Shown piece by piece: positions 1 through 64,000 of a DNA stretch of 64,000 bases (position 1 is its first letter; each line of letters begins with the position of its first letter). The position numbers and the translations under genes were made by a program. The notes beneath the pieces are model-generated. The model was not told the origin of the DNA. It saw only the letters and a program-made list of their open reading frames with translations, and made no database searches. The stretch is from an uncultured Prevotella sp. (GTDB taxonomy: Bacteria; Bacteroidota; Bacteroidia; Bacteroidales; Bacteroidaceae): assembly GCA_900315545.1 (NCBI GenBank), contig OMZM01000002.1:62001-126000 (forward strand), in the 5' to 3' direction.

Positions 1-2107
1 TGAGATAAGCGTTGATATGGTTTGCCTTTATTGTCTTGTCGTTGTCGAATATAAGGCATTCTCTTGCCTTGCTGTCTTTATGACTAAAGCCAACAATGAC
101 ACAATGCACATGAGCCTTTTGCGTAGCCTCGTTGTCCCAGCGGAAAGTGCGGTGTGCAAAGTCTATGCGCAGTCCATTTTCCATGAGAGTCTGCCATAAG
201 TTTGCCACCTGCTCACCCTGGCAAATGCTGTTTGTCGACACAAAAGCCACTTTCGTGTTTGCTTCTTTTGTCAGCATAAAAGCCTTTTTAAACCAACAGC
301 AAACATAGTCCATATTGCCCACGTTCTTCCACCTGGCTCCAAAAACAGACATCATGTCTTTCTTTTGTTCCTCGCTCATCTGCCTTGCGCCAATGAACGG
401 CGGATTGCCAATGATGTAGTTGTAGTTAACAAGATAGCGATTCATGCTTGGCTTAACCTTGCCGTCGAACTGGTGGGTTACAACATTGATTTCGTCATAT
501 TCTTCAATTTTCTCACTGACAAATGCCGGCTCTGGCTCAATCATCAAGTGTATATTGTTGGCATAAATGGTAGGAACGTTTGATGGAATGTCAATAATAT
601 TCCAGTCCATCCTCAAGGCGTTGCCTTCGCGTATGTTGGTATATGATTTCAGTGGCAGGAATTCGATGTCGCGACGTATTATCTTCTCAGTCTCGCGGAG
701 CATCTGCGCCTCTGAAATCCATAGGGCAGTAGTGGCTACGGTTACGGCAAAGTCGTTGATTTCGATGCCGTAGAACTGCTGTATGCTTACCTTTACGGGA
801 TTCATTTCCTCGAATCCTATCAGCGACTGGTCGTGAAAGCGTTCGCGTATCACTTCGTTTTCCAGCCTGCGCAGCGACAGATATGTCTCCGTCAGGAAGT
901 TTCCGGAGCCACAGGCAGGGTCTAAGAAGGTAAGCGATGCCAGTTTGTCCTGGAACGCCTCGAGCTTCTTTTGTCGCTGTCGCTCAATCTTTTCTTTCAG
1001 TATCTCGTCCAGTTCGTGTTGCAAGTCGTTGAGGAAAAGCGGGTCTATGACTTTGTGTATGTTCTCTATTGATGTGTAGTGCATTCCTCCGCTGCGCCTC
1101 GTCATCGGGTTGAGCGTGCTCTCAAAGAGTGCGCCGAAGATAGTTGGCGATATCTCGCTCCAGTCGAAGCCGAGACATGCGTTCTTCAGGAGTATCTGCT
1201 TCAGTTCCTCGCTGAACTGCGGTATTTCTATTTCTTCTTCAAACAGTCCGCCGTTGGTGTATTGAAATGCTTTCAGTTCCTCTTGTAGATACTTGCTTCG
1301 CTTCTCCATAGGTGTGTTGAGCACCTCGAACAAGTCTTGCAAGGCGCGTCGCAAGTCCTTTGCCTCGTATGATGCAAGATAGTCGTGGAACTGGTCGTGC
1401 GTGAATATTTCCGCATCTTCGGCATATAGACAGAACACGATGCGCACGCAGAGTATGTTGAGCCACCGCAGTGCTTCGGGCGAGTTGTCGTCGTATTGTT
1501 TCAGCAGCTCATCATAGATTTTTGCAACAATCGTGCCTGCCTTTATAGACACTTCCATCTCCTTGTCGAGATGTTCGTTGTTGCTGTCTACGAGAAAGAG
1601 CAGTCTATAGTATTCCTTTCCCAAGTTTTCCAGCAGTATCTGCTGCGGCTCGCCGTCGGGCTGTTCCATGTCGTAGACAAGAAACTCAGAGAAATTGCAG
1701 GTAACAATCCATCTCGGATGTTCAGACACTGGCAGGCTGACAACATACCGGCGTGCCTGCTGAAAGGGATTGAGCGTCTTGCCGTCGCTTTGCAGTATGC
1801 CTTTGCGCAGGTCTTTGCCCATCGATTTCTGCTCTATCAGCACTCGTGTGGAAGGTATGCGTCCGTCGATGAAGTTTGAAGCGTCAACCTTTCTGTGGTC
1901 TTCAAAGCATATAAAGCCGTCGGACGGTGTTTCTATTCCAAACACGTTAGAGAGCAAGTCGATCCAGAAAGGTTGCGACTCGCCTCTTTCGTAGCCCCTG
2001 TCTTTCCATCGCTTAGCAAACTCGGCAGCCGCAGTTGCCATTTGCTTCTGGCTTCGCATGCCACTGCGCTGTCTTTGCGGTCTGGTCTGTTGTTTCTCTT
2101 TTTTCAT
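1..2107 (-). CDS. MmeI-like type IIL restriction-modification enzyme, N-terminal part
   Basis: Single-chain restriction and adenine-N6 methyltransferase enzyme; the first 702 residues are in the window and the C-terminal specificity part runs off the left edge. MmeI-family proteins are about 900 residues, so roughly 200 or more are missing. Seen in order: an N-terminal nuclease domain with a D81...E92-x-K94 signature (IEQKSMGKDL), a helical spacer, the conserved HYTSIENIHKVIDP segment, SAM-binding motif I DPACGSGNFL from residue 396, and catalytic motif IV NPPF from residue 568. In this family one protein cuts and modifies, so no separate methylase gene is expected. I use the ATG at 2107; the frame stays open a little further upstream but holds no other ATG before a stop. 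It lies 84 bp after the dipeptidase gene and could be read with it. Family assignment is firm; target sequence cannot be read. Confidence 0.9.
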   Translation of the reverse strand, partial: MKKEKQQTRPQRQRSGMRSQKQMATAAAEFAKRWKDRGYERGESQPFWIDLLSNVFGIETPSDGFICFEDHRKVDASNFIDGRIPSTRVLIEQKSMGKDLRKGILQSDGKTLNPFQQARRYVVSLPVSEHPRWIVTCNFSEFLVYDMEQPDGEPQQILLENLGKEYYRLLFLVDSNNEHLDKEMEVSIKAGTIVAKIYDELLKQYDDNSPEALRWLNILCVRIVFCLYAEDAEIFTHDQFHDYLASYEAKDLRRALQDLFEVLNTPMEKRSKYLQEELKAFQYTNGGLFEEEIEIPQFSEELKQILLKNACLGFDWSEISPTIFGALFESTLNPMTRRSGGMHYTSIENIHKVIDPLFLNDLQHELDEILKEKIERQRQKKLEAFQDKLASLTFLDPACGSGNFLTETYLSLRRLENEVIRERFHDQSLIGFEEMNPVKVSIQQFYGIEINDFAVTVATTALWISEAQMLRETEKIIRRDIEFLPLKSYTNIREGNALRMDWNIIDIPSNVPTIYANNIHLMIEPEPAFVSEKIEEYDEINVVTHQFDGKVKPSMNRYLVNYNYIIGNPPFIGARQMSEEQKKDMMSVFGARWKNVGNMDYVCCWFKKAFMLTKEANTKVAFVSTNSICQGEQVANLWQTLMENGLRIDFAHRTFRWDNEATQKAHVHCVIVGFSHKDSKARECLIFDNDKTIKANHINAYL

Positions 2108-2191
2108 GTCGTCAGAGTTCTGTTTGATGTTTTCGGCAAGACCGTGCTGTGTCGTCAGACGTGAGGCACAGTGCCCTATGTGAGTTGTTTC

Positions 2192-2983
2192 CTATTTCAG
2201 TTGCTTTACGGGGAATGTGAAGTATGTGTCTGGGAACGGCTCGTTTTTCAGCGTGAAGTGCCACCATTCGGTGTCGAGCGGCTTAAATCCGTGTGCAAGC
2301 ATTGCTCTGCGCAGAATCATGCGGTGCTCAAACTGCTCTGCGGTGATGCTCCTTCCCTTCGGCGACTTGTGGTTGTCGCCGGTATATTCGCCCGTTTCTG
2401 GGTTTCCGCAGAAGTCAGGATGGCTCTCCGGTCCGAACCAGTCGAACGTGCCGCCCATGTCGAGTTCCTTCTCGGTAGCCATGTCGAAGAGAGTCAGGTC
2501 TACCGTTGAGCCTCGCGTGTGTCCGCTCTTAGCCATGATATATTCCTGCTCGAAGAGCACGCTTTTGTCGAGGTCGGGGTAGAAGTATGGCTTCATCTTC
2601 GTGTCGTCAATGTCGGCAGCCCATCTTACGAAATGGTCGACACCCTTCTGCGGACGGTATGCGTCGTAGATTTTCAGTCTGTATCCCTTGCTCATCACGT
2701 CGTCGCTGACGGCACGCAGCGCCTCTGCCGCCTGCTTGGTCAGCAGCGCCGTCGGTTCCTCGTAGCCGTCGATGCGTGCTCCGACGAAGTTGTACGTGCC
2801 GTAGTACCTTATCTCCAGAATGGCATCTGGCACGGCGTCGGTAAGTGTTACGAACTGGCTGCTGTCGTCGGTGGGTGCAACTACTGTCGTCTCATCGTCG
2901 TTGTTGCTGCAGCATGTGATGACACAGATGCCGCATACAAGCAAGAGTGCTGCGGCAATAAGCCAAAATTTAGCCTTTTTCAT
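2192..2983 (-). CDS. ddpX: D-alanyl-D-alanine dipeptidase (VanX/DdpX family, M15D)
   Basis: Zinc dipeptidase that hydrolyses D-Ala-D-Ala, probably in the envelope. The 263-residue product has an N-terminal hydrophobic segment (about 7-24) followed by CC and an acidic linker, suggesting a lipoprotein or exported enzyme. The M15D signature is complete: YDAYRP with Arg110, SGHTRGSTVD with zinc ligands His155 and Asp162, and EWWHF with catalytic Glu239 and third ligand His242. It follows the amidotransferase-like gene by 27 bp on the same strand, so the two are probably co-transcribed. Family knowledge: such enzymes either recycle D-Ala dipeptide released from peptidoglycan or, with VanA/VanH, give vancomycin resistance. 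No van genes are visible here, so a nutrient or recycling role is the better inference. Confidence 0.92.
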   Translation of the reverse strand: MKKAKFWLIAAALLLVCGICVITCCSNNDDETTVVAPTDDSSQFVTLTDAVPDAILEIRYYGTYNFVGARIDGYEEPTALLTKQAAEALRAVSDDVMSKGYRLKIYDAYRPQKGVDHFVRWAADIDDTKMKPYFYPDLDKSVLFEQEYIMAKSGHTRGSTVDLTLFDMATEKELDMGGTFDWFGPESHPDFCGNPETGEYTGDNHKSPKGRSITAEQFEHRMILRRAMLAHGFKPLDTEWWHFTLKNEPFPDTYFTFPVKQLK

Positions 2984-3010
2984 ATCAGTAATTCCTTTTT
3001 AATACAATAG

Positions 3011-4036
3011 TTAATTTTGTTGTCGTTTGTTTTCTTTTTCGGCAGCATGGATGCGTGCCTGCTGCACAAGCGCCGTGAAATAGCGCATCGCCGTAGCGTA
3101 GTCCATGAAGTCGTCTGCGTTGTCGGCACCGTCGAGGTGTTTCACTATGGCAGCCTCCGGATGGTATTGCAGCCCGATGCAGAACGTCTTGTCTTGTCGT
3201 TCCACCACCTCTATGATGTCGGTGCCCTGCGTTTCGGTGTAAGCCGTAACCGTCAGCGGCGTGTCGGCAGCGCTTCCCACGCACTGGTGGTGCCACGACG
3301 GCACGCAGCAGATGGTGTCGCTCTGGGCTATATTGTATATGAGCGACGCTTTTTCGGCTACTGCCACGTCGTGCGGAGAGTAGTCGCGGTATTGTCCGGG
3401 CTGGCTTTCGTTGCGGTGCAGGTAGCTGTAGCTGATGCCCCTTGATGCGAAAAACGTCGGTATGTCCTGTACGACAGTCGCTCCCGACACCACCGACATC
3501 ATCTGCATGCCCCTGCACATGCCCATGACGGGCAGGTCTTGCTCGATGCAGTATTTCATTGTAAGATAGTCAGATACGTCGCGCGTGGCGTTGTAGTCTT
3601 TCTCTGCTTCTATGCCGTGCCATGCTTCGGGCGAGCGCAGGAGAGTAGGCGAGATGTCTTCGCCGCCTGTGAAGACGACGGCAGACAGCGTGCCAACCGA
3701 CTCCGCCACGTTGCTGCCTTCGGCAGTCATGGTCTTTATCTCGTCGGCAAACTGAGGCAGCAGAACGCCCTGCTCATCGGTGTAGGACGGCGTGAGCGTC
3801 GTGCTGTCGACGGCATAGCCGTAGGGTTTCACCTGCTCGAGCATTACCGGTGTGCCGCCAGCCTCTATGATGGCACGCACCATGTTGGTGTAGAATTCCG
3901 AATCGGTGTCGGCACGCCAAGCTATTCCGATGCGCACTTCGCTGTCGGCAGAGGCAGGAGTGGCGGTCTGGCTGTTGCCGTAGAAACTTACCGTAAGCAA
4001 GGCTGCAAGCAGCAGCCACGTCTTGATTGTTTTCAT
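3011..4036 (-). CDS. Exported class I glutamine amidotransferase-like hydrolase (peptidase C26 family)
   Basis: Gamma-glutamyl-hydrolase-like protein of 341 residues with a clear signal peptide (residues 1-22, ending NSQ). The C26 catalytic parts are present: GGEDISP at 124-130, nucleophile Cys174 in GMCRGMQ, and the His292/Glu294 pair in GLQYHPEA. Relatives cleave gamma-glutamyl bonds (for example PuuD); the exported location here points to envelope or periplasmic peptides. The frame is open for 28 codons further upstream, but the signal peptide and the -7 box at 4067-4074 place the start at 4036. It heads a probable operon with the D-Ala-D-Ala dipeptidase, so the pair may act on peptidoglycan-derived peptides; that link is inference. 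Confidence 0.87.
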   Translation of the reverse strand: MKTIKTWLLLAALLTVSFYGNSQTATPASADSEVRIGIAWRADTDSEFYTNMVRAIIEAGGTPVMLEQVKPYGYAVDSTTLTPSYTDEQGVLLPQFADEIKTMTAEGSNVAESVGTLSAVVFTGGEDISPTLLRSPEAWHGIEAEKDYNATRDVSDYLTMKYCIEQDLPVMGMCRGMQMMSVVSGATVVQDIPTFFASRGISYSYLHRNESQPGQYRDYSPHDVAVAEKASLIYNIAQSDTICCVPSWHHQCVGSAADTPLTVTAYTETQGTDIIEVVERQDKTFCIGLQYHPEAAIVKHLDGADNADDFMDYATAMRYFTALVQQARIHAAEKENKRQQN

Positions 4037-4066
4037 AATATGTAGTGTGTTGTGTGTAAAACTCTG

Positions 4067-4074
4067 CAAATTTA
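4067..4074 (-). promoter_or_regulatory. Probable -7 box for the C26 hydrolase operon
   Basis: TAAATTTG on the minus strand matches the Bacteroidota -7 consensus TAnnTTTG, 30 bp before the chosen ATG. No convincing -33 TTTG is seen at the right distance. Confidence 0.45.
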
Positions 4075-4150
4075 CAATTTTTTCGGCTATTACGTGTAGC
4101 ATATCGCAATTTTTTTGCATGAATTTTGCTGTTGCGTGCGCAATGAAACA

Positions 4151-4599
4151 CTAATCAATTTTCGCCCGTTTACTGTCGCGAGAATGTCCGCGAAACCCGT
4201 TTCCGAAATCTGAGGGGCAAAATATGCCCAAATTTCGCGTTTGTCTGTAATTCTCTGACAGTCAGTTTGTTAGTTGTGAGTATAGCGCTTTTGCGCAAGA
4301 AATATATATGTTAAAATTGTCAAAGAGCATGTTTGACATTGTCAAACAGTGTGTTTGAGGATGCCAAACATAGTGTTTGGGGGTGTCAGGCACAGTGTTC
4401 AGCAGGGCAAAAAAGGCGAAACAGGTACCTCAAAGGTACTCTTTGACAATTTTAACAATCAGTGCCGACTCGAAAATTAACACAAATTTGCACTTTCAGG
4501 GGCTGTTCCGATTCTATTTGGAGAGTTTTTCTGTGTCAAAAATTTTCATCATTTTTCATGCCGAAAGAAAAATCAGACGAGTTTGGCACGGTTTTTGCA
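4151..4599 (+). repeat. Dispersed 450-bp intergenic repeat, copy A
   Basis: One of six related copies in this window (449 bp). Left end CTAATCAATTTTCGCCCG; then a GGGGCAAAAT block, the palindrome CTGACAGTCAG at 4255-4265, inverted arms GTTAAAATTGTCAAAGAG (4310-4327) and its exact complement at 4439-4456, and between them a block of 22-bp imperfect repeats starting GTTTGACATTGTCAAAC. It ends in TTGGCACGGTTTTTGCA (4583-4599), a perfect sigma-54 -24/-12 motif, pointing towards the cotH-like gene. It fills most of the 720-bp gap between 4037 and 4757. Short reading frames in it are not conserved as protein in other copies. I know of no described family with this make-up. Confidence 0.95.
4583..4599 (+). 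promoter_or_regulatory. Sigma-54-type -24/-12 motif at end of repeat copy A
   Basis: TTGGCACG-GTTT-TTGCA: GG and GC elements are exactly 10 bp apart, as RpoN promoters require. The cotH-like gene starts about 160 bp downstream, but that gene also has its own -33/-7 promoter at 4675-4706. Function is inferred from sequence match only. Confidence 0.55.
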
Positions 4600-4674
4600 G
4601 GGAGACGAAATCAGCCGTCCGACGAACAGAAAAACACTGAAAAACAGAAATATAAGCAGCAAAATCAGTAATAA

Positions 4675-4706
4675 TTTGTAGAATTGCGGAAAAATATATA
4701 ACTTTG
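4675..4706 (+). promoter_or_regulatory. Housekeeping-type promoter of the cotH-like gene
   Basis: TTTG at 4675-4678, a 20-bp spacer, then TAACTTTG at 4699-4706: a full Bacteroidota -33/-7 pair, 51 bp before the ATG. Confidence 0.7.
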
Positions 4707-4757
4707 TGGGACAAATCTATATATTGAACAAAAAATCAATTACTCAACAAAACAATA

Positions 4758-6326
4758 ATGAAGAATGTCCTTTTTTCGGTTTTCATGCTGTTGCTGTTCG
4801 CAGCAGAGAGCAGTGCACAATGGTGGTGGGGCGACAACTATCCTCCCTACGACAGCAGTGTGGAACTGACAGAAACCAACCTGCCGATAGTGTTCATAGA
4901 CGTAGACGGAGAGACGATAAGCCGCTACGAACGCATTACGGCACGCATGAAAATAATACACAACGGAGATGGCGAAACCAACTATGCCGACACTTTAGCG
5001 CATAAAGGTCAACTTGTTGACTATGAGGGCTATGTGGCGCTTCGCTACAGAGGCAATTCGTCGTACAACAGCAGCGACAAGAAACCCTATTCGTTTCGCA
5101 CTCTCGACAACAGTCTGGAGCAGGACGGACAGAAAAAGAAAGTGGAAATACTGGGCATGGGCAAGGACAACAACTGGGCTCTGCTGGCTCCGTTTTCCGA
5201 CAAGAGCATGATTCGCGACATGCTGGCATTTGAGCTGTCGCGCCAGTGGATGGAGTTCGTTCCGCAGGGCAGATTCTGCGAAGTGGTGCTCGACGGCACC
5301 TATTACGGCGTGTACGTGTTGTGCGAGGTAGTGAGCAAGGGCAAGCACCGTCTCAACCTGCCCGATCCAGGCAACGAGGGCGACGCGCTGACAGGCGGAT
5401 ACATGGTGGAGGTAGACCGCAGCGAGGACTATGCGTTCTTCTCAAACTATCATCCGGTGGACAGACGCGGCAACGAATATGAAGGAAACAGCATCTGCTT
5501 CCAGTATAAATTCCCCGACTACGAAGACATGACCGATGAGCAGGACAACTACATAAGGACTGCCGTAGACAGGATGGAGCAGTCGCTCGCATCGGCAGAC
5601 TACCGCAACCCCGAAACGGGATATGCCAGATATATCGACGTGATGTCGTTTGCAGACTATCAGCTGGCAAAGGAATTTGGGCACGACGTAGACGGCTACC
5701 GCCTCAGTGGCAAGATGTATAAGCGCCGCGACAGCGAGGACAGCCGCTTCAAGATGGCACTGTGGGACATGAACCTCGCCTACGGCAACTCCGACTACTA
5801 CGACGGATGGCGCACAGACACATGGGTGTATGAAAACAACGAGATGCTGTATGACTACAACGACCCGCAACTCGTGCCTTTCTGGTGGCATAAGCTGAAC
5901 GCCGACGCCAACTATCGGAACATCATGAAAGAACGCTGGGCAGAATACAGGCATGCCAACTTCAGCGACGAAAGCATCGTGGCACTCGTCGACTCGATGG
6001 TCAGCCTGCTCAACGCGCACGGGGCGCAGCAGAGAAACACGCAGGCATGGGACAACTGGGGAGTGTATGTCTGGCCTAACTACTATGTGGCTCTGGACTA
6101 CGACGACGAGATAGACTATCTGAAGCAGTGGCTCGCCGACCGCATAGCGTGGATGGACGAGAAACTGGAATACGACCCGAATAAGCCCCTGAACGTCAGG
6201 ACGGCTGCCGACACACACCGCATAGTGGCTTACTATACGCCCGACGGCAAGAAAATCAGCATGCCGGCACACGGATTCTACATAGTGAAATATGACGACG
6301 GCACAACAAGAAAGATAGCACTGTAA
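4758..6326 (+). CDS. CotH-kinase family secreted protein
   Basis: 522 residues with a signal peptide (1-20, ending SSA) followed by WWWGD. The central region carries CotH-family landmarks: YRGNSSYNSSDKKPYSF, LLAPFSDKSMIRDMLAFEL and the GTYYGVYVLCE segment, plus KMALWDMNLAYGN further on. CotH proteins were first known from spore coats, where they are atypical protein kinases; in Bacteroidota they are common exported proteins of unclear substrate. The last 30 residues (GFYIVKYDDG, then a basic-hydrophobic end) resemble a short type IX secretion or 'FxIxK' C-terminal module. A separate promoter lies just upstream, and the next gene begins 14 bp after the stop. Family call is good; whether it phosphorylates anything is open. 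Confidence 0.87.
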   Translation: MKNVLFSVFMLLLFAAESSAQWWWGDNYPPYDSSVELTETNLPIVFIDVDGETISRYERITARMKIIHNGDGETNYADTLAHKGQLVDYEGYVALRYRGNSSYNSSDKKPYSFRTLDNSLEQDGQKKKVEILGMGKDNNWALLAPFSDKSMIRDMLAFELSRQWMEFVPQGRFCEVVLDGTYYGVYVLCEVVSKGKHRLNLPDPGNEGDALTGGYMVEVDRSEDYAFFSNYHPVDRRGNEYEGNSICFQYKFPDYEDMTDEQDNYIRTAVDRMEQSLASADYRNPETGYARYIDVMSFADYQLAKEFGHDVDGYRLSGKMYKRRDSEDSRFKMALWDMNLAYGNSDYYDGWRTDTWVYENNEMLYDYNDPQLVPFWWHKLNADANYRNIMKERWAEYRHANFSDESIVALVDSMVSLLNAHGAQQRNTQAWDNWGVYVWPNYYVALDYDDEIDYLKQWLADRIAWMDEKLEYDPNKPLNVRTAADTHRIVAYYTPDGKKISMPAHGFYIVKYDDGTTRKIAL

Positions 6327-6340
6327 CATAACCGACAGAC

Positions 6341-7447
6341 ATGCAGATAATAATGACGATAGGCAACGACAAACTGATGGAAAGGGACAAGACCCTCTTC
6401 ATCTGCTCAAAGCGTACGCCTATAAACCTGTATGAATATGTTTTCCGCTGGGTCGACAGCCTGACGAAAGACGACTGCATAGCCTGTTTCAACTCGACGG
6501 AGATGGAAACAGAAGTGCTGAAGGCACTGCTCGTGGCGAAAATACCGACGGTGCTGTTCGTGATGAACAGGTTTACTGACGTCAACAACATACAAGTAAC
6601 ACAGGCATTAAAGGAAAAACGCCTGTTAATAGCCATACTGAAACGCGACGAGCCGAGAGGTGCAGGACTGACACCGAGACTCAGAAACGAATACGTATTG
6701 TCGATTTGCAGTAATGTAGCGTGCGGATACGTAAACAAGAACGGCAACGTTTTCTCCCTGCTTGCAGGCAAAACCAACGTCAGCAACATAATAGACGACA
6801 GCACGGCAGCGATGGTTGCCGACACCGACAGCCGACGCGAACGTTGGACAGTGGCACAAGACAAGGTGCTCCTGCGCATGTTTTACGAAGACATGGGAAT
6901 ACATGCCATTCACAAGAAACTCTCACGGACATACCAGGCTGTATATACGCGCATCAAAGCCATAACGCAGTCGGAGTCAACGCTGAAGGGACGAGAGTTC
7001 GAAGACTTTGTGCTGTCTCTCTTTCCGTTTAGCCGCGAAAGCGAACTGGCGTTGCTGGAATGGCAGGGTGACAAGTCTTTCGGAAACATAAAACCCGAAA
7101 ACAACAGCCATCCGGACTTGGTTTTGCGATATGGAAAGGAGGAATTTGCAGTGGAATGTAAATGGCGCGAAAGGCTGAAGTATAACGCCAAGAACGATAT
7201 TTTTACAGAGAAAAGCATAAGAAACTATGAAGTTTTTTCACAGACGCGCAACATGCCGGTAACAGCAGTAATAGGTCTGGGAGGCGAACCGTCTAATCCC
7301 GAGCATCTGTATATCGTACCTTTGGAAAAGGTAAGGGCGACTTTCGCCGACACAAACAACCTTGCAAGATATGAATTTTCAGGCAATTTTTTCGACAAGG
7401 GCATGTTCATACGCAAGAAAAAGAGACGCTATGAGAAAAAAGGATAA
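6341..7447 (+). CDS. Rossmann-like / Myb-like / PD-(D/E)xK nuclease candidate
   Basis: 368 residues in three parts. Residues about 15-100 have an alternating strand-helix pattern (TLFICSKRTP, IPTVLFVMNRF) that recalls a DprA/SLOG-type Rossmann fold. Residues 167-208 (RERWTVAQDKVLLRMF ... VYTRIKAI) look like a Myb/SANT DNA-binding helix set. Residues 217-300 look like a restriction-endonuclease fold: GREFEDFV helix, HPDL with Asp259, then VECKW with Glu272 and Lys274. It is a soluble protein and lies 14 bp after the cotH-like gene, so probably in its operon, though no functional tie is evident. The active-site pattern suggests DNA cleavage or repair. I do not recognise a named family for the whole; domain calls are from pattern reading only. 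M13 is an alternative start. Confidence 0.6.
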   Translation: MQIIMTIGNDKLMERDKTLFICSKRTPINLYEYVFRWVDSLTKDDCIACFNSTEMETEVLKALLVAKIPTVLFVMNRFTDVNNIQVTQALKEKRLLIAILKRDEPRGAGLTPRLRNEYVLSICSNVACGYVNKNGNVFSLLAGKTNVSNIIDDSTAAMVADTDSRRERWTVAQDKVLLRMFYEDMGIHAIHKKLSRTYQAVYTRIKAITQSESTLKGREFEDFVLSLFPFSRESELALLEWQGDKSFGNIKPENNSHPDLVLRYGKEEFAVECKWRERLKYNAKNDIFTEKSIRNYEVFSQTRNMPVTAVIGLGGEPSNPEHLYIVPLEKVRATFADTNNLARYEFSGNFFDKGMFIRKKKRRYEKKG

Positions 7448-7543
7448 TGTCGGTCTGTACAGAAAGAAAGACCGCATTTCTGTTGACGAATGAGCAAAAA
7501 AAACAAGAAAAACAGCAGGCGGGAGCGAAAAAGGTAAGAAAAG

Positions 7544-7574
7544 TTTGGTAATTAAATAAAAATTTGTACCTTTG
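7544..7574 (+). promoter_or_regulatory. rpsO promoter
   Basis: TTTG at 7544-7547, 19-bp spacer, TACCTTTG at 7567-7574. Predicted leader of about 100 nt before the rpsO ATG, long enough for the S15 autoregulation known in other bacteria, but no specific fold was established. Confidence 0.75.
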
Positions 7575-7682
7575 CACCGCAAAATCGGAAAATCCGATGC
7601 ATTCGACGACGTTTCCGTTTAGATGAGAACGATTGCGTCAGAAGGATGTAATTAAAAAACACTTAATCATCAAATTAAAAAA

Positions 7683-7952
7683 ATGTACTTAGATCAGGAA
7701 AAGAAAAATGAGATTTTTACCCAGCACGGTAAGTCTACAACAGACACAGGTTCGGCAGAAAGCCAGATTGCATTGTTCACATACCGCATCAAGCATCTTA
7801 CTGAACACCTGAAGCAGAACCACAAGGATTATGTAACAGCACGTTCGCTAACAAAGCTCGTAGGTAAGCGCCGCGCCATGCTCGACTACCTTTATGATCG
7901 CGACATCAACCGCTATCGTGCTATCATCAAGGCTTTAGGACTGAGAAGATAA
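7683..7952 (+). CDS. rpsO: 30S ribosomal protein S15
   Basis: Binds the central domain of 16S rRNA early in small-subunit assembly. 89 residues, the normal length for S15, with the family's conserved run: GSAESQIALFTYRIKHLTEH, then HKDYVTARSLTKLVGKRR and the C-terminal LDYLYDRDINRYR. Own promoter upstream and a hairpin terminator straight after, so it is a one-gene unit. Confidence 0.98.
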   Translation: MYLDQEKKNEIFTQHGKSTTDTGSAESQIALFTYRIKHLTEHLKQNHKDYVTARSLTKLVGKRRAMLDYLYDRDINRYRAIIKALGLRR

Positions 7953-7980
7953 TGAATTTTTAGTTAGTAATACAGTTCTG

Positions 7981-8017
7981 TCTCGCGCGTTTTTACATAT
8001 TCGTGCGAGATTTTTTT
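7981..8017 (+). terminator. Rho-independent terminator after rpsO
   Basis: Stem TCTCGCGCG (7981-7989) with CGTGCGAGA (8002-8010), one G-U pair, followed by seven T. It ends only a few bases before the next ATG at 8022. Confidence 0.85.
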
Positions 8018-8021
8018 ATTT

Positions 8022-8933
8022 ATGAAAAAGATTGTAGCAGTTTTGTTTTCGTTTGTCGCAATGACAGTCTGCGGACAGCAGTTGTATGTCGGCTCATATA
8101 ATATAAGGTATAAGAATGAGCATGACTCGATAAACGGTAATGTGTGGAAGGTAAGGAGTAAGGTTATGACAGACCAGATAGCATTTGAGCAACCGGACAT
8201 TTTCGGAACGCAGGAGATGCTGGCTGGACAGATAAGCGACTTTGAAAAACTCCTGCCGGAGTACTCGCATATCGGAGTGGCACGCGACGACGGCAAGTCG
8301 GCAGGCGAATATTCGGCTATATTCTACCGAGACGAATGTGTGAAGTTGCTACGTCATGGCGACTTCTGGCTGTCGGAAACACCTGAGAAACCATCGTTGG
8401 GATGGGATGCAGCATGCGTCAGGATATGCACGTGGGGCGAGTTTAAGGAAAGGAAATCTGGCAAACGGTTCTTTTTCTTCAACCTGCACATGGACCATGT
8501 GGGCGTCGTTGCAAGGCGCGAGGCTGCCAAACTGGTTGTCGACAGGATAGGGGAGATGGTCGACAGGAAGACACCTGTCATTCTCACAGGCGATTTCAAC
8601 GTCGACCAGAACGATGAAACATATTCCATTTTCACAAAGTCTGGGCTTCTCTGCGATGCTTATGTGAAGGCAGAAAGACGCTTCGCGGAAAACGGAACGT
8701 TCAACGAATTCAACACCGAACTATATACTGATAGCCGCATCGACCATATTTTTGTGTCGCCGTCGTTTAGGGTTAAGAACTTCGGAGTGCTGACAAATGC
8801 TTACTGGACAGAGTGTAATACTCCGTCGGAGGAACATAAGGCGTTCGATGCACCACAGGAAATTAGTTTCCGAAAGTATGTCCGCCGTACGCCGAGCGAC
8901 CATTATCCTGTCTTCGCAAGGATAGTAAGATAG
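8022..8933 (+). CDS. Exported endonuclease/exonuclease/phosphatase family protein
   Basis: 303 residues with a signal peptide (1-18, ending VCG). All EEP-fold landmarks are present: YNIRY near residue 26, GTQEML with the metal-binding Glu, FFFNLHMDH, TGDFNVDQ, SRIDHIFVS and the final SDHYPV. The fold covers DNase I-like nucleases, sphingomyelinases and inositol phosphatases; exported Bacteroidota members of this length are usually left as general EEP hydrolases. Substrate cannot be read from sequence. It converges with folK, with 39 bp between stops. Confidence 0.88.
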   Translation: MKKIVAVLFSFVAMTVCGQQLYVGSYNIRYKNEHDSINGNVWKVRSKVMTDQIAFEQPDIFGTQEMLAGQISDFEKLLPEYSHIGVARDDGKSAGEYSAIFYRDECVKLLRHGDFWLSETPEKPSLGWDAACVRICTWGEFKERKSGKRFFFFNLHMDHVGVVARREAAKLVVDRIGEMVDRKTPVILTGDFNVDQNDETYSIFTKSGLLCDAYVKAERRFAENGTFNEFNTELYTDSRIDHIFVSPSFRVKNFGVLTNAYWTECNTPSEEHKAFDAPQEISFRKYVRRTPSDHYPVFARIVR

Positions 8934-8972
8934 TGCCATGTGTTGCTGCTTACAGCGTGGAAAGTTGTTGCC

Positions 8973-9380
8973 TCAGTAGTAAATCTCGCTGAGTGGCTTC
9001 ATCACGAAGTCGCGTTCCTGCATGAGTGGATGAGGTATGACAAGTTCTGGGGTATCGATTTTCAGGTCGTCATACAGCAAAATGTCGATGTCAATGATAC
9101 GATCCTTGTACTGGCGGTTGACCGATTTGTGTTTCCTACCCATCTGCCGTTCAATGTATTGAGTGGTTTTCAGCACCTCGTGAGGCGAGAGTTCAGTCTC
9201 GCACATAAGGCATGCGTTTATGAAACGGTTGTCTGACTGAAATCCCCAAGCCTCTGTTTCGTATAAAGAAGACAGGCGACACACCCTGCCGACCTTCTCG
9301 TCAATCAGTTGTATCGCCTTTTTTATGTTTTCGTGTCTATTCCCCAGATTTGTGCCTAAGCCAAGATAAACATTTGACAT
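8973..9380 (-). CDS. folK: HPPK, 6-hydroxymethyl-dihydropterin pyrophosphokinase
   Basis: Transfers pyrophosphate from ATP to 6-hydroxymethyl-7,8-dihydropterin in folate synthesis. 135 residues, slightly short of the usual 150-160. Motifs: YLGLGTNLGNR at the N-terminus, ETEAWGF for pterin binding, then RIIDIDILLYDD (metal and ATP binding) and HPLMQERDFVM. Last gene of the minus-strand block; its start is 38 bp after the queA stop. Confidence 0.95.
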   Translation of the reverse strand: MSNVYLGLGTNLGNRHENIKKAIQLIDEKVGRVCRLSSLYETEAWGFQSDNRFINACLMCETELSPHEVLKTTQYIERQMGRKHKSVNRQYKDRIIDIDILLYDDLKIDTPELVIPHPLMQERDFVMKPLSEIYY

Positions 9381-9418
9381 TGCAGTATTCTCAGTTGAAT
9401 GTAGTATCTCCGACTTTA

Positions 9419-10537
9419 TCAGTCGTTAAGTATAAGCATTGCATCTCCATAGCATCCGAAACGGTATCCGTTGTCTAATGCTTTCTGGTAAGCCTCCATC
9501 ACCAGTTCATAGCCTCCGAATGCAGCGGTAGCCATCAGCAGTGTGGAGTATGGATGATAGAAGTTTGCAATCATAGTGTCAGACAATCCGAAGTCGTAGT
9601 TAGGGAAAATGAACTTGTTAGTCCATCCTTCGTATTCCTTCAGCAGTCCGTTTGTGCCTACGGCGGTTTCTGTTGCTTTCAGCGTACTTGTGCCTACGGA
9701 GCAGACGTGGTGTTTGTTTTTCTTTGCCTCGTTCACTATGTCGCATGCTTCTTTGTTGACAAACATCTGCTCAGAGTCCATCTTGTGCTTGGTCAGGTCT
9801 TCCACTTCGATGTTGTGGAAGTTGCCGAGCGAGCAGTGCAGTGTTATGAATGCGAAGTTGATGCCTTTTATTTCCATTCTTTTCATCAACTCTCTTGAGA
9901 AGTGAAGTCCCGTAGCCGGTGCCGTTACTGAGCCTTCGTTTTTTGCAAAGATGCACTGGAAGTTGTCGGTATCTTCATCCTCTATTGGTCGTTTGTCTAT
10001 GATGTATCTCGGCAGTGGCGCGTGTCCGAGTGCGAAGAGTTCGTTCTTGAACTCCTCGTGCGAGCAGTCGTGGAGGAAGCGCAGTGTTCTTCCGCGCGAC
10101 GTTGTGTTGTCTATGACTTCGGCAACCATTGCTCCTGACTCGTCGAAGAACAGCTTGTTGCCTATTCTTATCTTGCGAGCCGGCTCTACGAGTACGTCCC
10201 ACAGGCGCATCTCCTCGTTCAGTTCGCGCAGCAGGAACACCTCTATTCGTGCGTCGGTCTTTTCCTTTGTTCCGAACAGACGTGCTGGAAATACCTTTGT
10301 GTCATTGAATATGAAAACATCTCCCTCGTCGAAATAGTCGATGACATTGCGGAAATCGATGAATATCGGGTTGCCTTCCTCGTCGAGCAATGGCTCGCCG
10401 TTTTCATCGGTTTTATACATGTCGATTCGTTGAGACTTTCTGTGCAGCACCATAAGTCGACATTCGTCGCGATGGTATGTCGGGTGCAGCGCTATCTTTT
10501 CTTCTGGAAGATTGAATTTAAATTGTGATAACTTCAT
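9419..10537 (-). CDS. queA: SAM:tRNA ribosyltransferase-isomerase
   Basis: Builds epoxyqueuosine at tRNA position 34 by moving the ribosyl part of SAM onto preQ1. 372 residues with family segments: [10 protein letters not shown] near the start, [13 protein letters not shown], a GHAPLPRYI segment, [13 protein letters not shown] and the C-terminal [12 protein letters not shown]. It sits between truB (93 bp) and folK (38 bp) on the same strand, so two tRNA-modification genes are neighbours. Confidence 0.97.
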
Positions 10538-10630
10538 ATCAATTCTGCCTTCTTTATATTTAAACGTATGTTATTTTTTCGCTTGATAAGTTTCCATTCT
10601 GTCATTGTTGCTGATGTTCTGACGTTACGG

Positions 10631-11323
10631 CTACATGTTTTTGTCGAGCCACAGGCTGAAGTCGTCCATCTTTATGCAGTCTTCTACTCTTATGTCTCCG
10701 ACTCTTGTGCGCCTCAGTGCCGTCAGGTATGCTCCACTTCCGAGAGCCTTTCCTATGTCGCGTGCCAGTGCCCTGATGTATGTTCCTTTGCCACAGACCA
10801 CTCGTATAGTCATCTGCATGTTCTCTTCGTTGAAGTCTTGCAGTTCTATATCGTCTATTTGCAGTGTCTTAGGCTTCAGTTCCACGTCCTTGCCCTTGCG
10901 CATAAGTTCGTAGGCTCTCTTGCCGTCCACCTTGCAAGCCGAGTATTCCGGCGGTATCTGTTCTATTGTTCCGATGAACTTCGGCAGTGTTTCGGCAATC
11001 AGTTCTCGTGTAATATGTTCTGTCGGATACGTCTGGTCTACCTCGTGTTCCATGTCGTAGCTCGGAGTAGTAGCGCCGAGTTGCAGTGTTGCAGTGTATT
11101 CCTTAGTGTGCCGTTGCAGTTCGTCGATGCGTTTCGTAGCCTTTCCCGTGCAGAGTATGAGCACTCCTGTAGCCAGTGGGTCGAGCGTTCCGGCGTGTCC
11201 GGTCTTTACTCTTTTCACTCCGAGACGTTTTGATATGAGGAATCTTACGTGTGCCAGTGCTCCGAAACTTGACATTCGGTAGGGCTTGTCGATGCAGATT
11301 ATTTCGCCTTCCTGAAAGTTCAT
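10631..11323 (-). CDS. truB: tRNA pseudouridine-55 synthase
   Basis: Makes pseudouridine at position 55 of the T-loop in tRNAs. 230 residues. Catalytic Asp48 lies in TGHAGTLDPLATGVL, followed by the KRIDELQRHTKEY segment and VVCGKGTYIRALARDIG. The frame stays open far upstream inside uppP, but homology begins at the ATG at 11323, 11 bp after the uppP stop; no C-terminal PUA domain is visible, as in other short TruB forms. Confidence 0.96.
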   Translation of the reverse strand: MNFQEGEIICIDKPYRMSSFGALAHVRFLISKRLGVKRVKTGHAGTLDPLATGVLILCTGKATKRIDELQRHTKEYTATLQLGATTPSYDMEHEVDQTYPTEHITRELIAETLPKFIGTIEQIPPEYSACKVDGKRAYELMRKGKDVELKPKTLQIDDIELQDFNEENMQMTIRVVCGKGTYIRALARDIGKALGSGAYLTALRRTRVGDIRVEDCIKMDDFSLWLDKNM

Positions 11324-11334
11324 TGCCTGTCGGT

Positions 11335-12135
11335 TTATAGTGATGTGGCTATTGTTATGGCTCCGACGATGGCGCAGTAGATAGCGAAATAGACGAGTTT
11401 TCCTCGCTTTACGATGTTTATCATCCACTTGCATGCGACGCATCCGGCTATGAATGCTGCCACGAAACCTATGGCAACAGATGTCAGCGATATGTCTCCT
11501 ACGGCTGCTTCTGTGCCGTTTTTCATGGCTTTCACTATGTCGAGCAGTGCCTCGCCGAGTATCGGCGGTATGACCATGAGGAACGAGAACTGTGCCAGTC
11601 GTTCTTTCTTGTTTCCGAGCAGCAAGCCTGTTGCTATCGTGCTTCCTGAGCGCGAGAGTCCCGGCATTACGGCGCAAGCCTGTGCTATGCCGATGATGAG
11701 TGCGTCGAGCGGTGTTATCTTATCTCGCTGTCGTGGCTTGGCATAGTATGAGAAAGCCAGCAGCAGTGCCGTTACAAGCAGCATGCAGCCCACGATGAGC
11801 AGTCCCGAACCGAATATTTCCTCTACTTTGTCTTTGAAGAATACGCCAACTATGCCTATCGGTATCATCGATATGACGATGTTCAGGGCGTAGCGTGTCT
11901 CGTCGTTCATTTCAAACTTGAACATGCCCTTGAATATCCAGTTTATTTCTTTCCACAGTATGACGAGTGTGGAAAGCACTGTTGCAACGTGAACGGCAAT
12001 GGTAAATGTCAGGTTTTCTTCTCCGTTGATGCCGAAGAGAGCTGATCCTATAGCCAGGTGTCCGCTGCTTGATACGGGCAGGTATTCTGTCAGTCCCTGT
12101 ACGAGACCTAAGATGAGTGCCTCAAATGCGTTCAT
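11335..12135 (-). CDS. uppP: Undecaprenyl-diphosphatase (BacA/UppP)
   Basis: Integral membrane phosphatase that recycles undecaprenyl diphosphate to the monophosphate carrier for peptidoglycan. 266 residues, typical. Active-site motifs: [15 protein letters not shown] near the N-terminus with the ExxxP and SGH residues, and the second half-site [14 protein letters not shown]. About eight hydrophobic segments. The DUF3098 gene ends 3 bp before its ATG and truB follows 11 bp after it: a tight operon. Confidence 0.97.
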
Positions 12136-12138
12136 GTG

Positions 12139-12384
12139 TTATGCTTTATCGTTGTTTTCGTTGTTTTTCGGCTTACGCATTACGCCGTAAACCATTGATG
12201 CAAATCCTATGAAGCACACTATCGGTGCCACCTTTATGCGTCTTGCACTGAAGATTTCGGGGTTGAAAGCCTCTTCCGTTGAGCTTGAGCCGCCCATCAG
12301 TATGAAGCCTATGATTATCACTATCATGCCTATTGCCAGGAGCATATAGTTGATGCGGTCGAAAGCAAAGTTGTTTTTGTTCAT
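12139..12384 (-). CDS. Small DUF3098 membrane protein
   Basis: 81 residues with two hydrophobic helices (about 11-31 and 51-70) and a charged NNEN-rich tail. Matches the DUF3098 pattern known in Bacteroidota between ftsX and uppP. Function unknown; its conserved place suggests a role at the cell envelope or division site. It lies 33 bp after ftsX. Confidence 0.85.
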   Translation of the reverse strand: MNKNNFAFDRINYMLLAIGMIVIIIGFILMGGSSSTEEAFNPEIFSARRIKVAPIVCFIGFASMVYGVMRKPKNNENNDKA

Positions 12385-12417
12385 TTTTTATTGTTGGTTT
12401 TATGTTTTCTTATGTGT

Positions 12418-13296
12418 TTAAATCTTGTAGAGTTCGCCTGCCTTCATTCTCAGGAACTTGTTGACTGAGAGCCATGAGCAGAACATTGTTATGATGATAC
12501 CTGCCAGCAGCACCGATGCGCCTGTGATGGTCAGCGCCTGCCAAGGCAGCACTGTCATTATGTCGGGCTCGTTGATGTAGAGCAGGTAGACACCTGCGGC
12601 AAGCACGAGGTCGGCGATGATTCCAGCCAGCAGTCCCAACCATATAGCCCGCCGTATGAAGGGCCACCTGATGAACGACCACGATGCGCCCACCAGTTTC
12701 ATGGTGTGTATGCTGAAGCGGCGTGCGTAGATGCTCAGTCTGACAGTGTTGTTTATCAGCGAGAACGACACGATGAGCAACAGTCCGGCAAGTACGAGCA
12801 GCACAACGCTTATTTTCCTGAGTGTCTTGTTCACCTGGTTGATAAGGTCTTCGGGGTATGTTATCTCTGTAATCTTAGGGTTTTGCTTCAGTTCCTTTGC
12901 TATCCATTTCAGCGAGTCGCTGTTGGCATACTCCGGTCTCAGCGAAAATTCTACCGATGCTGGGAATGGATTGGTGCCCACAAACTCCGACGGGTCGGCT
13001 CCGAGAGCCTCCTTGCCTTCTTTCAGGGCAGTGCTTTTGCTTATGTATGCCAGTCGGCTGATGTATGGTCGTTGCTGAAGTGTCTGACACAGGTGTTTTG
13101 CCTCGCTGTCAGACATGTCGTCGCCGAGAAGCATCGTTACCGTAAAGGTCTGTTTCATGTATGCCGACAGGTTGTTGGCAGTAAAGGCGGTGAGCAATAC
13201 CAAACCTAAAAGTATGAGTACCATTGCTGTACTTATACACAAAGTTACAATCTGTAAGCCGCCGCGTTGGCGGGATGTTTTACGTCGTTTTCTCAT
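12418..13296 (-). CDS. ftsX: Cell division protein FtsX
   Basis: Permease-like partner of the FtsE ATPase that controls peptidoglycan hydrolases at the septum. 292 residues: one N-terminal transmembrane segment (about 17-38), an extracytoplasmic loop to about 165, then three C-terminal membrane segments, the classic FtsX layout. The segment with RLSIYARRFSIHTMKLVGA is the family's signature. ftsE is not beside it, which is common in Bacteroidota. First gene of the operon down to folK. Confidence 0.95.
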   Translation of the reverse strand: MRKRRKTSRQRGGLQIVTLCISTAMVLILLGLVLLTAFTANNLSAYMKQTFTVTMLLGDDMSDSEAKHLCQTLQQRPYISRLAYISKSTALKEGKEALGADPSEFVGTNPFPASVEFSLRPEYANSDSLKWIAKELKQNPKITEITYPEDLINQVNKTLRKISVVLLVLAGLLLIVSFSLINNTVRLSIYARRFSIHTMKLVGASWSFIRWPFIRRAIWLGLLAGIIADLVLAAGVYLLYINEPDIMTVLPWQALTITGASVLLAGIIITMFCSWLSVNKFLRMKAGELYKI

Positions 13297-13328
13297 TGTG
13301 AAAAGAATGTATTACGCCAATTTTCGTG

Positions 13329-13336
13329 CAAATGTA
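13329..13336 (-). promoter_or_regulatory. Probable -7 box for ftsX operon
   Basis: TACATTTG on the minus strand, 32 bp before the ftsX ATG; no good -33 element seen. Repeat copy B, further upstream, also points a sigma-54-type motif in this direction. Confidence 0.4.
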
Positions 13337-13550
13337 AGTATTTTTTTTATGTTTTGCTATGGTTTAACGACTATTAACGTCAGATTTTTTCACATTTTCT
13401 GATTTGTTTTCATGCAAATTTGAAAATGTTTTAGTGAAACTGCGGTAAGTTCTTGATATACAATAAGTTGTATATAGCGTACTCAAACAGCCGCATTTTC
13501 AGTCGCAAAGTTTGTTTTTTTGCAAAAAAGAGACGTCTTTTCCAACTCAC

Positions 13551-13567
13551 AGCAAAAACCGTGCCAA
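13551..13567 (-). promoter_or_regulatory. Sigma-54-type motif at end of repeat copy B
   Basis: TTGGCACG-GTTT-TTGCT on the minus strand with the required 10-bp GG to GC spacing, about 255 bp before ftsX and pointing at it. Confidence 0.5.
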
Positions 13568-14000
13568 AGTGAACGAAATTTTGTTTTCGGGCGAAAAAGT
13601 ATGAAAATTTTTGACAGGGAAAAACTCTCCAAATAGAATCGGAACAGCCTTCTGAAATGCAAAAATATGTAAAAAATAACGTCGGCGATAATTGTTAAAA
13701 ATGTCAAAGACTACCTTTGAGGCTGCTGTTTTGCCTTTTTTGTCCTGCTGAATATAGTGCCTGATACCCTCAAATACTATGTTTGACCTCCTCAAACACA
13801 CTGTTTGACATTGTCAAACATGCTCTTTGACAATTTTAACATATACAATTCGTGCACGAAACGCTAATATTTAGTATTAACAAATTGATACACAGATGAT
13901 TACAAATACTTGCGAATTTTGGGCGTATTTTGCCCCTCTGATTTCTGAAACGGGTTTCGCGGGCATTCTCGCGACAGTAAACGGGCTAATATTGATTAGT
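13551..14000 (-). repeat. Dispersed 450-bp intergenic repeat, copy B
   Basis: Minus-strand copy, 450 bp. It starts at 14000 with CTAATCAATATTAGCCCG and ends at 13551-13567 with TTGGCACGGTTTTTGCT. It is the most diverged copy: the CTGACAGTCAG palindrome is lost and the right inverted arm carries changes, while the 22-bp repeat block and the terminal motif are kept. It points towards ftsX, with about 255 bp in between that hold only the ftsX -7 box. The stretch 14001-14157 on the other side holds the radical SAM gene's promoter. Confidence 0.93.
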
Positions 14001-14082
14001 ATTTTTCTTTGTGCGAAAGTCAGTTCGGGATGGTTTTGCAGGCAAAAAAACAGCCAGCTCATCATCTTATGCAGCGCAAACT

Positions 14083-14113
14083 TTTGTCGTTTGTTTGTTT
14101 TTTTATACTTTTG
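14083..14113 (+). promoter_or_regulatory. Promoter of the radical SAM gene
   Basis: TTTG at 14083-14086, 19-bp spacer, TACTTTTG at 14106-14113; 44 bp before the ATG at 14158, which supports that start over earlier in-frame codons. Confidence 0.7.
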
Positions 14114-14157
14114 CACTCCGAAAACCAAGTTGCATAATTAATAAAAAACATAACATC

Positions 14158-14937
14158 ATGTCAACCATAATCTATCCTTCGCCCATCTTCGGACCTGTGC
14201 ACAGTCGCCGACTCGGCATTTCTCTCGGCATCAACCTCATGCCTGCAGACGGCAAGGTGTGCACCTTCGACTGCATATACTGCGAGTGCGGATTTAATTC
14301 CGACTATCGCCCACATCTTCCGCGACCAACGCGAGAGGAGGTGAGCAGTGCGCTGGAAAAGCAGTTGCAGAAGATGGTAGCCGAGCGCCAGCTGCCAGAT
14401 GTGCTGACCTTTGCAGGCAACGGCGAGCCGACGGCACATCCGCATTTTGCCGAAATAATAGACGACACCGTCGCCCTGCGCAACAAATACTGCCCCGACG
14501 CTAAGGTGTCGGTGCTGAGCAATGCTACGATGATATCCCGTGAGAACGTGCGCGAGGCACTCATGAAGGTGGACAACAACATTCAGAAACTCGACACCGT
14601 AGACATCAACTACATCAGACGGGTAGACCGCCCGACACAGCCGTCGTACTCGGTAGAAAGCGTAGTGGAACATCTCAAGTCGTTCGGCGGACACGTCATC
14701 ATACAGACCATGTTCATGAAAGGCGAGTACGAAGGTGTATCCGTAGACAATACGGGCGCCGAATACGTCGACGCATGGCTGCAAACGGTAAAGGACATAG
14801 TGCCGGAGAAAGTCATGATTTATACCATTGACCGCGAGACACCGGCTCACGGACTGAAAAAAGCCACGCACGAGGAACTCGACGGCATCTGCCAGAGAGT
14901 GAAAGAGGCGGGCATAGACTGCTCGGCATCATACTGA
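14158..14937 (+). CDS. Radical SAM protein
   Basis: 259 residues. Cluster motif CTFDCIYC (Cys35, Cys39, Cys42) binds the 4Fe-4S cluster that cleaves SAM; preceded by GPVHSRRLGISLGINL and followed by FAGNGEPTAHP, the pattern of the stand-alone 'radical SAM, YfkB/MoaA-like' proteins widespread in anaerobes. Reaction unknown. A promoter lies upstream and a two-way hairpin terminator downstream, so it is its own unit. Confidence 0.88.
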   Translation: MSTIIYPSPIFGPVHSRRLGISLGINLMPADGKVCTFDCIYCECGFNSDYRPHLPRPTREEVSSALEKQLQKMVAERQLPDVLTFAGNGEPTAHPHFAEIIDDTVALRNKYCPDAKVSVLSNATMISRENVREALMKVDNNIQKLDTVDINYIRRVDRPTQPSYSVESVVEHLKSFGGHVIIQTMFMKGEYEGVSVDNTGAEYVDAWLQTVKDIVPEKVMIYTIDRETPAHGLKKATHEELDGICQRVKEAGIDCSASY

Positions 14938-14978
14938 GAACACCTGCCCAAAGGCAGAAACAGCGCATAACGAAACAA

Positions 14979-15018
14979 AAAACAGTTGCACGTCTCAGCG
15001 ACATGCAACTGTTTTTCT
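14979..15018. terminator. Two-way terminator between the radical SAM gene and the YitT gene
   Basis: AACAGTTGCA (14981-14990) pairs with TGCAACTGTT (15003-15012). Runs of A before and T after the stem allow it to act on both strands, as expected between convergent genes. Confidence 0.85.
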
Positions 15019-15047
15019 TTTTTATCTCATAGTGTCGGCCCCGTACA

Positions 15048-15974
15048 CTAAGCCTTTTCCGACTTATGCAGGTCGCTGCCCTTGTCCTTCTTCACACCCT
15101 TGAAATGGTCGAAACCCTCGCCGTAGACGCCTATGACGGCACTCTGCGACACAAACGCCTTAGGGTCGACATTGTTGATGAGCTGGAATATGCGGCTCGC
15201 CTCGCGCTGCTTGGCAAGAACGAAAAGCATGTGGACTTCGTTTCCGGAATAGCTGCCGCGACCGTCGATGACCGTACATCCGCGCTTTGCCTCCTCGTTG
15301 ATGAGTCGGCTCAGCTCCTCGTATCGCTCAGAGATAATGAAGAACTGCACGCTGCGGCGCGTCAGGTTGACGACATGGTCGACACAGAACGATGCAGCCA
15401 TAAGCTCGACATAGCCGTAGATAACCTGATTCCAGTCTTTCAGCACGACATAGCTCGATGCAATGATGACCACGTCGACCATGAGGATGATGTGTCCGAG
15501 CGAAATGTCGTGATACTTGTTTACCATTGCAGCCACCACGTCGGTGCCGCCGGAGCTTCCTCCGTGAGCCAGACACAGCCCGACACCGCTTCCCATGAAC
15601 GAGCCGCCGATGACGGCAGCAAGAAACGGCTGACCGTTGAGCAGGTGGGTGTCGCCCATGAAGGCACGCAGGATGGGGATGAACAGCGTTACTGCCGCAA
15701 CGGCATATATCGTCTTCAGGCAGAAACGTGGTCCAAGCACTTTCAGGGCAATGGCTAAAAGTATGGCGTTGAGTGCAAAATAGGTGTACTGCACGGGTAT
15801 GTTAAGACCCCATTCCAATACCGACGACACGCCAGGCATGCCGCCCTGAGTGATGTGGTTGGGCAGCATGAAGACCACCCAGCCAATGCTGCACACCAAT
15901 AAGCCGAAGGTTATGACGGCATAATCTTTCAGCACTGAACCAATGTTTGAATTATTCATAAACTGATATTTCAT
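15048..15974 (-). CDS. YitT family membrane protein
   Basis: 308 residues. N-terminal half has about five membrane helices with family patterns PNHITQGGMPGVSSVLEW and HGGSSGGTDVVAAM; the C-terminal cytoplasmic part (DUF2179, about 215-285) has RRSVQFFIIS, GCTVIDGRGSYSG and VFVSQSAVIGVYGEGF-like residues. Role in transport or regulation is unknown for the family. The ATG at 15974 is favoured because a -7 box lies 25 bp upstream; a further in-frame TTG at 16001 would overlap that box. Confidence 0.9.
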   Translation of the reverse strand: MKYQFMNNSNIGSVLKDYAVITFGLLVCSIGWVVFMLPNHITQGGMPGVSSVLEWGLNIPVQYTYFALNAILLAIALKVLGPRFCLKTIYAVAAVTLFIPILRAFMGDTHLLNGQPFLAAVIGGSFMGSGVGLCLAHGGSSGGTDVVAAMVNKYHDISLGHIILMVDVVIIASSYVVLKDWNQVIYGYVELMAASFCVDHVVNLTRRSVQFFIISERYEELSRLINEEAKRGCTVIDGRGSYSGNEVHMLFVLAKQREASRIFQLINNVDPKAFVSQSAVIGVYGEGFDHFKGVKKDKGSDLHKSEKA

Positions 15975-15998
15975 AGTACTTCTCTGTAATATTGGTTG

Positions 15999-16028
15999 CA
16001 AAGGTACTAATAATCTTGAAAATACAAA
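15999..16028 (-). promoter_or_regulatory. Promoter of the YitT gene
   Basis: Minus strand: TTTG at 16025-16028, 18-bp spacer, TACCTTTG at 15999-16006, leaving a leader of under 20 nt to the ATG at 15974. Confidence 0.65.
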
Positions 16029-16035
16029 TAAATAA

Positions 16036-16064
16036 GCAGCAATTTCTGCAAAAGAAATTGCTGC
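16036..16064 (-). terminator. Hairpin terminator after the 16.1-kb secreted-protein gene
   Basis: GCAGCAATTTCT with AGAAATTGCTGC, a perfect 12-bp stem, followed on the minus strand by a T-rich tract. It lies between the stop of the secreted-protein gene and the YitT promoter. Confidence 0.75.
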
Positions 16065-16115
16065 CTAAATGAAAAAATTATCTATGAAAATAAAACTAAC
16101 TGTTCAGTACGTTGC

Positions 16116-17195
16116 TTAGAGCATCACCTTCACTGACTTCGTCTTGCCCATTTTTACGATTACAGGCATGTGCTGATTGGCATCTACAGAAGCCTTGCCG
16201 CCCTTGACGATAGTCTTGCCTACGAGCTGACCGCTTGTGTTGTAGAGCTCAACAGACTCGCCCTCGTAGCTGTCGGTGTTGATTTCAACAGTTGTGCCTA
16301 CAGTGTTTATCTCAACTGTAGGAATGTTGCCGCTGACATTCTGGATAGCATTTGGATCGAGAGGATTCTCCTCTTCATATTCCAGCGTGCAGTACATCAT
16401 GAACTGACCCTGAACGATGAAGTTGTCGAATGTAACGTTAGTCAGCGTTGTAGGGTTATAGAGAGCCGGCCTGCCCTGCTCGTCAGTGCCGTAAAGAGTA
16501 TATCCGTTGTTCTGGAGGATTTTCACTAACGCTGCATCGTAGATGTTGTCCTGGTTCCATGCACGCTCATAGTTTACAATCATGAACTGATATGCCCACA
16601 TCTGGTTTTCGTCGTTGAAAACAGAGAATACCAGCGGGAACTCGAACATGTCGGTCTTGAAGATTTCAAACATTGCCATTTCGTCGGCAGTTGCGCCTGG
16701 ATTCATGTTGAAATATGTCTCCTTGTAGTTGTCGTAGCCATATTCCTCTGTTGCCTTAGTTATCATTTCCTCGCGAGAGATACCCCATGATGTGTTGAGC
16801 TTTGGTATTGGCACTGCAACCGCGTTCTTCACTGTAACGGTGAAAGTAGCCTCGTCGAGCTTCTGAGAATAGTCTGGGTCGCCCCAAGCATTAACAGCTC
16901 CGTAGATTTCCATGTGCATAGTTGTAGTACCTTCTTTCTTGCCTCTGAACCATGCACCGCCGCTTTCCACAATCTGAGAATCGTCGCTGGTAAACTCAAC
17001 GGCAATACGCGGATTGTTCTGCATGTACTGGTAGATAGCCTCAGAATATTCGTTAATGTACATTCTGTACTGCTTGCCAACAGGAATTTCGATGTTGTCA
17101 GACACTAATTGCAGTGTTCTTTCTGTAGCTTCCTGTGCGTTTGCTACTAATGTTGCCGTAAAAAGGCAAACAAAAAGGAGTAATTTTTTCATCAT
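16116..17195 (-). CDS. Secreted protein with a type IX-like C-terminal module
   Basis: 359 residues, not matched to a named family. Signal peptide 1-21 ends ANAQ. Residues about 25-115 are rich in strand (GKQYRMYINEYSEAIYQY ... ATFTVTVKNAV) and resemble a bacterial Ig-like fold; the middle is acidic and aromatic, without visible catalytic motif. From about residue 295 there is a 60-residue segment with VELYNTSGQLVGK and a final VIVKMGKTKSVKVML, the pattern of type IX secretion or related C-terminal domains. Its 5' untranslated region of about 70 nt follows a -7 box. ATG at 17192 is equally possible. Confidence 0.7.
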   Translation of the reverse strand: MMKKLLLFVCLFTATLVANAQEATERTLQLVSDNIEIPVGKQYRMYINEYSEAIYQYMQNNPRIAVEFTSDDSQIVESGGAWFRGKKEGTTTMHMEIYGAVNAWGDPDYSQKLDEATFTVTVKNAVAVPIPKLNTSWGISREEMITKATEEYGYDNYKETYFNMNPGATADEMAMFEIFKTDMFEFPLVFSVFNDENQMWAYQFMIVNYERAWNQDNIYDAALVKILQNNGYTLYGTDEQGRPALYNPTTLTNVTFDNFIVQGQFMMYCTLEYEEENPLDPNAIQNVSGNIPTVEINTVGTTVEINTDSYEGESVELYNTSGQLVGKTIVKGGKASVDANQHMPVIVKMGKTKSVKVML

Positions 17196-17272
17196 AAAAA
17201 TTGGTTTTTATTAATGTTTGTAGAATTTTTTACATTGTAACGTTGCTTTTGAACTACAACATTTTCAGTCTG

Positions 17273-17280
17273 CAAAGTTA
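17273..17280 (-). promoter_or_regulatory. -7 box for the secreted-protein gene
   Basis: TAACTTTG on the minus strand, 77 bp before the start codon; no clear -33 partner. Confidence 0.5.
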
Positions 17281-17347
17281 TAAATATTATTTAAATAATA
17301 GTACGAAGCAAGATTTTTTTTATGTTTTTTGCAGATAATTTGTCGAT

Positions 17348-18142
17348 TTACATCTGTTTTTCAATTTTTATAGTCATTGTTTCCCTGTCGAAGACAATGC
17401 CTTTCCGCTCTATGAACTTCGACAGTTCGCCACTCTCCGACAGTTCCTTCGGCGTGCCGATGGCAATGTTTTCGTTGGTCATGAGCCATACTGTGTCGGC
17501 AATTTGCAGAGCCAGCTCCAAGTCGTGGGTAGACAGGAAAATCGTCTTGTCAGCCTCTCGGCTCAGGCGGTTCAGCAGTTGCATCATCTCCACCTTGCTC
17601 GGATAGTCGAGAAAAGCAGTAGGCTCGTCGAGGAAAATGACGGGAGTCTGCTGTGCCAAAGCCTTTGCTATCATCACTTTCTGACGCTCGCCGTCGCTGA
17701 GAGTCTGTATCATTCGGTGTTTCAGATTGCCTATGTTTACCATCACGATGGCTTCGTCTACAATGCGGTTGTCATCCTCGCTGAGGTTGCCCCAGAAGCC
17801 CGTATACGGACTGCGGCCAAGCCCCACCAGCTCGGTTACGCTCATGTTCTGCACGTCGGGCTTGGTAGTAAGCACTACGCCGATAGTGCGTGCCAGCTGC
17901 TTGTCGCTGTATTCGTCAATGTTTTTGTCGTTTATGACAATATCGCCGTCAAGTCGCGGCTGAAAGGCAGACAGCGTGCGCAAAAGCGTAGACTTGCCGA
18001 TGCCGTTGGAACCGATAAGGCATGTCAGCTCGCCAGACTGAAGGCTGGCATTTATGTCGTGAGCCACGACCTTGACGTCGTTGCCCTTTATTCTGTATCC
18101 TATAGATAAGTTGCGGAGTCGGATTGTTTCTTTGCTGTTCAT
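17348..18142 (-). CDS. ABC transporter ATP-binding protein (siderophore/cobalamin type)
   Basis: 264-residue ATPase of the FecE/BtuD/HmuV group. Walker A GSNGIGKST (44-52), signature LSDGERQK, Walker B VIFLDEPTAFLD and the switch histidine in FLSTHD are all intact. FecE-type ATPases work with BtuC-like permeases and a binding protein, taking up iron chelates, heme or B12. None of those partners lies next to it here, so it is an orphan and its substrate is unknown. It has its own -7 box (18168-18175) and is divergent from nagB. Confidence 0.9.
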   Translation of the reverse strand: MNSKETIRLRNLSIGYRIKGNDVKVVAHDINASLQSGELTCLIGSNGIGKSTLLRTLSAFQPRLDGDIVINDKNIDEYSDKQLARTIGVVLTTKPDVQNMSVTELVGLGRSPYTGFWGNLSEDDNRIVDEAIVMVNIGNLKHRMIQTLSDGERQKVMIAKALAQQTPVIFLDEPTAFLDYPSKVEMMQLLNRLSREADKTIFLSTHDLELALQIADTVWLMTNENIAIGTPKELSESGELSKFIERKGIVFDRETMTIKIEKQM

Positions 18143-18167
18143 TGTTGGTCATGCTTTAAATACGGCA

Positions 18168-18175
18168 CAAAAGTA
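18168..18175 (-). promoter_or_regulatory. -7 box for the ABC ATPase gene
   Basis: TACTTTTG on the minus strand, 25 bp before the start codon. Confidence 0.5.
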
Positions 18176-18203
18176 AGCATTTTCCTAAAAATAATAACAA
18201 TGT

Positions 18204-18235
18204 TTTGTTCATTTAGTGATTTTTTTTTACTTTTG
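18204..18235 (+). promoter_or_regulatory. nagB promoter
   Basis: TTTG at 18204-18207, 20-bp spacer, TACTTTTG at 18228-18235; 48 bp before the nagB ATG. Confidence 0.7.
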
Positions 18236-18283
18236 CGCAATCAATAACAAAATATATATAAGTAGAATTAAAAACTAAATATT

Positions 18284-19075
18284 ATGCGACTAATTATTAA
18301 CAAAGATTACGACACAATGTCGCGCTGGGCGGCAGAACATGTGATAAGCAGGATAAATGCAGCCAACCCTACAGTAGAAAAACCTTTCGTGCTGGGACTT
18401 CCGACTGGTTCTTCGCCTGAAGGAATGTACGCCTGTCTTGTTGAGGCATGCCGCGCCGGACATGTTTCTTTCAAAAATGTCATCACTTTCAATATGGACG
18501 AATATGTCGGTCTTGACGAGGCACACCCTGAAAGCTACCATTCCTTCATGGCACGCAACCTGTTCGACCACATAGACTGCCCTAAGGAAAACATACATAT
18601 ACTGAATGGCAATGCCAAAGACCTTGATGCTGAATGTGCCAACTATGAGCGAATGATAGCAGAGGCAGGCGGCATCGATTTGTTCATCGGTGGCATCGGA
18701 CCTGACGGACACATAGCTTTCAACGAGCCATGCTCATCGCTTACATCGAGAACAAGGGTCAAGACTCTTACTACAGACACAATAATAGCTAACTCACGCT
18801 TCTTCGAAGGCGACGTGAACAAGGTGCCAAAATATGCATTAACGGTAGGTGTTGGCACTGTAATGGATGCAAAGGAAGTGATGATACTCGTCAACGGACA
18901 CCATAAGGCACGTGCTTTGCAGGCAGCAGTAGAAGGCTCTGTAACACACATGTGGACAATAAGCGCATTGCAGATGCACCGACACGGAATAATAGTATGC
19001 GACGAAGCAGCTACTGACGAGCTGAAAGTCGGAACATACAAGTATTTCAAGGATATTGAAAAAGACAATATATAA
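18284..19075 (+). CDS. nagB: Glucosamine-6-phosphate deaminase
   Basis: Converts glucosamine 6-phosphate to fructose 6-phosphate plus ammonia in amino-sugar catabolism. 263 residues, close to the E. coli enzyme. Catalytic residues are present: the Asp in FNMDEYVGL, and Asp, His and Glu in [13 protein letters not shown]; phosphate-binding [12 protein letters not shown] is at the N-terminus. It is followed after 76 bp, containing a hairpin, by a related fused gene, so the two are probably read together with partial termination between them. Confidence 0.97.
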
Positions 19076-19084
19076 TTAATAAGG

Positions 19085-19117
19085 AATAAGGGTGGGCAGT
19101 TCCATCCTTATTTCTTA
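19085..19117 (+). terminator. Hairpin with T-tract between nagB and the fused gene
   Basis: AATAAGGGTGG (19085-19095) pairs with CCATCCTTATT (19102-19112), one G-U pair, then TTCTT. It may reduce read-through from nagB. Confidence 0.6.
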
Positions 19118-19151
19118 CACATACAACCAATTATAACTAAAACTTAACATT

Positions 19152-21143
19152 ATGCGACTAAACCTCAGTTCTGAAATCGTTTTAAATAAAGTTTCGTCGG
19201 AGTTCTACAATCCGCGCACGGCAGTAGAACGTTCAGAAATTACGCGAATGGAAAAGATACCGACAAATATTTTCCCGTCGGTGGAGAAAGGCGTGCGATA
19301 CATAGCAAGACAAATAGCAGAAGAAATAGAGTCGCGGCAGCGCGAAGGACGATTCTGCGTGCTGGGACTGGGAACTGGTTTGTCGCTGACTCCTGTCTAC
19401 GAGGAACTTATCAGAAAGCACAAGGAGGAGCAACTTAGTTTCCATAACGTTGTGGTTTTCAATGCATACGAGTATTATCCCAATACAAACGAAAGCAAGG
19501 TAAAGAGCATAAATCAGCTGAAAGCACGCTTTATCGACCATGTGGACATAGAGCCGAACAACGTTTTCACGCCCGATGTAACGATACCGCAAGACCAGGT
19601 GCAGGAGCATTGCAGGCTTTACGAACAGCGAATAAAATCGTTCGGAGGTATCGACATAATGCTACTCGGCATCGGACGAAACGGTAATATAGCCACAAAC
19701 CTGCCTGGCTCGACAATGACGAGCACTTCGAGAATAATACTTATAGAGCCCGTTACGCGCGAAGAGATGACAATGAGTTTCGGCAGTCAGGAGCAAGTGC
19801 CGCCATGCAGCATAACGCTTGGCATAAGCACAATACTGTCTGCAAGGAAAATATTTCTCACGGCATGGGGAGAGGAAAAGGCAGAGATAATACAAAAGGC
19901 TGTGGAAGGGATGATAAGCGATCAGTTGCCAGCGTCATTCCTGCAAACACACAACGGCGCGCATGTAGTTGTAGACCTGCCGGCGGCAGGACGTCTGACG
20001 CGAATAATCCATCCTTGGCTCGTGGCTTCATGCAAGTGGACAGACAAGCTGGTGCGCTCGGCATTGGTATGGCTATGCCAACTGACACAGAAACCAATTC
20101 TGAAACTGACAAACAAAGACTATAACGAGAATGGATTGTCTGAGTTGCTGGCTCTATACGGTTCGGCATACAATGCCAACATAAAGATTTTCAACGACTT
20201 GCAGCACACCATAACGGGGTGGCCAGGAGGAAAACCGAATGCAGACGACACTTACCGTCCGGAAAGGGCAATGCCATACCCAAAGCGTGTGATAATCTTC
20301 TCGCCTCATCCCGACGACGATGTAATCTCTATGGGAGGAACGCTGCGACGCCTGGTAGAGCAGGGACATGATGTGCATGTGGCTTTTGAAACGTCAGGCA
20401 ACATTGCCGTAGGCGACGAGGAGGTTACGCGCTTCATGCACTTCATAAACGGATTCAATCAGTTGTTTGCCGACAGTTCCGACAAAGTGATAACAAAAAA
20501 GTATCAGGAGATAAAGTCATTTCTTGCAAGCAAGACAGAAGGAGACCTCGACACGAGAGACGTGCTGACAATAAAAGGACTCATCCGACGTGGAGAAGCC
20601 CGCACGGCAAGCACGTACAACGACATACCGCTCGACCATGTACATTTCCTCGACTTGCCTTTCTACGAGAGTGGCAAGGTAGAGAAAAATCCTATGGGCG
20701 AAGAGGACGTAAGAATAGTGCAGCAGTTGTTGCAGAAAATAAAGCCACATCAGATATATGTGGCAGGCGACCTGGCTGACCCTCACGGCACACACAAGAA
20801 ATGTACCGATGCCGTTCTGGCTGCCATCGACGAAGAAAAGAACGCCAACGCAGAGTGGCTGAGCGATTGCAGGATATGGATGTATCGCGGTGCATGGGCA
20901 GAATGGGAAATAGAGAACATAGAGATGTGTGTGCCCATGAGTCCGGAAGAGTTGCGCCACAAGCGTAATGCTATACTCAAGCATCAGTCGCAGATGGAAA
21001 GTGCGCCGTTCTTGGGCAACGACGAACGACTCTTCTGGCAGCGTGCCGAAGACAGAAACAGGGCAACTGCTAAACTGTACGACGACTTGGGACTGGCATG
21101 CTATGAGGCTATGGAGGCGTTCAAGGAGTATGTACCGCTCTGA
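19152..21143 (+). CDS. NagB-like domain fused to PIG-L deacetylase domain
   Basis: 663 residues in two parts. Residues about 25-290 are NagB-like, but the four catalytic positions are changed: FNAYEYYPN replaces FNMDEYVGL, and GIGRNGNIATNLP replaces [13 protein letters not shown] (Asp, His and Glu to Asn, Asn and Leu). Residues about 375-640 are a PIG-L/LmbE N-acetylglucosaminyl-deacetylase-like domain with the zinc motif SPHPDDDVISMGG (from about 381) and DPHGTHKKC (about 544). The PIG-L half therefore looks active while the first half looks like a pseudoenzyme, perhaps a sugar-phosphate sensor or docking part. This fusion is usually annotated simply as glucosamine-6-phosphate deaminase in Bacteroidota; that name is doubtful here. 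Confidence 0.88.
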   Translation: MRLNLSSEIVLNKVSSEFYNPRTAVERSEITRMEKIPTNIFPSVEKGVRYIARQIAEEIESRQREGRFCVLGLGTGLSLTPVYEELIRKHKEEQLSFHNVVVFNAYEYYPNTNESKVKSINQLKARFIDHVDIEPNNVFTPDVTIPQDQVQEHCRLYEQRIKSFGGIDIMLLGIGRNGNIATNLPGSTMTSTSRIILIEPVTREEMTMSFGSQEQVPPCSITLGISTILSARKIFLTAWGEEKAEIIQKAVEGMISDQLPASFLQTHNGAHVVVDLPAAGRLTRIIHPWLVASCKWTDKLVRSALVWLCQLTQKPILKLTNKDYNENGLSELLALYGSAYNANIKIFNDLQHTITGWPGGKPNADDTYRPERAMPYPKRVIIFSPHPDDDVISMGGTLRRLVEQGHDVHVAFETSGNIAVGDEEVTRFMHFINGFNQLFADSSDKVITKKYQEIKSFLASKTEGDLDTRDVLTIKGLIRRGEARTASTYNDIPLDHVHFLDLPFYESGKVEKNPMGEEDVRIVQQLLQKIKPHQIYVAGDLADPHGTHKKCTDAVLAAIDEEKNANAEWLSDCRIWMYRGAWAEWEIENIEMCVPMSPEELRHKRNAILKHQSQMESAPFLGNDERLFWQRAEDRNRATAKLYDDLGLACYEAMEAFKEYVPL

Positions 21144-21171
21144 AAAAGAAATACCTTAGACTAAAATACAA

Positions 21172-22170
21172 ATGAAAAACAACGATATAGCACACCACGC
21201 ACTACAGGAAGTGGAACATGGTGTGCTTTCCTTTCTGAAAAACTGGACACTGCCTGCTGCCATGCTGACAGGCACTGTGGTGTATCTTGTTTTTGCATTT
21301 GTACCGCAACTCGACAGTTTCGGCAACGTGGCAGGACCAATATTCGATGAAATCTTGCCAGCATTCATGTTCATGATACTGTTCGTAACGTTCTGCAAGG
21401 TCGATTTCCGCAAACTCATTCCAGTGGCGTGGCACTGGTGGGTGGCGTTGTTACAGACAGTTTTCATCTTCATAGTCGTAGGTTCAATACTCGCCTTCGA
21501 CATAAAGGGCAACAACCTGATACTCATGGAGGCACTGCTCGTCTGCATAATAAGTCCATGCGCGGCTGCCGCGCCCGTCGTAACCCAGAAACTCGGAGGC
21601 GACATAGAGCAGATGACGACATACACATTCCTGACCAATTTCATAACAGCAGCACTCGTGCCAATATGTTTCCCACTGATAGACAAAGACGTAGACATGA
21701 CGTTCATGCAGGCATTCCTGCTTATATTATATAAGGTATGTATAGTTCTCGTGCTGCCAATGCTGCTCGCCTATATAGTGAAACACCACATGCACCGCCT
21801 GCACCGATGGATATTGAGCGTGAAAGACCTGTCGTTCTATACGTGGGCAGTGTCATTGTCGATAGTATCAGGTGCAACGGTAAAAAACATTGTGCATGCT
21901 GACACCTCGCTGATGTTTCTCCTGCTCATAGCCATTTTGGGATTGCTGCTGTGCATCGTACAGTATGCCATTGGCAGATACGTAGGTCATTTCTTCGGCA
22001 CGACAATAGAGTCAGGTCAGGGCTTAGGACAGAAGAACACCGCCTTTGCCGTCTGGATGGCATACACCTATCTCAATCCCGTGTCATCCGTAGGTCCCGG
22101 CTGCTACATTCTCTGGCAAAACTCCATCAACAGCATAGAACTCTGGCTTCACCGCCGACAGAATAAATAA
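21172..22170 (+). CDS. Bile acid:sodium symporter-like (BASS/SBF-type) membrane protein
   Basis: 332 residues with about nine to ten hydrophobic segments. The pattern of two halves with broken helices, IISPCAAAAPVVTQKLGG in the first half and a polar GQGLGQKNTAFAVW crossover in the second, resembles SBF-like carriers of the BART superfamily. It starts 28 bp after the fused amino-sugar gene, so it may carry a related compound, but the substrate is unknown. The AEC family is a less likely alternative. Confidence 0.65.
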   Translation: MKNNDIAHHALQEVEHGVLSFLKNWTLPAAMLTGTVVYLVFAFVPQLDSFGNVAGPIFDEILPAFMFMILFVTFCKVDFRKLIPVAWHWWVALLQTVFIFIVVGSILAFDIKGNNLILMEALLVCIISPCAAAAPVVTQKLGGDIEQMTTYTFLTNFITAALVPICFPLIDKDVDMTFMQAFLLILYKVCIVLVLPMLLAYIVKHHMHRLHRWILSVKDLSFYTWAVSLSIVSGATVKNIVHADTSLMFLLLIAILGLLLCIVQYAIGRYVGHFFGTTIESGQGLGQKNTAFAVWMAYTYLNPVSSVGPGCYILWQNSINSIELWLHRRQNK

Positions 22171-22278
22171 CAGTAAATATATTGCAAAATACCACACTTC
22201 GGATTCCATATAAGTGCTATTAATACATTATTAATATAGTTTTTCCTCAGTTTTTTTTGTAATTTTAATTCTTTTATA

Positions 22279-22286
22279 TACTTTTG
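22279..22286 (+). promoter_or_regulatory. -7 box of the structured RNA
   Basis: TACTTTTG, downstream of a T-rich tract. It predicts transcription from about 22293, some 335 bp before the next coding start. Confidence 0.6.
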
Positions 22287-22292
22287 TAGCAT

Positions 22293-22570
22293 CGTTCATT
22301 GGCTCATCAGTGGGCAAGTGGGCGGTCTTATTAATGAAAAAGACGTTTTCGGACGTTTGTCTTTGTGACTCGTGAATCTCGCAAATTCCAATCATCACAA
22401 CAGGACAAATGGACAACGGAACGTCTACGTTGGACGAATATATACACACTTCATATATGTATATTCGTAACGGCGTGGGCTAATGACGTTGTCTATCCTT
22501 TGTGATGAGGGCAATGCGAGAGCCCACGAGTCAGGGATAGGCAGAAGAACAGACACCTACGCCTTTTTTG
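22293..22570 (+). ncRNA. Structured RNA, 6S-like rod or operon leader
   Basis: The 457-bp gap before the zinc-ribbon genes holds no gene but folds strongly. Nested perfect helices: TGACTCGTG (22366-22374) with CACGAGTCA (22525-22533); TCTCGCA (22377-22383) with TGCGAGA (22515-22521); TCATCACA (22392-22399) with TGTGATGA (22501-22508); GACAACG (22412-22418) with CGTTGTC (22487-22493); ACGAATATA (22434-22442) with TATATTCGT (22460-22468). Together with an outer helix (22355-22363 with 22545-22554) they form one rod of about 200 nt with an internal loop near its middle, the size and shape of 6S RNA. T6 follows at 22563. An alternative fold exists: CGTGGGCT with AGCCCACG plus CTATCC with GGATAG, a pseudoknot. 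It could instead be the leader of the operon that follows, which has no other visible promoter. No RNase P, tmRNA or SRP signature is seen. Confidence 0.6.
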
Positions 22571-22627
22571 TTTCTAAGCTGTTTCTATTTATTTTATTTT
22601 TAACGTAAATAACATAACAGTAAGATT

Positions 22628-23488
22628 ATGAAAAAATGTCCAGCATGCTCAGAGTATATTGATGATAAAACATCGATATGTCCTTTTTGTGGTGAAAATG
22701 TAAATGAAGTTAATTCAAAACCACATGTGAATCTTAGAAATTGTCCTATTTGTGATGAATTTATAGATTCTACAATGGAAATTTGTCCTATTTGCCATGA
22801 AAAAACAGGATTCAAAAAAATGGGAAACTCGTCTAATGTAGCACGAAATGTAGATATACAACAGACAAAAGAAAATCCTGATAAACGTATTAAGAATAAG
22901 AAAGAAAAGAGAAAAAGTAAGAATTTTATAAGCAGTAAACATAAGGAAAAAAACGAAAGCACTTTCAGTGGCATTGAGTCAGTTTCACGAGAGAAACAAG
23001 TAAATAATAATAAAAAAGTAATTTTAAAGAGTATTGGCTATATCTCTTTATTTCTTATTATATTAGCAGGTATAGGTTTTGCTTATATGAAATATATAAA
23101 TCAAGATGGTACAGCAGACAAAGTATTAGTTGATAAACAAAAACAAAAGTTACAGGATGAGTTAAGTACACGTATGATACAAGCAGAAAGTATTGCAATT
23201 AAAGGAATACAAAAACTTGGTGATACATATGAAGATTATCTAATTGATGCATATAAAGAATATGATGCCATAGAAAAGGAATTGAAAGAAAATGAAGAGT
23301 TAGGCATCAATCTTCCTGAACTCGAAACACGCATTACAATTGTAAAACAAGCTCTAATAGAAGCAAAAAATGAACTAAAGACACAGAGTGATGGATTGCT
23401 AAAAGAAGATGAGAAAGAGTTAGCTGAAGAATTTATTCATCGCTCTGAAAAAGTAAATAGTTTTATAGAAGATAATAATATAAATTAA
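22628..23488 (+). CDS. Double zinc-ribbon membrane protein with coiled-coil tail
   Basis: 286 residues, no named family recognised. Two zinc ribbons at the N-terminus: Cys4/7/18/21 and Cys39/42/53/56 (CPAC...CPFC and CPIC...CPIC). A very basic linker (about 83-110) leads to one membrane helix at about 133-155; the rest is charged and helical, probably a coiled coil outside the membrane. First coding gene of a long A+T-rich plus-strand run; the next gene begins 6 bp later. Two more ribbon-plus-membrane proteins follow, suggesting they act together. Confidence 0.75.
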   Translation: MKKCPACSEYIDDKTSICPFCGENVNEVNSKPHVNLRNCPICDEFIDSTMEICPICHEKTGFKKMGNSSNVARNVDIQQTKENPDKRIKNKKEKRKSKNFISSKHKEKNESTFSGIESVSREKQVNNNKKVILKSIGYISLFLIILAGIGFAYMKYINQDGTADKVLVDKQKQKLQDELSTRMIQAESIAIKGIQKLGDTYEDYLIDAYKEYDAIEKELKENEELGINLPELETRITIVKQALIEAKNELKTQSDGLLKEDEKELAEEFIHRSEKVNSFIEDNNIN

Positions 23489-23494
23489 AAAGCC

Positions 23495-24148
23495 ATGAGA
23501 AGTATAAAATGTTTGTTCGTTATTTTTTTTACGATAATATCAATATCAACATTTGCACAAACGAAAGCTGATAAATTGTTTTCAGAAGGCATAAATCTAC
23601 AGAAAACAATGACGATGTCTTCGCAAGAGGCTGCGATAAAGAAATTCTCTGCAGCAAAGATAATATATAATGTTTCCGATAAAAAGCAGAATTGTGTTAA
23701 GCAGATAGCAGTATGTAAGAAAAATATTAATAAGCTAAAAGCAGATAAGAAACCTCAAAAACAGAAAAAGAACAAGGAAAATCAAGTGCAAAAAAATAAA
23801 GAAATATCTAATGATATTTATGAGAATGAAGTGATAGTCATAGAGAAACCTGTTGTCGTAGAAAAAAGGGTCGTAACTCTTGGAGCACGTCCAGGTAGTC
23901 TTTTGTTTAAGTGGAATCCTAAAGGAAAAACACAAACAATAGAAGTAAATTGTAACTATAATGATTGGGTAATAGTGGAGCAGCCTCAATGGGTGCATAC
24001 ATCTATCACTTATGACAGACGTGGAATCATTGTTGAGGCTGATGTAAACCAATCAAAAATGCCAAGATATGGAACTATAAAAGTAAGATGTGGAGACTTA
24101 ATTGCAACAATTATAGTTGAACAGAAAAAAGGAAAGAGATTAAAGTAA
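23495..24148 (+). CDS. Exported protein with BACON-like domain
   Basis: 217 residues. Signal peptide 1-21 (ending TFAQ), a short helical region with conserved Cys residues, a Lys-rich linker at about 85-105, then a C-terminal domain of about 90 residues with the BACON pattern: FKWNPKGKTQTIEVNCN, WVIVEQPQWVHTS and GTIKVRCGDLIATIIVEQ. BACON domains are Ig-like folds of Bacteroidota, often in glycan or mucin-related proteins. Six bp after the first ribbon gene, so translationally linked. Confidence 0.72.
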   Translation: MRSIKCLFVIFFTIISISTFAQTKADKLFSEGINLQKTMTMSSQEAAIKKFSAAKIIYNVSDKKQNCVKQIAVCKKNINKLKADKKPQKQKKNKENQVQKNKEISNDIYENEVIVIEKPVVVEKRVVTLGARPGSLLFKWNPKGKTQTIEVNCNYNDWVIVEQPQWVHTSITYDRRGIIVEADVNQSKMPRYGTIKVRCGDLIATIIVEQKKGKRLK

Positions 24149-24172
24149 CAGTATAAATAACAATAAAATAAC

Positions 24173-25084
24173 ATGGAAGAAATGAAAAAATGTCCCCATT
24201 GTGGACAAATGATAAAAAATGTGGCATTAAAATGTCGCTATTGTGGAAGTTGGATTGGTGATGTGCAACAGCCAGAAACAACGATTAAAAAAAAGATTGT
24301 AAATGTTGAGTCTGTAAATCAGCATGCTGTGCAAGAGCAGATGTTGGAAATTCAACATGACACACAACATGTTCATAATCATAATAAAATGCATAACGAA
24401 GATTTCTTTAGTGATAACGCAAATTGTAATGATACAAATAGTAATAATACTTATGAAACTATAGACTTTCAAAAGATTAATATACTACAGGTATTGCAGG
24501 ATGGTTTTTCTTTAGGAATTCGTAACTTCTTAAATATTTTCCTTGCATCATTGTTGTGGATGATAACTATATGGATACCCTATGTAAACGTAGGAACAAC
24601 AATAGCCATATTATCCATGCCAAGTATTTTGGCAAAAGACTCGCAAAGCGATGTTCCTGCGTGTACGTTTATCTTTGATTCACGCTATCGTCAATACATG
24701 GGAGAATTTTTCCTTCTATCAGGTATGATGCTGATAACTCTAATACCAGCTTATGCTTTTGCAATCATACCAGGACTTATAATATCATTAGGTTGGTCAC
24801 AGGCGTTGTACATAATGTTAGATAATGAAATGTCTCCAACAGAAGCGTTGACATGTAGTACAAAAATGACTTATGGATACAAAGCAAAGATTTTTTTAGT
24901 AATGCTTTGTGAAATAATATTATTTGGTTTTATTGGTTATGTCATCTCTCTGATATCAGAAGAATTAGATATAGAGTTTATTACTGCCATTTTATTTATA
25001 GGTTTTGTATCTGTATTTATGGTTGGACATGCAGGATGTATGGCTGTATTATATCGTGATATGAAACACAATTATAATAAATAA
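24173..25084 (+). CDS. Zinc-ribbon polytopic membrane protein
   Basis: 303 residues. One zinc ribbon at the N-terminus (CPHC, Cys7/10, and CRYC, Cys21/24), an Asn- and His-rich linker to about 100, then four or five membrane segments (about 118-150, 180-208, 240-262, 268-292). The membrane part recalls DUF975/YIP1-like proteins but I cannot fix the family. Its stop overlaps the first base of the next ATG. Confidence 0.72.
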   Translation: MEEMKKCPHCGQMIKNVALKCRYCGSWIGDVQQPETTIKKKIVNVESVNQHAVQEQMLEIQHDTQHVHNHNKMHNEDFFSDNANCNDTNSNNTYETIDFQKINILQVLQDGFSLGIRNFLNIFLASLLWMITIWIPYVNVGTTIAILSMPSILAKDSQSDVPACTFIFDSRYRQYMGEFFLLSGMMLITLIPAYAFAIIPGLIISLGWSQALYIMLDNEMSPTEALTCSTKMTYGYKAKIFLVMLCEIILFGFIGYVISLISEELDIEFITAILFIGFVSVFMVGHAGCMAVLYRDMKHNYNK

Positions 25085-27291
25085 TGATAACTATGGGAAA
25101 TAACGAAACAAAACTATGCCCGTATTGTGGAGAAACGATACGGCAGGCTGCCAAGAAATGCCACTATTGTGGCGAATGGCTAACGGAAACCGACATGGTT
25201 AAACCTGAGCCGCAAACTCATGTCGCCAGCCCTGTAGAAACTCCAGAGGAAGACATCTTCGACAACGAAGAACCGTTCTATGTCCGCAATAAGAAAACCC
25301 TGATGGCAGCGGTCTGCGGCTTGCTTCTCTGCGTGGCAGGTTATTTTGGCTGGATGTTGTTAGATTCTTTTCTCACTGGCTCTGGCGAAGTGGAGATAGA
25401 ATACTTTGCCGTATACAATCCGAATACTAAACGCTGGGGACTTGCCAATGCTAAAGGGGAATATCTGGTAAACAACATGTTTGAAAACCGTCCCTCTGCT
25501 GTCGTAGGAAACCGCTTCACGGTTAAGAATGACGACGGAGAGACGATGCTATATACCGCCGAAGAGAATCCGAAGCTTATAGGTAAGTTTTCGTCTGTAG
25601 GTGCTTTCACCGACAATGTCGCCCCCGCAGTAGTAGAGAAAGGTAAGTGGATTACGCTCATCAATCGCAATGGTGACGTGGTGAAAGACCTGAAAGAAAT
25701 CGACGGGAAAAGCGTTGAGGTAGTGAAAAATTTTGCAGAAGGAATGGCAGTAGTCATGATAGATGGTAAATGCGGATATATAAATAAGAAGGGTAAGCTC
25801 GTAATAGAACCACAATTTGATAATGCATACAGCTTTAATGAAGGTAAAGCGATAGTTATTATAAATAAGAGCGACAACTATCAAGAATATGCGGTTATTA
25901 ATAAGAAAGGTGAAATTCTTTTCACTCTTCCGGAAGGGGCAAAAATCTATGAAGACGACTATTGCTTTCATGATGGCTATATTATAGCTAACAATCAGGA
26001 TAGTTTCGTGGGCTATCTCATAAACAGCAAAGGCGAATATAAGGAATTTCAGGATAAAAGCCTAAGCGGGAGTGCATACAATGGAGACTTTGTTATAAAC
26101 AGCAATGGAAAATTCAGCATGCAGAGAGGCGACGCTACGACTATCAACAGTTACGACAATATAGACTATAACGGTAAGATAGCCATGGCTTCTAACAATG
26201 ATGGAATCAACTATCTTCTTGATGATAAATGTATGGAAGCGCGACTTCCATTCTCCGAAAAATGTATGGCTTTGCCACATAATGTGAAATACAACGATGA
26301 GATTATCATGAGGTCTGTAGGCGACGACAGCTATAATTACAATCTCGTTTATCTTGATGGCCGCGCAATAAGTGCGGATATTCAGGTGGACAGTCAGTCT
26401 TTTGATTATGAAGACGCGGTTGTCACAGAATACCTCGATGCTGAGAAATTGGCAGATATGTTTGTTTTCACAGATAATGGCATAAATGGTATGTCGTTTG
26501 ATGACAACGTGGAAAGTGTCATAAATAATTTCGGCTACGACAACAACCCTAATTATTTCTCTGAAGGTAGAGCCTATATAGAAAGATTCTATCATGCAAA
26601 CGGTGTGGATTGTTTATCTCGTGTATATTTCGATTCTGATTTTATTTCGACTGACGGTAGCGACAAGAAAAGCTTCGTAAGGAGCAATGTTAAAAATATT
26701 GAATTTGCATTTGGACTCCGTGAACACAACGATGATGTAATAAAACAAGCCTATGACCTGTTACTTAAACGCTTAGAAAAAAAATTTTCAAGGAAATATG
26801 GATTTGAACACAATGAAGATGAAGTCGATTTTATATCGGCCAATTCTAAATACTTGATACGCTTAGTAAGGAACAGTGAAGATGTTACTTTGTATTACGA
26901 ACGCATATTTACTATAGCGTTAGACCTCAATGGAGATGATGACCTCAATGGAGATGATGAAGGAGGATGCGGAGGCTACTATGGACTGATAGCAAGTATT
27001 CCTGATGGAATTACGGAATATGAAGGGACCATGACTGGTTTTCCAATAGAATTTACCATACATAAGGACGACAACAAAGGTGTTTTATATGCTATCTATA
27101 AAAATGTGAACTATGGAACAAAAATGCGTCTCGAAGGCGAGTCATTACCTGCAGATGATGGCAATATAAATTTCATTACTGTAGGACGTAAGGAAGAGTG
27201 GCACTTTAATCTTACCGGCGACTACAACCATATAACCGGTTACGCAGAAAGCGGAGATAAACACTATAAAGTAATATTGAATAAGAAATAA
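25084..27291 (+). CDS. Zinc-ribbon, single-pass protein with WG repeats
   Basis: 735 residues. Ribbon Cys12/15 and Cys26/29 (CPYC, CHYC), a membrane helix at about 76-98, and a large outer part. WG-type repeats cover about 115-260: YNPNTKRWGLANAKGEYL, DGKCGYINKKGKLVIEPQFD and AVINKKGEILFTLP. The C-terminal 400 residues are not recognised. A DLNGDD hexapeptide is duplicated near residue 615 through an exact 18-bp tandem repeat (26923-26958). The first 250 codons use more G and C than the rest, so the gene looks mosaic. Its ATG overlaps the previous stop by one base; M4 (25093) is an alternative. Function unknown; WG repeats usually mediate protein contacts. Confidence 0.78.
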   Translation: MITMGNNETKLCPYCGETIRQAAKKCHYCGEWLTETDMVKPEPQTHVASPVETPEEDIFDNEEPFYVRNKKTLMAAVCGLLLCVAGYFGWMLLDSFLTGSGEVEIEYFAVYNPNTKRWGLANAKGEYLVNNMFENRPSAVVGNRFTVKNDDGETMLYTAEENPKLIGKFSSVGAFTDNVAPAVVEKGKWITLINRNGDVVKDLKEIDGKSVEVVKNFAEGMAVVMIDGKCGYINKKGKLVIEPQFDNAYSFNEGKAIVIINKSDNYQEYAVINKKGEILFTLPEGAKIYEDDYCFHDGYIIANNQDSFVGYLINSKGEYKEFQDKSLSGSAYNGDFVINSNGKFSMQRGDATTINSYDNIDYNGKIAMASNNDGINYLLDDKCMEARLPFSEKCMALPHNVKYNDEIIMRSVGDDSYNYNLVYLDGRAISADIQVDSQSFDYEDAVVTEYLDAEKLADMFVFTDNGINGMSFDDNVESVINNFGYDNNPNYFSEGRAYIERFYHANGVDCLSRVYFDSDFISTDGSDKKSFVRSNVKNIEFAFGLREHNDDVIKQAYDLLLKRLEKKFSRKYGFEHNEDEVDFISANSKYLIRLVRNSEDVTLYYERIFTIALDLNGDDDLNGDDEGGCGGYYGLIASIPDGITEYEGTMTGFPIEFTIHKDDNKGVLYAIYKNVNYGTKMRLEGESLPADDGNINFITVGRKEEWHFNLTGDYNHITGYAESGDKHYKVILNKK
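26923..26958 (+). repeat. Exact 18-bp tandem duplication inside the WG-repeat gene
   Basis: GACCTCAATGGAGATGAT twice in a row, in frame, giving DLNGDDDLNGDD. The product recalls a DxNxDD calcium-binding loop; it may be a recent slippage event. Confidence 0.9.
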
Positions 27292-27319
27292 CAAATAACA
27301 ACTTCTAACAATTACAATT

Positions 27320-28240
27320 ATGAAAAAAGTAAATTTAAAAAAGATTTTTGGATTGCTTGCAATCCTTGTTTGTGGTTTAACTGTTTCATTGTCTTTAACA
27401 TCGTGCGACAATGATGTATTAAACGAAATTTTTGATGATGGTGTAGAGTCATGGGATGATTATGTCAGTATCAAGATAACACGCTGTGAGCGCGTAGGTC
27501 ATAATCTCATTATTGACTATGAGATGAAAAACAAGAAAGACAGAGAGGTAAGAGTAACTGCGTCTAGACCTGAATACAGCAGTAGCAGTTTGCTGCCAAT
27601 CGTTGACAACTTGGGCAATGGATACGGAGCTTTCTTCTCGTTTGCATCAGAAAAGTATTATTGGGGTTATTCACACGTAAACATCTCTGCTAAAAACACA
27701 GTAACAGGGCATATAAAGATAGAGAATTTTGATGATAGCAACAAAGCCCAAAAAGTAAATTGTAAAATGTATATTGTTATAGATGGCGTAGATATTGATT
27801 ATGAACATCGACTGTTTTCACAAGATGGGATAAAGATAACCGACAAACGAATTCTCAAAGATGGAGTTCAGACAAACGACAACAATCTTGTATATACTAT
27901 CCAATCATGTAGATTTAACGACAATGGAAACGTTATTCTCAACTTCTCTGTTAAGAATAATACCGATTATGACTTGAAGAACTATGAGTTATCTGGAAGT
28001 AAAGTATATGACGATATGGGCAATTCGTATGATGCTTATTTATCTAATTCTGAAAATAGCGAATATAGAAGTTACCAAGATTGGAGTATTAGCGATGGAG
28101 CAAGTATTAACGTTTCGTGCGCGATAAAAAATGTCAATAAAAATGCTAAGAACATAACAGTTTGGCTAAACAACGGGATAGGGAACTACATACCGACCGA
28201 TGATGTCGTTAGATTTATAACAATTCCAATTCAGAAATAA
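27320..28240 (+). CDS. Lipoprotein with two Ig-like repeats
   Basis: 306 residues. Lipoprotein signal: basic start, hydrophobic stretch and lipobox ending LTSC, with Asp at +2. Two similar halves follow (about 45-175 and 190-300), each beginning with a strand such as YVSIKITRCERV or LVYTIQSCRFND and containing a DNLGNGYGA/DDMGNSYDA turn: an internal duplication of an Ig-like domain, similar in outline to DUF4352-like proteins. Starts 28 bp after the WG gene and ends at a strong terminator, so it closes the first sub-operon. Function unknown. Confidence 0.7.
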   Translation: MKKVNLKKIFGLLAILVCGLTVSLSLTSCDNDVLNEIFDDGVESWDDYVSIKITRCERVGHNLIIDYEMKNKKDREVRVTASRPEYSSSSLLPIVDNLGNGYGAFFSFASEKYYWGYSHVNISAKNTVTGHIKIENFDDSNKAQKVNCKMYIVIDGVDIDYEHRLFSQDGIKITDKRILKDGVQTNDNNLVYTIQSCRFNDNGNVILNFSVKNNTDYDLKNYELSGSKVYDDMGNSYDAYLSNSENSEYRSYQDWSISDGASINVSCAIKNVNKNAKNITVWLNNGIGNYIPTDDVVRFITIPIQK

Positions 28241-28244
28241 GACC

Positions 28245-28286
28245 TTGTCAGTGGGCAGTCCTGCTGCCCACTGACAAATAATTTTT
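28245..28286 (+). terminator. Strong terminator inside the A+T-rich gene run
   Basis: TTGTCAGTGGGCA (28245-28257) pairs perfectly with TGCCCACTGACAA (28265-28277), then a T-run. It divides the twelve genes into two sets (22628-28240 and 28324-33753). Confidence 0.88.
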
Positions 28287-28323
28287 AGAGTAACATATAT
28301 AATAATGTAATAATAAGGCAACT

Positions 28324-28776
28324 ATGAAAAGGATACGATATATGTTTTTAGCAGTATGTCTGATGTTTACGATGACAAGCTGCGTGTTCAACAACTCTCC
28401 TTCTAAAGTTGTTGAAAAAGTAATGAAAAGTATAAAGAAAGGTAAAGTTCCGAATGTGGACAAGTATTATTTCTATAGGGGCATAAATGGAGAGGAAAAT
28501 GAAAGATTGAAAGAGTCAATTATCTCCGATTTGGAAAAGACCATAGAAAAATATAATGACATAGATAAGGATAACAAGATAAAGGGTATAAAGATTATTA
28601 AAGAAAAGATTGAAGAATATCCGGACGGCAAAATGGCTGATGTAAAAGTCGAGTTGACAACTGCGAATGGAGAAACACGCAATGTGAAGTTTGGACTTAT
28701 AAAAGTTTCTGGCGATTCTTGGCGTATCATTTCTGATAACTTAGATGGTATAATCTATTTTTTAAGAACGCGATAA
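28324..28776 (+). CDS. Small lipoprotein, DUF4878-like
   Basis: 150 residues with a lipobox ending MTSC. The mature part (SPSKVVEKVMKSIKKGK ... VKFGLIKVSGDSWRI) matches the pattern of DUF4878/NTF2-like lipoproteins: helices, then strands ending in a 'W.I' segment. Binding role not known. First gene after the internal terminator; no clear promoter was found for it. Confidence 0.65.
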   Translation: MKRIRYMFLAVCLMFTMTSCVFNNSPSKVVEKVMKSIKKGKVPNVDKYYFYRGINGEENERLKESIISDLEKTIEKYNDIDKDNKIKGIKIIKEKIEEYPDGKMADVKVELTTANGETRNVKFGLIKVSGDSWRIISDNLDGIIYFLRTR

Positions 28777-28824
28777 AATATTGTAATATAAGTAATAGAA
28801 TAATTTAAACAAAACGTTTTTGAA

Positions 28825-29676
28825 ATGAGAAAGATATTTTTTATTGTCATTGGTGCCTTTATCTTTGTTCAACAACCTGTCCATGCACAAAGATGGTTTA
28901 AGATCCTTAAAAAAGGAGTTGAAGTTGCAACAAGGGTTATAGTTGAAAATTCAAAGGAAGATAATACTTATATAAAAGAAAGTTCAGAAGATAGTAGTCC
29001 CATTCAGCAAGATCAAATTCCTGTTGTGAAACCTATTCTTTTCAACACTATAGTTGCTGAGGATAAGGGCGATGCTTCTCTGGATGTGTCTGTTGCCAAT
29101 CCCATCTCTGGAGATGCCAATGAGGTGTCTGCTGTCAGAAAGGCTATTTTGAATATGATTTATGAGTCTGATGTGTATGAGATGTTTTCAAAAAACTATC
29201 GAAGCGAAAATATTAATGACATTATCAACAACATCGTAAGAAACTACAGAAAGGCTCCTGAAGAAGAAATGGGCATGAGTGTTTATGACCTTCAGATAGA
29301 AGAAGACTATCAGAACAGTAATGTTATTACGTTTAAGCTTACAGATGCCATCTGGATGAATGGTGGTCCCTCGCAGTATATACTTACGGTTAATAAAAGC
29401 GATGGCCGCATACTGAAGGAAAAAGATATCGTCAATATTTCAAGAAGCAAACTTGTTGCGTTGTTGAAGCAATATAACGATGAAGAAAAGTTTTATCGGG
29501 AAATAGATGAAGATTTCAATATCGACGACAAATATGGTTTTAATGTAGCCATAAGAAAAGATGGCTTATGTTTCAGACTTGATTGTTACAAGTTTTATGA
29601 AGATTTCGATGTCTATCTGCCATATAATGTCGTAGAGCCCTACCTGACACCGCTTGGGAGGTCTTTAATAAAATAA
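28825..29676 (+). CDS. Exported DUF3298-like protein
   Basis: 283 residues with signal peptide 1-21 (ending VHAQ). The mature region has the DUF3298 pattern: an N-terminal strand-helix part and later GGPSQYILTVNKSDGRIL and YGFNVAIRKDGLCFRLDCY, then LPYNVVEPYL. Such domains occur in RsiV-like lysozyme sensors and in exported Bacteroidota proteins; here it stands alone, without a membrane or sigma-binding part, so sensor function is not implied. Confidence 0.68.
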   Translation: MRKIFFIVIGAFIFVQQPVHAQRWFKILKKGVEVATRVIVENSKEDNTYIKESSEDSSPIQQDQIPVVKPILFNTIVAEDKGDASLDVSVANPISGDANEVSAVRKAILNMIYESDVYEMFSKNYRSENINDIINNIVRNYRKAPEEEMGMSVYDLQIEEDYQNSNVITFKLTDAIWMNGGPSQYILTVNKSDGRILKEKDIVNISRSKLVALLKQYNDEEKFYREIDEDFNIDDKYGFNVAIRKDGLCFRLDCYKFYEDFDVYLPYNVVEPYLTPLGRSLIK

Positions 29677-29691
29677 AAAAAGAAATTGTCT

Positions 29692-30372
29692 ATGAAAAAG
29701 GTTGCATTTATATCTTTGTTGTCTGTATTTCTCATAATGAGTTGTCGTGATAGAAAATTTATTCCAGATGGCTCACTGGTAAATGATGAAAAGCAGACAA
29801 AAGAAAATGAAGTTACAACAGAAGTTGAGGATTCTTTTTTAGTTGTAGTCGACACAATGGAAGTTGACCCTGTTGTGTCTAATGATGTCATAAGCAGAGG
29901 CGATCTTGGCATATTCGAATTGCGCGGACCCGTCAAGAAATGTGTATTTAAATATGAAGGATATTCTGTTACATGTTCTTTTAGTGAAGAAGGTATTTGG
30001 CTGTCTGAGAATGGACAAAGTTTAAGCAGTATGTATCCGGGCGAAATTAAAAGGGATAAGAAAGGAAGGCTCATAAGTGCTTGTAATGAAGGTGATATAT
30101 TTATTGGTTACAAATATGATGAAAGAGGATTGGTAGTGGAAGCGAACGGTGATGGCGGCAACAGTATAAATTATTATGATGCTGATGGCTATTTGAAGAA
30201 GTCTAAGGAAACTGTTAGTCCTGATATGGGTTCAGAAGATGCTCCTGAAAAATATACAATGACATACAGCATATTGGAAAAAGATTCATACGGCAATTGG
30301 ACAAAACGTAAAGAGGTAAGCGATAAAGGAACAGTTTCGTACACGACACGTGTTATAACATATTATAATTAA
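29692..30372 (+). CDS. Lipoprotein with YD/RHS-like repeats (paralogue 1)
   Basis: 226 residues from the ATG at 29692 (an in-frame TTG lies two codons earlier). Lipobox ends IMSC. After an acidic linker the protein has strand repeats of the YD/RHS kind: KRDKKGRLISACN, YKYDERGLVVEAN, NYYDADGYLKKS, and ends DSYGNWTKRKE ... VITYY. The gene at 31864 is a diverged paralogue with the same order (GDLGIFELRGPVK versus GELGIFNLYGPVK; same ending). Function unknown; related repeats form shells or bind glycans. Confidence 0.68.
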   Translation: MKKVAFISLLSVFLIMSCRDRKFIPDGSLVNDEKQTKENEVTTEVEDSFLVVVDTMEVDPVVSNDVISRGDLGIFELRGPVKKCVFKYEGYSVTCSFSEEGIWLSENGQSLSSMYPGEIKRDKKGRLISACNEGDIFIGYKYDERGLVVEANGDGGNSINYYDADGYLKKSKETVSPDMGSEDAPEKYTMTYSILEKDSYGNWTKRKEVSDKGTVSYTTRVITYYN

Positions 30373-30396
30373 TAACTTAAAAAACAAAACTGAATT

Positions 30397-31092
30397 ATGA
30401 AAAAACTGAATTTATTAGCGTTGGCACTTAGTGCAATGCTTGTTGTTTCGAGTTGTGGACAGCTTAACAATACAACAAAAGGTGGGCTGTTTGGTGGTAG
30501 TGGCGGTGCCGCTCTTGGCGGCATAATAGGAAACATTATAGGAAAGGATTCAAAGGCAACCGCTATTGGTGCTTCTATTGGTGCTGTTGTAGGTACTGGT
30601 GCAGGCGTACTTATTGGGAAACACATGGATAAAGTGGCAGACCAGGCACGTCAGATAGACAATGCACGAGTAGAAACTATCACTGATGCTAATGGTTTTA
30701 CAGCAGTTAAGATGTCTTTCGATTCTGGAATATTGTTCCCTGTAAATAAATCAGAACTGAATTACAGCTCAAAGCAGTCGCTTTCTCGTTTTGCAGAAAT
30801 GTTAAGAAGCGATCCAAATCTTCTTGTTGATATTCAAGGTCATACAGACAGTAGTGGAAACGACCAGATAAACTTACCATTATCAAGAAAACGTGCAGAA
30901 GCTGTGAAGAACTATCTTGTTGCACTTGGTGTACCATATTATCAGTTTAACAATGTTGTTGGCTATGGCTCGGCTTATCCAGTTGCAGACAACTCTACTG
31001 CGTACGGTAAGCAGCAGAACCGCAGGGTAGAAGTATATCTTTATGCCAGCCAAAATATGATAAACGCTGCAAATAGTGGAACTCTAAGGTAA
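30397..31092 (+). CDS. OmpA-family lipoprotein with glycine zipper
   Basis: 231 residues. Lipobox ends VSSC. Residues about 28-75 are a glycine-zipper segment (GGLFGGSGGAALGGIIG ... GAVVGTGAGVLIG), then an OmpA C-like domain from about 110 with GHTDSSGNDQINLPLSRKRA and NRRVEVYL, the peptidoglycan-binding signature. It likely ties the outer membrane, or an assembly in it, to the cell wall. This is the most clearly identified member of the cluster and supports an envelope role for the others. Confidence 0.9.
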   Translation: MKKLNLLALALSAMLVVSSCGQLNNTTKGGLFGGSGGAALGGIIGNIIGKDSKATAIGASIGAVVGTGAGVLIGKHMDKVADQARQIDNARVETITDANGFTAVKMSFDSGILFPVNKSELNYSSKQSLSRFAEMLRSDPNLLVDIQGHTDSSGNDQINLPLSRKRAEAVKNYLVALGVPYYQFNNVVGYGSAYPVADNSTAYGKQQNRRVEVYLYASQNMINAANSGTLR

Positions 31093-31123
31093 ACAATTAA
31101 GAAACAAATAAAAACCAAATGTT

Positions 31124-31852
31124 ATGAAAACAAAAATGTTTAAGTATGGATTATTCTTCTTGATACTTTTCTTTGGTGTGGCACTGACATCTTGTGATGA
31201 CAAAGACAAGGATGAAGAAAAAGAGGAAGTTGTATTCGATGAAAGAATAGAAAAAGTATTGCCTGAGGATATACGTGTGTCAGTTGAGAGGTATATGCCT
31301 TTATTCTTGGGTGTGAATCCTCCAAATGTAGAAGGAACTTATTATATTGATCCTTACGTTTCTGTTTATTGTGAGGATGAAGCTTTTGAACCAGGACGTG
31401 TGATATCTTCGTATTATATTAATTTCTCAAATCAGAATATGAGTAATAATACAATAGATATGTATAAAACGTCAAGTGATTTCACGGATAAATCGGATGG
31501 AAAAGGAGTTTTTATAAGTGGATCTGATGATAAATTTACAGCTTATTTCAGTACGACCGGTATAAGTTCTTTTTCTGACTATGATGTGTACTACAAAACA
31601 TCTGTTGTTATTTCAGGCAAAAAAACAAAAAATGGAATAAAGGATTTATATTATGCCTTTGTTATGCTTGAAAAAAGTGATGACCCGGAAAATAATGTAA
31701 TGGATGAGGGATATTTTAGAATATTTAAGGACGATGACGGACTGAGTGAAGATAGTAGCATAAACCAACTTCCACGCAATGCACGTCTTGTAAAAGAGGG
31801 AAATATAAACACTCTCTATATGTCTGCAAATGCAAAGAAATATAAACAGTAG
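31124..31852 (+). CDS. Lipoprotein of unknown family
   Basis: 242 residues with a lipobox ending LTSC followed by an acidic run. Mature part is rich in Tyr, Ser and Asp, with no motif that I recognise. It sits between the OmpA-family gene (31 bp) and the second YD-repeat gene (11 bp), so is co-transcribed with them. Confidence 0.6.
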   Translation: MKTKMFKYGLFFLILFFGVALTSCDDKDKDEEKEEVVFDERIEKVLPEDIRVSVERYMPLFLGVNPPNVEGTYYIDPYVSVYCEDEAFEPGRVISSYYINFSNQNMSNNTIDMYKTSSDFTDKSDGKGVFISGSDDKFTAYFSTTGISSFSDYDVYYKTSVVISGKKTKNGIKDLYYAFVMLEKSDDPENNVMDEGYFRIFKDDDGLSEDSSINQLPRNARLVKEGNINTLYMSANAKKYKQ

Positions 31853-31863
31853 ATACCGTAATT

Positions 31864-32604
31864 ATGAAAAACAAAAATAGTTTTCTAACAGTTTTGTTGG
31901 TGGGAGCATTAATGCTCTCGCCAACAAAAACTATGGCACAAAGCAATGTAGTAGGTGAAGCCATAGGTTTGGGAGTGGAACTTCTTGGAGGATTATTCAG
32001 TAAGAAAAAGAATAAAAAAGCCAAAAAACAGCAAGATGTAATTACTCCGATTCCTAATAATATAGATCAAAATGTTTCGCAGGAGAAAATAATTTCAGGC
32101 GAACTTGGTATTTTCAATTTATACGGTCCTGTTAAGTCTGTAGTTATTACGAATAAGACAACTATGGATGGCGAGTCGTGGGAAGATGTAGAAAAATACA
32201 CTTTCGACAGAAATGGCTATATGCAAACATTCAAAGATTATAATATGACCTATTTCCTTGCTAATAGTGAGCGAGACGCAAAGAATCGTCTCATAAAAAT
32301 CTCATACGACAGTGAGATTGAGTATAGATATGATGACTTGGGAAGGTTGGTATATGAATCTGAAACCGATGGGCAGTTCTTTGACACAGAACTGGAATAT
32401 GAATACGATGAAATCGGTTATGTCAAAACTATGAGAAAAGTTGGATCACACTTTACTAATCCTGATGAAGAAGATGGCTATACAGATATAGTCATCAATT
32501 GTACAGTATTGCAGTGTGATGAGTATGGCAATTGGATAAAGCGTAAGGATATTTACAATAATGGCTGGTCTGTTATAATAACGCGTACGATAAGTTATTA
32601 TTAA
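31864..32604 (+). CDS. Exported YD/RHS-like repeat protein (paralogue 2)
   Basis: 246 residues with signal peptide 1-24 (ending MAQ) rather than a lipobox, then a Lys-rich patch. Shares order and motifs with the product of 29692: GELGIFNLYGPVK, ERDAKNRLIKIS, YRYDDLGRLVYES, YEYDEIGYVKT and ECDEYGNWIKRKD-like ending. One paralogue is thus lipid-anchored and the other probably soluble or secreted. Function unknown. Confidence 0.67.
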   Translation: MKNKNSFLTVLLVGALMLSPTKTMAQSNVVGEAIGLGVELLGGLFSKKKNKKAKKQQDVITPIPNNIDQNVSQEKIISGELGIFNLYGPVKSVVITNKTTMDGESWEDVEKYTFDRNGYMQTFKDYNMTYFLANSERDAKNRLIKISYDSEIEYRYDDLGRLVYESETDGQFFDTELEYEYDEIGYVKTMRKVGSHFTNPDEEDGYTDIVINCTVLQCDEYGNWIKRKDIYNNGWSVIITRTISYY

Positions 32605-32622
32605 TAAATAAAAGTCATGTGA

Positions 32623-33753
32623 ATGAAAAAAATAGTACATGCATTTTTGCTTGTAATGTTAGTATCTTGTACTGTGAATGAAGCACAGAAGAATATACTT
32701 GCTAAAACTTTGTTTTCTGAAGCTGTGGCAGCGACAAATGACGACACATTATTTAGTCATGGTAGGCAGGTAAATGTCAATGAAGAAATTATATCTTTTG
32801 CTATGTGTGGTGATATAATGATGGGTACGACATATCCCGAAGTCAGGCTGCCGGCAAATGATGGGAAATATTTGTTTGACGATACAAAAGAAATTACGAA
32901 ACGTGTTGACGTTGCAGTAGGAAATCTGGAAGGTGTGTTGTGTAATGATGGAACGTCAACAAAGGAGGATGGTCCATACTCTTATTCGTTTATGATGCCA
33001 ACACGTTTTGCTTCTCTTCTGAGCGATGCAGGCTATGATTTTCTCAGCATGGCAAACAATCATGCAAATGATTTTGGAATAGAAGGTATTGCCAGCACAG
33101 AACAATGTCTTGATAATGAAGGTATTAAATATGCAGGTATTGTAGGACGAACAAAGGGTGCGGTGATAGAAAGGAGAGACAGAAAGATTGGATTCTGTGC
33201 TTTCGGACATAATGGGTACACTTACAGGCATCAGGATAAAGAACTTGTAAAGTCTTTGCTTGACGATTTAAATACACAGTGTGACATAATAGTGGTTTCC
33301 TTTCATGGTGGTGCGGAAGGAAAAACACAAAGTCATTTGCCATACGGAACAGAGATGTTCTTAAATGAGGATAGGGGAAATCTCCGCGAATTTGCACATT
33401 TTTGTATTGACAATGGTGCTGATGTCGTCTACGGACACGGTCCTCATGTACTAAGATGCATAGAAGTATATAATAATCGTTTCATTGCATATAGTCTTGG
33501 AAATTTCTGTACTCCACATGGTATAAATATTACAGGAATATCGGGTTATGCTCCCGTGATAGAGATAAAAATCGACAAAAATGATGGTTCGTTCAAGTCC
33601 GGGATAATCCATTCGTTTATACAACAATCTGGTATTGGACCGAGAAAGGATAAGACAAACTGTGCAGCAAAGGAAATAAAACGTCTTACGATAGAAGATA
33701 TTGTTGACAGTAATATCGTAATTGACAATAGAGGATATATAAGTATGCAATAA
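32623..33753 (+). CDS. CapA-family lipoprotein (PGA_cap metallophosphatase fold)
   Basis: 376 residues, lipobox ending LVSC. The domain from about residue 50 carries CapA landmarks: FAMCGDIMMGTTYPE, AVGNLEGVLC, SMANNHANDFG, ISFHGG-like VVSFHGGAEG and VYGHGPHVLR, metal-binding residues of a calcineurin-like fold. CapA was named from poly-gamma-glutamate capsule genes, but the family is broad and the other cap genes are absent here. Last gene of the run; a terminator follows at 33799. Confidence 0.87.
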   Translation: MKKIVHAFLLVMLVSCTVNEAQKNILAKTLFSEAVAATNDDTLFSHGRQVNVNEEIISFAMCGDIMMGTTYPEVRLPANDGKYLFDDTKEITKRVDVAVGNLEGVLCNDGTSTKEDGPYSYSFMMPTRFASLLSDAGYDFLSMANNHANDFGIEGIASTEQCLDNEGIKYAGIVGRTKGAVIERRDRKIGFCAFGHNGYTYRHQDKELVKSLLDDLNTQCDIIVVSFHGGAEGKTQSHLPYGTEMFLNEDRGNLREFAHFCIDNGADVVYGHGPHVLRCIEVYNNRFIAYSLGNFCTPHGINITGISGYAPVIEIKIDKNDGSFKSGIIHSFIQQSGIGPRKDKTNCAAKEIKRLTIEDIVDSNIVIDNRGYISMQ

Positions 33754-33798
33754 GTTTTTATCTGTAATCTTCCGAGCCTAAGCTATTGTGCTGACCAT

Positions 33799-33838
33799 GA
33801 ATGCTCCCTTGTGTTGAAAAAGGGGGCATTCTTTTGTT
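33799..33838 (+). terminator. Terminator closing the lipoprotein gene run
   Basis: GAATGCTCCCTT (33799-33810) pairs with AAGGGGGCATTC (33820-33831), followed by TTTTGTTTT. Confidence 0.85.
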
Positions 33839-33959
33839 TTATTGCGGGGCGATTATTTTGTCTGGGGATGCAATATTTCGGGGGAATGTGCGTTATTTAT
33901 GTTGTTGGGATAGGATGATAATTTCAATGGGAAATATTTTAAAAATCAGATTTAAGGAT

Positions 33960-34643
33960 ATGAAAAGACAATTATTAACGTTGATGGCTGCCGTTGTGGT
34001 GGTTTGCTGTCAGGCGCAGGAGGCTGCCGGACGGTTTTCCGTAGTGCCAAAAGTGGGTGTGAACATTGCAAACATCAGCAACTTCAAATGGACTGGCGAG
34101 GAGACTCTGAAGCCTGCTTCGTCGAAGATGAAGGCTGGCATGACGGTTGGTGCTGAGGCTGAATACCAGGCTACGCAGACGCTTGCCGTAGGTGCGGGAC
34201 TGTTGTATTCCATGCAGGGCGTGGGCTACGACGACTTTGTAGTTCCTCTCGGGCGAAATATTTTTCAGGGTGTCAAGGATTTCAGGCTTAATTTGCAGTA
34301 TCTCAATGTTCCTGTTTTCGTGCGTCAGTATCTATTTAAGGGTTTCTCGATTATGGCTGGCGTGCAGCCCGGAATCCTGCTTGATGCGCGTGTTAAGAGC
34401 AACGAAAGTGTGTGGACGGTGTCGGACGACAACAAGGCGGTCTACGAGTCGCAGCATGATGTCGACGACAAGTGGCATGGAGTACGCGATTTCTACGTGT
34501 CGATACCTGTCGGCGTTGCCTACGAGTATGAGCGTGTGCTGATAGAGGCGCGATATAATTTTGGCGTTACTAAAGTGTTCGAGTACAATCTTTTCAACAG
34601 CCGTAACGGTGTGATGACGTTTACGGTGGGCTACAGGATATAG
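33960..34643 (+). CDS. Outer membrane beta-barrel protein, PorT-like
   Basis: 227 residues from the ATG at 33960; the frame is open upstream but the signal peptide (MKRQLLTLMAAVVVVCCQAQ) fixes the start. Alternating strands such as VGAEAEYQATQTLAVGAGL, NLQYLNVPVFVRQYL and MTFTVGYRI fit an eight-stranded barrel of the OMP_b-brl_2/PorT kind. Paired with a shorter relative 25 bp downstream. Role unknown; not necessarily the type IX PorT protein. Confidence 0.8.
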   Translation: MKRQLLTLMAAVVVVCCQAQEAAGRFSVVPKVGVNIANISNFKWTGEETLKPASSKMKAGMTVGAEAEYQATQTLAVGAGLLYSMQGVGYDDFVVPLGRNIFQGVKDFRLNLQYLNVPVFVRQYLFKGFSIMAGVQPGILLDARVKSNESVWTVSDDNKAVYESQHDVDDKWHGVRDFYVSIPVGVAYEYERVLIEARYNFGVTKVFEYNLFNSRNGVMTFTVGYRI

Positions 34644-34668
34644 TTTATAATAAAACAGAATTATAATA

Positions 34669-35265
34669 ATGAGAGTAAAAAAGATGATTGTAGTGTGCTG
34701 CATGCTGCTGTCGGCGGTTGCAGCCAGTGCTCAGGGCGAGAAGGGTTCTGTTTCCTTCATTCCGCGTGTCGGCATGACGTTAGCCAATCTGAGCAACATG
34801 GAAGTGTATACTGATATCGATGGCAAGGTTATGGACACCAAGATGCGTGTCGGCGTGAGCGTCGGCGGCGACGTGGAGTATCAGGCTTTGTCGATGCTGG
34901 GCGTCAGTCTCGGTGCTCACTACATGCTGCAGGGGTGCCATCATGAGAAGGTCGGCAATGTTGGCGGCAAGAATACCGACATCCACTACCTTAACTTCCC
35001 GCTCGTGCTGAACGGATATATTGGCAGCGGATTTGCACTGCATGCCGGTGTGCAGCTGGGCGTGAAACTGGGCGAGAAGTCGCCGCTCGACGACGCCAAA
35101 TTATTTAAGTCGACTGACGTGTCGATACCTCTGGGCGTAAGTTTTGAGCGCAACAGGTTTATCGTAGATGCAAGATACAACTTGGGAGTCAGTAATATAG
35201 ACAAACTGGGACTTTTAGACGTAAAAAACAACGTGATAGTTCTCAGTCTGGGATACAGGCTGTAG
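34669..35265 (+). CDS. Outer membrane beta-barrel protein, PorT-like (paralogue)
   Basis: 198 residues, signal peptide 1-21 ending ASAQ. Same layout as the preceding barrel: RVGMTLANLSNM, VGGDVEYQALSMLGVSLG, IHYLNFPLVLNGYI and final VLSLGYRL. Likely tandem duplication with divergence. Confidence 0.8.
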   Translation: MRVKKMIVVCCMLLSAVAASAQGEKGSVSFIPRVGMTLANLSNMEVYTDIDGKVMDTKMRVGVSVGGDVEYQALSMLGVSLGAHYMLQGCHHEKVGNVGGKNTDIHYLNFPLVLNGYIGSGFALHAGVQLGVKLGEKSPLDDAKLFKSTDVSIPLGVSFERNRFIVDARYNLGVSNIDKLGLLDVKNNVIVLSLGYRL

Positions 35266-35285
35266 ACTTGACAATAATCTGAACT

Positions 35286-35381
35286 CTAACGTTAACACTA
35301 ACCATTACACTGACTTTAACGTTAACTTTTCGCCTGCAAGTTAACGCATGTCGGAGTAGTCAAGGTTAGTGTTAACGTTAG
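35286..35381. repeat. Large nested palindrome before repeat copy C
   Basis: CTAACGTTAACACTAACC (35286-35303) is the exact complement of the segment at 35364-35381; the 60-bp loop holds a second pair, GTTAACTT and AAGTTAAC (about 35320-35343). TTAACG-like words repeat throughout. It lacks a typical T-run, so it may be a two-way terminator or a cruciform rather than a standard terminator. Confidence 0.8.
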
Positions 35382-35386
35382 TTTTG

Positions 35387-35836
35387 TTTAATCATTTTTC
35401 GCCCGTTTACTGTCGCGTGAGTGCCCTCGAAAGCCGTTTCGGAAATTACAGGGGCAAAATACGCTCAAATTTCGCATATATTTGTAATTCTCTGACAGTC
35501 AGTTTGTTAGTTGTGAATATACGCTTTGGGTGCACGAAATACAAGTGTTAAAATTGTCAAAGAGTATGTTTGAGATTGTCAAACACACTGTTTGAGGAGG
35601 TCAGACATAGTGTTTCGGGGTGTCGGGCGTAGTGTTTTGCAGGGCAAAATAGTCGAAATGGTAGGCTCAAAGATACTCTTTGACATTTTTAACAGTTATC
35701 GCCGACATCAAAATTAACAGATTTTTGCAGTTTTAAGGACAGTTCCGCTTCTAATTGAACGATTTTTCTCTGTCAAAATTTTTCATACATTTTCGGTTTG
35801 AAAGAAAATTCCGTTGAGTTTGGCACGGTTTTTGCA
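35387..35836 (+). repeat. Dispersed 450-bp intergenic repeat, copy C
   Basis: 450 bp, plus strand, with the same parts as copy A: CGCCCGTTTACTGTCGCG near the left end, CTGACAGTCAG, left arm GTTAAAATTGTCAAAGAG, the 22-bp repeat block and the end TTGGCACGGTTTTTGCA (35820-35836). It lies between two TTAAC-rich palindromes and points at the 3' end of clpB, about 145 bp away, so here it cannot be a promoter for the adjacent gene. Confidence 0.95.
35820..35836 (+). promoter_or_regulatory. Sigma-54-type motif at end of repeat copy C
   Basis: TTGGCACG-GTTT-TTGCA with correct spacing. Any transcript would run through the clpB terminator region and be antisense to clpB. Confidence 0.45.
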
Positions 35837-35895
35837 GGGAGGCAGAAAAATGTCTGGGAAAACGCGCTCCCACATGTAATTATATAGAAAATAAA

Positions 35896-35935
35896 TTAAC
35901 CTTAGCGCTGAGAGTATGGTTAGCGCTAAGGTTAA
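35896..35935 (-). terminator. clpB terminator
   Basis: TTAACCTTAGCGCT (35896-35909) pairs perfectly with AGCGCTAAGGTTAA (35922-35935); the minus strand continues with a T-rich tract. Same TTAAC style as the other palindromes here. Confidence 0.75.
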
Positions 35936-35980
35936 TGCTATCGTTACGATGTTCGTAACATAATGTTATACAGTCGAAAA

Positions 35981-38593
35981 TCAGTTTCTGAACACCAGTC
36001 CGTCGCCGAATGAGTCCACCATGATTTCCTTTCCGTTGTCTACGTCGCCAGCCAGAATGCGCTTCGACAGGTCGTTCAGCAGCAAGTGCTGTATGGCTCG
36101 CTTGACAGGTCGGGCGCCAAATTCAGGGTCGAAACCAGCATCGGCAATATATTCCACAGCCTGCGGAGTGAAACTGATGCTGACACCTTGCTTCTTCAGC
36201 ATGGCAGCCACGCCGTCGAGCTGCAGCCTTACGACGTCGGCAATCTGCTGCTTTGTCAGCGGCTTAAACACAATAGTCTCGTCTATGCGGTTGAGAAATT
36301 CTGGTCGTATGGTCTGCTTCAGCATCTCCATGAGCCTGTTTTTCAGTTGTTCCTCGTCGCCGTTGCTCATGGTTGCGCTGTCGCTCATGCCGCCGTTTGC
36401 AGCATGCTCCTCAATGTATGAGCGTATGAGCTGGCTTCCGAGATTAGACGTCATGATGATGATAGTATTCTTGAAGTTCACCGTGCGTCCCTTGTTGTCG
36501 GTCAGTCGTCCGTCGTCGAGCACCTGCAACAGAATGTTGAACACGTCGGGATGAGCCTTCTCTATCTCGTCGAACAGCACCACTGAGTACGGTTTGCGCC
36601 TTACTGCTTCGGTCAGCTGTCCGCCCTCGTCGTATCCAACGTATCCCGGAGGCGCACCGATGAGACGGCTCACGCTGAATTTCTCCTGATATTCACTCAT
36701 GTCGATACGAGTCATCATCTGCTCGTCGTTGAACAAGTATTCCGCCAGCGCCTTAGCCAGTTCCGTCTTGCCGACACCCGTCGTGCCCAGAAATATGAAC
36801 GATGCGATAGGCCGTTTCGGGTCTTGCAGTCCGGCGCGGCTCCTCCTGACGGCATCGCTCACGGCGCTGATAGCCTCGTCCTGACCTACCACGCGTCGGT
36901 GCAGTTCCTCCTCAAGATGCAGCAGTTTCTCCTTTTCGCTCTGCAACATCTTTGCCACAGGTATTCCCGTCCATCGGCTCACCACCTCCGCAATGTCGTC
37001 AGCCGTAACCTCCTCGCGCACCAGCGTGTCGTCGCCCTGTGCATCGTGCAGCTGTTTCTGCGTTTCGGCAATCTCAGCCTCTATCTGCTGCAGTTTTCCG
37101 TAGCGTATCTCAGCCACGCGTCCGTAGTTGCCCTCGCGCTCGGCACGGTCAGCCTCCTGCCTCAGTTGCTCTATATCCTGCTTGCTTTGCTGCATTCTGT
37201 TTATCAGTTCGCGCTCGCTTTCCCACTTCGCACGGAAGCGGCTTTCCTCCTCGCGCAGCTCGGCAATCTCCTTGTCTATCTGCTCTATCTTCGGCATGTC
37301 GTTCTCGCGCTTTATCGCTTCGCGCTCAATCTCCTTCTGCTTCAGCCTTCTCGTAATCTCGTCGAGCTCCTCCGGCAGCGAGTCGCGCTCCATCCTGAGT
37401 TTGGCAGCAGCCTCGTCCATCAGGTCGATAGCCTTGTCGGGCAGGAAACGGTCTGATATGTAACGCTCCGAAAGCTGTACGGCAGCAATGCAGGCATCGT
37501 CCTGTATGCGCACCTTGTGGTGGTTTTCGTAACGCTCTTTCAGTCCGCGCAGTATGGAAATGGCAGACAGTTCATCCGGCTCATCTACCATTACGGTCTG
37601 GAAACGGCGCTCCAGAGCCTTGTCTTTCTCAAAATATTTCTGATATTCGTTGAGCGTCGTTGCGCCGATAGCCCTCAGCTCGCCCCTCGACAGTGCCGGC
37701 TTCAGAATGTTTGCAGCATCCATAGCACCCTCACCGGCACCTGCTCCAACGAGCGTATGTATCTCGTCGATGAACAGAATAATGTCGCCCTCGCTCTTGG
37801 TAACTTCGTTTACGACACCCTTCAGTCGCTCCTCAAACTCGCCCTTGTACTTCGCGCCGGCGATAAGCTGTCCCATGTCGAGCGAGTAAAGTTGCTTGTT
37901 TTTCAGGTTTTCAGGCACGTCGCCCCTTACGATGCGCTGCGCCAGCCCCTCCACGATAGCCGTCTTTCCCGTTCCAGGCTCGCCAATGAGTATAGGATTG
38001 TTCTTAGTTCTTCGCGATAGAATCTGCAATACGCGGCGTATCTCCTCGTCGCGGCCGATAACAGGGTCGAGCTTGCCGGCACGGGCAGCAGCCACCAGGT
38101 TCTTCGCATACTTCTCAAGAGCCTGATAGTTTTCGTCGCCCGACTGCGAGCTGACACGGTTTCCGCCACGCAACTGTTTTATGGCAGCAAGTGTTTCCTT
38201 CTCGCTCAGTCCCGCATCCTTGAGTATTCTCGAAGCCGTGCTTTTCGTTTCAAGCATAGCAATGAGCAGCGATTCGAGGGCAACAAACTCGTCGCCGAGC
38301 TGCTGCGACTGCTGCATGGCATTCTGCACAAGCTGCTGGCTGTCGCCGGAAAGATACTGCTGACCGCCCTGAACGCGCGGCAAGTGCTGTATTTCCTGCT
38401 CTGCCAGCATCTCAATCTGCGATGCGTTGGCACCAACTTTCTGCGTAACGTACTGGAAAACATCCTTGCCTTTGGAAATGATTCCTTTCAGCAGGTGCAC
38501 CGGCTCGACTGCCTGCTGACCGTGCTGCATGGCAATGTTGACCGCCTCCTGTATGGCTTCCTGTGCCTTGATAGTGAATTTGTCTAATGTCAT
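35981..38593 (-). CDS. clpB: Disaggregase chaperone ClpB
   Basis: AAA+ hexamer that, with DnaK, pulls proteins out of aggregates after stress. 870 residues, full length: N-domain to about 150, first AAA module with Walker A GEPGTGKT and [14 protein letters not shown], the long coiled-coil middle domain (about 400-530) that marks ClpB rather than ClpA or ClpC, and second AAA module with GTTGVGKT and [12 protein letters not shown]. No ClpP-binding loop is evident. Its upstream region (38594-38776) shows no clear -7 box; heat-shock control cannot be judged. Confidence 0.98.
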
Positions 38594-38776
38594 ATATGTA
38601 TCTCCTTTCTAATTTTGGTTTTCATTTTTCAATCACTCTCTAATAATGTTCTCCTCAAAAGTTGTGCCTATGTGTGAAAATGCGACAAAATGTCCTTTTA
38701 AACGACAAATTGTCGTAAATTCATAGCATAAGTTCAGTTTTTTATATAATAATGTGTAAAATCAGAATATTTTATA

Positions 38777-38784
38777 TATATTTG
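38777..38784 (+). promoter_or_regulatory. -7 box of the small HERIH protein/OPT operon
   Basis: TATATTTG, 20 bp before the ATG at 38805. An in-frame GTG at 38787 lies only 3 bp after this box and so would hardly be transcribed, which favours 38805 as start. Confidence 0.55.
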
Positions 38785-38804
38785 CAGTGGAAAAGAATTA
38801 CTCT

Positions 38805-39134
38805 ATGTTTATCATTCGCAACAGAATATTGCCGTTCCCACGTTTCGATGCAGTAAACCTGTGCGGAGTGCTGTTCGTGCATAAGGGTGTAAATCTGACA
38901 AAGGAGATTATAAACCATGAACGCATACACACTGCACAGATAATAGAAATGGGCATAATTGGCTTCTACGTATGGTATCTCATAGAATGGGTAGTAAGGC
39001 TTTTTATGCATGGCAACGCCTACCGTCAGCTGAAGTTTGAACGAGAGGCATATCAGAACCAAGACAACCTTGAATATCTGAAACATCGCAAGCCGTACGC
39101 ATGGATGAGACTAAAAGACAGAAACAAAAAATAA
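38805..39134 (+). CDS. Small membrane protein with HExxH motif
   Basis: 109 residues. HERIH at 38-42 is a perfect HExxH zinc-protease motif, followed by a membrane helix (about 48-66) and, 37-39 residues on, FEREAY with Glu that could be the third zinc ligand, as in gluzincins. Far shorter than M48 or M56 proteases, though the order 'HExxH, membrane helix, FEREA' recalls their core. The OPT transporter gene follows 7 bp later. I do not recognise a named family; peptidase activity is an inference. Confidence 0.65.
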   Translation: MFIIRNRILPFPRFDAVNLCGVLFVHKGVNLTKEIINHERIHTAQIIEMGIIGFYVWYLIEWVVRLFMHGNAYRQLKFEREAYQNQDNLEYLKHRKPYAWMRLKDRNKK

Positions 39135-39141
39135 GAAGATT

Positions 39142-41124
39142 ATGGAAGAAAAAGACATGATTCAGCTTCCCGAAAACGCATTTCGGGAATTGAAAAAAGG
39201 CGAGCAGTATGAACCTGTAATGTCGCCAAACAATGTTTATCCCGAAGTTAACGCATGGTCGGTAACATGGGGTATAATCATGGCGGTGCTGTTTTCTGCT
39301 GCTGCCGCTTATCTCGGACTTAAAGTAGGACAGGTGTTTGAGGCAGCCATTCCTATTGCAATCATTGCCGTTGGTGTCTCTACGGCATCTAAACGCTCAA
39401 AGGTACTGGGTGAGAACGTCATCATACAGAGTATCGGCGCATGCTCGGGAGCTGTTGTTGCGGGTGCAATATTCACGCTGCCGGCACTCTACATACTGCA
39501 AGCGAAATATCCGGAAATGAGTGCGTCGTTCATGAAGATATTTATAGCGTCGGCACTTGGCGGCATCATAGGAATACTGTTCCTTATTCCGTTCCGCAAA
39601 TATTTTGTCAGTGACATGCACGGAATGTACCCGTTCCCAGAAGCAACAGCAACGACTCAGGTGCTGGTAAACGGCAGCAAGGGCGGCGACCAGGCTAAAC
39701 CGCTGGTAATGGCGGGACTTGTCGGTGGTCTGTATGACTTCATTGTAAGCACATTCGGACTGTGGAACGAGCAGGTAACTACACGTATGTTCGGCTTCGG
39801 AGAGATGATTGCCGAGAAGGCAAAGCTGGTGTTCAAGATAAACACAGGCGCTGCCGTGCTCGGACTCGGTTTTATTATCGGACTGAAATATGCTCTGATA
39901 ATCTGTCTTGGCTCGCTGTTTGTATGGTGGCTCGTAGTGCCGGGAATGAATATCCTATTCCATGACACGGTGCTCAACCTGTGGAATCCTGCAATAGATA
40001 AGACCGTAGGACAGATGTCGCCCGAAGATATATTCTTCAACTATGGCAGAAGCATCGGTATCGGCGGCATCGCGATGGCTGGAATCATAGGCATTATCAA
40101 GTCGTGGGGCATCATAAAGGGTGCTGTTTCGCTGGCTGCCAGCGAGATGAAAGGCAAGAGCGGTGGCAACGAGGAGACTAAACGTACACAGCGCGACATA
40201 GCTTTCAAGGTGATAGCAATAGGCAGTATCGTTACGCTTATAGTAACTTTCCTGTTCTTCTGGTTTGGTGTGATGGAAGGGAACCTGCTGCACGCCGTTG
40301 TAGGCATATTGCTCGTAACTGTGATAGCATTCCTCTTTACGACAGTTGCTGCCAACGCCATTGCCATCGTAGGCTCTAACCCCGTATCGGGCATGACGCT
40401 TATGACGCTGATACTTGCGTCTGTAGTCATGGTGGCAGTAGGACTGAAAGGCACAAGTGGAATGGTTGCTGCACTCATCATGGGTGGTGTCGTTTGTACG
40501 GCGCTGTCGATGGCAGGAGCATTCATAACCGACTTGAAAGTGGGCTACTGGCTCGGAAGCACGCCGAAGAAGCAGGAGACGTGGAAATTCTTAGGCACGC
40601 TGGTGTCGGCAGCGACAGTTGGCGGCGTCATGATGCTGCTCAACGAGACATACGGTTTCACTTCGGGCGACCTTGCAGCACCGCAGGCAAACGCTATGGC
40701 TGCCGTTATCGACCCGCTGATGAACGGTGTGGGAGCGCCATGGGAACTGTATGCCATTGGTGCAGTGATTGCAATAATACTCACAATATGCAAGATACCG
40801 GCTCTGCCGTTTGCACTGGGTATGTTTATTCCTATACAACTCAACATTCCTCTGCTCGTCGGTGGAGCTGTAAACTGGTTTGTTACAACACGCAGCAAGG
40901 ATGAGAACGTAAACAAGAAACGCGGCGAGAAGGGTACACTCATAGCTTCAGGTTTTATTGCCGGAGGTGCGCTGATGGGTGTGTTAAGTGCAATACTGCG
41001 CTTTGCCGACCTCAACTTCATTGATAAAGACTGGATGGCAGATCCATTGTCGGAGATGCTTGCACTCGGAGCTTACTTGCTTCTGATAGTATATTTTATA
41101 AGAGCAACAAGGAAAGATAAGTAA
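39142..41124 (+). CDS. OPT-family oligopeptide transporter
   Basis: 660 residues with about 15 membrane segments, typical of the oligopeptide transporter superfamily that moves peptides or metal-chelate complexes by proton symport. Seen: AAAAYLGLKVGQVFEAAIP near the start, GMYPFPEATATTQVL, the NAIAIVGSNPVSGMTLMTL segment and SKDENVNKKRGEKGTL near the end. It shares an operon with the small HExxH protein, so peptide cleavage and uptake may be linked (inference). Confidence 0.92.
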   Translation: MEEKDMIQLPENAFRELKKGEQYEPVMSPNNVYPEVNAWSVTWGIIMAVLFSAAAAYLGLKVGQVFEAAIPIAIIAVGVSTASKRSKVLGENVIIQSIGACSGAVVAGAIFTLPALYILQAKYPEMSASFMKIFIASALGGIIGILFLIPFRKYFVSDMHGMYPFPEATATTQVLVNGSKGGDQAKPLVMAGLVGGLYDFIVSTFGLWNEQVTTRMFGFGEMIAEKAKLVFKINTGAAVLGLGFIIGLKYALIICLGSLFVWWLVVPGMNILFHDTVLNLWNPAIDKTVGQMSPEDIFFNYGRSIGIGGIAMAGIIGIIKSWGIIKGAVSLAASEMKGKSGGNEETKRTQRDIAFKVIAIGSIVTLIVTFLFFWFGVMEGNLLHAVVGILLVTVIAFLFTTVAANAIAIVGSNPVSGMTLMTLILASVVMVAVGLKGTSGMVAALIMGGVVCTALSMAGAFITDLKVGYWLGSTPKKQETWKFLGTLVSAATVGGVMMLLNETYGFTSGDLAAPQANAMAAVIDPLMNGVGAPWELYAIGAVIAIILTICKIPALPFALGMFIPIQLNIPLLVGGAVNWFVTTRSKDENVNKKRGEKGTLIASGFIAGGALMGVLSAILRFADLNFIDKDWMADPLSEMLALGAYLLLIVYFIRATRKDK

Positions 41125-41141
41125 ACTATAACCTTAGTCAT

Positions 41142-41202
41142 AACCTTAACGATAGCTGTTCTGATGCATATCGTGTGTCGGCATTTAGTTATCGTTAAGG
41201 TT
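41142..41202 (+). repeat. TTAAC-type palindrome after the OPT gene
   Basis: AACCTTAACGATA (41142-41154) pairs with TATCGTTAAGGTT (41190-41202), then GGGTTAAATTTTTT, which fits a terminator. Same word family as the palindromes around repeat copy C. Confidence 0.7.
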
Positions 41203-41225
41203 TGGGTTAAATTTTTTATAATGCA

Positions 41226-41939
41226 GTGAAACATATTTTATTCGTTTTTATATGTCTTTTGTTTGCGGGCAGTGGCTATTCGCAAAGCAAGTATTATTCC
41301 ACGTTCGACGATTTGCAGAATGACAAAGGCGTGGAATGTGAAATTTCCATGCGGCACCTTTCTGCCAAGAAAATGAAGAAGGCGCTGAAACCGCCATACA
41401 GGATTAGCAAGGCGGAAGACAAACATGTGCGTAAGGCTGCTGGGAATGCCATGTTCGTAGGCATAGGTGAGGACTTGTTTCTAAACTGCAAGGGCATGGA
41501 CGTGTATTGCTACGGCAGGCTCTCAAAGCATTTTAAGAAATCGCGGTTTGTGAAATGCCACAGAGTGGGAGACAACAAGGTTGTTTTTACAATGGTAGAT
41601 TTCGGCTCCGGATATGCACGTGCACTGCCAACCTTTGCCGACAGGGTCGTGAATGGCATTCTCACTCTTTTAACATCAAAGGAGGACTTGATAAACGATG
41701 TTGCCGACGATGTGCAATATGAGCACGAAGTCAGACGACATGCGGCAAAGATAAGAACTTGCTATGTGATGTATAATGACGGCAGAAAACGTGTAGAACG
41801 AATAGACTCACATCGCATGAAGGTATTGCTTGACACGCGTCTCGACCTGATAGAAGAATATGAAGCGCTTGACCTGTATGAAAGAGAAACGCCGGAAGTG
41901 GTTTATTCTTTTCTGCTGCGATCAGGACAAATGAAGTAA
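41226..41939 (+). CDS. Exported protein, DUF6563-like
   Basis: 237 residues starting with GTG at 41226; signal peptide 1-19 ending GYSQ. The mature part (YYSTFDDLQNDKG, then MDVYCYGRLSKHFKKSRFV and GYARALPTF) fits the small exported Bacteroidota family DUF6563, function unknown. A two-codon ATG frame (M-Q-stop) overlaps the start region and could tune translation. Single gene after a hairpin. Confidence 0.65.
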   Translation: MKHILFVFICLLFAGSGYSQSKYYSTFDDLQNDKGVECEISMRHLSAKKMKKALKPPYRISKAEDKHVRKAAGNAMFVGIGEDLFLNCKGMDVYCYGRLSKHFKKSRFVKCHRVGDNKVVFTMVDFGSGYARALPTFADRVVNGILTLLTSKEDLINDVADDVQYEHEVRRHAAKIRTCYVMYNDGRKRVERIDSHRMKVLLDTRLDLIEEYEALDLYERETPEVVYSFLLRSGQMK

Positions 41940-41977
41940 CTTGAAAAGGAAATAGCATTCTTCCTTCGTATAAAATA

Positions 41978-42426
41978 CTAATCAATTTTAGCCCGTTTAC
42001 TGTCGCGTGAGTGCCCTCGAAAGCCGTTTCGTAAATTGCAGGGGCAAAATACGCCCAAATTTCGCATGTATTTGTAATTCTCTGACAGTCAGTTTGTTAG
42101 TCGTGAATATGCGCTTTTGACTCACGAAATCTATATGTTAAAATTGTCAAAGAGTGTGTTTGACATTGTCAAACACACTCTTTGAGGTGGTCAGACATAG
42201 TGTTTGGGGGTGTCGGGCACTATGCTTAACAACGCAAAATAGGCTAAATAGTGGGCTCAAAGATACTCTTTGACAATTTTAACAGTTATCACGGACTTTA
42301 AAATTAACACAATTTTGCAGTTTCGAGGGCTGTCCCGATTTTATTTGAACGATTTTTCCCTGTCAAAATTTTTCATCATTTTTCGCCTTGAAAGAATATT
42401 CCGTTGAGTTTGGCACAGTTTTTGCA
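41978..42426 (+). repeat. Dispersed 450-bp intergenic repeat, copy D
   Basis: 449 bp. CTAATCAATTTTAGCCCG start, CTGACAGTCAG, inverted arms at 42137-42154 and 42266-42283 that are perfect complements, 22-bp repeats between, and TTGGCACAGTTTTTGCA (42410-42426) at the end. It points at the 3' end of the M6 protease gene, with the protease terminator in between. Confidence 0.95.
42410..42426 (+). promoter_or_regulatory. Sigma-54-type motif at end of repeat copy D
   Basis: TTGGCACA-GTTT-TTGCA; core bases and spacing intact. No plus-strand gene follows for over 2 kb. Confidence 0.45.
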
Positions 42427-42553
42427 GGCATGGTGTTGACATCAACCTTTACGATGACCAGGCATCAGCAGTTCCGTGAGCGTCGGTGTCGTTAATGTCA
42501 GGGGCGCCGTAACGTGTTTTTATTCACTCGTGTTTCAGCTGACTGCGATAAAT

Positions 42554-42592
42554 AAAAAAGATGGCATAACAGAAACCCCGTCATGCCATCTT
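42554..42592 (-). terminator. M6 protease gene terminator
   Basis: AAGATGGCAT (42558-42567) pairs with ATGCCATCTT (42583-42592); six T follow on the minus strand. The rest of 42427-42642 shows nothing further. Confidence 0.82.
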
Positions 42593-42642
42593 GGTTATAG
42601 TGCTGTTGTCAGAACATCTGTCTGCAATTTGCAGATATATGT

Positions 42643-44748
42643 CTACTTGACAATTTTCTTACCATTAATAATATATATGCCTTTGCCCAGAAGGTTGAAG
42701 TTGTTGCCAACATATCTGCCGTCGATGCTGTATATGCGGTTGTCGGCAGGCTTGTTGGTAACGGTATTTAGAACTATCGCATTGACATCTCCTGCCGGAA
42801 CTGCTGCCACTTGGTCTAAGAACAGTCGCTTGCTCGGCGTAAATGTAATGCTGACGGTACCTTCTCCGGTTATCGTAGTCGTGAATCTTGTCCATTTCTG
42901 TGCGGTCATGGTAAACTCCGACGGCTCTATTGTGGCGTTGCCGCTGACAGACAGAGTAAGGTCTGTGCCGTCGCTGCCCCATGGTGCTGCAAGGAACGAC
43001 AGCGTTGTCTCGCCGTTGATAGTGAACTGTGGAGATGTTACCTCTCCCTTCTTTGAGCCTGAACCAAACTTGGCACACTTGTTTGCACCCGACATAGACT
43101 GTGATTGCCATCCTTCCATGTCTGGAACGAACTCGGCAGATGCCGCCGTCGCGCCGCTCCAGATGTCGTCGTTGCCTCCAACTCCGCTGCAGAAGTTGAA
43201 CGATTCATAGAATATTGCGTTCTCAGGACGGTCTTCGTCAATGATAGGAGTAACGTTTGCACCTCTGAAATTGAACGAAACGATAGCATTGTTGCTGCGC
43301 TTGATGTCCAATATTCCCACGTTCATAAACTTCTTGCCGTCGACGTTAGGATGATAAAGTTTTGCTGCCGGCTTCGAGGTGTTAGTCAGAGAGTCGTTCT
43401 GCAGGTATGGATATGGGTCGCCATACTCACTGTAGGTATTGTTGTCTGCACCTATGACAGTCATACGCTGGTGGCTGTTGTAGAAGTCGCCGGTATAGCT
43501 TGTCGCGTTAGGGATGTTCTTGCTCCAGATGTCTTCATCGTAGTCCACATACAATACAAGCAGTCCACTGCTCGGTAGTCCTGCATCCCATCCTGTCAGG
43601 TCGCGGTTTTCCAAAAGAAAGTATTCGTCAGGATAAGCCTTGTTGTATATGATAAATGTTTCTCCACCTTCGTTAACCGCTTTCATGTCGTTAACGGTAG
43701 TATCATTGAAAAGTTCAATAGGTTTCTTCCATCCGCACACCATTCGTTCATAACTTGTATATCCGGCAGGACGGTAACCGTTGCCGTTATAGCCTCCACT
43801 GCACATCAGGTCCCATCTCCCTGTTCCGTTGTTGCCGTTGTAAGAAATGTCATAAAAGTCTGGAAATCCCATACAGTGTGAGAACTCGTGACACATTGTA
43901 CCTACGCCGGCCATATTACCATTGCTATTTAATTCATTGCCGCAGGCATAAGTATTGATAACTACGTTGTCGAGGGTTAGCGTGCTACCATAGTCATTGT
44001 CGTCGAGAGACCACTCGTGAGGCCAGATAGTGCTGCTTGCTCCACCGTCGGCTTCGCCTTTTCCTGCATATACAATATAAACCTGTTCAACTTCGCCGTC
44101 GCCGTCCCAGTCATATTGTGAGAAGTCAACATCGTTATCAGCCAACTGAAGTGCCTCTGCAATCATTTCGCCAGGATGAAGGTCGTCTCCGTAACTGTCA
44201 TTTCCACCATAATAGCTATCTGGTTTGTTTAGTTTATATGGTCCCACAACGTCAAAATTCAAGTCAAATTGATTGTCGCTCTGTGCAAGAAAATAGTCGC
44301 GAACACTGCCATAGAAGCTGCCGTCCTGAAAGCCAACTTCGTTTATTACACGCTTGTATCGTTCAAGATTGTTTGCTTCCAGAAAGGTTTTGTTGGTGAA
44401 TTCCACGAGAATAACAAGTGCTTTCTTCTGTCCGAAGAAACTGTTGTTGTGTCTCATCTTGTGTAAACGCTGACTGCGACGATTGTTAACATTTGCACGT
44501 TTAGCATTGTTTCTTTGACGCAGTTGCTTTTCTGTAATTTCCATGTAACTGTCAGAGCCTTTGATGCTGACGTAAGCCTTTCCGTTCTCGTCTTGCATCC
44601 AGTGGCTGTGCTCGTCGCCTCTCAGTTCTGCCCGGATTTCAGTCCCGTCGGCAAGACGAATAGTTTTCCATATTCCACGCTTTGCGGGAACAGCCCAACT
44701 CATTGCCGCAGCAAAAAGCAGGGAGATAAAAATCAAATTTCTTTTCAT
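42643..44748 (-). CDS. Secreted M6-family metalloprotease
   Basis: 701 residues. Signal peptide 1-19 ends SWA. The catalytic domain (about 105-420) has HEFSHCMGFPD with His287, Glu288 and His291, preceded by WPHEWSLDDND and followed by GRWDLMCSGGYNGNG with the Met-turn, as in immune-inhibitor-A-like proteases. Then a beta-sandwich region (about 530-660) and a C-terminal tail, RIYSIDGRYVGNN plus KGIYIINGKKIVK, of type IX secretion style. It likely cleaves extracellular proteins. A -7/-33 promoter lies upstream. Confidence 0.92.
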   Translation of the reverse strand: MKRNLIFISLLFAAAMSWAVPAKRGIWKTIRLADGTEIRAELRGDEHSHWMQDENGKAYVSIKGSDSYMEITEKQLRQRNNAKRANVNNRRSQRLHKMRHNNSFFGQKKALVILVEFTNKTFLEANNLERYKRVINEVGFQDGSFYGSVRDYFLAQSDNQFDLNFDVVGPYKLNKPDSYYGGNDSYGDDLHPGEMIAEALQLADNDVDFSQYDWDGDGEVEQVYIVYAGKGEADGGASSTIWPHEWSLDDNDYGSTLTLDNVVINTYACGNELNSNGNMAGVGTMCHEFSHCMGFPDFYDISYNGNNGTGRWDLMCSGGYNGNGYRPAGYTSYERMVCGWKKPIELFNDTTVNDMKAVNEGGETFIIYNKAYPDEYFLLENRDLTGWDAGLPSSGLLVLYVDYDEDIWSKNIPNATSYTGDFYNSHQRMTVIGADNNTYSEYGDPYPYLQNDSLTNTSKPAAKLYHPNVDGKKFMNVGILDIKRSNNAIVSFNFRGANVTPIIDEDRPENAIFYESFNFCSGVGGNDDIWSGATAASAEFVPDMEGWQSQSMSGANKCAKFGSGSKKGEVTSPQFTINGETTLSFLAAPWGSDGTDLTLSVSGNATIEPSEFTMTAQKWTRFTTTITGEGTVSITFTPSKRLFLDQVAAVPAGDVNAIVLNTVTNKPADNRIYSIDGRYVGNNFNLLGKGIYIINGKKIVK

Positions 44749-44794
44749 AATTCTGATATTGTTATTTTTTATAATTCATAATTATAACGGGCGA

Positions 44795-44825
44795 CAAAGT
44801 TACAATTAACTATGCAAAACACAAA
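44795..44825 (-). promoter_or_regulatory. Promoter of the M6 protease gene
   Basis: Minus strand: TTTG at 44822-44825, 19-bp spacer, TAACTTTG at 44795-44802, 46 bp before the ATG. Confidence 0.65.
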
Positions 44826-44896
44826 GAAAAAAGCAGATTTTTCGATTTAATTTAACCCTATATATTATAATAAAGTGGAAAAATATGCATATTTAT

Positions 44897-44927
44897 TTTG
44901 TGTTGTTTGCAATTTCCACTACTTTTG
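44897..44927 (+). promoter_or_regulatory. Promoter of the tonB-polyprenyl synthase-tatD genes
   Basis: TTTG at 44897-44900, 19-bp spacer, TACTTTTG at 44920-44927. Confidence 0.65.
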
Positions 44928-44982
44928 CATAAGAAAAAATACGATGTTGTTTCACGTCAACGCATAAGCACGGTATTGTAAT

Positions 44983-45687
44983 ATGGAAATAAAGAAATCG
45001 GCAGCAGTAAATCTTGACAGGAAGACCACGAGATACTTCCTACTTGGATTGGCAGTGTCTGTCCTGACGTTTCTGGCTATATTGCAAATACCCATCACGC
45101 GTGATGATGATGTCCCGGCAGAACTGCTGGACGAGATACTGCAAGAAATGGAGAGCCTTCCTATGCCTGACCAGCGTGAACAGATAGCCTTGCAACCCCA
45201 AAAACAGGAAACTGTCAGTGAGCGCATAAAGGAAACCGACGAAACCGTCAGTGCTGATGAGGAAATGATGGAAGACGTTGCACCTTCGACAGATGGCGAC
45301 GCTGCAGAGGAAAAAACGACCGTTGTTCCGACAGAAGCGGTATCGCCGTTGGCTTTAAATGAAAACGAAAAAGCCATTTCATGGCGCGTTGTGGAGCAGT
45401 TGCCAGACTTTCCGGGCGGAATGGTAGAGTTTATGAAATGGCTGACACGTTCGCTCAAGTATCCTGATGCTGCCCGACGACAGAAAATACAGGGAACAGT
45501 GCAGGTGTCGTTTATAGTAAACAAGGATGGTTCCGTCAGCGATATAAAGCTGTTGAAGTCGGTAGACAAACTGCTGGATGACGAGGCTATGAGGGTTGTC
45601 GGGGCGATGCCGCAATGGAAAGCAGGCGAGGACAAGGGCCAGCCGTGCCGCACGATGATAACGATACCTATTGTGTTTAAACTGTAA
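44983..45687 (+). CDS. TonB-family energy transducer
   Basis: 234 residues: short cytoplasmic start, membrane helix (about 17-37), an acidic and Gln/Glu-rich spacer, and a C-terminal TonB domain from about 140 with FPGGMVEFMKWLTRSLKYP, GTVQVSFIVNKDGSVSD and the end PIVFKL. Couples the proton-motive force to outer-membrane receptors (SusC-like). No ExbB/ExbD or receptor nearby. Three bp before the next gene. Confidence 0.93.
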   Translation: MEIKKSAAVNLDRKTTRYFLLGLAVSVLTFLAILQIPITRDDDVPAELLDEILQEMESLPMPDQREQIALQPQKQETVSERIKETDETVSADEEMMEDVAPSTDGDAAEEKTTVVPTEAVSPLALNENEKAISWRVVEQLPDFPGGMVEFMKWLTRSLKYPDAARRQKIQGTVQVSFIVNKDGSVSDIKLLKSVDKLLDDEAMRVVGAMPQWKAGEDKGQPCRTMITIPIVFKL

Positions 45688-45690
45688 TAA

Positions 45691-46683
45691 ATGAAAATTA
45701 AACAATATATGCTAACATCAAACGAAATTCTGCAGAAAGTTAATGAGTTCATAGAGCATCTGCCCTATGACCGTAAGCCTCAGGGGTTATATGAACCGAT
45801 AAAGTATGTGCTGTCGTTGGGTGGCAAACGTATACGTCCAGTCCTCATGTTGCTGAGTTATAACATGTATAAGGACAATCCGGAGACTATACTTGAGACT
45901 GCATGTGCTCTGGAAACTTACCATAACTATACGCTTTTGCACGATGACTTAATGGACAATGCTGACATAAGACGCGGAAAGGAAACAGTACACAAGAAGT
46001 GGAACGACAATACGGCAATACTGTCTGGCGACTCAATGCTGGTGCTTGCGTATGAACGCATGGCTAAATGCGATGACAGAAAGTTGCGCCCGATACTCGA
46101 ACTGTTTACAGAAACAGCCTTGCAGATAGGTGAGGGGCAGCAGTATGATATGGATTTTGAACATCGCAACGACGTCTCGGAGAGTGAGTATATTGAGATG
46201 ATACGCCTGAAGACGAGTGTCTTGCTTGCCTGTGCTTTGAAAATGGGTGCAATACTGGCAGATGCATCTGAAAAAGATGCCGATCTGTTGTATAAGTTTG
46301 GCGAGAAAATCGGTCTGGCTTTCCAGTTGCAGGACGACTATCTCGATGTTTATGGCGACACAAAGATATTCGGCAAGGCTATCGGTGGCGATATCATGTC
46401 AAACAAAAAGACATATATGCTGATAAACGCGTATTTGAAAGCCGACGACAAACAGAAGAGCGAACTCGCCCGATGGATAAACATGGAAAACCCAAATCGC
46501 GAAGAGAAGATAGCAGCAATAACAAATCTATATAATAAGATAGGTATAGACAAGTTGGCGCAACAGCGAATAAATGACTATTTTGTAGAGAGTCGCAAGT
46601 ATATAGATGAGGTTAGCGTGCCTGCCGAGCGCAAGGCGCAACTCATTGCGTTCACAAACGAAATGATGCATCGCAACAAATAA
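45691..46683 (+). CDS. Polyprenyl diphosphate synthase
   Basis: Condenses isopentenyl diphosphate onto an allylic chain. 330 residues with both Asp-rich motifs: first LLHDDLMDNADIRRG (Asp85, 86 and 89) and second QLQDDYLDVYGD (about 213-224), plus GGKRIRPVL for substrate binding. Chain length cannot be safely read; farnesyl or longer for quinones or undecaprenyl are options. M7 (45709) is an alternative start. Starts 3 bp after tonB and is followed by tatD. Confidence 0.92.
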   Translation: MKIKQYMLTSNEILQKVNEFIEHLPYDRKPQGLYEPIKYVLSLGGKRIRPVLMLLSYNMYKDNPETILETACALETYHNYTLLHDDLMDNADIRRGKETVHKKWNDNTAILSGDSMLVLAYERMAKCDDRKLRPILELFTETALQIGEGQQYDMDFEHRNDVSESEYIEMIRLKTSVLLACALKMGAILADASEKDADLLYKFGEKIGLAFQLQDDYLDVYGDTKIFGKAIGGDIMSNKKTYMLINAYLKADDKQKSELARWINMENPNREEKIAAITNLYNKIGIDKLAQQRINDYFVESRKYIDEVSVPAERKAQLIAFTNEMMHRNK

Positions 46684-46744
46684 TAAAGCGCATGCAGATG
46701 TGTGATACTTTAGATTAGGTAAAACGATTTAACTATCTGGATAT

Positions 46745-47539
46745 ATGAACTTTATAGATACTCATGCGCACATAGACGGAGCTGAATATAACGACGACCG
46801 CGATGCAGTGATAATGCGAGCAAAGGAAGCCAGAATAAGTCATATCTTTGTGCCGTCAATAGACCTGAAGTCTGTTGATACTGTTCTGGCAACGGCAAGA
46901 GAGTATTCCGGCTTTGTACATCCGATGATAGGTTTGCACCCGGAGGAAGTGAACGACAACTATGTCGATGTATTGAAATCTATGAAGTCGATACTGGATG
47001 ACAACCTATCTGCTGCGCCGAAGATTGAGCGTTTCATCGCGATAGGCGAGGTTGGACTCGATTACTACTGGTCGCGAGAATATGAGAAGGAGCAGTTGGC
47101 TGCTTTCGAGGAGCAGATTTGCTGGTCTGCAGAAACCAAACTTCCATTGGCAATACATTGCCGCAAGGCTCAAAACGAGATGGTCAAGCTGATGCGAAAG
47201 TATGATAAAGACCTTCCTGGAGGCGTTTTCCATTGCTTTACAGGCAATCTGCACGAAGCTGAAGAGTTGTTGCAGTTCGACAATTTCGTATTAGGAATAG
47301 GCGGCGTGCTGACGTTTAAGAAGAGCAATCTGCCAGAAGTTATAAAAGACATACCTCTGTCGCGCATTGTGCTTGAGACCGATGCGCCGTATATGGCACC
47401 CACTCCAAAGCGTGGAGAGCGCAACGAAAGCGCCTATGTACAGTACGTTCTGAAGAAAGTGGCTGAGTGCTATGGAGTCGGAGAGGATGAAGTGGCACGG
47501 CAGACAAATGAAAATGTGCTGCGCGTGTTTAACATATAA
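46745..47539 (+). CDS. TatD-family metal-dependent hydrolase
   Basis: 264 residues. Metal-binding motifs in order: DTHAHIDG, GEVGLDYYW, AIHCRKA, FHCFTGN and ETDAPYMAP. TatD proteins are DNases or related phosphoesterases of the amidohydrolase fold. 61 bp after the polyprenyl synthase. Confidence 0.93.
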   Translation: MNFIDTHAHIDGAEYNDDRDAVIMRAKEARISHIFVPSIDLKSVDTVLATAREYSGFVHPMIGLHPEEVNDNYVDVLKSMKSILDDNLSAAPKIERFIAIGEVGLDYYWSREYEKEQLAAFEEQICWSAETKLPLAIHCRKAQNEMVKLMRKYDKDLPGGVFHCFTGNLHEAEELLQFDNFVLGIGGVLTFKKSNLPEVIKDIPLSRIVLETDAPYMAPTPKRGERNESAYVQYVLKKVAECYGVGEDEVARQTNENVLRVFNI

Positions 47540-47558
47540 CTGTAATCAAGACAACGTT

Positions 47559-48809
47559 ATGCGAAGTATATATACAACATTCTTTGCTTTATTGTTAGTA
47601 GTTAAGGCAATGGCAGCTACAAACGATTCTATCAGCCATTGGGGCTACGGACTGTCGGTCAGTCCGTCAAAGACCATTGTCATGGACAGTTGGCAGAAGG
47701 AATGGCAGAAAGACAAAAACAATTTCAGCATCGACGCCACAGTCATGCGTCAGTGGTTGCCATCCGACAGTTCTGCCTATGCAAGAGATTACAATTACCC
47801 TTCACTCTCGATATCTGCTAAATATGCATTCAATCACGGTGTAACCATGCATCGACCAGCAAAGCCTAAGCGACGCAGGGGTGGCGAGGCGGACTACGAT
47901 TCGCGTCTCGGAAACAGTCTCTCGCTATATGCCACGTTTACGAGGACAATATATCGCAACCGAAAGTTTGACTTCGACTATAGTCTAAGCTTTGGCGGTG
48001 CGTATTCAAAGACTAAATATAATCCTTACGACAATATTGACAACGAGCTTGTAGGCTCACATCTTTCCATTCATTTCGGTGCCGGCGTTCATGCTACTTA
48101 CCACCCTGTTCCAGATTGGGGCATACGTGTGGGAGCCGAATACTGGCACATCAGCAACGGCGCGATGGCACGGCCAAACAAGGGAGCCAACTTTTTCGGA
48201 CCGTCGGTAGGTGTAGTCTATACGCCTTATTACGAGACGTTGCTCAAAAAAGAAACCGCTGCGAAAGAAAAATTCCATCCATATTTCTTTGCCAACGTAG
48301 CCTTTGCCGTAGGAGCAAAGACACTGCACGAGGACTGGAACAAATCATATTACTCGAGCACGCCCGATGACGAACTGTATTACCGTACTGATTTCCCAGT
48401 GTATGCAACGCTGGCTTGGCAGGTTGACGGCATGTACCGTTATGCGCGGCGATGGGCTTCGGGAGTTGGCGTAGACCTGTTCTACGGACATTATGCAAAG
48501 CGCGTGGCAGAGATGGAAGGTCCGACGAGCAAGTACAGGCATAGCCCGTGGTCTGTTGGCGTGGCTGCAAAACATGAAGTCTACTTTGGAAACCTGGTAT
48601 GTCAGATAGGCATCGGTTACTATCTTCACAGGGAAATGGGGCGCTTTGCCAAAGATGTCGAGAAACCATACTATGAGCGTGTTGGCGTAAGTTATTGTTT
48701 CGATAAACTTGGCGGAATGCGTCTGGGATTCAACATCAAGGCTCACTTCACTAAGGCAGACTATACTGAACTGCTGTTGACAATGCCTATACGGTTGTCG
48801 AAAAAATGA
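47559..48809 (+). CDS. PagL-like outer membrane lipid A deacylase/acyloxyacyl hydrolase family
   Basis: 416 residues from the ATG at 47559 (signal peptide 1-19, ending AMA); the open frame begins earlier inside tatD. The catalytic His197 and Ser199 lie in EYWHISNGAM, the HxSN motif of PagL 3-O-deacylases, on a barrel-like protein rich in alternating aromatic strands (LGNSLSLYATFTR, WGIRVGAEYWHIS, VGVSYCF). It is about twice as long as Pseudomonas PagL, with added N- and C-terminal strands. It probably trims lipid A or another acylated glycolipid. Confidence 0.78.
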   Translation: MRSIYTTFFALLLVVKAMAATNDSISHWGYGLSVSPSKTIVMDSWQKEWQKDKNNFSIDATVMRQWLPSDSSAYARDYNYPSLSISAKYAFNHGVTMHRPAKPKRRRGGEADYDSRLGNSLSLYATFTRTIYRNRKFDFDYSLSFGGAYSKTKYNPYDNIDNELVGSHLSIHFGAGVHATYHPVPDWGIRVGAEYWHISNGAMARPNKGANFFGPSVGVVYTPYYETLLKKETAAKEKFHPYFFANVAFAVGAKTLHEDWNKSYYSSTPDDELYYRTDFPVYATLAWQVDGMYRYARRWASGVGVDLFYGHYAKRVAEMEGPTSKYRHSPWSVGVAAKHEVYFGNLVCQIGIGYYLHREMGRFAKDVEKPYYERVGVSYCFDKLGGMRLGFNIKAHFTKADYTELLLTMPIRLSKK

Positions 48810-48832
48810 AGAGAACAATAATTATACATATT

Positions 48833-49465
48833 ATGAAGAAAACAGTATTATCGCTGCTGGCAGCCTTTTTTGTACTGTCGGCACCTGCACAGAAAGTAAT
48901 AGAACTGCCACAACCCGACATGTCGGCAGGCGTGACACTCATGGAAGCACTGAAGCAACGCCATTCGGAGCGTTCATTCGACAAGCGCGATGTTGACTTG
49001 CAGGCACTGTCGCAGATACTCTGGGCTGCATGTGGCATCAACCGCCCTGAAAGTGGAAAGATAACGGCGCCCTCTGCCATCAATGCACAAGACATTGTGG
49101 TCTTCGTATGCACTAAAAACGGTGCATACCTTTATGAGCCATTGCCACACCGACTTGTGGAAGTATCGGCGAAAGACCTAAGAAAATCCATTGCCGGATT
49201 TCAGAGTTTCGCAGCAGATGCGCCAGTCTCGCTGGTGTTGGCAAGCGACCATAAAAAGTTCGGCGACCGTCAGAAAGGTGCTTCACGCATGGGTTTAATA
49301 GATTCAGGCTATGTGTCTGAGAATATATCACTTATGTGTACAGCGCTTGGAATGTCAACTGTGCCGAGAATGACAATGGATACCGACGTGCTGAAACAGG
49401 AACTTGGACTCGATGAAACATACGACCTTATACTGAATCATCCTGTCGGTTATCCTGCAAAATAG
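48833..49465 (+). CDS. Exported nitroreductase-family protein
   Basis: 210 residues from the ATG at 48833, which begins a good signal peptide (MKKTVLSLLAAFFVLSAPAQ). An ATG at 48806 overlaps the previous stop (ATGA) and is an alternative. The fold region has MEALKQRHSERSFDKRDVD, SQILWAACGINRP, TAPSAINAQD and ILNHPVGYP: the FMN-binding nitroreductase/SagB-ThcOx type. Exported members are frequent in Bacteroidota; substrate unknown. Confidence 0.85.
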   Translation: MKKTVLSLLAAFFVLSAPAQKVIELPQPDMSAGVTLMEALKQRHSERSFDKRDVDLQALSQILWAACGINRPESGKITAPSAINAQDIVVFVCTKNGAYLYEPLPHRLVEVSAKDLRKSIAGFQSFAADAPVSLVLASDHKKFGDRQKGASRMGLIDSGYVSENISLMCTALGMSTVPRMTMDTDVLKQELGLDETYDLILNHPVGYPAK

Positions 49466-49497
49466 AAGTTAAACGAACGCAAAACTATAAAGATAGC

Positions 49498-50841
49498 ATG
49501 AAATATCGTATATCATCATTATTAGTGTGCCTGCTCCTGGCAATGCAAGTTGGTGCGCAGGAGATTGCGATGAGAGATTCAGCCGACTATCATCAGCGGT
49601 TGCAGTGGTTTTCAAAGGCAAAACTCGGCATTTTCATACACTGGGGAATATACGCAGTGAAAGGCGTGTCGGAAAGTTGGTCGTTCTACAACGAAAGGCT
49701 GACCTACGATGAGTATATGTCTCAGTGTAAGGGTTTTACAGCGTCGAAATACGACCCTAAAGTATGGGTTGACCTTATTCGTGAGAGCGGTGCGCAGTAT
49801 ACAGTCATAACGTCGAAACACCACGACGGAATGGCGCTGTGGGATACTAAAGCCGGAAAGCTGAGCATGAAGAAAAAGACTGCTGCAAAGCGCGATGTGC
49901 TTACGCCTTTCGTCGACGAGGTCCGACGTCAGGGCTTGCGCTTGGGACTGTACTATTCGCTGCTCGACTGGTCTCATCCAGACTATCCCAACATGACAAA
50001 GAACATCACGCGGTATAAGGATGACGAGAAGCGCTGGCAACGGTTTGTTGATTTCAACTTCGCCCAGATGCGCGAACTGCGCGACCATTACAACCCCGAC
50101 CTATGGTGGTTTGACGGCGACTGGGAGCAGTCGGCAGAAGCATGGCGTGCTCCGCAGATTATCAGTATGCTCCGCGAGGGTGGACGCAAGCCTGTCGTCA
50201 ATTCGCGCATACAGGGCTATGGCGACTACGAGACGCCTGAGCACGGCATACCCGTCAGCCGTCCGAAGACACCTTACTGGGAGTTGTGTCAGACGATGAA
50301 CGACTCGTGGGGGTATTATCCTACCGACACCAACTACAAGACACCGTATCAGATACTCCGTACGTTTGTCGACTGCCTGTCTATGGGCGGCAATCTGTTG
50401 CTCGACATAGGTCCTCGAGAAGACGGAACGATATGCGACGAGCAGGTGGACATACTGAAGTCGCTTGGCAGGTGGACAAAGAAGCACGCCGAAGCCATAT
50501 ACAACACGCGTGCCGGCATACCCAACCAGTATTTTCAGGGCTACACTACGCTCAATCCGGCAGGCGACGTTCTCTATCTCTACATCCCTTATCGTCCAAA
50601 CGGCATGGTGGAACTGAAAGGTCTTGTCAGCAAGGTTGAGCGCGCGTGGGTTGTTGGTCGTGGCGACGAACTGCAGTGCAAGATGTTCAACCAGCCATCG
50701 TGGAGCAGCATTCCGGGCAATTTCTACATCTATCTGCCAGACAGTTTGCTCGATGAAGACATAACCGTAGTCGGACTGAAACTCGACGGACCGATAAAGT
50801 TGTATAGTGGTTCGGGGCAGGTAGTTGAATACAACGAATGA
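49498..50841 (+). CDS. Alpha-L-fucosidase, GH29 family
   Basis: Removes alpha-linked fucose from glycans by a retaining mechanism. 447 residues, signal peptide 1-20 ending VGAQ. GH29 parts: FSKAKLGIFIHWGIYAV, KHHDGMALWDTK, and the nucleophile Asp206 in DLWWFDGDW; LDIGPREDGTICDEQ closes the barrel. A C-terminal beta domain follows (about 350-447). Exported, so it acts in the periplasm or outside on host or plant fucosylated sugars. No SusC/D pair is nearby. Confidence 0.95.
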   Translation: MKYRISSLLVCLLLAMQVGAQEIAMRDSADYHQRLQWFSKAKLGIFIHWGIYAVKGVSESWSFYNERLTYDEYMSQCKGFTASKYDPKVWVDLIRESGAQYTVITSKHHDGMALWDTKAGKLSMKKKTAAKRDVLTPFVDEVRRQGLRLGLYYSLLDWSHPDYPNMTKNITRYKDDEKRWQRFVDFNFAQMRELRDHYNPDLWWFDGDWEQSAEAWRAPQIISMLREGGRKPVVNSRIQGYGDYETPEHGIPVSRPKTPYWELCQTMNDSWGYYPTDTNYKTPYQILRTFVDCLSMGGNLLLDIGPREDGTICDEQVDILKSLGRWTKKHAEAIYNTRAGIPNQYFQGYTTLNPAGDVLYLYIPYRPNGMVELKGLVSKVERAWVVGRGDELQCKMFNQPSWSSIPGNFYIYLPDSLLDEDITVVGLKLDGPIKLYSGSGQVVEYNE

Positions 50842-50995
50842 AAGAAATATTTGCATTGTTGTCTGTCGTTGTTAATATATTGGTTGTCAGATATATTTAT
50901 TGTTAGTCTTAAAGATAAACTTTTGTATTTTCGAGAGAATATTCCGAAAGGCAAAACGGCAAGACACGACAACGTAAACTGAAAGAAAGCAAGGT

Positions 50996-51595
50996 ATGAA
51001 AGAACAGTTTATCAAACTATTGCAGGCGACAAACCGCAAGGGAATAGACAATGTCGTAGACTATCTGGAGAAGGTTGGCTTTTTCAGTGCGCCTGCGTCG
51101 GTAAACCGACATCTTAGTTACGACAGCGGGCTGGTGGAGCACTCGCTCAACGTGCTGAAGACAGCAGAGTCAATAAGCAAGGTCATGGTGGAGATGAAGC
51201 CAGACCTGGCTGAGAAACTGCCACACGACAGCATCGTCATTGCCGCCCTGCTGCACGACGTGTGCAAGGCAAACATCTACAAGAAGATACAGAAGTGGCG
51301 CAAGGATGCCGACAACCGATGGGAGCAGTATGAAGCCTACGACTGCGACTATTCACGCTTTCCTGTTGGACACGGCGAGAAATCGGTCATCATGCTGTTG
51401 CGCCTGGGGCTTGAGATGACCAACGACGAGATAATCGCCATACGCTGGCACATGGGTGCATGGAACTTGCCGATGCACAGTTTCGAGGACAAGAGCAACA
51501 TCTCTGCTGCCTACGACGGATGTCCGCTGGCAACTCTGATAAACACAGCCGACGGTCTGGCAACGCACATTCTGGAAGTTGACTCCGACAAATAG
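50996..51595 (+). CDS. HD-domain phosphohydrolase
   Basis: 199 residues. HD motif: first His in VEHSLNVLK, His-Asp in ALLHDVCK, and later HGEKSV and IRWHMGAW, giving metal ligands of an HD hydrolase. Similar Bacteroidota proteins are annotated as HD-family hydrolases of unknown substrate, with nucleotides likely. Ends at a strong terminator. The 154 bp upstream show no full promoter. Confidence 0.82.
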   Translation: MKEQFIKLLQATNRKGIDNVVDYLEKVGFFSAPASVNRHLSYDSGLVEHSLNVLKTAESISKVMVEMKPDLAEKLPHDSIVIAALLHDVCKANIYKKIQKWRKDADNRWEQYEAYDCDYSRFPVGHGEKSVIMLLRLGLEMTNDEIIAIRWHMGAWNLPMHSFEDKSNISAAYDGCPLATLINTADGLATHILEVDSDK

Positions 51596-51618
51596 TTAGA
51601 AAGAAAAAACACTCGCAT

Positions 51619-51670
51619 AATGTCGGCACGTCATGACGCTTTTTTTTGTCATGATGCCGACATTTTTTTT
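51619..51670 (+). terminator. Terminator after the HD gene
   Basis: ATGTCGGCA and TCATGAC (51619-51637) pair with GTCATGA and TGCCGACAT (51648-51663), with a loop rich in T, then eight T. It abuts the end of repeat copy E. Confidence 0.88.
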
Positions 51671-51676
51671 GCGCAC

Positions 51677-51693
51677 AGCAAAAAGTGTGCCAA
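51677..51693 (-). promoter_or_regulatory. Sigma-54-type motif at end of repeat copy E
   Basis: TTGGCACA-CTTT-TTGCT, minus strand. A transcript from it would run into the terminator of the HD gene from the back. Confidence 0.45.
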
Positions 51694-52125
51694 ACTCGCA
51701 TGATTTCTCTTCAGGCAAGAAAAATGATGAAAAATTTTGACAGAGTAAAATCGTTCAAATAGAATCGGAACAGCGCCTGAAAGTGTAAATTTGTGTTAAT
51801 TTACAAGTCGGCGACAACTGTTAAAAATGTCAAAGAGTACCTTTGAGCCTACTATTTAGTCTATTTTGCCATGCAAAACACTGCGCCCGACACCCCCAAA
51901 CACTATGTCCGACCTCCTCAAACAGTGTGTTTGACAATCTCAAACATACTCTTTGACAATTTTAACACTTGTATTTCGTGCGTCCAAAGCGTATGTTCCC
52001 GACTAACAAACTGACTGTCAGAGAATTGCAAATACATGCGAAATTTGAGCGTATTTTGCCCCTGCAATTTCTGAAACGGCTTTCGAGGGCACTCACACGA
52101 CAGTAAACGGGCGAAAATTGATTAT
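51677..52125 (-). repeat. Dispersed 450-bp intergenic repeat, copy E
   Basis: Minus-strand copy, 449 bp, with CTGACAGTCAG, left arm GTTAAAATTGTCAAAGAG, 22-bp repeats and TTGGCACACTTTTTGCT (51677-51693) at its end. The end lies seven bases from the T-run of the HD-gene terminator and points at that gene's 3' end. The opposite end lies about 70 bp before the porQ promoter. Confidence 0.95.
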
Positions 52126-52197
52126 ACCTTTTCTTTGCCAAACCAAGTGCAAAAGACCTAAAAAGCAAAAAGAAATGTCAAAAAAGCATCTATTTAT

Positions 52198-52228
52198 TTT
52201 GTATTCTTATCACTTAATCGTAACTTTG
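52198..52228 (+). promoter_or_regulatory. porQ promoter
   Basis: TTTG at 52198-52201, 19-bp spacer, TAACTTTG at 52221-52228, 16 bp before the ATG: a very short leader. Confidence 0.7.
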
Positions 52229-52244
52229 CCAAAGTTTTACGAAT

Positions 52245-53192
52245 ATGAAAAGATTAGCAACATTACTCATACTCGCAGTTGTCGGGCTGGCGACATACGC
52301 ACAGGAAAGCCAGACGGCATACAATTTCCTTCGCCTGCCCGTCAGTGCGCACGCTGCGGCACTCGGTGGCGAGAACATATCCTTAATAGAAGACGACGCA
52401 TCGCTCATCTTCTCAAACCCTGCGCTGCTGCAGTCGGTCAGCGACAAGACGATAGCGCTCAACTACATGAACTACATGAAGGGAGCCAACACAGCCAGCG
52501 CATCGTTCAGCCGCACCGCAGGCGAAAAGGCGACATGGGCTGTCAGCGGACAGTTTATGGACTATGGAAAAATGAAGGAAGTGAATGCCGACAACATACA
52601 GACAGGCGAATTTTCAGCCAGAGACATTGCTGTGGCTGGATATTTCTCATACCTGCTGGGCAAGAACATAGCCGGTGGTATAGCGGCAAAGTTCATAACG
52701 TCGTATATAGGCGACTACAACTCAATAGCCGTAGGCGTAGACTTGGGTGTCAACTACTATGACCCCGACCACGAACTGTCGCTCTCGGCAACGGCAAAAA
52801 ATCTCGGCGGACAGCTGAAGGCATACGACGACCAGTTTGAGAAGATGCCGCTCGACCTGCAAGTGGGACTGAGCAAGCGCTTCGTGGGAACGCCGCTGAG
52901 ACTGTCGGCAACACTGACCGACTTGACACACTGGAACTACCGCTTCGTAAACCACTTGGCAGTGGGTGCCGACATCATACTCTCGGAGCAGTTCTGGATA
53001 GGTGCCGGATACAATTTCAGACGTGCCGACGAAATGAAAATACAAAGCAGCGACAACGAGGAAAGCAGTCACGGTGCAGGACTTTCGTTCGGTGCCGGAG
53101 TAAGCCTTGAACGGTTTAAGTTGCACGTGGCATACGGCAAATATCACGTTTCGAGTTCCTCGATACTCGTCAACGCATCACTAAACATATAA
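52245..53192 (+). CDS. porQ: Type IX secretion system protein PorQ
   Basis: 315 residues, signal peptide 1-19 ending TYAQ. Family features: [36 protein letters not shown], and repeated barrel strands to a final ILVNASLNI. PorQ is an outer-membrane barrel that works with PorU, PorV and PorZ in attaching type IX cargo to the surface. Its presence says that the tail modules in neighbouring secreted proteins have a secretion machine. cmk follows after 7 bp, a frequent pairing in Bacteroidota. Confidence 0.92.
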
Positions 53193-53199
53193 AAACAGA

Positions 53200-53889
53200 A
53201 TGAAGAAAATCACGATAGCCATCGACGGACATTCATCGTGCGGAAAAAGCACGATGGCAAAAGACCTCGCCAGGAGAATAAACTATATATACATAGACAC
53301 CGGAGCAATGTATCGCACCGTAACACTCTACGCCCTGCGCAACGGCATGATAGCAGCCGACGGCACCATAGACACCGAAAGGCTGCAACAGCAGATGGAC
53401 AGCATCAAGATATCGTTTGCATACAATCAGGCAACAGGACGCCCCGACACCTATCTCAATGGCGAATGTGTGGAAAAAGAGATACGCACCATTGAGGTGT
53501 CAAGCTGTGTCAGCCCGATAGCCGCACTGCCTTTCGTCAGGGAACAGCTCGTAAAACAGCAGCAGGACATGGGGCGCGAGAAAGGCGTAGTCATGGACGG
53601 ACGCGACATAGGAACAAATGTCTTCCCCGACGCCGAACTGAAAATATTTGTAACTGCCGATGCAAAAGTGAGAGCACAACGACGATACGACGAACTGAAA
53701 GGCAAGGGCATGGAAGCCGACTACGACGAAATATACAAAAACGTAGTGGAACGCGACTACATAGACTCACACCGCGAAACTGCGCCGCTGAGGAAAGCAG
53801 AAGACGCACTGGTGCTCGACAACAGCACAATGACGATAGAAGAGCAGAACGAATGGCTCTACAATCAGTATCAGACAAGGGCAATGTGA
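53200..53889 (+). CDS. cmk: Cytidylate kinase
   Basis: Phosphorylates CMP and dCMP. 229 residues: P-loop [28 protein letters not shown] for CMP binding, [17 protein letters not shown] and [16 protein letters not shown], all standard for bacterial Cmk. Reads with porQ. Confidence 0.97.
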
Positions 53890-53952
53890 TGCCAATGTGC
53901 TAAAATATTATAAAAAATAAATATATACTGTAAATATTACACGCATTTTTTA

Positions 53953-53960
53953 TAGTTTTG
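53953..53960 (+). promoter_or_regulatory. Probable -7 box for tRNA-Ser/dapA
   Basis: TAGTTTTG, 35 bp before the tRNA; no -33 TTTG at the right place. Confidence 0.4.
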
Positions 53961-53995
53961 CAGTATATTTCCCAGCACGACGGAATATTCTATAA

Positions 53996-54083
53996 GGAAA
54001 GGTGCTCGAGTGGTTGAAGAGGCACGCCTGGAAAGCGTGTAAACCCCTAAAGGGTTTCGCAGGTTCGAATCCTGTTCTTTCCG
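53996..54083 (+). tRNA. tRNA-Ser, anticodon GGA
   Basis: 88 nt. Acceptor GGAAAGG with TCTTTCC, D arm CTC/GAG, anticodon stem CACGC/GCGTG with GGA at 54030-54032, a long variable arm (AAACCC/GGGTTT) typical of serine tRNAs, and T arm CAGG-TTCGAAT-CCTG. Discriminator G; CCA is not encoded. dapA starts 36 bp later. Confidence 0.97.
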
Positions 54084-54119
54084 CAAATCCATAACAACAG
54101 AAAAACCATATATAGAATA

Positions 54120-54995
54120 ATGATAAAGGGATTAGGAGTTGCACTGATAACACCATTCTGCGACGACCATAAAGTCGACTACCAGACCATAGACAAACTG
54201 GTAGACAGACATTTGGAAAATCACGTAGACTTTCTCTGCATACTCGCAACAACAGCCGAGACACCATGCCTGACAGCAAGTGAACAGGCAGAAATACACA
54301 GACGGATAGTTGAGCGGGTAGACGGAAAAATGCCGATAGTCATGGGTTTCAGCGGAAACAATACCATGCAGATGGCAGAACAGTTGAAACAACTCGACAC
54401 AAAGGGAATAGATGCACTCCTGATAGCAGCGCCGTTCTACAACCGTCCGACACAGGAAGGACTCTATCTGCACTACAAGACACTGGCAGAAGCAACGACG
54501 ATGCCGGTAATACTTTACAACGTGCCTTCGCGCACGGGAGTAAACATAGAGCCGGAAACAGTGGTCAGGATAGCACGCAGCTGCCCGTCGGTAATAGGAA
54601 TAAAGGAGGCGTCGGGCAATAAAAGTCAGGCAGAAGAAATCATACGCAACGCACCGTCATCGTTTGCAGTGTTCAGTGGCGACGACGTGGCTACGCTCGA
54701 CTTGCTCAGAAGCGGAGCCGTAGGAGCAATATCGGTAGTAGCCAATGCACTGCCGCACATGGTGGAAAGCATGATACAGGCACACTTCAGAGGCGAAGAC
54801 AGCATGGCAGAAGACATAAACAATAGGCTGAAACCACTCTATGAACTGTTGTTTAAGGAAGGAAACCCAACCGGAATAAAGGCTCTTATGGCAGAACAGA
54901 AGCAATGCAGAAACATATTGAGACTGCCACTGACACCGGCAACAGAAGCGTTGCAGCAGAAAATAGGGCAGTGTGTTGCCGAAAACAGATTCTGA
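54120..54995 (+). CDS. dapA: 4-hydroxy-tetrahydrodipicolinate synthase
   Basis: First enzyme of the lysine/diaminopimelate branch: joins pyruvate and aspartate semialdehyde. 291 residues, TIM barrel. Seen: GVALITPF at the start, TTAETPCL for pyruvate binding, YNVPSRTGVNI and the Schiff-base Lys in GIKEASG. Note GVALITPFCDD and the otherwise usual length; nothing odd. Confidence 0.96.
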   Translation: MIKGLGVALITPFCDDHKVDYQTIDKLVDRHLENHVDFLCILATTAETPCLTASEQAEIHRRIVERVDGKMPIVMGFSGNNTMQMAEQLKQLDTKGIDALLIAAPFYNRPTQEGLYLHYKTLAEATTMPVILYNVPSRTGVNIEPETVVRIARSCPSVIGIKEASGNKSQAEEIIRNAPSSFAVFSGDDVATLDLLRSGAVGAISVVANALPHMVESMIQAHFRGEDSMAEDINNRLKPLYELLFKEGNPTGIKALMAEQKQCRNILRLPLTPATEALQQKIGQCVAENRF

Positions 54996-55021
54996 AAACA
55001 ACTCTTTACACGGAACAATAC

Positions 55022-56287
55022 ATGAAGAAACTGATATTGCTGCTTCTACTCGCAGTTCCAACTCTGATATACTCGCAGGACGATACGTACATTAAAGTAA
55101 CAGACTACTCGACTCTGGAAAGTGGCGACAATGTGATAATCGTCAGCGAAAAGTCGAGTAAGGCAATGAGTTCGCAGGGAAAAACATCGAACAACAGGTT
55201 GAGTGCGGATGTGGAAATAGACAACAATCAGATAAACTACATATCGCCTGACGTAAAAACGATAACGCTCGAGGAAACCGAAGGCGGTTGGTATATGAAA
55301 GTTGAAGATGGATATCTTGCCGTAATGTCAGACCCCGACAAAGACAAGTATTATCTTCGCACTGTGGAAAGCACGGAGCCGCCATCAGAAAGATATCAGA
55401 CGAAAATGACAATAACTGCCGACGAAGACGGCGATGCATTCATAAATTTCAGAGTTTTACAGGCAGAGAACAAAAAGAAATATGTCAACGTGCATATCAG
55501 TTTCACCTCAAATGTGTTCAATGCAGCAACAGGTACAAAGTCAAACGTATGCCTGTACCGCAGTCTTGAGGACGTTGAACAGATAGAATACAACACATCT
55601 TCCAGCGCAAGCGCAATGCTTTCGAAGCACATGAATGTAGAAAATGTCAGCGTAACGCTGGTGCGCTCGTTCACAACAGACAGAAGTTGGCATGCGCTTT
55701 GTCTGCCGTTCAATGTGTCGGCAATGCAAATGAAGCGTATATTCGGCAACGATGTCATGGTGCAGGAATTTGAAAGTGTATATATAGACAGTGATGGCTT
55801 GCTGATGAACTTTGTAGGTACGGACGGAAACATAGAGGCAGGAAAGCCTTATCTGATAAAACCGGCGAAAGAAGTAGATAACCCTGTGTTCAAGCATGTT
55901 ACTATAACGGTGGCAGAACCGCAGACTGTCAGCAAGGGAGATTATAAATTTATAGGGCTGTTCAGTCCTAAAACATTTACTGCAAACGACGAAAAAACAT
56001 GCATTCTGACAGGCAGTAGCGGCAAGGACTTGAAGAATCCGGATGCAGACAACCGTCAACTGAAAGGCACGCAAGCCTATTTCCGTATGCCTAAGCCAAG
56101 CTCTCAGGGCACGGTAAGGGCAGTTACAGACGATGAACCGAATGGTATCAGCAACGTGGAAATGCAGCAGGACAACGTGCAAGTGGTATTTTCCATCGAC
56201 GGAAAACCACTGTCTGACAGCAAGAAAATACTGCATAAAAACAAGGGAATATACATATATAAAGGGAAGAAGTTTATTGGCAAATAA
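55022..56287 (+). CDS. Secreted protein with type IX-like tail
   Basis: 421 residues from the ATG at 55022 (signal peptide 1-18, ending YSQ); the frame opens earlier inside dapA. No named family is recognised. Residues about 25-180 are strand-rich (YIKVTDYSTLESGDNVIIVS, YLAVMSDPDKDKYYL) and recall domains seen in Bacteroidota surface proteins; residues about 200-370 have RSWHALCLPFNVSA and GKPYLIKP. The end, VVFSIDGKPL then KGIYIYKGKKFIGK, is of type IX or similar style. Confidence 0.68.
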   Translation: MKKLILLLLLAVPTLIYSQDDTYIKVTDYSTLESGDNVIIVSEKSSKAMSSQGKTSNNRLSADVEIDNNQINYISPDVKTITLEETEGGWYMKVEDGYLAVMSDPDKDKYYLRTVESTEPPSERYQTKMTITADEDGDAFINFRVLQAENKKKYVNVHISFTSNVFNAATGTKSNVCLYRSLEDVEQIEYNTSSSASAMLSKHMNVENVSVTLVRSFTTDRSWHALCLPFNVSAMQMKRIFGNDVMVQEFESVYIDSDGLLMNFVGTDGNIEAGKPYLIKPAKEVDNPVFKHVTITVAEPQTVSKGDYKFIGLFSPKTFTANDEKTCILTGSSGKDLKNPDADNRQLKGTQAYFRMPKPSSQGTVRAVTDDEPNGISNVEMQQDNVQVVFSIDGKPLSDSKKILHKNKGIYIYKGKKFIGK

Positions 56288-56340
56288 AGTTTTACTAACA
56301 TTTTTTACGCGCAAAGTGGCTATATTTGTAAAATTATGAC

Positions 56341-56348
56341 TATCTTTG
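56341..56348 (+). promoter_or_regulatory. -7 box of the sugar-modification genes
   Basis: TATCTTTG, 36 bp before the ATG; a second TATATTTG lies at 56321-56328, so two starts are possible. Confidence 0.5.
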
Positions 56349-56384
56349 TAGCGATAAATTAGTAATAGTGGAAATATAATAGTT

Positions 56385-57629
56385 ATGGACATCGGTAAAA
56401 GAATATATCTGTGTTTGGCACACATGAGTGGATGCGAAATGGATTTCATTAACGAAGCATTCGAGCAAAACTGGGTTGTGCCTCTCGGACCGAATGTAGA
56501 TGGTTTTGAAAATGACCTTGAACAGTTTATTGGCGATAATAAAAAAGTAGTTGCATTGTCATCTGGAACAGCTGCCGTACATCTCGGTCTGTTGGAAGCC
56601 GGAGTGAAAAGAGACGATGAAGTAATTGTTCAGTCTTTTACTTTCAGCGCTTCTGTCAATCCTATTACTTATATCGGTGCTACTCCTGTGATAGTGGATT
56701 CAGAGCCAACAACATGGAATATGGATGCCGAACTCATGGAACATGCCATTCTCGACAGAATAGAGAAGACAGGACGAAAGCCTGCCGCAATAGTTCCGGT
56801 ACATCTTTATGGCATGCCGGCGCAAATGGACGAGATAATGGCAGTGGCTCGCAAATACGATATTCCTGTCGTTGAGGATGCAGCCGAAGGCTTCGGCTCA
56901 CGATACAAAGACAGAATGTGCGGTGCAATCGGCGACTATGGAGTATTGTCTTTCAACGGAAATAAGATGATAACAACATCCGGTGGCGGCGCATTGGTTT
57001 GCCCTGATGACGAATCGCGCAAGCATGTCATGTTCCTTGCCACGCAGGCTCGCGAGGCTTATGCATACTATCAGCACGAAACAATAGGCTACAATTATCG
57101 CCTGTCAAATATCTGTGCAGGCATTGGCAGAGGTCAGATGACGATAGTAGACGACCATCTGGCACACCATCGTCATGTTGCAGATTTCTATCGCAGTGCC
57201 TTTGCCGATATCGACGGCATAACTTTCCACGATGAACCAGAGGACATGGAGTCGAATTTCTGGCTGTCGACAATCTTGTTAGACGAGAACCTTCATGTAA
57301 GTGGAGAAGAAAATGTATATCAGAAATCAGTAGCCGGAGCCGTAGGCGGTGCTGCTGGTATGGTGCATGAGAACAATAAAATACACACGGACTGTGAACC
57401 AAACGCCAACGTAGAAGCCATGAGAGTCGCTCTCGATAAGGCTGGAGTAGAGTCAAGGCCTCTGTGGAAACCAATGCACAGGCAGCCTGTGTTCAGAAAT
57501 TGCCCGTCGTATGTCAATGGAGTGTCTGACGATTTGTTCCGACGCGGACTTTGTCTGCCCTCTGGACCAATGGTCGGTGATGAAGAATTAAACTATATTG
57601 TAGGAATTATTAAACAAAGCGTATGCTAA
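56385..57629 (+). CDS. DegT/DnrJ/EryC1/StrS-family aminotransferase
   Basis: PLP-dependent sugar aminotransferase of 414 residues. PLP-binding Lys194 lies in FNGNKMITTSGGG; also VVALSSGTAAVHLGL, VPVHLYGMPAQMDEI, VEDAAEGFGS and the acceptor-side LWKPMHRQP. Such enzymes add an amino group to a 4-keto nucleotide sugar, as PglE does. The next gene encodes a FlaA1/CapD-type dehydratase and overlaps by 7 bp, so together they would make an amino-sugar for glycan assembly; the sugar itself is not known. Confidence 0.93.
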   Translation: MDIGKRIYLCLAHMSGCEMDFINEAFEQNWVVPLGPNVDGFENDLEQFIGDNKKVVALSSGTAAVHLGLLEAGVKRDDEVIVQSFTFSASVNPITYIGATPVIVDSEPTTWNMDAELMEHAILDRIEKTGRKPAAIVPVHLYGMPAQMDEIMAVARKYDIPVVEDAAEGFGSRYKDRMCGAIGDYGVLSFNGNKMITTSGGGALVCPDDESRKHVMFLATQAREAYAYYQHETIGYNYRLSNICAGIGRGQMTIVDDHLAHHRHVADFYRSAFADIDGITFHDEPEDMESNFWLSTILLDENLHVSGEENVYQKSVAGAVGGAAGMVHENNKIHTDCEPNANVEAMRVALDKAGVESRPLWKPMHRQPVFRNCPSYVNGVSDDLFRRGLCLPSGPMVGDEELNYIVGIIKQSVC

Positions 57630-59527
57630 AAAATATTTTCAGTTGGTATTTTTCTAAAAATGCGTTGCCCTACTGGATAATCCTGATAGCAGACAGCATT
57701 ATCTGTTATCTGTCTGGTTTGCTCGTGTTTTGGCTTCTTTACAAAGGTAACATCCTAAATACACGCTTTGTTATCATTACGCAGACGATGGGCATGCTCA
57801 TGCTGATCAACATCGTGTCTTTTAAGTTCTTCCATACGTATTACGGCATAATACGCTATTCTTCATTCATAGATTTGATGAAAGTGGCTAAAGCCATGCT
57901 TGTTGCTTTTGCAGTAGCAATAATCGTACAGTTGATTTTTATCATACCAAATCCAGACATATTCCATGACGTTCTGCTTCCGTTACGCTTCAGACACTTG
58001 ATACTGATATATCTGATTGCCACCATTGGAATGTGGGCTATGCGTATATTGGTAAAGACAGTCTATGACGTAACTGTCAGCAACAATTCCGGTATGCCGA
58101 CGCTTGTCTATGGTATAAAGGACGGTGGCATCAGTCTGGCAAAAAATATTCGCAGCACTCAGAAATCGCGTTTTAAGCTAAGTGGTTTCATTGCCCATGA
58201 AGACAACTTTCACAATAAGATATTGATGGGAGTGAAAGTTTATAACGTAGACAAAGAACTCATTGACGTCATCAAGTTGCGCAATATTAAGGCTGTGCTC
58301 GTCTCGCCGATTCAGAATGAGCGCTTCCGTCATGATGAGAAACTGCAGGACATATTGCTGAGTACGGGTGTGCGTGTCTATATGATGCGTACCCAAACTC
58401 AAGCCATTGACGATGCAAAGGATTTCTCGGCATCGTTGCTGAAAGAGATAAAGATAGAAGACCTTTTGCCACGCGACCAGATAAATGTGGACATTGAGAA
58501 AATAGGCGAGTCGCTGAAAGGCAAGCGTGTCTTGATAACTGGCTCGGCTGGTTCCATCGGCAGCGAAATACTCAGGCAGGTATGTACTTTTGCTCCTGCA
58601 GAACTCATACTGATAGATTTGGCAGAGACACCACAGCACAGTATCAGTCTGGTTATCAACGAGCAATATCCCGATATTAAGAAACACACGTTGGTCGGCT
58701 CAATATGCAACAAGGAACGCATGGAAAATGTTTTCAGCAAGTACCGTCCTGACTATGTATTCCATGCGGCAGCCTACAAGCATGTGCCTATGATGGAGGA
58801 CAATCCGAGTGAGAGCGTGCAGAACAACATACTTGGCACTAAGGTTATAGCTGATTTAAGTGTGAAGTACGGCGTCAAGAAGTTTGTTATGCTTTCCACC
58901 GACAAGGCAGTCAATCCAACTAATGTCATGGGATGTTCTAAGCGTATATGCGAGATATATGTACAAAGTCTCAACAGTGTGTCAGATACGCAGTTCGTCA
59001 CGACGCGGTTTGGCAATGTGCTCGGTTCTAACGGAAGTGTCATCCCTTTGTTTGAGAAACAGATTAAGGAAGGCGGTCCAGTAACTGTTACTGACCCGAA
59101 TATCATCCGGTATTTCATGTTGATATCAGAAGCCTGCAAGCTTGTGCTTGAAGCCGGCACAAACGGAAAGGGTGGCGAGATATTTGTTTTCGACATGGGC
59201 AAGCCTGTCCGCATAGCCGACCTTGCGCAGCGTATGATATGGCTTTCGGGCGCAGAGAACGTTGAGATAAAGTACACTGGTCTGCGACCTGGCGAGAAAC
59301 TGTACGAGGAGGTGCTGTCTGACGAGGAAAACACAGTGCCGAGTTTCCATGAGAAAATCCGCATAGCAAAGGTTAGGGAGTATGACTACAATAATGTATC
59401 TGCTTCGATAGACGAACTGATAGATATCGCCAAAACCTACGACACGATGGCTATTGTTAAGAAGATGAAGGAGATTGTCCCTGAATTTATTAGTAATAAT
59501 TCTCCATATAGTGTACTTGACAAATGA
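57623..59527 (+). CDS. Membrane nucleotide-sugar dehydratase/epimerase (WbpM/PglF-like)
   Basis: 634 residues. Four N-terminal membrane helices, a first small Rossmann-like domain (about 145-270), then an extended SDR domain with NAD motif TGSAGSIGSEI (about 307), AAYKHVPMMEDNP and the catalytic STDKAVNPTNVMGCSKR. This SxxxM...K variant is typical of UDP-GlcNAc 4,6-dehydratases. First base overlaps with the aminotransferase gene (7 bp) and its stop overlaps the next ATG (ATGA). Confidence 0.93.
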   Translation: MLKNIFSWYFSKNALPYWIILIADSIICYLSGLLVFWLLYKGNILNTRFVIITQTMGMLMLINIVSFKFFHTYYGIIRYSSFIDLMKVAKAMLVAFAVAIIVQLIFIIPNPDIFHDVLLPLRFRHLILIYLIATIGMWAMRILVKTVYDVTVSNNSGMPTLVYGIKDGGISLAKNIRSTQKSRFKLSGFIAHEDNFHNKILMGVKVYNVDKELIDVIKLRNIKAVLVSPIQNERFRHDEKLQDILLSTGVRVYMMRTQTQAIDDAKDFSASLLKEIKIEDLLPRDQINVDIEKIGESLKGKRVLITGSAGSIGSEILRQVCTFAPAELILIDLAETPQHSISLVINEQYPDIKKHTLVGSICNKERMENVFSKYRPDYVFHAAAYKHVPMMEDNPSESVQNNILGTKVIADLSVKYGVKKFVMLSTDKAVNPTNVMGCSKRICEIYVQSLNSVSDTQFVTTRFGNVLGSNGSVIPLFEKQIKEGGPVTVTDPNIIRYFMLISEACKLVLEAGTNGKGGEIFVFDMGKPVRIADLAQRMIWLSGAENVEIKYTGLRPGEKLYEEVLSDEENTVPSFHEKIRIAKVREYDYNNVSASIDELIDIAKTYDTMAIVKKMKEIVPEFISNNSPYSVLDK

Positions 59528-60639
59528 CGAGAAACAGGCTTTTCGAGTGGTTGCAGGTTGACTTGTGGAATAAGGCATTTACAGATTGCGACATATCCCG
59601 CACCGAATTTCATGAGTTAATCCAGTTTGCCTCAAAGCAGTCTGTTCACGGTCATATTGCCAACGTTGCCGTACGAAACAATAAGCGCGTCAATAAGTAT
59701 GTAAAGTTTGAAAGCCTTTACGTTGCAGACATCATGCACAAGGAAAACCGCAAGTTGGATATTCTTGTTGCAGAGGTGGCTAAAGGACTTGAAAAGCACA
59801 ATATCAATTATGTCATAGTCAAGGGACAGACCACGGAAAGGCTTTATCCGTACAAGAATGTTAGGGCATTTGGCGACATCGACATATATGTACATCCTGA
59901 CGATAAGTTCCGTATCGGACAGGTTTTCAAGGACGAATGGAACATCGAACTGACACCTTTCTCGCGAGGTAAGCATAGGAATGCAGAGATGAAAGGTGTC
60001 GAGATAGAAGTCCACCACAGACTTTGCGATTTCAAGTCGGCAAAGCATGGCAGGTATTGGGAGCATATTTTGCTCGAGGACATGAAGGAAAAGAGATATG
60101 TGGAAATCGGCGGAACAAACGTTCGCGTGCTGTCTCCCATGATGAAACTCATCTATACTTTCATGCATTTGTTTTTCCATCTCATACTTTTCGGCATAGG
60201 CTTGCGGCAGTTCATCGATATAGGTGTCATTATCCACCGATACCGCAGCGAGATAGACCGCAGCGAGTTGGAGGCACGCCTGAAAGGGCTTGGCGTCTAC
60301 GATGCTTTCTGTGCAGTCGGCTGGATAATAATAAACAGGTTGGGACTGCCTGAGGACGAGTTTCCGTTCCGTATAGAAGAGAAACACAAGAAATATGAAA
60401 AACGCCTGCTCAATGAAGTGTTCTATCGCGGCAACTTCGGCAAATACGGAAGAAAGTACAACACGCCAGGAATAATGCACACGCTGGAAACAATACACAT
60501 AATGTCCAAACACACCATATCGTTCGGCGGCATGGCTCCCAGAGAGATAGGCATGATGATTCCGCGAACCATAGCCTATGACCTGCATCTTGACGAACTG
60601 GCACAATTCTTAAGACGTAAACTGAAAATAAACATATAA
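59524..60639 (+). CDS. Nucleotidyltransferase-fold protein (NTP_transf_5 type)
   Basis: 371 residues. NYVIVKGQTTERLYPYKN then FGDIDIYVHPDDK gives the GD.D.hv Asp pair of a nucleotidyltransferase fold, and VEIEVHHRL supplies the later acidic/His strand, as in the uncharacterised 'NTP_transf_5' family found in polysaccharide gene sets. ATG overlaps the previous stop by 4 bp, so translation is coupled to the dehydratase. The substrate is not known. Confidence 0.8.
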   Translation: MTRNRLFEWLQVDLWNKAFTDCDISRTEFHELIQFASKQSVHGHIANVAVRNNKRVNKYVKFESLYVADIMHKENRKLDILVAEVAKGLEKHNINYVIVKGQTTERLYPYKNVRAFGDIDIYVHPDDKFRIGQVFKDEWNIELTPFSRGKHRNAEMKGVEIEVHHRLCDFKSAKHGRYWEHILLEDMKEKRYVEIGGTNVRVLSPMMKLIYTFMHLFFHLILFGIGLRQFIDIGVIIHRYRSEIDRSELEARLKGLGVYDAFCAVGWIIINRLGLPEDEFPFRIEEKHKKYEKRLLNEVFYRGNFGKYGRKYNTPGIMHTLETIHIMSKHTISFGGMAPREIGMMIPRTIAYDLHLDELAQFLRRKLKINI

Positions 60640-60642
60640 GAA

Positions 60643-62859
60643 ATGATAAAGAAAATTATTGCAACAGCAGTTTTATTGTTAACTGTCATGACATCAATCT
60701 ATGGTATTGAAAAGCTTAGTTTGAAAGACATTACGGGCAGCACGTTTGCTCCCCGTATGCTGAGTGCGGTTACTCCGCTTGCCGACGGAGAGAGTTATGC
60801 GCAGATAAGCCATGACCGCAAGAACATCGTAGTCTATTCGTTCAAGACGGGCAAGGAGACAAGCCGTCTGTTTTCGGTAGAAAATCTGAATGTCGAAGGC
60901 ATATCTTCCATCGACAACTACATGCTGAGCGGAGACGGCAAGCGCATGCTCATACAGACAAACACCGAGTATATCTACCGCCGTTCCTTCAAGGCTGACT
61001 TCTATGTCTACGACCTGAAGACGCGCCAGTGCCGCCAGTTGTCTGCCAACGGCAGGCAGCAGAATCCAGTATGGTCGCCGGATGGAAGCAAGATTGCTTT
61101 CGTCAGGGACAACAACATCTACTGTGTCGACCTGAACGACGGCTATCGCGAGACTCAGGTAACTGCCGACGGCAAGTTCAACGAGATAATAAACGGTATT
61201 CCAGACTGGGTAAACGAGGAGGAGTTCGGTTTCAGTTCGGCTATGGTCTTCAATGCTGACGGAACGAAAATCTGCTGGATACGCTATGACGAGTCTAAGG
61301 TCGAGACCTACGCTCTGCAGATGTTCAAGGGGCTGAAGCCTGAATTGCAGGAGAATGCAGCCTATCCGGGCGAATATGCATATAAGTATCCGAAAGCCGG
61401 ACACGACAATTCCGTCGTTACGGCATGGTGCTACGACATTGCCACAAAACAGAAGATGCAGTTCAAGCTGCCGCTTGCAGCCGACGGATACATACCACGC
61501 ATCAAGCAGAGTGCCGACAAGCAGAGTATCTTTCTCTATACAATGAACCGTCATCAGGACGAACTGAAGATTTACGAGGCTAATCTTGCCACTGCCGACT
61601 GCCGTCTTGTCATCGACGAGCGCATTGACAAATATGTTACGGAGGAAGCCATGTCGTCAGTCATCATTACTCCGAAGCACATTATTCTGCCGAGCGACCG
61701 CAGCGGAAAGAAGCAGCTCTACCTGTACGACCTGTCTGGAAAACTCATCCGTCAGCTTACCGACGGCAAGTCGGTCGTTACGGCTGTCTATGGCTACGAC
61801 GAGAAGTCGGGCAAGGTCTACTATCAGACTGCGGGCAAGAATCCTATGAACCGAGAGGTCTACGTTGCCGATGCCAAGGGACGGACGTCGGTGATAGCAG
61901 GCAAAGACGGTTGGAACAGCGCTATATTCAGCAGCAACTACTCATACTTCGTGAAAGTGTGGAGCGACTGCAACACGCCATATCAGTACACGCTGTGTAA
62001 GGGCGACGGCAAGGAACTGAAGACTATGGTCGACAATGCCGAGCTTGTCGAGAAACTGGCAGGCTGCAACTTGCCGAGAAAGGAGTTCTTCCAGTTCACC
62101 ACGTCAGAGGGCATCAGCCTTAACGGAGTGATGATAAAGCCTGTAGATTTCGACGAAACAAAGAAATATCCCGTTGTCATGTATCAGTACAGCGGTCCCG
62201 GCAGCCAGCAGGTAGTCAACTCATGGAGCATCGGCTCGATGGGGCAGGGCGGACTCTACGACCAGTACCTGACGCAGCTGGGCTTCATCGTGGTGTGCGT
62301 AGACGGTAGAGGCACGGGTGCCAGAGGTGCCGATTTTGAGAAATGCACATATCTCCGACTGGGCGAACTCGAAGCCAGAGACCAGGTGGAAACTGCCGTT
62401 TATCTCGGCACTCTGCCGTATGTCGACAAGGAGAAGATAGGCATCTGGGGCTGGAGCTTCGGCGGTTTCTGCACGCTTATGAGCATGAGCGAGGGCAGAG
62501 AGGTGTTTGCAGCCGGCGTGGCAGTGGCTCCTCCGACAGACTGGCGCTATTACGACTCTGTATACACCGAGCGTTTCATGCGTACGCCGCAGGAAAATGC
62601 TGAGGGCTACGACATTAACCCGATAAACAGGGCTGACAAGTTGCATGGCGCACTGCTCGTATGTCATGGCTTGGCAGACGACAACGTGCATCCGCAGAAC
62701 GCCTTTGAGTATTCTGAAGCACTCGTGCAGGCTGACAAAGACTTCCGCGAACTGATTTACACCAACCGCAATCACGGCATCAGGGGCGGAAACTCGCGCA
62801 ACCATCTGCTGCGCCAGATAACAACGCACTTCGTAAACGAACTTATAGAAAAGAAATAG
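60643..62859 (+). CDS. S9-family prolyl peptidase (dipeptidyl peptidase IV type)
   Basis: 738 residues, signal peptide 1-21 (MIKKIIATAVLLLTVMTSIYG). N-terminal beta-propeller (DPP IV N domain, about 60-480) with NPVWSPDGSKIAFVRDNN and WVNEEEFGF carrying the double-Glu that fixes the substrate amino end, and a C-terminal hydrolase with Ser605 in GWSFGG, Asp in HGLADDNVH and His in NRNHGI. Removes X-Pro or X-Ala dipeptides; an important exported or periplasmic peptidase of Bacteroidota. Three bp after the previous gene, so in the same operon by distance, although functionally different. Confidence 0.95.
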   Translation: MIKKIIATAVLLLTVMTSIYGIEKLSLKDITGSTFAPRMLSAVTPLADGESYAQISHDRKNIVVYSFKTGKETSRLFSVENLNVEGISSIDNYMLSGDGKRMLIQTNTEYIYRRSFKADFYVYDLKTRQCRQLSANGRQQNPVWSPDGSKIAFVRDNNIYCVDLNDGYRETQVTADGKFNEIINGIPDWVNEEEFGFSSAMVFNADGTKICWIRYDESKVETYALQMFKGLKPELQENAAYPGEYAYKYPKAGHDNSVVTAWCYDIATKQKMQFKLPLAADGYIPRIKQSADKQSIFLYTMNRHQDELKIYEANLATADCRLVIDERIDKYVTEEAMSSVIITPKHIILPSDRSGKKQLYLYDLSGKLIRQLTDGKSVVTAVYGYDEKSGKVYYQTAGKNPMNREVYVADAKGRTSVIAGKDGWNSAIFSSNYSYFVKVWSDCNTPYQYTLCKGDGKELKTMVDNAELVEKLAGCNLPRKEFFQFTTSEGISLNGVMIKPVDFDETKKYPVVMYQYSGPGSQQVVNSWSIGSMGQGGLYDQYLTQLGFIVVCVDGRGTGARGADFEKCTYLRLGELEARDQVETAVYLGTLPYVDKEKIGIWGWSFGGFCTLMSMSEGREVFAAGVAVAPPTDWRYYDSVYTERFMRTPQENAEGYDINPINRADKLHGALLVCHGLADDNVHPQNAFEYSEALVQADKDFRELIYTNRNHGIRGGNSRNHLLRQITTHFVNELIEKK

Positions 62860-62919
62860 TCAGTCCGTCGAAGGCATTCTTTAGGAAAGTGCACTCTATG
62901 AGTGCTGGCTGACAACATG

Positions 62920-62972
62920 CTCTCTGCCGACATCTGTTTATTAATAAAGATGTCGGCAGAGAGTATTGTTTT
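62920..62972 (+). terminator. Terminator after the S9 peptidase
   Basis: CTCTCTGCCGACATCT (62920-62935) pairs perfectly with the segment at 62948-62963; TATTGTTTTT follows. A small GCACTC/GAGTGC hairpin lies just before it (62891-62905). Confidence 0.9.
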
Positions 62973-63006
62973 TACAGTCTGACAGTCATCCTCATGCAGG
63001 AAAATA

Positions 63007-63455
63007 CTAATCAATTTTGGCTCGTTTACTGTCGCGTGAGTGCCCTCGAAACCCGTTTCGGAAATTACGGGGGCAAAATATGCCCAAATTTCGCATATTC
63101 TCGTAATTGTCTGACAATCAATTTGTTATGGTAAAATGTTGCATTTATTCGCACGAAATGTATATGTTAAAATTGTCAAAGAGTATGTTTGACATTCTCA
63201 AACACACTGTTTGAGGCGGTCAGACATAGTGTTTGGGGGTGTCGGGCGTAGTGTTTTGCAGGGCAAAATAGACCAGATAGGCGCGTCAAACATGCTCTTT
63301 GACAATTTTAACAGTTATCGCCGACTCTAAAATTAACACAATTTTGCACTTCCAATGCCCGTTCCGATTCTATTTGAACGTTTTTTCCCTGTCAAAAATT
63401 TTCATACTTTTTCGGTACGAAAGAAAATCCTGGCGAGTTTGGCACAGTTTTTGCT
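63007..63455 (+). repeat. Dispersed 450-bp intergenic repeat, copy F
   Basis: 449 bp. CTAATCAATTTTGGCTCG start, 22-bp repeats between arms GTTAAAATTGTCAAAGAG and CTCTTTGACAATTTTAAC (perfect complements), end TTGGCACAGTTTTTGCT (63439-63455). It points at iorA, about 195 bp away, which also has an ordinary promoter at 63535-63566. Confidence 0.95.
63439..63455 (+). promoter_or_regulatory. Sigma-54-type motif at end of repeat copy F
   Basis: TTGGCACA-GTTT-TTGCT with correct spacing, about 195 bp before iorA and facing it. Confidence 0.55.
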
Positions 63456-63534
63456 GCGCATCGCAAATCGACCTCAGGAAATCCTCCTTATTTAATATGT
63501 AAAATCAATAATAAACTAAAAAAATGTTTTTTCT

Positions 63535-63566
63535 CTTTGTCATTTGAAAGAAAATCGGTATATTTG
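63535..63566 (+). promoter_or_regulatory. iorA promoter
   Basis: TTTG at 63535-63538, 20-bp spacer, TATATTTG at 63559-63566, 83 bp before the ATG. Confidence 0.65.
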
Positions 63567-63649
63567 CATGGTTGTTATAATAATAACAAATTTAACACAG
63601 GAAAAATAATTTTGATTGTTATAAATTAAATCTAAAAAACAAAAACAAT

Positions 63650-64000
63650 ATGAAGAAACTTCTTTTAGGCGACGAGGCTATAGCACAGGGTGCTATCGAT
63701 GCCGGACTGAGTGGTGTCTATGCCTATCCAGGTACTCCTTCCACAGAGATAACGGAGTACATCCAGATGTCGCCGTTGGCTAAAGAACGCGACATTCATC
63801 GTCGTTGGTCATCTAACGAAAAAACAGCAATGGAAGCAGCGCTCGGTATGTCGTACATGGGCAAGCGCGCACTTGTCTGCATGAAGCACGTCGGACTGAA
63901 CGTATGTGCCGACCCATTCGTAAACTCTGGCATGACTGGAGTGAACGGCGGACTTGTTGTTCTCGTGGCTGATGACCCCTCGATGCACTCATCGCAGGAC
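63650..64000 (+). CDS. iorA: Indolepyruvate ferredoxin oxidoreductase alpha subunit, N-terminal part
   Basis: First 117 residues; the gene runs off the right edge. IorA oxidises aryl pyruvates (from Trp, Phe, Tyr) to aryl-CoA with reduction of ferredoxin, using thiamine diphosphate, in anaerobes. Seen: LLLGDEAIAQGAIDAGLSGV, YAYPGTPSTEITEYI, WSSNEKTAMEAALGMSY with the conserved Glu, and VKHVGLNV-like CMKHVGLNVCADPF, then VLVADDPSMHSSQD. The full protein would be about 530 residues; iorB is expected beyond the edge. Confidence 0.93.
   Translation, partial: MKKLLLGDEAIAQGAIDAGLSGVYAYPGTPSTEITEYIQMSPLAKERDIHRRWSSNEKTAMEAALGMSYMGKRALVCMKHVGLNVCADPFVNSGMTGVNGGLVVLVADDPSMHSSQD

Follow-up and report, generated by a model that had tools for sequence, protein, structure and literature searches.

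Several described families of short repeats offer points of comparison for the elements reported here. Correia elements have terminal inverted repeats (TIRs), for which the present family has no counterpart, TIMEs are non-autonomous and come from a transposon group with transposition immunity, and REPs are tens of bp long and tied to RAYT transposases. The present elements differ from REPs in being about 446 bp long and in having a promoter edge and an exclusion zone. In the portions of the BrickBuilt paper drawn on here, the BrickBuilt/MITEPgRS elements of Porphyromonas gingivalis resemble the present family in being found in Bacteroidales, always intergenic, nearly limited to one species and without a transposase inside, and we also count their 23-nt internal repeats and bidirectional promoter activity as a likeness (PMC4596501). 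The two differ in that BrickBuilt numbers 19 copies, as opposed to about 140 here, varies in length with the number of its repeats and possesses small TIRs like those of the IS5-family ISPg elements, whereas the present family has none; in the same portions, the word sigma does not occur in the main text on BrickBuilt, and the term 'spacing' is absent as well (PMC4596501). The Correia (NEMIS) elements of Neisseria, as described in the excerpts used, are likewise short and intergenic, have promoters that point outwards and in one case also contain a site for IHF, but their promoters are sigma-70-like while the conserved edge here is of the sigma-54 type (PMC10969869). TIMEs (Tn3-derived miniature elements; PMC4133298) have TIRs, as their name says, which the present elements lack, and REP/BIME and REPIN sequences share with the present elements the character of high-copy palindromic repeats whose populations persist in a genome (PMC2817692, PMC8049555).

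Compared with MITEs, the present family is short, high-copy and non-coding, and neither TIRs nor target-site duplications are found. The sequence-only reading, an earlier inspection of the same DNA, knew of no described family of this kind. This stands insofar as no family that has a sigma-54 edge or keeps its copies apart turned up in the open-licence PMC papers searched, but promoter-bearing MITE-like intergenic repeats are known. Those named in the portions of a prokaryotic-MITE review drawn on here carry sigma-70-like promoters, and the sigma-54 edge sets the present family apart from them by description (PMC10969869). The sigma-54 edge, a palindrome array with its inverted repeat and a rule of spacing are all new relative to the sequence-only reading, which was right but had understated what is there.

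Copy number and length

The window, i.e., the whole stretch of 64,000 nucleotides that was analysed, belongs to a genome of 2.29 Mb in 56 contigs (92% complete) and holds six copies:

4151..4599, + strand: copy 1, used in the alignment and for landmarks
13551..14000, - strand: copy 2, used in the alignment; between ftsX and a radical-SAM gene
35387..35836, + strand: copy 3, used in the alignment; between convergent genes, with the sigma-54 edge towards the 3' end of a clpB-like gene
41978..42426, + strand: copy 4, used in the alignment and as the query for genome searches
51677..52125, - strand: copy 5, used in the alignment; sigma-54 edge towards the 3' end of an HD-domain gene
63007..63455, + strand: copy 6, used in the alignment; sigma-54 edge towards the start of the next gene

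A MAFFT alignment of these copies with 50-bp flanks upheld all six coordinates and strands given by the sequence-only reading, as well as its claim that the copies share one design from end to end: similarity is near-continuous from TAATCA to TTTTTGC, spanning the whole element rather than short patches, and the flanks are unrelated. The great many copies that it had expected in the genome are indeed present, with 143 copies or pieces counted. When the genome was searched at the nucleotide level with copy 4, 162 candidates were returned, and all 40 that were scored are full length with 78-100% identity. The arm GTTAAAATTGTCAAAGAG occurs 143 + 139 times with at most 3 mismatches versus 4 + 6 times for the reversed control, and the right-end motif TTTGGCAC[AG]NTTTTTG has 129 exact occurrences versus 0 in the control. 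The count of 143 results from merging the 145 hits of a profile Hidden Markov Model (HMM) scan of 943 kb of the genome, made up of the 129 motif sites with 2.4 kb on each side, additional arm sites and some of the largest gaps. The arm sites that guided the scan were the first 100 places and end within contig C24; beyond it, the count may lack copies that lie outside the stretches scanned and do not have the right-end motif in its exact form. Up to 8 copies are possibly counted twice, because 16 pieces touch contig ends, where a single copy may have been split in two. Of the 143, 118 cover at least 400 model positions. These amount to some 135-143 short elements, non-coding and intergenic, and the family would have expanded within a single Prevotellaceae lineage. 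Among the 114 nearly full copies (the 129 exact-motif sites minus 5 outside elements, 9 cut by contig ends and 1 with a 36-bp insertion), the median identity between pairs is 76%, and the general identity to the consensus is about 83%.

A length of 449 or 450 bp in every copy, which the sequence-only reading had put forward, holds for the six window copies and fails for the whole family, in which a 424-bp subfamily, copies with indels and a second class, class B, are found. From TAATCA to TTTTTG, the 109 copies measured are 446 bp (56 copies), 445 bp (19), 448 bp (15), 447 bp (9), 424 bp (7), 425 bp (2) or 435 bp (1) long, with 99 of them falling between 445 and 448 bp. The companion claim that indels are disfavoured is supported, as 79 of the 114 aligned copies have no gap and 84 no insertion in the 446 columns, against 9,222 base differences from the consensus. 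The commonest larger indel is a coupled -1/-21 haplotype found in 8 copies, and single copies show 10-, 11-, 12-, 15-, 26- and 36-bp changes. For the helical phase suggested earlier, the -1/-21 haplotype speaks slightly, but the other single-copy indels fit no one rule; length may be kept for the phase of a protein array or for a copying requirement.

An overall fold, the other explanation offered for the constant length, is not borne out: outside the near-invariant arms, the strongest couplings between columns, counted over 100 copies, are local haplotype blocks and not Watson-Crick pairs. The same couplings weigh against a family of structured non-coding RNA genes, for which no compensatory pairs are found on either strand. 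One copy does fold better than its shuffles (z -3.45 as RNA and -4.05 as DNA), and the helices of the + strand consensus have more G-U than A-C (1,026 versus 202), but the - strand behaves likewise (463 versus 128). No known RNA family was matched either, since an Rfam scan of the window at gathering thresholds detected only a tRNA, and with no conserved open frame and a sigma-54 motif at the 3' edge of the + strand, an RNA gene family is highly improbable.

Anatomy of the element and its sigma-54 edge

In the consensus, the left end consists of an A-run, TAATCA, a left block (..GTTTACTGTCGCG..) and the arm TGTTAAAATTGTCAAAGAG, in that order. Units of about 22 bp (GTTTGACATTGTCAAACACACT / GTTTGAGGAGGTCAGACATAGT / GTTTGGGGGTGTCGGACACTAT) lie between the arms and are followed by the arm CTCTTTGACAATTTTAACA, 3' of which are found a right block with TTCTATTT and CTGTCAAAA and then the edge TTTGGCACNNTTTTTG. 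An internal 19-bp inverted repeat hence flanks an array of TTTGACA/TGTCAAA-like palindromes with a period of about 22 bp, both absent from the sequence-only reading. The landmarks are:

42136..42154, + strand: arm 1 of copy 4, TGTTAAAATTGTCAAAGAG
4309-4327, 13823-13841, 35546-35564, 51949-51967 and 63165-63183: arm 1 of the other copies
42158..42174, + strand: first palindrome of the ~22-bp-period array of copy 4, GTTTGACATTGTCAAAC
42266..42284, + strand: arm 2 of copy 4, CTCTTTGACAATTTTAACA
4439-4457, 13693-13711, 35676-35694, 51819-51837 and 63295-63313: arm 2 of the other copies, some with one or two changes
42338..42366, - strand: inward sigma-70-like match of copy 4, TTGACA-N17-TAAAAT, a match to the consensus only

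At the centre of the array, ACACT and AGTGT alternate between stems of CAAAC and GTTTG, as if a hairpin loop had been inverted from one copy to another. In 106 of 114 copies, TTGACA-N17-TAGA is found on the minus strand of the right block, a possible inward promoter judging from its sequence; the promoter scan of the copy 4 region gave 3 promoter-like sites versus 1.6 (sd 1.5) in shuffles and is thus not above them. The sequence-only reading noticed no transposase, TIRs or clear target duplications, and the family agrees with it on each point. The best inverted match between the consensus ends is 7 bp, which 106 of 300 shuffles reach; the best duplication is a 4-mer across the flanks in 10 of 109 copies, at an A-rich place; and a transposase is found neither inside the element, where no frame is kept, nor among 10 neighbouring window genes (Pfam). 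A coding role was ruled out, as no open frame is conserved inside the element. An attachment-site-like direct repeat at the left flank was also tested and ruled out. Degenerate AACGGG/GTTAAC-like hexamer arrays adjoin some copies (e.g., downstream of L018, L024 and L028; left of C20:5526 and C38:39961). Class B is a minority of 10 copies, in which the profile match stops at model position 393-406; these have the core of class A, the majority, with other ends (7 of the 10 have the end AAAATCACAAA in common) and no sigma-54 motif.

The consensus for sigma-54 is TGGCAC-N5-TTGC, with GG...GC at -24/-12 and fixed spacing. The right edge of class-A copies is, by its sequence, such a -24/-12 promoter motif (TTTGGCAC-NN-TTTTTG). 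TGGCAC-N5-TTGC is found exactly six times in the window, each time at the right edge of a copy:

4582..4597, + strand: sigma-54 motif of copy 1, TTTGGCACGGTTTTTG
13553..13568, - strand: sigma-54 motif of copy 2
35819..35834, + strand: sigma-54 motif of copy 3
42409..42424, + strand: sigma-54 motif of copy 4
51679..51694, - strand: sigma-54 motif of copy 5
63438..63453, + strand: sigma-54 motif of copy 6

The 14 fixed bases of the motif are intact in 46 of 49 class-A copies from contigs up to C24, chosen because their arm is exact and their right end complete, with class B and cut copies left out. The 118 full copies were for the most part chosen by the motif itself; it is exact in 114 of them and deviates by one base in each of the other 4. 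Among 104 copies, its last base is C (72%) or T (28%). A class-A element might accordingly be described as a compact sigma-54 cassette with presumed protein-binding sites in its palindromic array, and the -24/-12 motif would start transcription just outside the element. An RpoN match (a 515-codon frame) is present in the genome, together with one strong match to a sigma-54 activator (218 bits), with a Fis-type HTH and the loop GAFTSA, and three further weak AAA+ matches, two of which lie in Clp genes.

Five of the 129 exact motif sites lie outside elements. In the same genome, solo motifs precede grpE by 34 nt, a Clp ATPase gene by 51 nt and a gene for a WG-repeat protein by 63 nt, while C6:6115 and C7:1056 (L045 and L046) are solo right edges that have only the motif and its close surroundings in common with the element copies. 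In relatives, the motif is found 35-56 nt before htpG in 4 of the 10 motif-bearing loci viewed, one of the four being confirmed by Pfam. The excerpts used of one study describe a sigma-54-dependent GrpE in Bacteroides thetaiotaomicron and, for Bacteroidia, an enrichment of HSP90 and ATP-dependent proteases, in line with a sigma-54 chaperone regulon in Bacteroidia (PMC12316311).

These observations bear on whether the family could consist of ordinary neutral MITEs, the right ends of which are sigma-54-like by chance. The copies are intergenic, non-coding and dispersed and have subfamilies, all of which such MITEs would show; however, the 14 fixed bases are kept far beyond the general identity of about 83%, and the same motif occurs before chaperone genes and inside unrelated repeats of two other genomes of the genus (G421 and G340). 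This explanation is already disfavoured, and we hold it to be very unlikely.

With gene calls from a purpose-made caller based on codon usage, all 115 copies tested (the alignment set plus the copy with the 36-bp insertion) are intergenic, two of them overlapping a low-scoring ORF. Nine have no called neighbour on one side, and the neighbours of the 106 with both are divergent in 37 cases, codirectional with the copy in 25, opposed to it in 21 and convergent in 23. Where a gene downstream of the edge was called (112 copies), it is oriented like the copy in 66 cases, at a median distance of 178 bp. If the elements were a portable network of promoters or enhancers that puts neighbouring genes under the chaperone sigma factor, this mild excess (binomial p 0.07) would be expected, and it leaves some room for use by genes. 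On the other hand, tandem contexts show no excess (25 versus 21, binomial p 0.66) and 23 copies are found between convergent genes. Because their orientation to genes is nearly random, the copies are not simply gene promoters, and a network of this kind is unlikely.

Spacing between copies

Only 2 of 97 same-contig intervals are shorter than 6 kb (3,551 and 5,809 bp, the former involving a partial copy), whereas uniform placement, which was not restricted to intergenic DNA, gave 39.5 such intervals on average and 24 at the lowest in 5,000 runs. With unmerged counts, uniform placement gives 41 on average and 26 at the lowest; merging of hits less than 300 bp apart concerned two places, C9, where a copy is split, and C17:146 kb, where a class-B fragment lies next to a copy. 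Contigs up to C24 alone have 2 of 52 intervals below 6 kb, with 21.8 expected and 10 the lowest. The coefficient of variation of the intervals is 0.53 versus 0.98 for uniform placement. A pure exponential model is rejected (KS p 2e-11), an exponential with a 7-kb shift fits 91 of the 97 intervals (KS p 0.92; the shift was chosen after looking) and a gamma model of shape 4.7 is not rejected (KS p 0.10); because the gamma fit is also acceptable, the fit alone cannot tell regular spacing from exclusion. The exclusion zone of about 6-7 kb is found in all four orientation pairs, and the shortest of the 20 intervals between class A and class B is 7,164 bp. That spacing holds for all orientation pairs and between the classes argues against removal of copies by direct-repeat recombination. 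As a pattern, copies avoid DNA near another copy, as under target immunity.

Copy-free stretches are partly low-GC or atypical (C17:30-66 kb, C18:33-48 kb and window 22.6-34.6 kb) and partly native by codon use over 29-33 kb (e.g., C22:34-67 kb and C35:25-54 kb), so that islands as the cause of long gaps explain some of them and were rejected for the others. Within the window, 22628-34643 holds a run of codirectional genes whose codon use is atypical; it lies in an interval of 21.4 kb between two copies and is probably acquired DNA. The long tail of the intervals and the empty native stretches favour exclusion over a strict lattice; selection for spacing is still compatible with them.

The elements may be mobile or may serve the chromosome. 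One reading is that they are chromosome-organising sites maintained by the host about every 10 kb, where a protein on the palindrome array would act as an anchor, as a domain barrier or by spreading as ParB/Noc-like proteins do. The sigma-54 closed complex would belong to the structure, and both spacing and length would be under host selection. This reading would account for a spacing that is independent of orientation and class and acceptably fitted by a gamma model, for the constant length and few decayed copies and for an edge motif that is kept whatever the neighbouring genes, and the array palindrome has what we take to be a resemblance to parS-like inverted repeats. However, exclusion plus randomness fits the intervals too, native-looking stretches of 29-33 kb have no copy at all, and among 399 genomes of the genus, with at most 2 candidates scored in each, only two partial matches are found elsewhere, so that the elements are not needed for a normal chromosome. 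We regard a chromosome-organising role as the chief rival, though an unlikely one.

The reading that we put first, while judging it an even call, is that the elements are MITE-like, mobile and copied in trans under a target-immunity-like exclusion. Copies would be spread by a transposition or copying machinery whose choice of target avoids DNA near an existing copy, the palindrome array or the arms being the site that it recognises. The sigma-54 motif and the length would be kept because the element itself, rather than its neighbouring genes, needs them, either for stress-triggered transcription or for a spaced protein-DNA complex during mobilisation. Among the observations that count against such mobile elements, neither TIRs nor target duplications are present and no transposase was found, the near-absence of indels and fragments is odd when compared with the neutral decay that would follow insertion, and class B does without the sigma-54 edge. 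No element ends apart from copies, as an autonomous partner would have, were detected in the 943 kb scanned of the 2.29-Mb draft, so that such a partner may have been missed; a search of the genome for the Mu/TnsB C-terminal domain gave no match, as did its control, and so carries no weight. With about 140 elements, most of them with a sigma-54 edge, and an exclusion zone of 6-7 kb, the genome offers a natural system from which target immunity or chromosome-domain spacing can be read in sequence.

Probable gain of copy 2, and other repeats with the motif in the genus

Loci with and without a copy were compared at one site, the gap between ftsX and the radical-SAM gene. It spans 861 bp in the present genome and 90-280 bp in 12 relatives, namely those with both genes on the locus fetched. 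Since the gap is too short for a copy in these 12, copy 2 was most simply gained in its own lineage. The tree of copies is transposon-like, with terminal branches that sum to 14.1, internal branches that sum to 3.8 and a closest pair that is 94.7% alike. An adjacent copy is the nearest relative in 16 of 114 cases versus a mean of 1.07 and a maximum of 8 in 5,000 label shuffles, and adjacent pairs have a mean identity of 0.755, which lies some 2 standard deviations above that of shuffled labels and within their range. A phage or plasmid origin was considered and rejected, as no match was obtained when one copy was compared by blastn with 50,697 records of phages and 72,556 of plasmids; one pattern searched in viral contigs had 0 occurrences.

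G421 contains the exact edge motif 13 times, as compared with 0 to 4 times for the other genomes of the genus that were sampled. Ten of the 13 sites were read (L263-L272); they are part of an unrelated repeat in which about 160 bases downstream of the motif are conserved. Of these, 8 of the 10 are located at contig ends, and both copies uncut by a contig end have 23-bp TGACTGCCCAGTCATAGGTGGAG-like palindromic units upstream of the motif. Its match to the present profile is limited to the motif stretch. In G340, three copies (L273-L275) of another repeat have GTTAGGTNTTA-like units, which are followed directly by TTTGGCACCCTTTTTG. Dispersed repeats of the genus thus show, more than once, palindromic or tandem units ahead of a sigma-54 motif, which suggests that the promoter of the chaperone sigma factor has been repeatedly captured by such repeats. 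A rather unlikely, more speculative extension is a species-specific, stress-sigma-linked punctuation of the chromosome about every 10 kb, in which a phased protein-binding array and a sigma-54 complex, derived from proliferated elements, would now organise the chromosome and would have evolved more than once in the genus out of unrelated sequences, i.e., in the family of the present genome (G000) and in that of G421.

Outside its own genome, the present family is nearly absent from the genomes sampled. When 399 genomes of the genus were searched, with at most 2 candidates scored in each, matches were found in three, including the own genome, the others being a 126-bp match to the right half in G005 and a 53-bp match in G307. 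One exact pattern searched against 84,980 species genomes, a set from which the own record is possibly absent, found one record, uncultured Prevotellaceae bacterium RUG624, at the half copy of G005. This half copy (L031/L167/L278) extends from arm 2 to the right edge, has one extra T in the edge and lies, by eye, near an apparent IS gene.
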